Below are positions 1-33,442 of a stretch of DNA of 33,442 nt, in pieces; position 1 is the stretch's first letter; each line of letters opens with the position of its first letter. Origin of the DNA: Clostridiaceae bacterium (GTDB lineage Bacteria; Bacillota; Clostridia; Acetivibrionales; Acetivibrionaceae); assembly GCA_012519925.1 (NCBI GenBank), contig JAAYPF010000080.1:1-33442 (forward strand), read 5' to 3'. Both the position numbers and the translations under genes were made by a program. The notes below the pieces were generated by a model, which was not told the origin of the DNA, searched no databases, and worked only from the letters and a program-made list of their open reading frames with translations.

Positions 1-567
1 CCATAGCGACTCCTGTTGGCTATTACGTCGTTTCACGTTAAGAACTAGAGGCATTTCGCACAGACCAATGTCGTGAAGAAGTGCCCCGATACCAACTTGT
101 TCAATAGAATCTTCCGTCATCCCTATAGAACCTGCAATTAGAAGAGAAAGAACACAGCTATTTACGGCATGATTGAATAGGAAAGTATCATCAATGATTT
201 TCATTAAAACACAATATTGCACAATACTTCTGTTTTTTATAATTTTTTTGGCAACTTTACGGCCTGTTTTGGATATGCCTACCATTTTATCTAATACATT
301 TGCTTCAGGTACATCGGGAGCCATTTTTACCAGTTTGTCCTGAAGAAGTCTTCCGAGTTCTTTTGTCATACTATCTACCGGATCAACAAATAAAGTATAT
401 TGATCAGTAATAGAAACTTGATAGACTTTACGAGATTTTAGCGATTCTATTATTGAAGTTGTGAGCTTTGAACCGCTATTTAGCAAAGTTTTTCCTGTGC
501 TTGGACATATTATAGGTTCCGCTATTATCATGCCCTCAAGGACGCTGTGGATATTCATTCTAATCAT
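1..567 (-). CDS. HD-GYP domain protein, probable c-di-GMP phosphodiesterase (partial, 3' end outside window)
   Basis: This is a minus-strand open frame of 189 codons that runs off the left edge, so only the N-terminal part is visible. The start is the ATG at 567-565, preceded by GGAG about 8 nt upstream. The first ~90 residues look like the regulatory N-terminus common in clostridial HD-GYP proteins (starting MIRMNIHSVLEGMIIAEPI). After that come a helical region with FNHAVNSCVLSLLIAGSIG and the metal-binding signature LLHDIGL followed by EMP, the first half of the HD-GYP fold. HD-GYP enzymes hydrolyse cyclic di-GMP. The GYP motif itself lies beyond the window, so catalytic competence cannot be judged. 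The N-terminus lies 27 bp downstream of a truncated open frame on the same strand. Confidence 0.8.
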   Translation of the reverse strand, partial: MIRMNIHSVLEGMIIAEPIICPSTGKTLLNSGSKLTTSIIESLKSRKVYQVSITDQYTLFVDPVDSMTKELGRLLQDKLVKMAPDVPEANVLDKMVGISKTGRKVAKKIIKNRSIVQYCVLMKIIDDTFLFNHAVNSCVLSLLIAGSIGMTEDSIEQVGIGALLHDIGLCEMPLVLNVKRRNSQQESLW

Positions 568-594
568 TATGTCATCTCCTTATACTATCTACAT

Positions 595-780
595 TTATAA
601 AGTGTTATAAAATTTTTTAGCATTTTCCTTATAGGCAGTTGAACAGTTAGAAGATATTTGCTCAATAAGTCTTTTAGAGATTACGTCTACAACAGAAGAT
701 GCAGCAAGAAAAGGTTGAATCCACCTCTCGAGATATATATCGGCTAAGGAGTAATATACTATAATAGATAAATTTCTTTG
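595..780 (-). pseudogene. C-terminal remnant of an unidentified gene upstream of the HD-GYP gene
   Basis: On the minus strand 61 sense codons run between two stops (TAA at 783-781 and TAA at 597-595) with no ATG, GTG or TTG start. The translation looks like real protein, with amphipathic helices (for example ADIYLERWIQPFLAASSVVD) and a charged tail ending KKFYNTL. It ends 27 bp before the HD-GYP start, the usual spacing of operon partners. I infer that it is the surviving 3' end of a gene once co-transcribed with the HD-GYP gene. The family was not recognised, and a chance open frame is not excluded. Confidence 0.35.
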
Positions 781-788
781 TTAAAGCA

Positions 789-817
789 TTGACAAACAAA
801 AACTAATATCATAAAAT
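789..817 (+). promoter_or_regulatory. sigma-A promoter of the sulfur operon
   Basis: A perfect -35 TTGACA (789-794) is followed after exactly 17 nt by TAAAAT (812-817). Transcription would start near 824 and give a leader of about 50 nt before the reductase gene at 872. The promoter lies beside the eroded end of the minus-strand remnant. Confidence 0.75.
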
Positions 818-871
818 CATAATATAAAGATATAACGATTGATAGCAAGTATCCTAAAAGGAGGTAATGGC

Positions 872-3337
872 ATGAAGCTTAAAGTGGTTATAGTCGGAGG
901 AGTAGCCGGTGGTGCTAGTGCTGCGGCACGTCTTAGAAGGCTAAATGAGGATGCGGAAATTATACTTTTTGAGAAAGGTGAATATATTTCCTTTGCCAAT
1001 TGTGGACTTCCTTATTATATAGGTGAGGTCATACAGGAAAAGGATAAACTTGTCGTTCAGACACCGGAAGCAATGAAGAAAAGGTTTAATATAGATGTTA
1101 GGGTAAATAGTGAGGTCACAAAGGTATTGCCTGACAAGAAAGTGGTCGAAGTTTTAAACATCAAAGAGGGTACCACTTATACAGAAACTTATGATAAACT
1201 AATCCTTTCACCTGGAGCAGAGCCGGTTAGACCCCCTCTTCCCGGAATTGATTCTGATAGAGTTTTTACCCTGAGGAATATACCAGATACCTACAAAATC
1301 AAGGATTATGTTGACACAATTAAGCCAAAGAGAGCAGTTGTAGTAGGAGCGGGATTTATTGGGCTTGAAGTTGCTGAAAATCTTCATGCAAGAGGTGTTA
1401 AAGTGACAGTGGTCGAATTGGCAGATCATGTTATCGGTCCTCTTGATTTAGATATGGCAGCTCTTGTACATCAACACATGAAATCAAAGGATGTTGAATT
1501 CTATCTTAAAGATGGTGTAAAATCCTTAAGCAATACAAAGTCATTTACAGTGGTAGAATTGACTAGTGGAAGGTCTCTTAAGGCAGATATGGTTATAATG
1601 GGAATAGGTGTAAAACCGGAAGCAAAACTTGCAGTTGATGCAGGTCTTAAAATAGGAAAAACCGGGGGCATTTTGGTAAATGAAAATATGCTTACATCAA
1701 ATCCTGATATATATGCTGTGGGAGATGTTGTTGAGGTAAAAGATTATATTAGCGGAAATCCTGCACTGATACCACTTGCAGGACCTGCAAACAAGCAGGG
1801 GAGGATAGCAGCTAATAATATTTGTGGAATAGTGGAAAAATACGAAGGAACTCAAGGAACTTCAATTGTTAAAGTATTTGATATTACAGTAGCTATAACG
1901 GGAAATAATGAAAAAATACTAAAAAGAAATAACATAGAATATGAAAAGTCCTTTACCCATTCTGGATCTCATGCAGGATATTATCCCGGTGCAATCCCGA
2001 TGGCAATAAAGCTTATATTTGACAAAAAGAATGGCAAAATATTAGGTGCTCAAATAATTGGGTATGAAGGTGTTGATAAGAGAATAGATGTTATAGCTAC
2101 AGCAATCCGTGCAGGTATGACGGTTTACGACCTTGAAAAATTGGAACTTGCTTATGCTCCACCCTATTCTTCGGCAAAGGACCCTGTAAATATTGCAGGA
2201 TATACAGCGGCAAATATACTTAAAGGTGATAGTGAAATATTCCATTGGCATGAAGTGGATTCTCTAGATCGCTCAAATTCTGTACTTCTTGATACAAGAA
2301 ATGAAATGGAGGTTAGTCTTGGAACTATAGAGGGTTCTATTAATATACCTTTAGATGATCTGCGAAACCGTTTGGATGAATTGCCTAAAGATAAAGAAAT
2401 TCTTGTCTTTTGTCAAGTAGGTCTAAGGGGTTATATTGCATATAGAATATTAAAGCAGAAAGGTTTTAAGGTGAGAAACTTAAGCGGCGGCTACAAGACT
2501 TATCAGCTTGCGGTTCAAAAACAATCAAATGAAGATATTTATGAATATGACAAGATAACAAAAAGTGATGAAATTAAATCAGTAGATTGTAATGACACTG
2601 AATGCAAAGCTGACGCCGATATAAAAGTCGACGCATGTGGATTGCAATGTCCTGGTCCTATAATGAAGGTAAGTAACAGTATTAAAGCTATGAATTACGG
2701 GGAAGTGCTTCACATAAAGGCTACTGACCCTGGATTTCAAGAAGATGTCAAGTCGTGGTGCGAAAGTACGGGAAATAAACTTTTAGGTATGAATTTTGAG
2801 AATTCCTCCTTTAGTGCCTATATTAGAAAAGAGAAGGGACAGGATAAAAAGGAAAATTCAATAAGGAAAAACGATAAGACAATGGTTGTATTCAGTAATG
2901 ATCTTGATAGAGCGATAGCGTCTTTTATCATTGCAAATGGAGCGGCTTCAATGGGAAGGAATGTCACTATGTTCTTTACCTTCTGGGGATTGAACATTTT
3001 GAGGAAGAATGATAAAGTAAACGTAAAAAAAGATTTGTTCGGTAAAATGTTCGGGCTAATGATGCCAAGAGGGTCTAAGAAACTTTCTCTTTCTAAGATG
3101 AATATCGGCGGCTTGGGGGCAAAGATGATAAGAAATGTAATGAAAAACAAAAATGTAGCATCGTTAGAAGAGCTTATCCAATCGGCCGTATCAAACGGAG
3201 TAAATCTTGTTGCCTGTAATATGTCCATGGATGTCATGGGAATAAAAAAAGAAGAACTCATTGATGGTGTAAAAATTGGGGGAGTTGCAACATTTCTTGG
3301 TTCAGCAGAGGACTCTGATATGAGCTTATTTATTTAG
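872..3337 (+). CDS. CoA-disulfide reductase-like flavoprotein fused to rhodanese, TusA and DsrE domains
   Basis: An 821-aa protein with four modules. Residues 1-450 are a pyridine nucleotide-disulfide oxidoreductase of the CoA-disulfide reductase/NADH oxidase class. They include FAD-binding VGGVAGGASAAARLRR (8-23), the redox cysteine C44 in SFANCGLPYYIG, NAD-binding VVVGAGFIGLE (156-166), and YAPPYSSAKDPVN (428-440) of the dimer domain. Residues ~455-550 are a rhodanese domain with active-site C514 in the loop CQVGLRG. Residues ~585-655 are TusA-like with CGLQCPGP (C589, C593). Residues ~669-821 are a DsrE-like domain with C782. Such fusions move persulfide sulfur between cysteines and reduce CoA-persulfide or polysulfide in the cytoplasm. 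The ATG at 872 is chosen because AAAGGAGG lies just upstream; an in-frame TTG at 839 has no good site. The ArsR regulator follows 21 nt downstream. The exact substrate (CoA disulfide, CoA persulfide or polysulfide) cannot be told from sequence. Confidence 0.9.
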   Translation: MKLKVVIVGGVAGGASAAARLRRLNEDAEIILFEKGEYISFANCGLPYYIGEVIQEKDKLVVQTPEAMKKRFNIDVRVNSEVTKVLPDKKVVEVLNIKEGTTYTETYDKLILSPGAEPVRPPLPGIDSDRVFTLRNIPDTYKIKDYVDTIKPKRAVVVGAGFIGLEVAENLHARGVKVTVVELADHVIGPLDLDMAALVHQHMKSKDVEFYLKDGVKSLSNTKSFTVVELTSGRSLKADMVIMGIGVKPEAKLAVDAGLKIGKTGGILVNENMLTSNPDIYAVGDVVEVKDYISGNPALIPLAGPANKQGRIAANNICGIVEKYEGTQGTSIVKVFDITVAITGNNEKILKRNNIEYEKSFTHSGSHAGYYPGAIPMAIKLIFDKKNGKILGAQIIGYEGVDKRIDVIATAIRAGMTVYDLEKLELAYAPPYSSAKDPVNIAGYTAANILKGDSEIFHWHEVDSLDRSNSVLLDTRNEMEVSLGTIEGSINIPLDDLRNRLDELPKDKEILVFCQVGLRGYIAYRILKQKGFKVRNLSGGYKTYQLAVQKQSNEDIYEYDKITKSDEIKSVDCNDTECKADADIKVDACGLQCPGPIMKVSNSIKAMNYGEVLHIKATDPGFQEDVKSWCESTGNKLLGMNFENSSFSAYIRKEKGQDKKENSIRKNDKTMVVFSNDLDRAIASFIIANGAASMGRNVTMFFTFWGLNILRKNDKVNVKKDLFGKMFGLMMPRGSKKLSLSKMNIGGLGAKMIRNVMKNKNVASLEELIQSAVSNGVNLVACNMSMDVMGIKKEELIDGVKIGGVATFLGSAEDSDMSLFI

Positions 3338-3358
3338 TGTACGAAGGGAAGTTTTAAG

Positions 3359-3634
3359 ATGAAAGATTTAAAGATTTATGAACAAAAGGCAGAAAAGTTA
3401 AAAGCGTTAGCACATCCTCAAAGACTTTGTATTGTAAAAGGACTTATGGACAATAAGTGTAATGTGACTACAATTCAGGAATGTTTGGGGCTCCCACAGT
3501 CTACTGTATCCCAGCATCTTGCCAAACTTAAAGCTGTAGGAATTATTGAAGGAAATAGAAATGGTTTGGAGATTTGTTATAGTGTTGTGGATGAGGAAAT
3601 AACTGAAATAGTTAAAATTTTATTTAAAGAATAA
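3359..3634 (+). CDS. ArsR/SmtB-family repressor, cysteine-rich, possibly sulfur-sensing
   Basis: A 91-aa winged-helix regulator, typical in size for ArsR. The family pattern is clear: LKALAHPQRLCIVKGL for the first helices, then the recognition helix in LPQSTVSQHLAKLKAVGII and a wing around GNRNGLEICYSV. It carries four cysteines (C24, C34, C42, C73). The classical ELCVCDL metal site is absent: the equivalent stretch reads TIQECLGL. Persulfide-sensing ArsR members (SqrR/BigR type) use a cysteine pair, so a thiol-based sensor that represses the upstream sulfur operon is a reasonable inference but unproven. AAGGGA lies upstream of the ATG. The gene sits 21 nt after the reductase fusion and is probably co-transcribed with it, giving autoregulation through the promoter at 789. 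Confidence 0.88.
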   Translation: MKDLKIYEQKAEKLKALAHPQRLCIVKGLMDNKCNVTTIQECLGLPQSTVSQHLAKLKAVGIIEGNRNGLEICYSVVDEEITEIVKILFKE

Positions 3635-3658
3635 AGCTTTTTCAAAAGATGTAAATGG

Positions 3659-3690
3659 AATCTATTGAAAGGGCAGTGGAATAGATTTTT
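3659..3690 (+). terminator. weak hairpin with T-run between arsR-type gene and deoC
   Basis: An 8-bp A/T-rich stem (AATCTATT at 3659-3666 with AATAGATT at 3680-3687) and a 13-nt loop end in five T residues. It could end or attenuate transcription after the regulator. No separate promoter is evident for deoC, so leak-through is likely. Confidence 0.4.
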
Positions 3691-3718
3691 AGAATAAACA
3701 AAAAGGGGAAGATAGGTA

Positions 3719-4408
3719 TTGGATAAAAATATAATAGCATCAATGATTGATCATGCGGTTTTAAAGCCTGATGCCGCTGACTTAGATGTTGAAAGAGAGT
3801 GTGCAATAGCTAGAAAATATAAAGTTGCATCCATATGTGTGAAGCCTAGCCATGTGGAGTATGCAGCAAAGCTGCTGAAGGATTCTACAGTTAAAGTCAG
3901 TACGGTTATAGGCTTTCCCCATGGAACTACAACGACAAGATGTAAGGTGGCAGAAGCACAGGAAGCCATTGAGAATGGTGCAAGTGAGTTAGATATGGTT
4001 CTAAACATTGGAAAGCTTCTATCGAGAGACTTTGATTATGTAGAAAAGGACATCAGAAGTGTAGTTGATGAAGCACATTGTAAAGGTGCTATTGTCAAAG
4101 TTATTTTGGAAACAGCTCTTTTGAATGATGAAATGAAGGTCGCTGCCTGTAAGATATCAGATAAATGCGGTGCTGATTATGTAAAGACATCCACAGGATT
4201 TAACGGGAGAGGTGCAGATTTAAAAGACATTACACTCATGAAAAGTAGTGTAAGTGATAAGGTTGGAATAAAAGCTTCCGGAGGAATAAAGAATTTTGAA
4301 CAAGCGGTGGCTTTTGCTAAAGCCGGATGTACTAGACTTGGAACAAGTTCTACTATTGATATAGTAGGAGAAGGTGTAGAATCTATTGATAAAGATTCAA
4401 ATTATTAA
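3719..4408 (+). CDS. deoC: deoxyribose-phosphate aldolase (DERA)
   Basis: A 229-aa class I aldolase that cleaves 2-deoxyribose-5-phosphate to glyceraldehyde-3-phosphate and acetaldehyde, in deoxynucleoside breakdown. The family motifs are in place: DHAVLKPDA near the N-terminus, VIGFPHGTTTT, ELDMVLNIG with D92, the Schiff-base lysine K156 in GADYVKTSTGF, and the assisting lysine K185 in IKASGGI. Length is normal for the short bacterial form. The start is a TTG at 3719, supported by AGGGGAAG about 10 nt upstream; no in-frame ATG fits. It follows the ArsR gene by 84 nt across a weak hairpin and ends before a strong terminator. No other nucleoside-catabolism gene (deoA, deoD, cdd) is nearby. Confidence 0.93.
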   Translation: MDKNIIASMIDHAVLKPDAADLDVERECAIARKYKVASICVKPSHVEYAAKLLKDSTVKVSTVIGFPHGTTTTRCKVAEAQEAIENGASELDMVLNIGKLLSRDFDYVEKDIRSVVDEAHCKGAIVKVILETALLNDEMKVAACKISDKCGADYVKTSTGFNGRGADLKDITLMKSSVSDKVGIKASGGIKNFEQAVAFAKAGCTRLGTSSTIDIVGEGVESIDKDSNY

Positions 4409-4450
4409 GGTATATTGTTATCTATATTTGTCAAAAAATAAGAGAAACGA

Positions 4451-4495
4451 AAATCAAGGGTGAAAATTGGCTAAATACATCCCTTGATTTTTTTA
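4451..4495 (+). terminator. Rho-independent terminator after deoC
   Basis: A perfect 10-bp inverted repeat (AAATCAAGGG at 4451-4460 with CCCTTGATTT at 4481-4490) and a 20-nt loop are followed directly by a T-run. It ends the sulfur/deoC transcript. Confidence 0.8.
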
Positions 4496-4614
4496 TGCTA
4501 TTCTTTTTAGAAAACAAGTTAGGGAAGTACGAATTTTTACTTTAAACTAGAATACTGCAAGTATAACTGGCATAAAAATATCCTATAAAGAATTTATTGT
4601 GAGGTGGCCGGTTA

Positions 4615-5451
4615 ATGCAAAGGCAGTTTTGTGTTATTATTACATGTATTCTTATGATATTGATGTTTACAGGTTGTTCTGCTTTGCCAAAGATAGGCAA
4701 CAATGATGAGATAAGCCCTGTCAGTAGCATAGCATTGAGTGAAGCAGAAGCTCAGCAAATTGCGAACAAGTCGCCGATTTCCCTGTACTTTGCAAATGAG
4801 GAAGGTACTAAACTAAAGCTTGAAGTACGCTATATACCAACGAGTGAACTTAAAAAACCTGCTAATGAAATTGCTTCACTAATTGTTAATGAATTAATAA
4901 ACGGACCTAGCACGGGTTCAGGATTAAAACCCACAATACCTGCTGAAGCAAAATTACGTTCGATAAAGATAAAGGATGATGTGGCTACTGTTGACTTTTC
5001 TAAGGAGTTTAAAGAAAAGCATCCCGGTGGAAAAGCTGCAGAGCAGATGACAATATACTCTATTGTAAATTCGCTTACCGAGCTTAAGGAAATCAGCCAA
5101 ATTAAGTTCAAGATTGAAGGCAAGACTTCAAAGGAATTCAAAGGAGCTTATAAGTTCGACAATCCTTTTCCAAGAAGTACTTCAATAATAAGTAGAGAAA
5201 CAAGCAATTTAACAAAAAACAATACCGATAATACAAACAGTAATGTTGACGAAGACAAAAAGGAAAAAACTGAAACAGAAAGCGACAAGAAAGATAATAA
5301 GAACTCTAAGGAAACAATAAATGATGAAAATGACGGAAATAATATTGAAGTGTTTGAAGAAGATATAGAAACTTTTGGAGATACTGAAGAGGAAGGTATA
5401 ACAACATTTTATATTGAAGATGAAATGATAGATGATGAATTATTGGAATAA
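4615..5451 (+). CDS. GerMN-domain lipoprotein (GerM-like, sporulation/germination)
   Basis: A 278-aa predicted lipoprotein. A short hydrophobic signal peptide ends in the lipobox FTGC with lipidated C21. Residues ~55-175 form one GerMN domain, recognisable from ISLYFANEEGTKLKLEVRYI, the NELINGPS segment, VATVDFSKEF and IYSIVNSLTEL. B. subtilis GerM has two such domains and is needed for sporulation and germination; this protein has one, like many clostridial members. The last ~90 residues are a low-complexity polar tail, first Asn/Thr/Lys-rich and then very acidic (EVFEEDIETFGDTEEE). It is probably disordered outside the membrane. GAGGTGG lies about 8 nt before the ATG. The gene stands alone, bounded by the deoC terminator and its own hairpin terminator. 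Confidence 0.85.
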   Translation: MQRQFCVIITCILMILMFTGCSALPKIGNNDEISPVSSIALSEAEAQQIANKSPISLYFANEEGTKLKLEVRYIPTSELKKPANEIASLIVNELINGPSTGSGLKPTIPAEAKLRSIKIKDDVATVDFSKEFKEKHPGGKAAEQMTIYSIVNSLTELKEISQIKFKIEGKTSKEFKGAYKFDNPFPRSTSIISRETSNLTKNNTDNTNSNVDEDKKEKTETESDKKDNKNSKETINDENDGNNIEVFEEDIETFGDTEEEGITTFYIEDEMIDDELLE

Positions 5452-5475
5452 TAATTATGATAAGAAATGAAATAC

Positions 5476-5527
5476 AAAAAATAACGAAACAAGAAGAGGA
5501 AAGTACTTCTTGTTTCGTTATTTTTTG
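5476..5527 (+). terminator. strong Rho-independent terminator after the GerM-like gene
   Basis: A perfect 16-bp stem (5481-5496 with 5506-5521) is extended by A/T pairing to 21 bp. It has a 9-nt loop and T-runs on the plus strand (5521-5526). The mirror A-run means it can also work on the minus strand. Confidence 0.88.
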
Positions 5528-5528
5528 T

Positions 5529-5596
5529 TATAGGAATTTGCAAAAACCTATTTTTGTAAATTCCTATACTGGGGATTGGAAAGGGGATTCCCCTTT
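5529..5596. repeat. two adjacent hairpins, the first sharing a motif with the 50-bp repeat at 12314
   Basis: Hairpin one has 18-nt arms (5529-5546 and 5551-5568), pairing with one G-T wobble around a 4-nt loop. Hairpin two is AAAGGGG (5580-5586) with CCCCTTT (5590-5596) around a 3-nt loop. The arm motif TATAGGAATTTGCA (5529-5542) recurs exactly at 12376-12389. The rest of 5597-5742 shows no credible gene. Confidence 0.55.
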
Positions 5597-5720
5597 GTTG
5601 CTAACGATATATATTTTTCGACAGCCAAAAAGTTGTATACTAACTAATACTTCTGTATTATCATATAAGATAAAATTTTATGCTGAAAAGTTAAATAAAA
5701 AAATTTTAAAAATATTGCAG

Positions 5721-5748
5721 TGGTTATCAATTTATTCTCGTCTATAAT
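5721..5748 (+). promoter_or_regulatory. probable promoter of the ECF sigma operon
   Basis: TATAAT at 5743-5748 has a poor -35 (TGGTTA, 5721-5726) 16 nt upstream. The overlapping CGTCTA (5739-5744) resembles the -10 of some ECF sigma promoters, so autoregulation is possible, but no AAC-type -35 element is evident. Confidence 0.4.
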
Positions 5749-5772
5749 AGTGAAGGGGAAAGGAGGGGAGCG

Positions 5773-6315
5773 ATGGAGCTAGATGAATTGCTTGTTAAGA
5801 AAGCCATAAAAGGCGATGACGATTCTTTTAGGAGAATAGTTGAAAAATATCAGGGTCTGGTATATGCTATTTGCTTTAATATAACGGGTCAAAGGCAGGA
5901 AGCTGAGAACTTAGCTCAGGAAACTTTTATACAAGTGTATCGCTCTCTATCCCGCTATAAGAATAAAGGTTTCAAATCCTGGATTGGAAAAATAGCAACA
6001 AATAAGGCGATCGACTGGAAAAGAAAAAGACGTCTAGAAAACGAAGGGAAAGTGGTCTATCTTGAAGATATCGAGGAGATAACTACAGAGAGCAACTTAA
6101 TTCATGATGAGTTGGTAAAAAAAGAAAATACCAAAAAGTTGTTGGAACTATGCAATAAACTACCGGAAATTTACAGCACGGTGCTAATAAAATTTTATAT
6201 CCAATCAAAGTCCTATAATGAAATATCAAAAGAGGATGGTATAAGTGTTAAAACCGTAGAATCAAGACTCTATAGAGCCAAGCATGCGATAAGAAGGCAA
6301 TGGAAGGAAGTGTGA
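5773..6315 (+). CDS. ECF-type RNA polymerase sigma factor
   Basis: A 180-aa sigma-70 factor with only regions 2 and 4. Region 2 spans ~20-90: YQGLVYAICFNITG, then AENLAQETFIQVYRSLSRY (DNA melting and -10 recognition), then WIGKIATNKAIDWKRKRR. Region 4 spans ~120-178, with LPEIYSTVLIKFYIQ and the helix-turn-helix SYNEISKEDGISVKTVESRLYRAKHAIR. AGGAGGGG just upstream supports the ATG at 5773. The anti-sigma gene begins at its stop codon, so the two form a classic sigma/anti-sigma pair. Its products downstream are membrane proteins, which suggests a role in envelope stress like the Bacillus SigW group. The regulon cannot be read from this window. Confidence 0.93.
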   Translation: MELDELLVKKAIKGDDDSFRRIVEKYQGLVYAICFNITGQRQEAENLAQETFIQVYRSLSRYKNKGFKSWIGKIATNKAIDWKRKRRLENEGKVVYLEDIEEITTESNLIHDELVKKENTKKLLELCNKLPEIYSTVLIKFYIQSKSYNEISKEDGISVKTVESRLYRAKHAIRRQWKEV

Positions 6316-6317
6316 GT

Positions 6318-6794
6318 ATGTGCCATTATAATGAAGAAGAATTGATCTTATACAGTGAAAACTGTGTCGATGAAGTTTTAGAGAAAGACATTGATAAGCA
6401 TCTGCTAATTTGTGAAGAGTGTAGAGATAGGTATATTCAGATTATCGAATGTTATCATATGAACGACGGTGAAAATCAGATTTCTTTGGAATTTACAAAT
6501 AACATAATGAGGAGCATTAAGAGTAATGCTGGTCGAAATAAAACTGTAAAGAAAAAGAAACTTGCACCGGAAGTTTTCTTCTATTACGTTGCCGCTGCTT
6601 GTATAACCCTATTGTTTTCTTTTAATGGAGTCCTTGATTCTTTGATTGGCGGATTTTCAGATATTACAACCTCAATTGCCAAAACACCGATAAATATTGA
6701 ACAGAGGGTATCAAACGGCTGGACTGAAAGACTTGCAAATGATACATCGATTATGATTTCAAAATTAAAGCCACAAATTACTGAAAAGGAGTGA
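6318..6794 (+). CDS. zinc-finger (HC2/ZAS) membrane anti-sigma factor
   Basis: A 158-aa protein with an N-terminal cytoplasmic zinc-binding anti-sigma domain. The HxxxCxxC motif is present as H28-LLI-C32-EE-C35, with further cysteines at 2 and 16. A single membrane helix lies at ~86-106, followed by ~50 extracytoplasmic residues. Such proteins hold their ECF sigma factor at the membrane until a signal, often regulated proteolysis, frees it. The ATG at 6318 is preferred because AAGGAAG lies about 9 nt upstream. A longer frame from the ATG at 6300 would overlap the sigma gene and lacks a site. The start is 2 nt after the sigma stop, indicating translational coupling. Confidence 0.88.
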   Translation: MCHYNEEELILYSENCVDEVLEKDIDKHLLICEECRDRYIQIIECYHMNDGENQISLEFTNNIMRSIKSNAGRNKTVKKKKLAPEVFFYYVAAACITLLFSFNGVLDSLIGGFSDITTSIAKTPINIEQRVSNGWTERLANDTSIMISKLKPQITEKE

Positions 6795-6801
6795 ATTGTA
6801 A

Positions 6802-7611
6802 ATGAGAATTAAAAGTAAATTTACTACATTTATTTTATCCCCCATACCGGGACTTGGACATATTTACCTTGGTTTTAACAATCGGGGAGGAATATTTATG
6901 ATTGCAGAACTGGTTGCAATTATGATGGTTTTTGCTTTGGGAAGTACAGGAATATTTAGAGGAAGTAGTGCTATTGCTATTCCAGGTGTATTTATACCCA
7001 TTGTATGGATAGCCTCACTGGTAGACAGTATGACTTTGGTAGATAAAATAAACAACATTGCAAGTTGTAATGACGAGGGGAAGAAAGATGTTTTACTTGA
7101 ACAGTTAGAGCACCAAAATAGAAAGATAATAGCAATGGTCTTATCCATAATTCCCGGTGCAGGACACATGTTTTTAGGGTTACAGCGGCAAGGAATTCAA
7201 CTTATGACCCTATTCTTTTTAAGCTTTTTTATTACCGATTTGATCAACGTCAGCATATTTATGGTATCTATACCTATAATTTGGTTTTTCGGCTTGTTTG
7301 ATGCAATGAATAAGGCAGCAGGAAATGAAAACCAGGATGACGGTGATGTATTGTTTGTTACATGGTTTAGGACTGGAAAACCGCTTATAAAGAATGTCAA
7401 TAAGTACTTGGCATATGCTCTTATCGCAATTGGCGGCTTGCTTTTATTTGAAAGGATTATATTGCCCGAGCTGGAGAAATATATTAGATTTAATTTCAGA
7501 GAGTATCTAAGAATAATTCTAATGTCGTTCCTATTTATAGCAGGAGGAGTCAAACTGCTTATGGGTATGAAAAGTGAAGAAGTGACAGAGGAGGCTGAAG
7601 ATAACATATGA
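6802..7611 (+). CDS. polytopic membrane protein with two TM2-like repeats
   Basis: A 269-aa integral membrane protein with an internal duplication. SPIPGLGHIYLGFNNRGG (res ~14-31) is echoed by SIIPGAGHMFLGLQRQG (res ~115-131). Each is followed by a hydrophobic hairpin, so two TM2-like units (PGxGHxYLG motif) sit in tandem. Two further C-terminal membrane helices (res ~198-215 and 235-255) frame a charged segment. TM2-like domains occur in many uncharacterised membrane proteins and have no agreed molecular role. AAGGAG lies about 10 nt before the ATG. The gene begins 7 nt after the anti-sigma stop and overlaps the next gene by 4 nt, so it belongs firmly to the sigma operon. Confidence 0.75.
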   Translation: MRIKSKFTTFILSPIPGLGHIYLGFNNRGGIFMIAELVAIMMVFALGSTGIFRGSSAIAIPGVFIPIVWIASLVDSMTLVDKINNIASCNDEGKKDVLLEQLEHQNRKIIAMVLSIIPGAGHMFLGLQRQGIQLMTLFFLSFFITDLINVSIFMVSIPIIWFFGLFDAMNKAAGNENQDDGDVLFVTWFRTGKPLIKNVNKYLAYALIAIGGLLLFERIILPELEKYIRFNFREYLRIILMSFLFIAGGVKLLMGMKSEEVTEEAEDNI

Positions 7612-9011
7612 AGAGACAATGGAGAGTAGGCACATTATCAATGGGGTTGCTACTGGTGGCTCTTGGCATAATAATGTTGGTTTCACAGATATTAAATACC
7701 TCAGTAATTGAGCATATATTCAAGTGGTGGCCGGTTGTACTTATATTGATTGGAATAGAAATCCTGATCTATGTTTTTCTTTCAAAACAGGAAGAACCTA
7801 AAGTCAAATTTGATGTTTTCAGTATTATTATTATTTCAATTATAATGATAACAAGTGTTGGTTTTTATGCTGTAACAGGGCTTATATCATCGGGGAATGC
7901 TATTGTTTCAATAGATTCTATGTTTGACAATTATAGAAATGAGTCGAAATACACGATGAACTTTGAGGTTGATGCTACCGGTAGTAATTTAATAATTGAC
8001 AATTCTATGGGAGATGTTAGTGTTACGAAAGGCGAAGGGCAGAAGATAGAAGTTGAAGCAAATATAACAATAAAAAATAATGACGAGGAGTATGCTGCAA
8101 AAGTATCCGAATCCTTAGTTTCTATCAAAGAGGAAAAGGATATAAAAATTACCTCGAACTCTAAAAAGTATTCTAATAACGGTAAGATAGGAAGTATAAG
8201 AATTGATTATTCAGTGAAGGTTCCTGATACTGTGAAGGTTGAAGTGGACAACAAATTTGGAGATGTATCCCTCGTTGGACTTGCCCTATCGGGAAAGGTG
8301 CATAACGCAAATGGCAAGGTAACAATTGAAGCATTAGGTGGGGATCTAATTGTGGATAGTTTTTTTGGAGATGTTGATGTACGGGATATTAAGGGAGAAA
8401 CTGAGTTGTATTTAAAGAATGGTAATGTTGTTGCAAACAATTGCAGTAAAAATATCAAAATAGAAAACTCCTTTGGAGATATTGAGATAGATGGTATTGA
8501 AGGAATTGCTACAATAACAAGTACAAACGGTAAAACTAAGGGAAACGGTATAGATGGAAATGTAAGCGTTATAAGTAAGTTTGGAGATGTAATTCTATCT
8601 AATGTTTCAGGAAGCGTTGATGTGGATGGTGCAAATGGCAGTGTTGATATATCAACTGTCGGTAGGGATGTAAAGGTAAAGAATACATTTGGACAAACAA
8701 AAATATTAAATGTAAACAAAGGAATAACTTTAAATTCGAGCAATGGAGATATTACAGTTGAGACGGATAAAGTTATAACACAGGATGTAAATATAGAAAA
8801 CAAATTTGGCGATATCATCCTGAAGCTTCCTGCTGAACAGAACGGCTACTTTGATGCAAATACTAAATTCGGCAGTATAAGGAATGAATTTGGTCTTAAC
8901 GTCACGAAAGATATGAATAATGAATCAGTAAAAGGTACAGTAATGGACGATAAGATAAAGTTTAAGTTGAAAAGTGATAACGGTGGAATTGAGCTTGAGA
9001 AAATAAAGTAG
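7608..9011 (+). CDS. LiaF-like transmembrane region with DUF4097 beta-repeat (putative adhesin) domain
   Basis: A 467-aa protein starting at an ATGA overlap with the previous gene. Residues ~8-57 form the two-helix LiaI/LiaF-like membrane region (GLLLVALGIIMLV, then FKWWPVVLILIGIEIL). A third membrane helix lies at ~68-90. Residues ~125-465 are a repetitive DUF4097 domain. FGDV/FGDI turns recur about every 40 residues, alternating with NGxV/NGDI turns, as expected for a right-handed beta-solenoid. In Bacillus, DUF4097 protein YvlB is encoded in a SigW-controlled operon and LiaF tunes an envelope-stress sensor. I infer that this one senses or protects the envelope under the upstream ECF factor. 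A long terminator follows. Confidence 0.85.
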   Translation: MKRQWRVGTLSMGLLLVALGIIMLVSQILNTSVIEHIFKWWPVVLILIGIEILIYVFLSKQEEPKVKFDVFSIIIISIIMITSVGFYAVTGLISSGNAIVSIDSMFDNYRNESKYTMNFEVDATGSNLIIDNSMGDVSVTKGEGQKIEVEANITIKNNDEEYAAKVSESLVSIKEEKDIKITSNSKKYSNNGKIGSIRIDYSVKVPDTVKVEVDNKFGDVSLVGLALSGKVHNANGKVTIEALGGDLIVDSFFGDVDVRDIKGETELYLKNGNVVANNCSKNIKIENSFGDIEIDGIEGIATITSTNGKTKGNGIDGNVSVISKFGDVILSNVSGSVDVDGANGSVDISTVGRDVKVKNTFGQTKILNVNKGITLNSSNGDITVETDKVITQDVNIENKFGDIILKLPAEQNGYFDANTKFGSIRNEFGLNVTKDMNNESVKGTVMDDKIKFKLKSDNGGIELEKIK

Positions 9012-9107
9012 TAGTTAAAGATATAAGGGTATTGTATACGATCTAGATTTGTGTCACAAAAAAAGTTGGATTTGATAATACCTAATCGACAAACAAGGAA
9101 CATAGTG

Positions 9108-9172
9108 TAAAAACTTCTTATACTTGATATTTTATAGTGTTATGATTAAATATCAGTTGAGAAGTTTTTTGT
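9108..9172 (+). terminator. terminator of the sigma operon
   Basis: A two-tier stem pairs AAAACTTCT (9110-9118) with AGAAGTTTT (9160-9168), with inner arms TGATATTT (9125-9132) and AAATATCA (9148-9155). The 3' arm runs into TTTTTTG. The stretch 9012-9318 contains this and the promoter below but no credible gene. Confidence 0.75.
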
Positions 9173-9237
9173 TTAGTGTACTATAGAATTCAGATAACTA
9201 AAGCCATTGATAAAATGCTATGAAATGCCGATGTATA

Positions 9238-9246
9238 TGATATAAT
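9238..9246 (+). promoter_or_regulatory. extended -10 promoter for the HerA-like gene
   Basis: TGATATAAT is an extended -10 (TGnTATAAT), about 75 nt before the gene. No good -35 is seen at 16-18 nt, which fits an extended -10 promoter. Confidence 0.5.
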
Positions 9247-9318
9247 ATTTTTAATAAGGGTATTTATTCCCCAACAAATAAACTGTTCAACTAGAACAAT
9301 TTTATAGTATGAGGAGAG

Positions 9319-10830
9319 ATGAAAATGTACTGTGATAATAAAATCTGGATTGCAAAAGGAGAAAATTCCGTTTATCTTTTGCCTAGTAAGGCGAATAGAC
9401 ATGGACTTATAGCTGGAGCTACCGGCACTGGTAAAACTATAACTTTAAAGGTGCTAGCGGAGTCGTTTAGTGATTGTGGGGTTCCTGTTTTTCTTGCAGA
9501 TATAAAGGGTGACCTTGCAGGTCTCGCAGTTGAGGGAAGTGAAAATCTAAAGGTTGAGGAGAGAGTTGCAAACCTTGGAGTTGAGGGATTTAAATATAGT
9601 GCTTATCCGGTACGTTTTTGGGATATATTCGGTGAAGGTGGTCATCCTGTACGGACAACCGTTTCAGAGATGGGTGCTTTGATGTTGGCAAGGTTACTTG
9701 GGCTGAATGAGACCCAAACCGGTGTGCTGAGTATAATATTCCGTATTGCTGATGACAGAGGCTTATTATTGATAGATATGAAAGACCTTCGTGCTATGAT
9801 ACAATATGTGGGCGAGCATGCCAAAGAATTTACCCTAGAATACGGAACCATTTCCACCCAAAGTGTGGGGGCAATATTGAGAAATTTGATTTCCTTAGAG
9901 GATCAAGGAGCTGAATTGTTCTTCGGAGAGCCAGATCTTGACGTTAATGATTGGATTCAAACTAGTCCGGACGGACGTGGATACATAAATATATTACATA
10001 GTGTGCAGCTGTTTCATTCCCCAGCACTATATTCAACCTTCCTCTTGTGGATGCTTTCTGAATTATTTGAAACTCTTCCTGAGGTTGGAGATATGGAAAA
10101 GCCAAAAATGGTATTTTTCTTTGATGAGGCTCATTTACTATTTAAAGATGCTCCAAAGGTGTTGCTCCAAAAAATAGAGCAAGTGGTAAGATTGATTCGT
10201 TCTAAAGGCGTTGGAGTATATTTTGTAACTCAGAATCCTTCTGATTTACCCAATGAGATATTAGGTCAGTTGGGTAATCGTATCCAGCATGCACTGCGTG
10301 CATTTACACCTTCTGATCAGAAATATGTTAAAGCAGCGGCCCAGACTTTCAGAGCAAATCCTAAGTTTGATGTGGAGAAAGCTATCTCAGAGCTTTCAAC
10401 CGGAGAGGCATTGATATCGTGCCTTGATGAGAGTGGAAGTCCTAGTATAGTGGAACGTGCTTTTGTGTTGCCGCCTCAAAGTCAGATGGGTACTATTGAT
10501 GAGGCAGTTAGAAAACAGATTATGCTATCCTCAACTATGAGTGGGAAATATGATAGAATGATTGATAATCAATCGGCATATGAAATGCTTAAGTCTAAAC
10601 AAATGCAGGAACAAGCTGACCAAGAAATTAATACACAAAGGCAAAAGACTCAACAGTATAATTCTGCAAGGCGTGTAAATAGCAGTGGTTCTACAAAAAG
10701 GACAACTTCTAGCAGAAAATCGTCAAGCAAATCTCTACTTGAAAAAGCAGCTGGTTCTGCTGCTACTTCAATGGGGAGAGAGATTGGAAGAAGTTTAGTT
10801 CGGGGGATCTTAGGTTCACTGAAAAAATAG
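9319..10830 (+). CDS. HerA-like/DUF853 family ATPase
   Basis: A 503-aa P-loop ATPase of the FtsK/HerA superfamily, YjgR (DUF853) group. Walker A is GATGTGKT at 33-40. Walker B is MVFFFDEAH around 264-272. An arginine-rich sensor stretch [19 protein letters not shown] and the [19 protein letters not shown] start are characteristic of the family. After the ~400-residue core, the C-terminal ~110 residues are polar and Ser/Thr/Arg-rich, ending in a helical [19 protein letters not shown] tail. The family is widespread but its biochemical role is poorly defined; nucleic acid translocation is the default inference. GAGGAG precedes two candidate starts. The ATG at 9319 is very close to it (2-4 nt) and the ATG at 9325 has better spacing, so the protein may be 501 aa. 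The gene appears monocistronic. Confidence 0.88.
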
Positions 10831-10880
10831 TTTGCTATATTTTCAACTTCAAAGGACTTTAAATTGCCCATAGTATTTAA

Positions 10881-10908
10881 TTTGAGTGACTTTATTAGCT
10901 GATATAGT
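10881..10908 (+). promoter_or_regulatory. possible promoter of the cyclase gene
   Basis: TTTGAG (10881-10886) and TATAGT (10903-10908) lie 16 nt apart, about 40 nt before the start codon. Both boxes are imperfect. Confidence 0.3.
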
Positions 10909-10946
10909 GTAGGTTACTAGTGAAATATGCTAAAAGGGAGTTTCAG

Positions 10947-11588
10947 ATGAGAATCAAAAGAATAATTGATATATCAGGTATTATTAGTGACAAGACTACA
11001 TTATGGCCTGGAGATGAAGGTGTTACTCGCAATAGAATTCTAAACATAGAAAATGGAGATAGCTGTAATTTATCAGTGTTGAATATGGGTGTACATATTT
11101 CTACTCATGTAGATGCACCTCTTCATTTTATTGAAGGAGGAGCAGATGTATCGGCTGTAAGTCTTAATAAATTTATTGGGTTTGCAAAGGTTTTTAGCCT
11201 TAATACAAGCAATAGCATTAAGGCTTCCGATTTATCAGGATTGGATATTAACAAAGGTGATATAGTATTACTTAAAACAATAAACAGCTTACTAGACATG
11301 ACTGGTGAATTCAATAAGGAGTTCGTATACCTTGATGAAGACGCAGCTAAGTTTCTTGTGGACCAAAAAATAGCTGCAGTAGGAATTGACTACTTGTCAG
11401 TGGAAAATTACTATGCGGATAATGCCATAACTCACAAATTGTTACTGCAAAATGATATTGGTATAATTGAAGGGTTGTGCCTTAGGGATGTGCCGGAAGG
11501 CGAATATTTTCTATCCTGTTTACCGCTAAAGTTAGAAGGAGTGGAAGCTTCCCCAGCTAGAGCTGTACTAGTAGAATTTGATTTGTAA
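10947..11588 (+). CDS. cyclase family protein (kynurenine formamidase-like metal-dependent hydrolase)
   Basis: A 213-aa member of the cyclase/KynB family. The metal-binding motif HxGTHxDxPxHF reads HISTHVDAPLHF, giving H50, H54 and D56 as likely zinc ligands and H60 as the base; the usual Gly is Ser. The N-terminal RIIDISGIISDKTTLWPGD and the C-terminal VEASPARAVLVE are also typical. Family members hydrolyse N-formylkynurenine or other amides and esters. No tryptophan-degradation gene is nearby, so the substrate is unknown and the kynB name is withheld. The ATG at 10947 is chosen for the GGGAG ~8 nt upstream; an earlier GTG at 10920 has none. No clear T-run terminator follows. Small hairpins lie at 11622-11642. 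Confidence 0.87.
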   Translation: MRIKRIIDISGIISDKTTLWPGDEGVTRNRILNIENGDSCNLSVLNMGVHISTHVDAPLHFIEGGADVSAVSLNKFIGFAKVFSLNTSNSIKASDLSGLDINKGDIVLLKTINSLLDMTGEFNKEFVYLDEDAAKFLVDQKIAAVGIDYLSVENYYADNAITHKLLLQNDIGIIEGLCLRDVPEGEYFLSCLPLKLEGVEASPARAVLVEFDL

Positions 11589-11659
11589 AAATTGTTTTTT
11601 CATAATATGCATTGCATGGCGGCGAGTAACCAATATACTCGCAAAGCCCTTCTAAACCC

Positions 11660-11735
11660 CACTAATTTCAGACTATCTACTACATCGCTTAAAGCGGTAC
11701 GTTAGCTCCCCGCTTTGAACTCTACTAAATTAGTG
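11660..11735. repeat. nested inverted repeats between cyclase and fmdB-type genes
   Basis: CACTAATTT (11660-11668) pairs with AAATTAGTG (11727-11735), and inside it AAAGCGG (11691-11697) pairs with CCGCTTT (11710-11716). The outer arm overlaps the stop codon of the minus-strand gene. It may act as a convergent terminator, although it lacks a long T-run. Confidence 0.4.
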
Positions 11736-11942
11736 ACAGCAACCTCCGCATTTATGAGCATTTGGACAGGAAGAAGCCTCTGAATTTCTAGATTTTGTTA
11801 TGTTTATATTTTTAAATATGGAACTTAGTTCGTTGCTCCCACATTTAGGACATTTGATTAATTTCTCGGTTTTTTCGCTCATTTTTGCCATTATATTAAA
11901 TTCGTTAGAGCATTTTTCGCATTTTAAATCATAAAAAGGCAT
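11730..11942 (-). CDS. FmdB-family zinc ribbon protein
   Basis: A 70-aa protein with the N-terminal FmdB/CxxC zinc ribbon. MPFYDLKCEKC is followed by KCPKCGS, giving two CxxC knuckles (C8/C11 and C31/C34). A second Cys/His-rich tail, SCPNAHKCGGCCH, could bind another metal. FmdB-type proteins are small and often regulatory, and their targets are mostly unknown. AGGAG lies about 8 nt upstream of the ATG at 11942. A good promoter lies just upstream, so the gene forms its own short transcript convergent with the cyclase gene. Confidence 0.87.
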   Translation of the reverse strand: MPFYDLKCEKCSNEFNIMAKMSEKTEKLIKCPKCGSNELSSIFKNINITKSRNSEASSCPNAHKCGGCCH

Positions 11943-11979
11943 ATAATCAACTCCTAGAAAATATTACTACACAGATGTA

Positions 11980-12008
11980 ATTATAAATGGTCTAAAGAAT
12001 TAATGCAA
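11980..12008 (-). promoter_or_regulatory. sigma-A promoter of the FmdB-type gene
   Basis: Reading on minus, TTGCAT (12008-12003), a 17-nt spacer, then TATAAT (11985-11980). This would give a leader of about 30 nt before the start at 11942. Confidence 0.65.
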
Positions 12009-12156
12009 GGTGCTGTGTACATCCCTAAGAAAAATATACCGCGGCACACCTAAATTGTGATGCCAGACCGTATATTTCATGCTTTGGAAATATTCAAAAT
12101 CCTGAATTCTGAGTTCTGAATTCTTCTTTTAAGCATTGATATAATTTGTGTGTGGC

Positions 12157-12185
12157 AAAAAAGTTTTCAAAAAACAAACTTTTTT
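12157..12185. terminator. terminator-like hairpin in gene-poor region
   Basis: AAAAAAGTTT (12157-12166) pairs with AAACTTTTTT (12176-12185) around a 9-nt loop, with A and T runs on both sides. No gene clearly ends at it, so it may be a relic. Confidence 0.4.
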
Positions 12186-12313
12186 AGAGGAATTATATAT
12201 ATACTAAAAAATCAACAATCATTTTACACTATACAATCTCCTAAATGCCATAATACCTATTCATACCAACAATTCAAGAATTTAAGTCAGAGCAAAGTCA
12301 ATTTCTTATAGTA

Positions 12314-12421
12314 CTAAGTTCATAGTATAGGAATTTGTATTTTGAAATTTCGCCCGAAGGGAGCTAAGTTCATAGTATAGGAATTTGCATTTTGAAAGTT
12401 CGCCCGAGGGGTGCTAAGTTC
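12314..12421. repeat. 50-bp tandem repeat, two full copies plus a partial third
   Basis: CTAAGTTCATAGTATAGGAA begins at 12314 and again at 12364, exactly 50 bp later. The first 8 or so bases recur at 12414. The two copies differ at only a few positions (for example GTATTTT against GCATTTT). There are no unique spacers, so this is a direct tandem repeat, not CRISPR. Part of the unit (TATAGGAATTTGCA) also forms a hairpin arm at 5529. Confidence 0.85.
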
Positions 12422-12963
12422 AAACAGCACAAGGAAACTCACAACAAAAAAGACTAGAGATTAGTAGAAGTAAAAGATTTGCACAAAAAATAGGAATAGT
12501 TAACCATAAAAATAAATAGACATTGATCATTTTTAATGATAAAATATAAGTGAATGCATTAAGTTGTGTTTTTTTAACGAAATCCGTAAAGGTTATTTTT
12601 TCAATTAATCACTCAATATTTTAATACATCAAAAAGCAATTCATTATCAAAAATCATAGATTCATAAGAGTTTTTATGAGCAATGCCTTACAGCTTCTGT
12701 GATGATTTTCCTCTTTATGTAACCTTAATTAAATATTAAATTTTGGCTATTTTCCCTTTAATCTTGAAGTTACCGTACTTAAATAGTAAAATTAGAAATA
12801 TATATTTACTATATTGAATTCAATTGACGTTTTACTTCAAGAACTTGAGTTCAATAGGCAACGGCACATGATTCCTCGAAAGTTATAGAGTGAGTTAAAA
12901 GTGTTTTTCGAGAAATATGTAAAATTGCGTTTTCACATATTTATTGTATAAGGGGAGACTAAA

Positions 12964-14079
12964 ATGGGTGACAAGAAGAGGATAATGGTTGTTTTTGGCG
13001 GACAGTCAACAGAGCATGAAGTGTCAAGATTATCAGCGACATCAATAATAAATAATATCGATAGAAGTAAATTTGATGTGAAGTTAGTAGGGATTACCAA
13101 AGAAGGAAGATGGATTCCTTACGATGGACCAGCGGAAAAGATTGCTTCCGGTGAATGGGAAGAAATTGCAGTAAAAGAAGTGATTAAAAGTATATCTGAT
13201 CAGGAAAACATTATTAATGCGATAGTAAGCCGGGGAGCTTCATCGGAAGCATTAATAGAAAACGAGAAAAGAGGACCTGTTGATGTGATTTTTCCGGTCC
13301 TTCATGGGTCCAAAGGTGAAGATGGCACAATTCAAGGTCTGTTTGAAATGGCAGGAATACCCTATGTTGGCTGTGGTGTTTTAGGTTCAGCTCTAGGAAT
13401 GGATAAAATATATGCAAAGATTGTGTTTGAAAAAGCAGGAATACCCCAAGCGGATTATTTATTCTTTACAAGAAAAGAAATTAAAGAAGATAGTGAACGT
13501 GCCGCACATTTGATTGAGCAAAAGTTTGAGTACCCGATATTTGTAAAGCCGTCAAATGCAGGGTCATCAGTAGGCGTATCAAAAGCTCATAACAGGAAAG
13601 AATTAATTGAGGCGTTGAATTTTGCAGCTCGCTATGATAGAAAGGTATTGATTGAAGAATTTGTTGATGGCAGAGAAGTGGAATGTGCAGTTTTAGGTAA
13701 TGATAATCCGATAGCATCTACAGTTGGAGAAATTTTGCCTAGTAATGAATTTTATGATTATAATGCGAAGTATATTGATGGATGTTCTAAAACAATTATA
13801 CCTGCAAATCTTCCTGAGGAAACTATATCAAAGATTAGGGAGTATGCAGTAAAGGCCTTTAAGGCGTTAGATTGTGCCGGTCTTTCGAGAGTGGACTTTT
13901 TTGTTCACAAGCAAAGTGGAGATATTTACATTAATGAAATAAATACTTTGCCAGGGTTTACCGATATCAGCATGTATCCCATGTTATGGGAGGCTTCGGG
14001 GATTTCTTACAGTGAACTGATTGAAAGATTAATTGACCTTGCAGTTGAAAGGCATAATGACAATATTAATGTTTTGTAG
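12964..14079 (+). CDS. ddl: D-alanine--D-alanine ligase
   Basis: A 371-aa ATP-grasp ligase that joins two D-alanines for the peptidoglycan stem peptide in the cytoplasm. The family motifs run in order: VVFGGQSTEHEVS at the N-terminus, VIFPVLHGSKGEDGTIQG, the central ATP-grasp segment PIFVKPSNAGSSVGVSK, and the C-terminal ARCxL-like block DCAGLSRVDFF then INEINTLPGFTDISMYP. The omega-loop reads EFYDYNAKY, whose tyrosine favours D-Ala-D-Ala over the D-Ala-D-Lac products of VanA-type enzymes. AGGGGAG sits 8 nt before the ATG. Length is typical. murI follows 167 nt later on the same strand, giving a cell-wall precursor pair, though the gap may hold a second promoter (TATAAT at 14140). Confidence 0.95.
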   Translation: MGDKKRIMVVFGGQSTEHEVSRLSATSIINNIDRSKFDVKLVGITKEGRWIPYDGPAEKIASGEWEEIAVKEVIKSISDQENIINAIVSRGASSEALIENEKRGPVDVIFPVLHGSKGEDGTIQGLFEMAGIPYVGCGVLGSALGMDKIYAKIVFEKAGIPQADYLFFTRKEIKEDSERAAHLIEQKFEYPIFVKPSNAGSSVGVSKAHNRKELIEALNFAARYDRKVLIEEFVDGREVECAVLGNDNPIASTVGEILPSNEFYDYNAKYIDGCSKTIIPANLPEETISKIREYAVKAFKALDCAGLSRVDFFVHKQSGDIYINEINTLPGFTDISMYPMLWEASGISYSELIERLIDLAVERHNDNINVL

Positions 14080-14246
14080 TCTGATTTGCATTTTTTTGCA
14101 TAGAATACAATGTTCCTATGTTTAGAAGTTTAAAGCTTATATAATAGGTTTTGTGACTAAAAATATTTTATATACATTTTTATGGTGGCTAAATTCGTAC
14201 AATTATGTTAAAAAAAGAGAAGAAATATTATTTTGGGGGAAATACT

Positions 14247-15053
14247 ATGGATAATAGACCTATTGGGGTTTTTGATTCTGGGATAGGAGGGCTCACAGTC
14301 CTTAAAGAAATAAATAGATTATTACCTCAGGAAAGTGTTGTATACTTTGGTGACAGCGGAAGAGCACCTTATGGGACAAAATCTGAAGATACTGTTATCA
14401 AATACACTTTTCAGGACATAAGATTTTTACAGAATCAGGACATAAAGATGATTGTTATTGCATGTAATACTGCAAGTGCATGTAGTTTGGACAGGGTGAA
14501 ACACAGTTTTGATTTTCCTATTGTGGAAGTGGTTGGACCTGGGTCAGGTGCTGCTGCAAAGTCAACAGTAAATAAAAAAGTAGGCGTAATTGGTACACCA
14601 GCAACAATTAGCAGTGGTGTTTATGAAAAGGCCATTACCAGAATTGATAGCAATATAGAGATATTTTCAAAGCCTTGTCCTATGTTTGTTCCACTAGTTG
14701 AAGAAGGCTGGTGGGAAAATGATATTGCTTTTAGAATTGCGGAGGAATATTTGCTTCCTCTAAAAGAATGTGGTATTGACACCTTAGTTTTAGGATGCAC
14801 CCATTACCCACTTTTGCAAAACACTATACAAAGAGTTATGGGTGACGAGGTTAAATTGGTAAATTCAGCTTTAGAAGTAGCTAAAGTAGTAAAGGAGGGG
14901 ATAGATGCTTATAATATGGAAAGAGATGAAAAAGTAAGTCCAGTATACAGGTATTATACCAGTGATAGTGTTGAGAAGTTTGAATCATTGGGCAATTCCA
15001 TTTTAAACAGTAAAATACATTCTGCTGAAAAAGTCGATATTGAAAGGTATTAG
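14247..15053 (+). CDS. murI: glutamate racemase
   Basis: A 268-aa cofactor-independent racemase that makes D-glutamate for peptidoglycan. The N-terminus PIGVFDSGIGGLTVLKEI carries D10 and S11. The catalytic cysteines are C73 in IACNTASA and C184 in LGCTHYPLL, and VYFGDSGRAPYG is also diagnostic. The ATG at 14247 is chosen because GGGGGA lies 6 nt upstream. An in-frame ATG at 14205 would add 14 lysine-rich residues without a binding site. The C-terminus (~30 residues after the core) is ordinary. It lies between ddl and the DUF1934 gene. Confidence 0.95.
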   Translation: MDNRPIGVFDSGIGGLTVLKEINRLLPQESVVYFGDSGRAPYGTKSEDTVIKYTFQDIRFLQNQDIKMIVIACNTASACSLDRVKHSFDFPIVEVVGPGSGAAAKSTVNKKVGVIGTPATISSGVYEKAITRIDSNIEIFSKPCPMFVPLVEEGWWENDIAFRIAEEYLLPLKECGIDTLVLGCTHYPLLQNTIQRVMGDEVKLVNSALEVAKVVKEGIDAYNMERDEKVSPVYRYYTSDSVEKFESLGNSILNSKIHSAEKVDIERY

Positions 15054-15073
15054 CACTATATACAAAAAACTTA

Positions 15074-15115
15074 TTTCTTAAAATATTGTTTTTTTAAGAA
15101 ATTCTTTAAAACAAT
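15074..15115 (+). terminator. alternative hairpins after murI
   Basis: TTTCTTAAAA (15074-15083) can pair with TTTTAAGAAA (15092-15101). A competing stem pairs ATTGTTTT (15085-15092) with AAAACAAT (15108-15115). The T-run lies inside the fold and not after it, so termination is uncertain. The mutually exclusive pairing could act as an attenuator. Confidence 0.35.
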
Positions 15116-15226
15116 ACTATGCAGCATAATCTATAAAGAGAAGATAATGTACATTTCTAAGCAGGAAAGTATTAAGTTACAAAGGACCGTTTTTCTGTCC
15201 TAACAAAAAAATGGAGGCGAAGCGAT

Positions 15227-15694
15227 ATGAATAAAAATGTTATAATTTCCGTAAAAGGGATTCAAACTTCCGCCAAAAAAGATACAAATACACTTGAACT
15301 TGTTACTGAGGGAAGATATTATAAAAAGGGAAGTACATATTATGTGACTTACAAAGAAAGTGAAGTTACAGGAATGGAGGGTACTACAACTACTTTGAAG
15401 ATTTCCAACGGTATTGTTACCTTGATGAGATTTGGCTCGGTAAACACTCAATTCATATTTGAGAAAGGCCAGAAGCATATGTCTTATTATGATACACAAT
15501 ACGGTACTTTTACGGTAGGTGTAATGACCCGTGCAGTAACAGTGGATGTGGATGATGAAGGCGGAGAAATAAGAGTTGATTATCAACTTGAAATAGATAA
15601 TAATAAGCAAGGTGGAAATGATTTTCATATGTTTATCAGGGAGGCAGGGCAAGTTAATGACGAATGTAGTGGAAGTGTTGAAGTACCAAATTAG
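15227..15694 (+). CDS. DUF1934 family protein (YwiB-like beta-barrel)
   Basis: A 155-aa cytoplasmic protein with the DUF1934 pattern: an N-terminal strand VIISVKGIQTS, then LVTEGRYYKKGSTYYVTYKESEVTGMEGTTTTLKI broken across strands, and the C-terminal MTRAVTVDVDDEGGEIRVDYQLEI. The fold is lipocalin-like, and B. subtilis YwiB is the best-known relative; function is unknown. GGAGG lies about 10 nt before the ATG. The gene overlaps the start of argS by 38 nt. The DUF1934-argS order is common in Firmicutes, suggesting translational coupling. Confidence 0.87.
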   Translation: MNKNVIISVKGIQTSAKKDTNTLELVTEGRYYKKGSTYYVTYKESEVTGMEGTTTTLKISNGIVTLMRFGSVNTQFIFEKGQKHMSYYDTQYGTFTVGVMTRAVTVDVDDEGGEIRVDYQLEIDNNKQGGNDFHMFIREAGQVNDECSGSVEVPN

Positions 15695-17369
15695 TGAAAC
15701 GGTTAAAAAGTCACTCTCGAAAGCTATAACAAAGGGTGAGTTACCGGAGTTTGAAGCTGGCGATATAGTTGTTGAAACACCAAGGGAAAAAGAACATGGT
15801 GATTTTTCAACCAATATAGCTATGCAGGCTGCAAAAGCAGCAAAAAGAGCACCACGACAGATAGCGGATATAATAATCAAGAATATGGATTTTGAAGATA
15901 CATATATTAAAAAGGTTGAAACCGCAGGTCCAGGTTTTATAAATTTTTATCTAAATAATTTGTGGCTTTATGACACCTTAAAGACTATCCAGACTATGAA
16001 GGACAAGTATGGTGAGATAAATATAGGTAAAGGCTTAAAGGTTATGGTTGAGTTTGTAAGTGCCAACCCAACTGGACCGCTTCACATGGGAAATGCAAGG
16101 GGTGGTGCCTTAGGTGATTGTATAGCTAGTGTTTTATCTAAAGCAGGATATGATGTTACAAGAGAATTCTATGTTAATGATGCGGGAAATCAGATTGAAA
16201 AATTTGGAATATCTCTTGAAGCTCGCTATATTCAACAGCTGAAGGGAGAAGATGCAGTAGAATTCCCTGAAGATGGCTATCATGGCGAGGATATAATCGA
16301 ACACATGAAGGATTATATAGCAATAAACGGGGACAAGCTTTTAAATGTTGGCAGTGAGCAAAGAAGAAAAGAGCTTGTGGAGTTTGCTCTTCCCCGAAAT
16401 ATTGAGCGTATTAGGACAGGACTTGAGAGTTATGGAGTCAAGTTTGATGTATGGTTTTCAGAACAATCTTTGTATGACAGTGGTGAGCTTCAGGAAACAT
16501 TAGATTTGCTAAAGAACAATGGGTACACTACCGAAAAGGATGGTGCCCTTTGGTTTAAGACATCCGAGCTTGGCACTGAAAAAGACGAAGTAATTGTTAG
16601 AAATAACGGCTTGCCAACGTATTTTACATCGGACATAGCCTATCATAGGAATAAGTTTTTAAAGCGTAAATATGATAGGGTTATAAATTTACTGGGTGCA
16701 GACCATCATGGTCATGTGGCAAGAATGAAGGCTGCGGTTAAAGCTTTAGGTGTTGACCCGGACAAGCTTGATGTAGTGTTGTTCCAATTGGTACGCCTGT
16801 ACAGAAATGGCGAGATTGCTAGAATGTCCAAACGTACAGGAAAGTCTATATCACTTATAGACCTTCTAGATGAAGTTGGCCGTGACGCAGCAAGGTTTTT
16901 CTTTAATACAAAAGCCTCGGGAAGTCATTTGGATTTTGATCTTGACCTTGCAGTTAAGGAGTCAAATGAAAACCCTGTATTTTATGTTCAATACGCCCAT
17001 GCAAGAATTTGCAGTATGCTAAAAAGACTCGAAGAAGAGAACGCAAAGCTTCAGAGCGTAGATTCTGTTGATCTAAGCAGGCTTGTGGCAAAAGAGGAAA
17101 TTGAGCTTATGAAAAAGCTTGCCGAGTATCCGGAAGAAATAAGGATAGCTGCTGAAACTCTTGAGCCTAGCAGACTTACAAGATATGTCCTCGATGTTGC
17201 AGGTTTGTTCCACAGTTTTTATAACGCATGTAAGGTAAAAGATGCAGAAGACGATGGTTTGAGAAATGCAAGAATAGTCCTTGTAGATAGCACAAGGATT
17301 GTTATAAAAAATGTTTTGGATTTACTTAGCATAAGTGCACCGCAAAGGATGGAAAGTAAGCAGGCTTGA
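15657..17369 (+). CDS. argS: arginyl-tRNA synthetase
   Basis: A 570-aa class I synthetase that charges tRNA-Arg. The N-terminal Arg-tRNA synthetase domain (~1-110) includes PREKEHGDFSTNIAM. The HIGH-like motif is PTGPLHMGNARGG (143-146 HMGN). The KMSKS-equivalent loop is RMSKRTGKSISL. The C-terminal anticodon-binding DALR domain contains YAHARICSML and LDVAGLFHSFYNACKV. The ATG at 15657 is supported by GGGAGG about 11 nt upstream. A longer frame from 15612 lies wholly inside the DUF1934 gene and lacks a site. A degenerate copy of the 3' end follows the stop codon. Confidence 0.96.
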   Translation: MTNVVEVLKYQISETVKKSLSKAITKGELPEFEAGDIVVETPREKEHGDFSTNIAMQAAKAAKRAPRQIADIIIKNMDFEDTYIKKVETAGPGFINFYLNNLWLYDTLKTIQTMKDKYGEINIGKGLKVMVEFVSANPTGPLHMGNARGGALGDCIASVLSKAGYDVTREFYVNDAGNQIEKFGISLEARYIQQLKGEDAVEFPEDGYHGEDIIEHMKDYIAINGDKLLNVGSEQRRKELVEFALPRNIERIRTGLESYGVKFDVWFSEQSLYDSGELQETLDLLKNNGYTTEKDGALWFKTSELGTEKDEVIVRNNGLPTYFTSDIAYHRNKFLKRKYDRVINLLGADHHGHVARMKAAVKALGVDPDKLDVVLFQLVRLYRNGEIARMSKRTGKSISLIDLLDEVGRDAARFFFNTKASGSHLDFDLDLAVKESNENPVFYVQYAHARICSMLKRLEEENAKLQSVDSVDLSRLVAKEEIELMKKLAEYPEEIRIAAETLEPSRLTRYVLDVAGLFHSFYNACKVKDAEDDGLRNARIVLVDSTRIVIKNVLDLLSISAPQRMESKQA

Positions 17370-17395
17370 GAGATGTACAGAATTCTTTAAAGCTA

Positions 17396-17457
17396 GTTAT
17401 AGAAGTGTTTGGGATTTACTCAGAATAATTGCACCATAAGAGATGTAAGTAGATTTT
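17396..17457 (+). pseudogene. decayed tandem duplicate of the argS 3' end
   Basis: About 57 bp starting GTTATAGAAGTGTTTGGGAT (17396) aligns with the argS end starting GTTATAAAAAATGTTTTGGA (17301), about 95 bp upstream. The match continues through GGATTTACTCAGAATAATTG against GGATTTACTTAGCATAAGTG, and CACC..AGAGATG against CACC..AGGATGG. It is non-coding and out of frame, so it is best read as an old partial duplication. Confidence 0.65.
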
Positions 17458-17461
17458 AAGT

Positions 17462-17502
17462 ACAGCTGTTGGAATCATTTGATTTCAACAGCTGTTTATG
17501 TT
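17462..17502 (+). terminator. terminator of the argS transcript
   Basis: ACAGCTGTTG (17462-17471) pairs perfectly with CAACAGCTGT (17486-17495). The stem is extendable inward, and TTTATGTTGTTTG follows. It lies beyond the duplicated tail. Confidence 0.7.
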
Positions 17503-17607
17503 GTTTGCAAAACAAGAAATTAAGTTGCTTTTTCGAAATTAGAGTAAACCTTATTTTTTATCCTTAGATATTTTTTTTATTGCTTTTTTAAAAATCATTT
17601 AAATATC

Positions 17608-17745
17608 TCAACACCTTGGAACGTCATATTTAGTAAAAACTAAACCATCTCGCATGGAAATAATTTTCTTTATAGTTTTACCGGATTTTTTTCCATTAAA
17701 CTCAATAAAGTCTCTTCCTAAATCTATTGAACCATAAACAATATT
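17608..17745 (-). pseudogene. gene remnant on the minus strand, family unknown
   Basis: 45 sense codons are bounded by stops (TAA at 17748-17746, TGA at 17610-17608) with no usable start at the left. The translation reads like true protein (for example VYGSIDLGRDFIEFNGKKSG and KIISMRDGLVFTKYDVP), with alternating strands and charged turns. No family was recognised. I infer a leftover of a deleted gene; chance is possible at this length. Confidence 0.35.
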
Positions 17746-17820
17746 TTAATTAGTACTTTATATCCTGAAAGAAATTATGCATCGTTTTCTGCGACTAATT
17801 AAATTTAAGGAGGGTGTTTC

Positions 17821-18393
17821 ATGTTAAAGAATAAAAAAAAGGTTATTTTATTTTTACTAGCAATAAGCTCAGTATTAGTTTTATTTTCATTTGGTCAGAC
17901 TCTATTTGCAAAAAACAAATCAAAATATCAATCTGCTAAAGAAAATCTACAAAAAACAATTAGCGAAACAGATAATGAAAATGAAAGGGTTGAGCTTCCT
18001 AAAGTAAGTAAGAAAGGTAATAAAGAGTCAAAGAATTTAAAAACCTTTTCGCAATTATATGAATGTGAAAATGACAACGAATTAGATGAAAAATTTAAGA
18101 AAAATAATAAGAAGTTACTCAAAAAAGAACTTCTTACATATGAAGAATTTATCGAAGAATATGACGCTGATGCAGCAGTGGATTTTTCTACAGAACCAGA
18201 TAGAATGATATGGGTTAGTGTAATACACAACAAAGGTGAAGTTTATACAATGCGAGGTAGTTTTAATAATGTAATAGTAACTACTTTTTATGATGCGGAA
18301 ACAGGAGAAGATATTGGTTATAAAATAGAATCATATGACAAGAAACCTTTGGAAGTTCGTTCTCCTTGGGATGAAGAAGAAGCAAATAAATAA
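17821..18393 (+). CDS. small secreted protein of unknown function
   Basis: A 190-aa protein with a positively charged N-terminus (MLKNKKKV) and a hydrophobic segment ILFLLAISSVLVLFSFGQTL (9-28) followed by FAK, consistent with a signal peptide or membrane anchor. Residues 30-110 are strongly charged, Lys/Glu/Asn-rich and probably disordered or coiled. Residues ~120-180 look folded, with strands such as RMIWVSVIHNKGEVYTMRG and NVIVTTFYDAETGEDIG. I do not recognise the family. AAGGAGGG lies 7 nt before the ATG. It stands alone in an eroded region, between the argS terminator and its own terminator. Confidence 0.7.
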   Translation: MLKNKKKVILFLLAISSVLVLFSFGQTLFAKNKSKYQSAKENLQKTISETDNENERVELPKVSKKGNKESKNLKTFSQLYECENDNELDEKFKKNNKKLLKKELLTYEEFIEEYDADAAVDFSTEPDRMIWVSVIHNKGEVYTMRGSFNNVIVTTFYDAETGEDIGYKIESYDKKPLEVRSPWDEEEANK

Positions 18394-18492
18394 TTAAAAG
18401 TAAACTGCTCAAATCAGATTTTTGAAATGGCAATTAGCCAGTTATTTCTTGGAATAACCTAAAATACTATATATATTAATAATAGTGTAAAT

Positions 18493-18547
18493 AGAGAATG
18501 TTTAAAATACATTGGGAATGCAAAATAATGTGTATTCTCTTTTTTTT
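18493..18547 (+). terminator. terminator after the small secreted protein gene
   Basis: AGAGAAT (18493-18499) pairs with ATTCTCT (18534-18540). An inner ACATT/AATGT stem adds support, and eight T residues follow. Confidence 0.75.
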
Positions 18548-18608
18548 ATAGGGCTTGCATGTAAAATAAAAGCTGCACAAAAGGATAGAATTATATAAAC
18601 TTGAACAA

Positions 18609-18878
18609 ATGAGACGATATGAATTAAGAGATGAAGAATGGAATCGAATAAACGATTTGCTGCCATCAGAAAATACAGGCAAAAAAGGGAGGCCTCGTGG
18701 AGATAACCGTATAATGTTGAATAGTATGTTGTGGATAGCCCGAAGTGGTTGTCAATGGCGAGAGTTACCCGAGTATTTTGGTAAGGTGGCAAGGAGTATA
18801 TACTCGATTCCGCCAAAAAGCAACACAGTAAATCCTTGGAACTGTGATTCGGTATCGATGCACATAAGACTTTTCTAA
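18609..18878 (+). pseudogene. truncated IS5-family transposase (N-terminal domain only)
   Basis: An 89-aa open frame whose first ~60 residues match the DUF4096 N-terminal domain of IS5-type transposases: MRRYELRDEEWNRINDLLP, then GKKGRPRGDNRIMLNSMLW and IARSGCQWRELPEYFGK. After that the family sequence stops (a WxxVYxRFxRW segment is expected) and the frame continues into unrelated residues before a stop. The DDE catalytic domain is missing, so it is inactive. No clear terminal inverted repeats were found around it, so the element boundaries are lost. Confidence 0.8.
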
Positions 18879-18994
18879 TAGCACCGCACTCACTACTTCT
18901 CAATGAATAACTCCAAGCTATTCCGAAAAAGTAAGTATTGGATTTTAGCAATTACATCCTAAAGTAGCTAAATTGTACTTCTTTATTATTAATG

Positions 18995-19022
18995 TTGATA
19001 TAATAATTATATCTATTATAAT
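18995..19022 (+). promoter_or_regulatory. sigma-A promoter upstream of nifJ
   Basis: TTGATA (18995-19000) and TATAAT (19017-19022) are separated by 16 nt. A transcript from here would carry the remnants at 19046-19291 as a ~285-nt leader before the oxidoreductase gene. Confidence 0.6.
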
Positions 19023-19045
19023 ATAGGTATAGAATCAAAGTTGTT

Positions 19046-19227
19046 ATGGAGGAATGCCAAATTAAACGTCAGCCCATAAAGCTACATTTTAAGGAGACGA
19101 AACTTATTGTAGTGGAACTAATATAGCAAAACTATATTCTAAATCTGGGGAATTTGTTAAAGTCATGTATAAGACTGAGTATAATATCTTGTGCGAAAAA
19201 TCTAAGGAGGAAGAATATGAAAATTAA
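19046..19227 (+). pseudogene. broken small gene upstream of the hydrolase remnant
   Basis: Two open frames abut. One runs ATG 19046 to a TAG near 19124 (starts MEECQIKRQPIKLHFKETK, preceded by a weak site). The other, shifted by one base, runs 19093-19227 and reads like the end of a protein (YCSGTNIAKLYSKSGEFVK, then VMYKTEYNILCEKSKEEE). The second ends 8 nt after the next gene's ATG, the layout of coupled operon genes. A frameshift joining the two is an inference; the family was not recognised. Confidence 0.35.
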
Positions 19228-19291
19228 ATGGTTTGGGCATTCTTGTTTTCTTATTACGTCGGACAAAGAAATAAAAATTGAAATAAAATAA
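19217..19291 (+). pseudogene. N-terminal fragment of an MBL-fold metal-dependent hydrolase
   Basis: The ATG at 19217 has an excellent AAGGAGG site and opens a 24-codon frame. It begins MKIKWFGHSCFLITSDK, the signature start of the UPF0173/YtkL-type beta-lactamase-fold hydrolases. It then degenerates into Ile/Lys repeats and stops. The full family protein has over 200 residues, so at least 90% is missing. The nifJ start follows 22 nt later. Confidence 0.65.
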
Positions 19292-19313
19292 TAAAATTGA
19301 GGGGGAAAAGACT

Positions 19314-22300
19314 TTGAAAAAAATGAAAACAATGGATGGTAATATGGCGGCATCCCATGTAGCCTATGCGTTTACTGATGTTGCGGCCATTTACCCAATT
19401 ACACCATCTTCAAACATGGCTGAAAATGTGGATGTTTGGAGTTCAGGAAGCAAGAAAAACATCTTTGGTCAGGAGGTTAAAGTAGTAGAAATGCAGTCGG
19501 AAGCAGGTGCGGCGGGAACTGTTCACGGTTCTTTGGCGGCAGGTGCTTTGACTACAACTTTCACAGCATCCCAAGGGCTTTTGCTAATGATTCCTAACAT
19601 GTATAAGATATCTGGAGAGCTTCTTCCTAGTGTTTTTCATGTAAGTGCTCGTACCATTGCTGCCCATGCACTTTCGATTTTTGGAGATCACTCGGATGTT
19701 ATGGCATGTCGTCAAACTGGTTTTGCAATGTTAGCATCGGGCAATCCCCAGGAAGTTATGGACTTAGGAGGAATTGCACATTTAGCTGCAATAAAAGGAC
19801 GAGTTCCGTTCCTTCACTTCTTTGATGGCTTTAGGACATCTCATGAAATTCAGAAAATAGAAGTAATTGAGTATGAGGACTTCGCAAAGCTTGTTGACCA
19901 TGAGGCCATTAATGCTTTTAGGCAAAGAGCATTGAGTCCAGAACACCCAGTTACTAGAGGAACTGCACAAAATCCAGATATATTCTTCCAAGCTAGGGAA
20001 GCTTCAAACAAATTCTATGATGCTATTCCTGGAATCGTAGAAAACTACATGGAGGAGATATACAAATTAACAGGAAGAAAATATAATTTATTTGACTATT
20101 ATGGTGCTCCTGATGCAGATAGGGTAATTATAGCAATGGGTTCTGTTTGCGATACTATAGAAGAAACTATAGATTACCTTACTAATAAGGGTGAAAAGGT
20201 TGGAGTAGTTAAAGTTCATCTCTACAGACCTTTCTCAATCGAACATTTCCTAAAGGCAGTACCAAAGACAGCTAAAAAGATAGCAGTTTTAGATAGGACA
20301 AAGGAACCGGGTGCTCTAGGAGAGCCTTTATATGAGGATGTTCGTACAGCCTTCTATGACAAAGATGTAAGACCTGTTATTGTTGGTGGAAGATACGGTT
20401 TAGGTATGAAGGATACAACACCGGAGCAAATAATTGCGGTATTTGACAACCTTAAGAGTGATGAAATTAAAAATCACTTTACTGTGGGCATAAATGATGA
20501 TGTTACCTTTGCTTCACTTAAAGTGGGTGAAGGAGTTGATATAGTACCTGAGGGAACTGTGAGCTGTAAATTCTGGGGCTTAGGTTCTGACGGAACTGTA
20601 GGTGCAAATAAAAACTCTATAAAAATAATCGGTGACCATACAGATAAGTATGTACAAGGGTATTTTTTCTATGATTCTAAGAAATCCGGTGGTGTTACAG
20701 TTTCGCACCTTAGATTTGGATCAAAGCCCATTAGGTCGTCCTATCTTATCAAAATGGCAGATTTTGTTGCTTGCCATAATCCATCCTATATTGGGAAATA
20801 TGATATTGTAAGCGACTTGAAAGAAAATGGAGCATTTCTGTTAAATTGCAGCTGGAAGGGTGAAGAGCTTGAAGAGAAGCTTCCGGCAGAAGTAAAAGCC
20901 TATATTGCTAAAAATAATATCAAAATGTATACCATAGATGCCTTTGACATAGCCGGGAAAATTGGTCTAGGTGGCAGAATAAATCTTATAATGCAGGCAG
21001 CTTTCTTTAAATTGACTAATATTATTCCTATAGACGATGCAATAAAGTATATGAAAGACGCTGCTTTGAAGAGCTATGGCAAAAAAGGCGATAAAATTGT
21101 CAGCATGAACTATGAAGCAATTGAAGAGGGTGTAAAGACTTTGGTAAAGGTGGAGGTGCCGGCATCTTGGAAGGATGCTAAGGCAGAGCCTGTTGTAGAA
21201 GATGTTAGTGTACCTGATTTTATCAAAAATATCGTTGAGCCCATTAACAGAATGGAAGGGGATAACCTTCCTGTCAGTGCCTTTGTAGGGATTGAAGACG
21301 GAACTTTCGAAATGGGAACTTCGGCTTATGAAAAGAGAGCTATTGCCGTTAATGTTCCTCAATGGCTTCCAGAGAACTGTATTCAGTGTAATCAGTGTTC
21401 CTATGTATGTCCCCATGCTGTAATAAGACCTTTTGTGTTAGATGAGAATGAGCAGAACAATGCTCCAGAAGGCTTTGCTACAATTAAGGGCATCGGCAAG
21501 GAGATGGCTGGTTATACTTTCCGAATCCAGATAAGCCCACTAGATTGCACAGGTTGTGGAAATTGTGCACAGGTTTGCCCTGCAAAGACTAAAGCTCTTG
21601 AAATGAAGCCTATAGAAACTCAATTAGAACAGGCAGAATTGTGGAATTATGCGATGAAGTTGTCTCCAAAGACAGATTTGCTTAAAGCTGAAACTGTTAA
21701 AGGCAGCCAATTACAACAGCCACTGTTGGAGTTCTCTGGTGCTTGTGGTGGTTGCGGCGAAACTCCTTATGCAAAATTGATAACACAATTATTTGGGGAT
21801 AGAATGATGATAGCCAACGCTACCGGATGTTCCTCCATTTGGGGTGCAAGTGCTCCTGCAACACCATACACCGTTGATAGAAATGGTCGTGGACCGGCAT
21901 GGGCGAATTCATTGTTTGAGGATAATGCTGAATTTGGCTATGGTATGCTTCTTGGTGTCAATCAAATTCGTGATAAAATTTCACAATTAGCATCATCAGC
22001 GTTGGAATTGAATATATCCGAGGAAATAAAAGGGTTGCTTAAGGAATGGCTTGATAACAAAGACAACGGTAAAGCAACTAGAACCATTGCAGACAAACTG
22101 ATTGTGGCTCTCGAAAAATACAATACCGACGATGAAAAAGCAAAGCGAATTTTAGATGAAATACATGAAAAGAAAGATTTCCTTGTTAAGAGATCCCAGT
22201 GGATATTCGGCGGTGACGGATGGGCTTATGATATCGGATTTGGCGGGTTAGATCATGTCTTAGCTTCCGGCGAAGATGTAAATGTTTTGGTATTTGACAC

Positions 22301-22838
22301 TGAAGTGTATTCGAATACCGGAGGTCAATCTTCGAAAGCAACACCTACAGGGGCTATAGCTCAATTTGCTGCTGGTGGAAAAGAAACAAAGAAAAAGGAT
22401 TTAGGTCTCATCGCAATGTCATACGGATATGTCTATGTTGCACAGGTAGCAATGGGTGCAAATCAGAACCAATTGCTAAAAGCAATTGTTGAAGCTGAGG
22501 CTTATCCAGGACCTTCTTTGATAATTGCCTATGCTCCATGTATCAATCATGGTTTAAAACTAGGTATGGGGTGTACCCAACTTGAATCTAAAATGGCTGT
22601 TGAAGCTGGTTACTGGCACTTGTATCGCTACAATCCTATGTTGAAGGAAGAAGGCAAGAATCCTTTCATATTGGATTCAAAGGCACCAACAGCTTCTTTC
22701 AGAGATTTCTTGCTAGGTGAAGTAAGATATTCATCTTTAGCAAAGGTTGATCCGGAAAAGGCTGGAGAGTTGTTTGACAAGGCTGAGAAAGATGCTAAAG
22801 AGAAGTTTGAGACTTATGAAAACATGTCAAAAGGTTAA
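19314..22838 (+). CDS. nifJ: pyruvate:ferredoxin (flavodoxin) oxidoreductase, single-chain
   Basis: A 1174-aa homodimer-type PFOR that converts pyruvate and CoA to acetyl-CoA and CO2 while reducing ferredoxin, the entry to clostridial fermentation. The N-terminal domain carries YPITPSSNMAE. The CoA-binding and middle domains follow. The 2[4Fe-4S] ferredoxin insert has CIQCNQCSYVC from C689 and CTGCGNCAQVC from C745. The C-terminal thiamine-diphosphate domain has CGGCGETPYAK, GDGWAYDIGFGGLDH and SNTGGQSSKATP. Length equals the usual ~1170-1200 aa. The TTG at 19314 is chosen because GAGGGGG lies 8 nt upstream; the in-frame ATG at 19323 would be too far away. It is monocistronic, with its own promoter region and a strong terminator. 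Confidence 0.97.
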   Translation: MKKMKTMDGNMAASHVAYAFTDVAAIYPITPSSNMAENVDVWSSGSKKNIFGQEVKVVEMQSEAGAAGTVHGSLAAGALTTTFTASQGLLLMIPNMYKISGELLPSVFHVSARTIAAHALSIFGDHSDVMACRQTGFAMLASGNPQEVMDLGGIAHLAAIKGRVPFLHFFDGFRTSHEIQKIEVIEYEDFAKLVDHEAINAFRQRALSPEHPVTRGTAQNPDIFFQAREASNKFYDAIPGIVENYMEEIYKLTGRKYNLFDYYGAPDADRVIIAMGSVCDTIEETIDYLTNKGEKVGVVKVHLYRPFSIEHFLKAVPKTAKKIAVLDRTKEPGALGEPLYEDVRTAFYDKDVRPVIVGGRYGLGMKDTTPEQIIAVFDNLKSDEIKNHFTVGINDDVTFASLKVGEGVDIVPEGTVSCKFWGLGSDGTVGANKNSIKIIGDHTDKYVQGYFFYDSKKSGGVTVSHLRFGSKPIRSSYLIKMADFVACHNPSYIGKYDIVSDLKENGAFLLNCSWKGEELEEKLPAEVKAYIAKNNIKMYTIDAFDIAGKIGLGGRINLIMQAAFFKLTNIIPIDDAIKYMKDAALKSYGKKGDKIVSMNYEAIEEGVKTLVKVEVPASWKDAKAEPVVEDVSVPDFIKNIVEPINRMEGDNLPVSAFVGIEDGTFEMGTSAYEKRAIAVNVPQWLPENCIQCNQCSYVCPHAVIRPFVLDENEQNNAPEGFATIKGIGKEMAGYTFRIQISPLDCTGCGNCAQVCPAKTKALEMKPIETQLEQAELWNYAMKLSPKTDLLKAETVKGSQLQQPLLEFSGACGGCGETPYAKLITQLFGDRMMIANATGCSSIWGASAPATPYTVDRNGRGPAWANSLFEDNAEFGYGMLLGVNQIRDKISQLASSALELNISEEIKGLLKEWLDNKDNGKATRTIADKLIVALEKYNTDDEKAKRILDEIHEKKDFLVKRSQWIFGGDGWAYDIGFGGLDHVLASGEDVNVLVFDTEVYSNTGGQSSKATPTGAIAQFAAGGKETKKKDLGLIAMSYGYVYVAQVAMGANQNQLLKAIVEAEAYPGPSLIIAYAPCINHGLKLGMGCTQLESKMAVEAGYWHLYRYNPMLKEEGKNPFILDSKAPTASFRDFLLGEVRYSSLAKVDPEKAGELFDKAEKDAKEKFETYENMSKG

Positions 22839-22882
22839 GTTTTAGATATATTATACTATTTGATAGGAGGGTAAGTAAAAAT

Positions 22883-22922
22883 GCCGTAAACTCTTACATA
22901 ATTGAGTTTACGGCGTTTTGTT
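22883..22922 (+). terminator. bidirectional terminator after nifJ
   Basis: GCCGTAAACTC (22883-22893) pairs perfectly with GAGTTTACGGC (22904-22914) around a 10-nt loop, followed by GTTTTGTTG. On the minus strand it is followed by ATTTTTAC, so it can also end the P-II-like operon. Confidence 0.85.
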
Positions 22923-23019
22923 GTGTGGATTACATCAAAACTATATTGATTGTGTTACAATAAAGTACAACTATCGCAATAATTTTATTACAACATATAC
23001 TTCACTCTAATTAAATAAT

Positions 23020-23361
23020 TTATTTTTTATCACCGGGGTCTTCGACAAGGTTTTGACTTATACCGACTACTTTTGATACTGGCAAAGTGAAACAAATACC
23101 ATTAGCCTCAGATTTGAATGCTCCATTTTTCTTTACAGCCTCCATAATCTTGTCAGCGGTTTCATCGTCTGTAAGAGTCAGTATTATTTCCTTTTCTCTA
23201 TCAACACTAATTCCCATAATACCTTTGTGTAAAGAATTAATACCGCGGGCATTAATTATAGTAGCACCAGTAGAACCCAGTGAACGAATATTTTCGACTA
23301 CTTGCTCAGAAAAACCTGCACTTACAATAATATACAGGGCTTTCATATTACCATTAATCAT
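23020..23361 (-). CDS. P-II-like protein, second copy of the DUF1538 operon
   Basis: A 113-aa protein with the ferredoxin-like pattern of P-II regulators: strand KALYIIVSAGF, helix SEQVVENIRSLGS, strand GATIINARG, a short loop, strand EKEIILTLTDDETADKIMEAV, then a C-terminal GICFTLPVSKVVG strand. It lacks the conserved T-loop tyrosine context and the ATP-binding B-loop of canonical GlnB/GlnK, so it is a divergent P-II-like protein. The ATG at 23361 is chosen because GGGAGGA lies 5-6 nt upstream; an ATG at 23379 would overlap the previous gene. It begins 14 nt after the other P-II-like gene. Its role is presumably to sense a ligand and control the DUF1538 protein; that is inference. Confidence 0.78.
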   Translation of the reverse strand: MINGNMKALYIIVSAGFSEQVVENIRSLGSTGATIINARGINSLHKGIMGISVDREKEIILTLTDDETADKIMEAVKKNGAFKSEANGICFTLPVSKVVGISQNLVEDPGDKK

Positions 23362-23375
23362 ATCTTCCTCCCAAA

Positions 23376-23690
23376 TCATACTGACAACTTTTCAACAGGA
23401 ACAACAAAAGCAATCCCTGTATTGGGTTTGTCGAAATTGAATTTTAAAACTAATTCTTCAAGCAGTTTGCTAGACAAATCACTAGCGATTAAGCAAGTAA
23501 TAATAATCTTTTTTTCCTCAGGTACAAGTCCGAGCAGATCTCTAAAATACCCAGATTGAACTGAACCTTTGGCATAAACTACATCAATAAGATGACATCT
23601 AGAGTCCAATAGTAGTTTTAAGATTCCTTCTTTATTACTTCTATCAGCTACTAAGGTAAAGAAATCAACACAAGATTTATGATCTATCAA
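23376..23690 (-). CDS. P-II-like protein, first copy of the DUF1538 operon
   Basis: A 104-aa divergent P-II-like protein. It has the strand-helix-strand start FFTLVADRSNKEGILKLLLDSRCHLIDVV across two elements, a loop rich in Tyr/Phe (SGYFRDLLGL), the strand KKIIITCLIASDL with its helix, and an end TGIAFVVPVEKLSV that parallels GICFTLPVSKVVG of its neighbour. The two copies share fold but little sequence, so they are probably functionally distinct or form a heteromer. The start is a TTG at 23690, with AAAGGAGGG 12 nt upstream and no in-frame ATG. It lies 31 nt after the DUF1538 gene. Canonical uridylylation and ATP sites are not seen. Confidence 0.72.
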   Translation of the reverse strand: MIDHKSCVDFFTLVADRSNKEGILKLLLDSRCHLIDVVYAKGSVQSGYFRDLLGLVPEEKKIIITCLIASDLSSKLLEELVLKFNFDKPNTGIAFVVPVEKLSV

Positions 23691-23721
23691 GGTTTTTATT
23701 ACCCTCCTTTAAATATTCTGT

Positions 23722-25386
23722 TCACAAGATGCCGTCGTCTATTTGAATGTCTTTCGTAGCATCAACAATGGCTTTGTCTTGAACATGCTCACCCAATTGT
23801 TCAAGAGTAGAAGCAAGTTTGGCTAGTTCTTTTCGCTCATTAAGCTCAGCATCTTCTATCGCTTTGTTTGCTTTTTTAATATTAATATTATACACTATAC
23901 CTAAAAATTGAACAGCAATCAATGGGGTTACAGAAATAAATGCAATAATTCCGAAACCATTTACTAAAATTGATTGCCCACCAGAACTAGATGTGGTAGC
24001 CACGGCTTGTGCTACTCCAAGAGTGAGGGGAGTCAGGAAAGCAGAGGTTAAGGCACCTCCTGAAACACCACCCGAATCAAATGCCAGTCCCACAAATAGC
24101 TTCGGTGAAAATGCCATCATGGAAAGTGCAACAATATATAGAGGGACTAAAAACCATAATATATGAACCTCTGTCAAAATCTTTATCATAGCAAGTAAAG
24201 AGGCGAAACCAATACCTATGGCAAGTGTCATGCGAATTGTTGTCTTCTTAATATGACCGTTAGTTATTTCCTCTAACTGTTCGCCAAGCACTGTAACAGC
24301 AGGCTCTGATAAGGTGATAGCCGCACCTAAAATAAATCCAACAACCAGAAGTAGCCACTTAAACCATTCAGGGCGAGTAACATCTAAAAATATTTCACCA
24401 ATATATTTACCTGCAAAAGCAAATCCATAATCAATACCTGAGAGAAAAATTAATAGACCTATAAATACTACGATAGTCCCTAATAAAATAGTTACAAACT
24501 CCTTTTTAGGTTGTTTGATTAGGAAAAATTGAAAGGGCAAAAACACTAATATAACCGGTAAAAGGGCCAAAATTACTCCCCATAGATTGCCGATAATAAT
24601 CTCGCCTAATGTCCCAGTAGTACCAGGAGAATACAGCTGTTCGGGAGGGAATACGCCACCGTAACGAGCATTAAGTATTATTCCATATATAGATAATGAA
24701 AGAATGGGACCTACCGAAGCAAGACCGATAATTCCAAAACTGTCATCATTACTTTTGTGTTTGGACATACTAACGGAAACACCTAGACCAAGAGCTAGAA
24801 TGAATGGTACTGAAATGTCTCCTGTTGTTGCTCCACTGCCGTCAAAAGCTAAAGCAATAAATTTATCAGGAACAAATATAAGCGTTATGAAAGTAATGAC
24901 ATAAAGGACTAAAAATACTACTTTAATATTTAAGTCCTTCATTATTCTATAGAGTGAAAAGGCAACCATAGCACCGATTCCAAAACCCATAATCCAGATA
25001 AATACAGTTTGATTAATGATGGGCATAATCATATTTGTCTGTTTTGCTAAAACAGTTAATGCAGGCTCAGCAACCGTAGCAAGCAGACCAAAAACAAGTC
25101 CGAAAAAGATAATAAAGGTTACCTTTTTAAGCTTTACTAAAGAACCACCAACTAGCTTTCCTATAGGGAGGATGCTAATATTTAATCCGTCCAAAAACAA
25201 TGTTTGACCAAGAACTACACTAGTATAACCAACAATTAGTTTAATATAGTCAGACATGTTTTCTAAAGGTGCTATAAAACAACAGACAATAATCATAATT
25301 GCTGCAAGAGGTAGTGATGATATAAAAACTTCCTTTAACGTGGAAGCAAAAATTGTAAACTTACTTTTCAGGTTGATTTTATTCAT
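23722..25386 (-). CDS. DUF1538 family membrane protein with internal duplication, putative transporter
   Basis: A 554-aa polytopic membrane protein (about a dozen hydrophobic segments) built of two homologous halves. LLATVAEPALTVLAKQ in half one matches AITLSEPAVTVLGEQ in half two, and FIALAFDGSGATTGDISVPF matches FVGLAFDSGGVSGGALTSAF. Repeated Gly-rich re-entrant-type motifs with acidic residues inside membrane halves are typical of secondary transporters and channels. DUF1538 itself has no known substrate. The last ~60 residues are a charged helical cytoplasmic tail (IEDAELNERKELAKLASTL). The start is ambiguous: ATG at 25386 is given, with a TTG at 25398 as alternative, and both have poor sites. 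It is the first gene of an operon with two P-II-like genes downstream. Confidence 0.82.
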   Translation of the reverse strand: MNKINLKSKFTIFASTLKEVFISSLPLAAIMIIVCCFIAPLENMSDYIKLIVGYTSVVLGQTLFLDGLNISILPIGKLVGGSLVKLKKVTFIIFFGLVFGLLATVAEPALTVLAKQTNMIMPIINQTVFIWIMGFGIGAMVAFSLYRIMKDLNIKVVFLVLYVITFITLIFVPDKFIALAFDGSGATTGDISVPFILALGLGVSVSMSKHKSNDDSFGIIGLASVGPILSLSIYGIILNARYGGVFPPEQLYSPGTTGTLGEIIIGNLWGVILALLPVILVFLPFQFFLIKQPKKEFVTILLGTIVVFIGLLIFLSGIDYGFAFAGKYIGEIFLDVTRPEWFKWLLLVVGFILGAAITLSEPAVTVLGEQLEEITNGHIKKTTIRMTLAIGIGFASLLAMIKILTEVHILWFLVPLYIVALSMMAFSPKLFVGLAFDSGGVSGGALTSAFLTPLTLGVAQAVATTSSSGGQSILVNGFGIIAFISVTPLIAVQFLGIVYNINIKKANKAIEDAELNERKELAKLASTLEQLGEHVQDKAIVDATKDIQIDDGIL

Positions 25387-25414
25387 TATAATATCCAATC
25401 TCTAATTATTTTTT

Positions 25415-25420
25415 ATTATA
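25415..25420 (-). promoter_or_regulatory. possible -10 of the DUF1538/P-II operon
   Basis: On minus, TATAAT at 25420-25415 lies about 30 nt before the start and is directly preceded by TG. No good -35 was found at 17-18 nt (AGTTTT or CAGTTT). Confidence 0.35.
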
Positions 25421-26169
25421 CATTTAAATTTTAATATAAAACTGAAAGATATTTAATTTATTCATATCCATCGATATAAAACTTAAGAGAATATTGATTA
25501 TATTTATATGTATGAATCAATAAGTATTTTATATACCCGATATTACCACCGAGAATTAGACGAGCTCTGTTACTATTTTGTTAGTAATATCGCATTTTAG
25601 GGTCACATGAACATTGAACAGAATCAAACGCCTTAAAAAATGTTTATACTCAGTGGATTTCATTCTATCTGCTCTAACTGATTATAATAGCTATTATTAG
25701 TCGTATCGTGCTTCAGCACTCAATGACTTGCTTTTTCGACCTCAAACATTTTTATAATACTAAAAATTGAATAATTAATCAAGTAATTTGATAATAAAAC
25801 CATTAATTCTAGTTGATTTTATTATTTATTTCCCAAACTAATATTATACATTCACGGAGATTTGTCTAACACTTATTGTATCTTACGAAGTAACAACTAC
25901 AATAGAAAACAAGTTATCTATGAACAAGTCAAATTTCTTGGTATTGTGTTAGGAAATGACAGTTTTTACAAAGTGACATCTGTCTATTTTTTCTTCTTCA
26001 AGTGAGATATCTGTCATGCAATTAGTGACAAAGGACACTTTGTTGAAGATAGTTCAAAGAAGTATAATAACTACCATTAGAACGTGAGATTGTTAATAAA
26101 ATTTTCAAACTCACATTAGGTTTTATATTTAATATGATATGGAGGAATCTATTTTTCAAAAGAAGGTGC
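25421..26169. other. intergenic region of about 750 bp with hairpins and IS-like repeats
   Basis: No credible gene is seen on either strand. Features noted: CGATATTAC (25538-25546) pairs with GTAATATCG (25584-25592). ATAATAAAA (25791-25799) pairs with TTTTATTAT (25817-25825). A small GTGCT/AGCAC hairpin lies near 25710. Two imperfect 16-17-nt direct repeats lie at 25969-26015. Confidence 0.5.
25969..26015. repeat. imperfect direct repeats, possible relic of an IS end
   Basis: CAAAGTGACATCTGTC (25969-25984) is echoed by CAAGTGAGATATCTGTC (25999-26015), with a further AGTGACAAAGGACAC at 26024. Multiple AGTGACA-type repeats are a known feature of IS21-family ends. No transposase remains, so this is only a suggestion. 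Confidence 0.3.
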
Positions 26170-26532
26170 TTAGCCTTTGTTAAAGATTGTCATGCTTAAG
26201 AGTGTTATGAGTTCATCGGTAGTGATATTTAACCTATTTGCTTCGGCGGTAAATTCATCAAGAGTAGTTCCAACAAAGGCTTTCTTTCTACGTTCAAAAA
26301 TTTTTTCCCTTGCATTCTCCGCTACGCACATACCAATCCCCGGGCGTTTGTAGAGTATTCCGTCCTCGGCTAAACGGCTAATTGCCTTGACAGCCGTAGT
26401 CGGATTTACGTTGTATACGCGGGAAATTTGCGTGGTAGAGATGATAAGATCATCATCCGTGTATGTTCCGTCTAATATGCTGTTTTCAATAATTGTCTGA
26501 ATTTGTATAAATACAGGCTGACTGGCATTCAC
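26170..26532 (-). CDS. GntR-family (YtrA subfamily) transcriptional regulator
   Basis: A 120-aa regulator with an N-terminal winged helix (~8-75): PVFIQIQTIIENSILDGTY, then ISTTQISRVYNVNPTTAVKAISRL with the recognition helix, and GILYKRPGIGMCVAENAR. The short helical C-terminus (~40 aa) is the YtrA-type dimerisation tail, not a ligand-binding UTRA or FadR domain. The start is GTG at 26532, with GAGGGG about 8 nt upstream; the overlapping ATG is in another frame. YtrA-type genes usually lead an operon of ABC transporter genes, but here no gene follows for ~770 bp. The palindrome just upstream is its probable operator, implying autorepression. Confidence 0.9.
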   Translation of the reverse strand: MNASQPVFIQIQTIIENSILDGTYTDDDLIISTTQISRVYNVNPTTAVKAISRLAEDGILYKRPGIGMCVAENAREKIFERRKKAFVGTTLDEFTAEANRLNITTDELITLLSMTIFNKG

Positions 26533-26556
26533 TTAATCACCCCTCTTTCAAAACAT

Positions 26557-26579
26557 ATTGGTTAATGGCTATAACCAAT
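26557..26579. promoter_or_regulatory. palindromic operator for the GntR regulator
   Basis: ATTGGTTA (26557-26564) and TAACCAAT (26572-26579) form a perfect 8-bp inverted repeat around 7 nt. It lies between the promoter and the GTG start on the transcribed leader, the right place for autorepression. A second AACCAA half-site lies next to it at 26580-26585. Confidence 0.6.
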
Positions 26580-26589
26580 AACCAACAAC

Positions 26590-26618
26590 ATAATCGCATA
26601 TTACTTTACTAATGTCAA
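26590..26618 (-). promoter_or_regulatory. sigma-A promoter of the GntR regulator
   Basis: Reading on minus, a perfect TTGACA (26618-26613), a 17-nt spacer, then GATTAT (26595-26590). The operator begins about 10 nt downstream of the -10. Confidence 0.65.
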
Positions 26619-26821
26619 TAGGAGGAGCAGAAAAAAATCCCTAAGACGCGCTCTGAAATGGGAGTGGTTTTTCTAAACCAATTAAGGTAGGTAATGGTTG
26701 GAACTTTACAGACTATTTTCCTGGACGTTGGTTACCATAATATTTTAAGTGTCTTATTATACTTAAATACTAATTTACATGTTTATGCTCTATTAATAAA
26801 AACTTTGGAATGTAGAGTTCC

Positions 26822-26864
26822 TTCGTTAAGCCTCTTTCACTTCGTTTGAAAGGGGCTTAACGAA
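26822..26864. repeat. 18-bp near-perfect hairpin
   Basis: TTCGTTAAGCCTCTTTCA (26822-26839) pairs with TGAAAGGGGCTTAACGAA (26847-26864), with one T-G wobble around a 7-nt loop. There is no T-run on either side, so it is not a standard terminator. Confidence 0.7.
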
Positions 26865-26931
26865 ATTCATAATTCCGAATTCGAGAGTTGTTGCCAAGCT
26901 TTGATTGCCTTTTTTACAGCTTACTTAATAT

Positions 26932-27000
26932 TTAAGTTGATTTAAGAACCCAGTTCTTCTTTCCATCAATTTCAAAGATAAACTCATGACCAAAATTATT
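26932..27000 (-). pseudogene. short C-terminal gene remnant
   Basis: 23 codons between two stops read NNFGHEFIFEIDGKKN then WVLKST and stop. The alternation of hydrophobic and charged residues looks like the last strands of a real protein, but the piece is too short to assign. A ribosome-site-like AAAGGAG lies upstream in another frame. Confidence 0.25.
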
Positions 27001-27145
27001 TTATTTGCTCCTTTCAATGAGTTCTAATTAGTTATATAATCATGGCATATAACTGTTAAACTGAGAAAGTTGCTTTTGTTTTGTATACAGCCGGTAAAAA
27101 TCAGTAATTATAGAGTTGACTTATCTACTAAACCACTGATTTATA

Positions 27146-28702
27146 CTAATCTATAGGTATGTATGCAGACATAAATATTTCTTCAACAGTGCCATCCTCT
27201 TTAAAGCGGATAGTCATATAATCATCGCATAAAGGGATATATCCAAGGTTATACCATTCTTTTGTATCAATAGAACGGTACAAGTAGTAGGTCCATTCAC
27301 TGTCATTGTTATCTTTTTTGTTTGGAATACCATATAATTCAAGTACTCTCTTAGCTGAATCGCCAACTTTAAGTCCTTGATTTGTAATGTTTTTAGGTGA
27401 TATCGCTCTAATACCGCAAATCATATAGTTATTTACATTTACATCAAGATTATTTATAGTACATCTTAAACTGATTGGATCACTTACTTTATCAACCAAT
27501 CCTTTGTTTATAAAGTTGTCTATTCCACGAGACAATACAATATCACCAAATCCCATTTCCCAAGAGTAATTTAATTTGAGATCACTTTCTAGACTTTTTG
27601 TATAACGTTCGTTAATTTTTTCATCAGTTTTGTTCCATACTCCTTTATCATACCTGAAGGATTCTATTACCTGAGCGACTTCGGAATATCTGCTCTCAAC
27701 GGTACCGTTTATATATCCTATATCAGAAATATATACACTAATACTGTTTACAAGTTCTAAATAATCCTTTTTAGCATCGGATTTTTTTATGTTGATAAAG
27801 GATTGCTGATTAAACAAGGACCTTTCTCCGTTGGAACTGTTTATATCAATGATTTTCCTAAGAGTAGGTGTAAGATAACATCCAATTTCAAGGGCTCCGA
27901 TATTAATAACTGCTTTATCCTCATTAAGGCTATATTTAATTTCTCCTTTGTATTGCGACTCTGGAGGATTGATGTTATTGCCATTATTGCTTTCGAAAAT
28001 TTTATAGTCAGAATCAGATCTGGCAAGTATTTTAAGGTCTCCTTCATCTAACTGTATGGCCTCGATGGTTGAGAACTCGCCCTGTATAATTTCATTACAA
28101 AGGATTTCTCCGCTATCAGGCTTATAAACAACCAACCTATTTGGAAAGTATACACCATTATATAAGATAACATTTTCAATTTTTCCGTCTTTATCTATAT
28201 CCCTTTCTAGACGCATTGATGGAGACGACCTGTATTGCTTTTCATTATCATTAATCCATATATTGGTTAGTTTATCATGTTCGTTGTATACGAGCTTAAT
28301 ATCCTTATATATTTGATCTGAATATGTATATATTTTTCCTAAATAGGCGTCTGACACTGAATAATTGTTTCCCATCTCTTCCAAAACCTGCTTCTTGTCT
28401 TTGAAGAAAATATCTAGGACTTCAGGATTTACAGGATTCATGAAGTCTATGGAAGGAATGCTTTTGTTACCGTCAAAATTAGCGTCTGTTTCGGTATTGT
28501 TTAATTCTGTTTCTGGGGTTGTAGTTGGTATAGAAGCTGTTACGGCTGACTGTTCTTTTGTGTTTGGAGAAGGAGAGCTGTTGGCAGTGGCTATACCCGT
28601 TATTGGTGAAGGTTCGAGATCATTATTGGATGTTTTTTCCGTACATGAAGACAGAATAATCATTAAAAAACAAATAAATATCATAAATTGTGTCGTTTTC
28701 AT
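27146..28702 (-). CDS. large lipoprotein of unknown function
   Basis: A 518-aa predicted lipoprotein. A hydrophobic signal peptide ends in LSSC with lipidated C20. Residues ~21-75 are a Thr/Ser/Pro/Asn-rich linker. The rest is a mostly beta folded region. It includes ERDIDKDGKIENVILYNG, which resembles a calcium-binding FG-GAP/VCBS-type loop followed by VVYKPDSGEIL. The C-terminal ~100 residues include GLKVGDSAKRVLELYGIPN and a closing IRFKEDGTVEEIFMS, a pattern often seen in small lipoprotein domains that assess sequence-unrelated substrates. No family was firmly recognised. The ATG at 28702 has GGAGGG 5 nt upstream; a TTG at 28720 lies before that site. It is divergent from the dockerin-cohesin gene, and both are exported. 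Confidence 0.75.
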   Translation of the reverse strand: MKTTQFMIFICFLMIILSSCTEKTSNNDLEPSPITGIATANSSPSPNTKEQSAVTASIPTTTPETELNNTETDANFDGNKSIPSIDFMNPVNPEVLDIFFKDKKQVLEEMGNNYSVSDAYLGKIYTYSDQIYKDIKLVYNEHDKLTNIWINDNEKQYRSSPSMRLERDIDKDGKIENVILYNGVYFPNRLVVYKPDSGEILCNEIIQGEFSTIEAIQLDEGDLKILARSDSDYKIFESNNGNNINPPESQYKGEIKYSLNEDKAVINIGALEIGCYLTPTLRKIIDINSSNGERSLFNQQSFINIKKSDAKKDYLELVNSISVYISDIGYINGTVESRYSEVAQVIESFRYDKGVWNKTDEKINERYTKSLESDLKLNYSWEMGFGDIVLSRGIDNFINKGLVDKVSDPISLRCTINNLDVNVNNYMICGIRAISPKNITNQGLKVGDSAKRVLELYGIPNKKDNNDSEWTYYLYRSIDTKEWYNLGYIPLCDDYMTIRFKEDGTVEEIFMSAYIPID

Positions 28703-28765
28703 TTTTACCCTCCATAACAAAAGCTTAGTTTTAGCAATCTTTTAACTATCATAATTTTATCTTAC

Positions 28766-28793
28766 TTTATAATTGGTTATTTATCATCTACAA
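28766..28793 (-). promoter_or_regulatory. promoter of the lipoprotein gene
   Basis: Reading on minus, TTGTAG (28793-28788), a 16-nt spacer, then TATAAA (28771-28766). This gives a leader of about 55 nt. Confidence 0.55.
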
Positions 28794-29258
28794 TCCGTTT
28801 TCTGTCAGTATTCTTTAATGCTTACCACAATTTTCACACAACTCAACTCTAAAAGGCTTTGTAGCAAAAAAACGACCTTAAAAAAGTTCGTTATAAACGA
28901 TAGCCACATTTTATCATATTTTTCAAAGACAGCCAAGCCCTAAAGAAAATCGTACCATTAATCCAGCATACAATTTAGAGCATATACAAAAATCTTTTCT
29001 TTGAGGATATTTTGCAATTAGTTGGATAAATACTGGATTTAATGTTTATTGTGGCGAGGCAATATCGAGCTTTTGAACCTTTGAGAATTCAGAATCATGA
29101 CCCACCCATCTATTTCAAAATACAATAACATTTTATATTGACCACTTCATTGTTAATTGGAAATAATGAAAAGTAAGCAATTCTATCTGCATGTATACTT
29201 TCAATGTAGATTTTATGTAGTTGAAGTATTTGATATAAAAAGGTAAGGTGTAAAGCAG
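28794..29258. other. divergent intergenic region
   Basis: About 465 bp between the lipoprotein promoter and the leader of the cellulosomal gene. No credible gene was found. It contains AT-rich stretches and a small imperfect AACGAC/GTTCGTT fold near 28870-28892, with no recognisable riboswitch. Confidence 0.45.
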
Positions 29259-29393
29259 ATGGCAGTAAATCTTTATCAAAAAAACGGTGTATTCAGCTGC
29301 AAGCTCTTTGCGGTTTTGTTTCGGTTTTTATATATTTTTATGTTTGTTTTTATGGATATGCATGGTATAATTGATCGGAAAATCAAAAAGTGA
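29259..29393 (+). CDS. possible 44-aa small membrane protein or leader peptide
   Basis: ATG at 29259 opens a 44-codon frame: MAVNLYQKNGVFSCKLFAV then a hydrophobic stretch LFRFLYIFMFVFMDM and a basic end DRKIKK. It has one membrane-spanning segment. AAGGTG lies 8 nt upstream, a modest ribosome binding site. The frame ends 25 nt before the start of the large dockerin gene and overlaps the -10 at 29366. It may be a leader peptide or chance in AT-rich DNA. Confidence 0.3.
   Translation: MAVNLYQKNGVFSCKLFAVLFRFLYIFMFVFMDMHGIIDRKIKK
29363..29371 (+). promoter_or_regulatory. extended -10 promoter of the dockerin-cohesin gene
   Basis: TGGTATAAT is an extended -10 with a weak TTGTTT 16 nt before the TATAAT. 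Transcription would start near 29378, giving a leader of about 40 nt. Confidence 0.5.
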
Positions 29394-29418
29394 AAAAATT
29401 CCAGAAGGAGTAACAAGA

Positions 29419-32400
29419 ATGTACAAGAAGAAAAATGTAACTAAGTTGGTAATTTTGTGGGTATTTATAGCCCAAATCTTATTTACGAATGTATTTAGTT
29501 TATCAGTGTTAGCTACAGAATCAGTTTCTTATCCGGTATTTGAGACTGTACCCACAACAACATCAGCCATTGAATCAAAGCTTATTGGTGATGTTAATGA
29601 TGATGGAGAAATAGACAGTATAGATTTTGCACTCATGAGAATGGTTCTGCTTGGATTAAAAAGTAGCTTTCCAGTTGTCAATGGTGAATGGGCTTCCGAT
29701 GTAGACGGAAATGGGCTGTTCAACAGTATAGATTTTGCTTATATGCGAAAGTTTTTGTTAGGTTATATAAGTGTATTCCCTGCAGTGTCAAAACCAACAC
29801 CAACTACTACCCCGACTGTTGTTTCAGAGGTCAGCATTTCTTTAGAAAACCAACCTACAAGAAAAGGGGATATAATTACCGCTTCAATAAATATCGGTGA
29901 AATATCAAATCTTGCGGGTTATGGACTAAACATTAAATACAATTCCGATGTGCTAAAACCTGTGGACAGCACAACTAAAAATCCTTATGAAGAAGATACG
30001 ATTCCAAAAATTGGAGATGTTCTTGCAGACACGAATTATGAATATGTAACTATGGCTCGTCATGACCTGAATGAAGGAATTCTTAGCTTTGGAAGAACAG
30101 TTAAAGACCTTGATGAATATAGAAATAAGGGCAATGCAGTTGTAAAGGGAGTACTTGCTGAAATATCTTTTGAAGTGTTGGAAGTTGCAGACGTCAAAAT
30201 AGAAGTTGCAGATGATATAGACAACAAATACTGGAGGGCTGGTGCATATATAAACAAAAAAGGTGTTCAATTTTTTGATTTAAATGGAGACAGCATTGAT
30301 GTAAAAAGTACAGCTTCAGTAAACAATGTCGATTCCTCAACGGTTGACAATAATGACTTGAACTCGGGATCAACAGAAATTAAAGATTTACAGGAACACA
30401 CGGTCGAAGGATATATTGGAACTTTAGAAGCTCAAGACTTCAATATTGAAATATTCAATGATGAAAAAAATATTATAGGCAGTAGCAACACAGATGAAAA
30501 GGGATACTTCCAAATAAAATATACTCCAGATTCATATGAGCTTGTTACTTTAAAAATAAGCAAAGAAGGATATTTAAGCCGATTTGTTAATATTCCAGTG
30601 GGAATGAAGGGTGTTCAGCTAGGTACTAAAGACAGTCCCCTTGATATGTGGATTGGTGAAACAAACGGTGATTGTATAATAGATATTAATGATATTATGT
30701 ATATGGTAAGGAACTCAGATGAAGAAAAGATTCAAAAAACATTAAGCAATTACAATAGAGTTCCTGACGACTATTGTTTAGAGATAATTCTTACATGCGA
30801 TAGTGACAGTATTAACGGTGATATTAATATCCTAAAAAACACTGTATTTGATGTCAACAAGAAAAAATTATTTGCAAGTAACTTGGAAAATGCAGGGAGC
30901 ATATATCTAAGGGGTGGAGAAATACATTTAAGTGGAGATTATGAACAAGGAATAAATGTATTATCTATACAAGCATCCTTAATTGACATGCAGAACGGAA
31001 AAATGGAAGTAAACGGTAATGTTAAAATGGATGCGGGCACAATGTATATAAATGGTGGAGACCTCCATGTAAAAGGAGAATATCATTTAAAAAACAATGC
31101 GGTTCTAAAAATGACACAAAACAATGATTATGTGATTATAGAAGGAAATACATTTATATACACCAAGACCAATTATGACAATTGTCTTACAGCAGGAATA
31201 CTCGAACTTAAGGGCGATTTCACCATAAACTCAACGCCTAACAATAATGTATTCGAAGCATACGGTACTCACAAAACAGTTCTTTCAGGAAAAAAAGGTC
31301 AGACAATTAATATGGAAAATGGTCATAGACCGCATACATTTAACACTTTGATTTTATTAGAGTCTGAGGAACATTATAACTTTATTCCTCCTAATAAAGA
31401 ATTCTGGAAAGAAATGCTCGACCATATCCCGGTTATGCCTACAGAACCTGAGGCACCAAATTTAACAGGTGTTTGGCATAATAATACTGCAAGGCTCTAT
31501 TGGTCAAAAACAGATTACGCAGATAGATATAATGTATACAGAAGCAGTATGGACGGAGGACCATATTACAATATAGCTGAAAACCACTTGAGAAAAGATT
31601 TCATTGATGTTGATGTGAAAGAAGGAAATAAATATTATTATGTTGTTGAAGCAGTAAATCGGTATGGAGTAAGTAATTATTCAAATCAGATTATGTTAAA
31701 TAGTGAAGTGGTTTATGATATAGAAACGATCGATATGGATGCAGACTATTCAGGGGACGGACTTACTAACGGGGAAGCATTGGAACATGGAACCAATATA
31801 TTCAAATGGGATACTGATGAGGATGGCATATCAGATTATGATGAAATATATGTATATGGAACAGATCCTTTAAGTCCTGATACAAGTGGCGATGGAATTT
31901 ATGATGGAGCAGCGTTGATGCTTGGATTAGAACCATTAGAAAGTCATGAAGGAGTTGAAACTTGTAAAACTGCATTATCGTCAGATGGCAGAGTTGAAGT
32001 AACTGCATGGGGGGATGGAAATGTAATAATGTCACCGTTGCAGGTATGGGATTCTGACAATATGATTCTAGCCAATTTAGAGGGCATTGTTGGAAAGCCT
32101 GTAGAAATAACCAACGGAGGATTCCCAATTAAATATGCTGAAATTAGAATTTCATACAATAGGGAAGATTTAGGGGATATATCCGAGGATGAACTGACCA
32201 TATTCCATGCGAATGCTGAAACTCAAATGTTAGAAGAAATAGATGATGTACGGGTGGATAAAGACAATCAGGTGGTAATCGGTACAACAACGCACTTCAG
32301 CCCTTTCTTTATAGGTTCAATGCAGCTGAATAAGGTATTGGCTTCGGAGATTGTATTTGCATTGGATCGATCTGGGAGTATGGCAAACAATGACAAAAAC

Positions 32401-33357
32401 AATATTAGTGTTGCTTCAACAATAAGGTTTGTTGAACAATCCATTGGATATAATCTGGCAGGAACACAGAAAATAGGTCTTGTTGGATTTGATTATGATG
32501 GTTATGAATTATATAAAATTGAAGATTCCTCTAAAAAAGGCGAGTTGTTAGGAATTTTAAAGGGTATGGGTAAACCAAGTGGTGGTTCTACCAATATAAC
32601 CGATGGAATCAGAGATGCTGCTGACTTGTTTACTGCGAATAGCCTCGGACAAAAAATAATTGTGCTTCTGACTGACGGTGAAGCAACTAGAGAAAACAAT
32701 ATGGTTTATATAAACGGAGAAAAAGTTCGACAAGAACTTGCTTTAGCAAGAGAGTTAGCAAAAAAGGGTGTCAAAATTCATACAATAGCATTAGGAAATA
32801 AAACAGAAAGAGATCTTTTAAAGGCCATTGCTGATGAAACAGGAGGAGTATTTTACTTTGTAGACAACCAAACGGGGTTTACTCAAGATGATGTAAACAT
32901 GCAAATAAGTAATATATTTACGAAGCTATCAAACACCCTTACAATACCCAATGGAAAAAACCATAATGCCACGCCTGATCCATGGAACTTGAGATTTGCC
33001 CATGAGGACTTTTGGTCAAGTAAAGTTGAGATTAGACATGAGCTTAGCACCAGTTTAAAAGATCAAGCCGGCGATAAAATTATAGTAGATGTAAAAAATG
33101 ATTATGATATGAAAGAATTTGATCCCACGATAGCCGATGAGAATGATTATAAGCTAGAGGTCAATGAATTGGAAACGCTAGGATCTATAAATCAATTTTT
33201 CCTCGATTTAAAAGAGCTCAAAAGAGGCTTTTTCAGATATGATTGGTTAGATTTAAAGAACTATAATCTAGATGATAGTATGAAGAATCTGTTTGCCATA
33301 ACCAGTGATAGTAATAGACTCAACTTTCGCACATTAAAAATGTGCTGTGAACCTTGA
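29419..33357 (+). CDS. multidomain cellulosomal protein: dockerin, cohesin, FN3, calcium repeats, vWA
   Basis: A 1312-aa secreted protein. The signal peptide covers ~1-33 (KLVILWVFIAQILFTNVFSL). A type I dockerin at ~55-115 has two calcium loops, DVNDDGEIDSIDF and DVDGNGLFNSIDF, each followed by a LLG helix; both recognition pairs are Ser-Ile. A cohesin domain at ~136-295 has VSISLENQPTRKGD and LAGYGLNIKYNSDVLKP. A regulatory-like beta domain then leads to a half dockerin loop (NGDCIIDINDIM, ~417-428). A beta-helix-like region (~440-640), an FN3 domain (~678-765) and TSP3-type calcium repeats (DTDEDGISDYDE) follow. The vWA domain (~977-1165) has the MIDAS DRSGSM. Start: ATG at 29419 with GAAGGAG 8 nt upstream. 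Substrate and partner are unknown, and the C-terminus may be truncated. Confidence 0.85.
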   Translation: MYKKKNVTKLVILWVFIAQILFTNVFSLSVLATESVSYPVFETVPTTTSAIESKLIGDVNDDGEIDSIDFALMRMVLLGLKSSFPVVNGEWASDVDGNGLFNSIDFAYMRKFLLGYISVFPAVSKPTPTTTPTVVSEVSISLENQPTRKGDIITASINIGEISNLAGYGLNIKYNSDVLKPVDSTTKNPYEEDTIPKIGDVLADTNYEYVTMARHDLNEGILSFGRTVKDLDEYRNKGNAVVKGVLAEISFEVLEVADVKIEVADDIDNKYWRAGAYINKKGVQFFDLNGDSIDVKSTASVNNVDSSTVDNNDLNSGSTEIKDLQEHTVEGYIGTLEAQDFNIEIFNDEKNIIGSSNTDEKGYFQIKYTPDSYELVTLKISKEGYLSRFVNIPVGMKGVQLGTKDSPLDMWIGETNGDCIIDINDIMYMVRNSDEEKIQKTLSNYNRVPDDYCLEIILTCDSDSINGDINILKNTVFDVNKKKLFASNLENAGSIYLRGGEIHLSGDYEQGINVLSIQASLIDMQNGKMEVNGNVKMDAGTMYINGGDLHVKGEYHLKNNAVLKMTQNNDYVIIEGNTFIYTKTNYDNCLTAGILELKGDFTINSTPNNNVFEAYGTHKTVLSGKKGQTINMENGHRPHTFNTLILLESEEHYNFIPPNKEFWKEMLDHIPVMPTEPEAPNLTGVWHNNTARLYWSKTDYADRYNVYRSSMDGGPYYNIAENHLRKDFIDVDVKEGNKYYYVVEAVNRYGVSNYSNQIMLNSEVVYDIETIDMDADYSGDGLTNGEALEHGTNIFKWDTDEDGISDYDEIYVYGTDPLSPDTSGDGIYDGAALMLGLEPLESHEGVETCKTALSSDGRVEVTAWGDGNVIMSPLQVWDSDNMILANLEGIVGKPVEITNGGFPIKYAEIRISYNREDLGDISEDELTIFHANAETQMLEEIDDVRVDKDNQVVIGTTTHFSPFFIGSMQLNKVLASEIVFALDRSGSMANNDKNNISVASTIRFVEQSIGYNLAGTQKIGLVGFDYDGYELYKIEDSSKKGELLGILKGMGKPSGGSTNITDGIRDAADLFTANSLGQKIIVLLTDGEATRENNMVYINGEKVRQELALARELAKKGVKIHTIALGNKTERDLLKAIADETGGVFYFVDNQTGFTQDDVNMQISNIFTKLSNTLTIPNGKNHNATPDPWNLRFAHEDFWSSKVEIRHELSTSLKDQAGDKIIVDVKNDYDMKEFDPTIADENDYKLEVNELETLGSINQFFLDLKELKRGFFRYDWLDLKNYNLDDSMKNLFAITSDSNRLNFRTLKMCCEP
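33329..33345. repeat. small hairpin at the 3' end of the dockerin-cohesin gene
   Basis: GCACATT (33329-33335) pairs with AATGTGC (33339-33345) around a 3-nt loop, inside the last codons. It may mark an element boundary or be chance. Confidence 0.35.
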
Positions 33358-33405
33358 AAATTCAATAGTTTTGGGCAATAAAAAGTACAAGAATCTTCAC
33401 TTTTA

Positions 33406-33414
33406 TGATATAAT
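33406..33414 (+). promoter_or_regulatory. extended -10 promoter near the right edge
   Basis: TGATATAAT is an extended -10, flanked by CACTT and AAGTG half sites, and would drive a transcript leaving the window. There is no convincing -35. Confidence 0.4.
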
Positions 33415-33442
33415 AGAAGTGATAAAGCCCTAAAATAAAACA

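Follow-up and report, generated by a model that had tools for sequence, protein, structure and literature searches.

Two P-II-like genes follow a fused DUF1538 gene

Textbooks present P-II proteins as sensors of nitrogen and carbon. What, then, do two P-II-like proteins do in one operon with a membrane protein of the DUF1538 family? The question is raised by a locus in a 33,442-nt stretch of DNA from a Clostridiaceae bacterium (contig JAAYPF010000080.1), the whole of which is called the window here. The three open reading frames lie on the minus strand, and their coordinates and gaps of 31 and 14 nt agree with those of the original prediction, which had been made from the sequence alone. The first gene (23722-25386) encodes a 554-amino acid DUF1538 membrane protein in which PF07556 occurs twice (E 4.8e-118), as expected of the duplication described earlier. 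This protein is a natural fusion of a UmpA-like half (residues ~1-245) and a UmpB-like half (residues ~262-505), followed by a cytosolic C-terminal tail. The gene for P-II-like protein A (P-IIa, the diverged partner; 23376-23690, 104 amino acids, TTG start) begins 31 nt behind it and has a AAAGGAGGG box upstream, which was read by eye. The reading frame of P-II-like protein B (P-IIb; 23020-23361) opens at 23379, and a GGGAGG box, also read by eye, lies ~6 nt ahead of an ATG (23361). Because this box precedes that ATG, P-IIb was taken to be 113 amino acids long and the gap between the P-II genes to be 14 nt.

A likely two-way terminator (22883-22914, on neither strand in particular), formed by a perfect 11-bp inverted repeat (gccgtaaactc/gagtttacggc) with a loop of 10 and T-rich tails, separates the trio from the pyruvate:ferredoxin oxidoreductase gene. 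No riboswitch or other Rfam element was found upstream of DUF1538 in 39 sources. On a clostridial contig (L013, positions 7819-7987), Rfam gave a match to the Vibrio antisense RNA V_AS7 that was just above the gathering score. Elsewhere in the window, positions 29371-33357 encode a protein of 1328 amino acids that combines dockerin and von Willebrand A domains, types that cellulosome-forming clostridia also have.

P-II genes adjoin DUF1538 genes in three phylum samples

The trio is not a one-off, which the original prediction had named as the finding that would speak against it. Among the fetched loci, a P-II gene was located directly downstream in 126/130 complete DUF1538 gene groups, with a median gap of about -12 nt, against a background of ~1-9 P-II genes per genome; the linkage is far beyond chance. 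In one further group (L131) the P-II gene is directly upstream, and the groups that carry none are L087, L129 and L038, the last with a broken DUF1538 frame. These few loci mean that P-II is not strictly needed. Our first picks leaned to high-scoring matches, and hence UmpB-like, third-phylum and divergent samples were added, some genomes of which overlap the first set. An adjacent P-II was present at 20/20 of the loci most like UmpB and at 13/13 DUF1538 loci of the third-phylum sample, and the most divergent DUF1538 loci with downstream sequence also carry P-II, save one degenerate copy (L264). RefSeq annotation of plasmids contains the same DUF1538/P-II pairs. DUF1538 itself is present in 139/398 genomes from the window's phylum, in 116/299 of a second phylum reached via a betaproteobacterial record, and in 13/151 of a third reached via a record named Leptolinea, the phylum names beyond these centre records being our own deduction.

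At one locus the two partners are joined in a single protein. Positions 448-3112 of L238 hold one 741-amino acid open reading frame with two DUF1538 domains and a C-terminal P-II domain, which is 47% identical to the product of the separate P-II gene that follows; this is one case, and its P-II part is not called by Pfam alone. The loci L020 and L036 were rejected as fusions since DUF1538 and P-II are out of frame with each other there, leaving L238 as the only in-frame one. The L238 fusion bears on an alternative in which the P-IIs form a NifI1/NifI2-like hetero-oligomer on another target, or are mere ligand sensors, and the operon reflects co-expression only. NifI1 and NifI2 are likewise two adjacent, unequal P-II paralogues; both are needed, and they act together on one target, nitrogenase, which they block directly (PMC9765008). 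However, the linkage was seen in all three phylum samples and in many architectures; together with the natural fusion, this points to the antiporter itself and makes the alternative quite unlikely.

DUF1538 is found once more in the window's genome, at L039, where a tandem P-II, one protein of 241 amino acids, is encoded directly behind it. A neighbour of this locus (L039, positions 474-2279) is OAD_beta, the beta subunit of a Na+-pumping decarboxylase and also a Na+-linked membrane protein. At L131 (positions 1796-5987), two DUF1538 systems, one fused and one split, follow each other, separated by two P-II genes.

The DUF1538 protein resembles the UmpAB antiporter and probably has antiparallel halves

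The substrate of the transporter had been called unknown in the original prediction, a statement that the literature on the family corrects. When UmpA and UmpB of Halomonas zhaodongensis, a DUF1538 pair, are produced in E. coli in the absence of P-II, they form a heterodimer, and experiments in E. coli KNabc and in vesicles showed that they function as a Na+(Li+,K+)/H+ antiporter (PMC5484666). The window protein belongs to the same Pfam family and shares with UmpAB the UmpA-then-UmpB order (the NCBIfam models match residues 35-237 and 264-493, respectively), the 7+7 helices, and halves that are predicted here to be antiparallel. Unlike UmpAB, it is fused, and its sequence is distant: the scores are 183.5 bits for UmpA (equivalog cut-off 490) and 145 bits for UmpB (cut-off 500). 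It may therefore transport another substrate. P-II is not mentioned in the published UmpAB work, and the closest sampled relatives of UmpAB carry P-II. Moreover, a machine-learning model of growth pH lists DUF1538 among pH-adaptation genes (PMC13255231).

The K+R pattern of the loops of the window protein gave an inverted 7+7 topology, with half 2 opposite to half 1. In split pairs, the K+R bias was zero or above for UmpA in 42/42 and zero or below for UmpB in 42/42; because these biases are opposed, UmpA and UmpB probably sit antiparallel in the membrane. As a check for dual topology, the bias was determined in four single-domain DUF1538 proteins and ranged from 0 to 6. At least 96% of 255 DUF1538 domains carry an acidic '-EP-' motif, some of the others having DP or ES, and E361, D437, D215 and R147 are invariant across 61 fused DUF1538 proteins. 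Acidic residues are kept in both halves at predicted helix breaks, namely E107/E361 in '-EP-' and D182/D437 in 'AFDxxG'. The AlphaFold2 model of the window protein (pLDDT 90.6) had no Foldseek match at E < 0.001 among solved folds, which is not proof of a new fold, and its best structural match (VIA Z 6.1) covered fragments only. As the model lacks a solved-fold match, structure gives no argument for cation transport.

The original prediction had suggested that each P-II serves one half of the transporter, which would put P-IIa on the UmpA-like half and P-IIb on the UmpB-like half. The window does have two halves with two P-IIs, and 4 loci combine one DUF1538 with one P-II. With partial loci set aside, the other architectures were fused DUF1538 with tandem P-II (37 loci), with two P-II genes (27 loci) or with one P-II (4 complete loci), and two DUF1538 genes with one P-II (29 loci), with tandem P-II (11 loci) or with two P-II genes (8 loci). 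The number of P-IIs thus does not track the number of transporter halves. The 29 loci with two DUF1538 genes and the 4 with a fused double DUF1538, all with one P-II, contradict such an assignment, and the halves are inverted in the membrane, so they offer no equivalent, homologous cytosolic faces. We therefore consider one regulator per half very improbable.

The P-II-like proteins belong to two old lineages that lost classic ligand residues

P-IIb matched PF00543 with an E-value of 1.3e-10 (41.9 bits, cut-off 25), whereas P-IIa stayed below the cut-off (E 0.011, 16.5 bits). A profile of DUF1538-linked P-IIs, the training set of which includes P-IIa itself, found P-IIa with an E-value of 6e-28, and phmmer with P-IIa as query recovered relatives behind other DUF1538 genes. 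The fold was assessed on the tandem P-II of L039, the paralogue from the same genome and not the window's own pair. Its AlphaFold2 model (pLDDT 81) has the beta-alpha-beta-beta-alpha-beta ferredoxin-like fold, and both domains match P-II structures with Z ~9-10, up to ~9.8, so the P-II fold that had been foreseen was found in this paralogue. SbtB is among the matches, which do not separate SbtB from other P-IIs. The alignments for structure prediction were built without plasmid-derived rows.

In a phylogenetic tree, the P-IIs in first and second position behind DUF1538 form separate old lineages, with 2 label changes for lineage A versus 66 when labels were shuffled. P-IIa of the window is on a fast-evolving branch of lineage A and P-IIb is in lineage B, which agrees with the earlier description of the two regulators as non-equivalent. 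The loss of the canonical T-loop tyrosine and of the ATP B-loop, also noted earlier, extends to the sampled relatives: the Y51 position is a gap in all DUF1538-linked P-IIs sampled (A, B and single) and in nearly all antiporter-linked ones, and Q39, K90, R101 and R103 are replaced in the antiporter-linked P-IIs sampled. With these residues lost, classic sensing of 2-oxoglutarate and ATP is unlikely; as judged from the alignment, the antiporter-linked P-IIs probably do not sense these ligands in the classic way. B-type P-IIs largely keep T29, K58, G89 and F92. The loop region between positions 37 and 58 has ~15 residues in DUF1538-linked P-IIs versus 20 in GlnB. Positions 37-40 read G-[I/A/V]-H-E in the single P-IIs of the window's phylum and similarly in much of lineage B; the motif is gone from the greater part of lineage A.

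A proposed P-II-throttled cation/proton antiporter

We propose that the products of the operon are a cation/proton antiporter from the UmpAB family and dedicated P-II-like regulators that bind and throttle it, a reading that we consider likely. The part of the original prediction that saw a P-II-regulated transporter is strengthened by the gene linkage, the fusion and the P-II fold of the paralogue, while its blank substrate and its one-per-half assignment fell away. There are precedents for such control. SbtB and GlnK bind and throttle their transporters, and SbtB plugs the bicarbonate transporter SbtA with its T-loop (PMC8352866). The DUF1538 system resembles SbtA-SbtB in that a P-II-like protein is paired with a secondary transporter; unlike there, the transporter is of another family and the T-loop is ~5 residues shorter than in GlnB. 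In GlnK-AmtB, too, the P-II gene adjoins that of its transporter, but AmtB is unrelated to DUF1538, and the canonical ligand residues and Y51 are missing from the DUF1538-linked P-IIs.

In the proposed mechanism, the two DUF1538 halves would be inverted repeats that together make one antiporter, which would exchange a monovalent cation for protons and in which E107/E361 and D182/D437 probably bind ions. The P-IIs probably form trimers or A/B hetero-oligomers and would dock on the cytosolic side of the antiporter via their short T-loop. The B-type P-II would be the conserved regulator and A a diverged partner, and the A/B pair may act as a hetero-oligomer in the way that NifI1 and NifI2 are both needed for their target. 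The degree to which the P-II throttles transport would be set by a bound ligand, most likely an adenine nucleotide and not 2-oxoglutarate at the classic site; this guess is based on membership of the P-II family and on the fact that T29 and K58 are kept. UmpAB transports in the absence of P-II, so the P-II would be a modulator, and we lean towards an inhibitor of the antiporter.

Related P-II-like genes lie beside PF00999 antiporters

Other P-II-like genes of the surveyed genomes, found with weak scores, adjoin PF00999 (Na+/H+ exchanger) genes in 6/7 cases. A profile of those seven P-II-like genes gave more matches in 54/249 genomes, and a PF00999-type neighbour was present at 34/34 fetched loci, confirmed by Pfam for those scanned. 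Overall, 40/41 loci of this sister clade have a gene for a CPA-type Na+/H+ antiporter (PF00999) next to the P-II-like gene. The window's genome has such a pair as well (L152, positions 4409-5951), in which the antiporter gene directly follows the P-II-like gene. PF00999 spans nearly the whole antiporter (~390-405 amino acids), so that a fused regulatory domain would hardly fit. In the tree, the PF00999-linked P-IIs form one clade (support 100/98). A 99/92 branch separates these and the DUF1538-linked P-IIs from GlnB/GlnK and the NifI-like pairs (neighbouring P-II genes with high scores that were assumed to be NifI-like); this placement is tentative, given the small number of columns, the long branches and the midpoint rooting. 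The two P-II groups are alike in sequence family, gene pairing and loss of the classic residues. They differ in the number of residues between positions 37 and 58, with a mean of 26 in PF00999-linked versus 15 in DUF1538-linked P-IIs, and in the antiporter family that they adjoin. We tentatively suggest that two unrelated antiporter families have related P-II-like partners, and this sister family likewise speaks to the substrate that had been left blank.

These neighbours also help to weigh whether DUF1538 moves ammonium, by NH4+/H+ or NH4+/K+ exchange, with the P-IIs signalling nitrogen status in the way known from GlnK and AmtB. The DUF1538-linked proteins belong to the P-II family, and K+, an analogue of ammonium, is accepted by UmpAB (PMC5484666); the substrates named in the abstract of that study do not include ammonium. 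But the sister P-IIs adjoin Na+/H+ antiporters, the sampled DUF1538-linked P-IIs have no Q39, Y51, K90 or R101, and the window's genome has another P-II gene, a canonical one, immediately after an amtB-like gene (L040). Ammonium exchange thus appears unlikely, and we retain throttling of a cation/proton antiporter as the preferred reading.

A broader reading, for which the case is about evenly balanced, is that a branch of the P-II family left nitrogen control and became dedicated regulators of DUF1538/UmpAB and PF00999 antiporters, which would sense a nucleotide, an adenine nucleotide or possibly c-di-AMP, and thereby set the pH, Na+ or K+ of the cell. The pairing suggests that P-II-type switches also control sodium/potassium-proton exchange. 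If so, an overlooked regulatory layer would exist in the pH and salt homeostasis of many anaerobes and Pseudomonadota, DUF1538, known from one experimental study, would gain a mechanism, and many proteins that carry no annotation beyond 'P-II family nitrogen regulator' would be re-read. The system is compact and amenable to the antiporter-deficient E. coli used for UmpAB. Antiport by UmpAB was known; our search, which left most subscription journals outside its reach, found no earlier paper linking DUF1538/UmpAB or cation antiporters with P-II.

Two further arrangements were observed among the surveyed loci. At L160 (positions 2612-6400), two consecutive pairs of P-II and PF00999 antiporter genes lie in tandem. 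At L138 (positions 4644-6100), a DUF3240/P-II-like protein adjoins a HupE/UreJ-type membrane protein, possibly another pairing of a P-II with a transporter.
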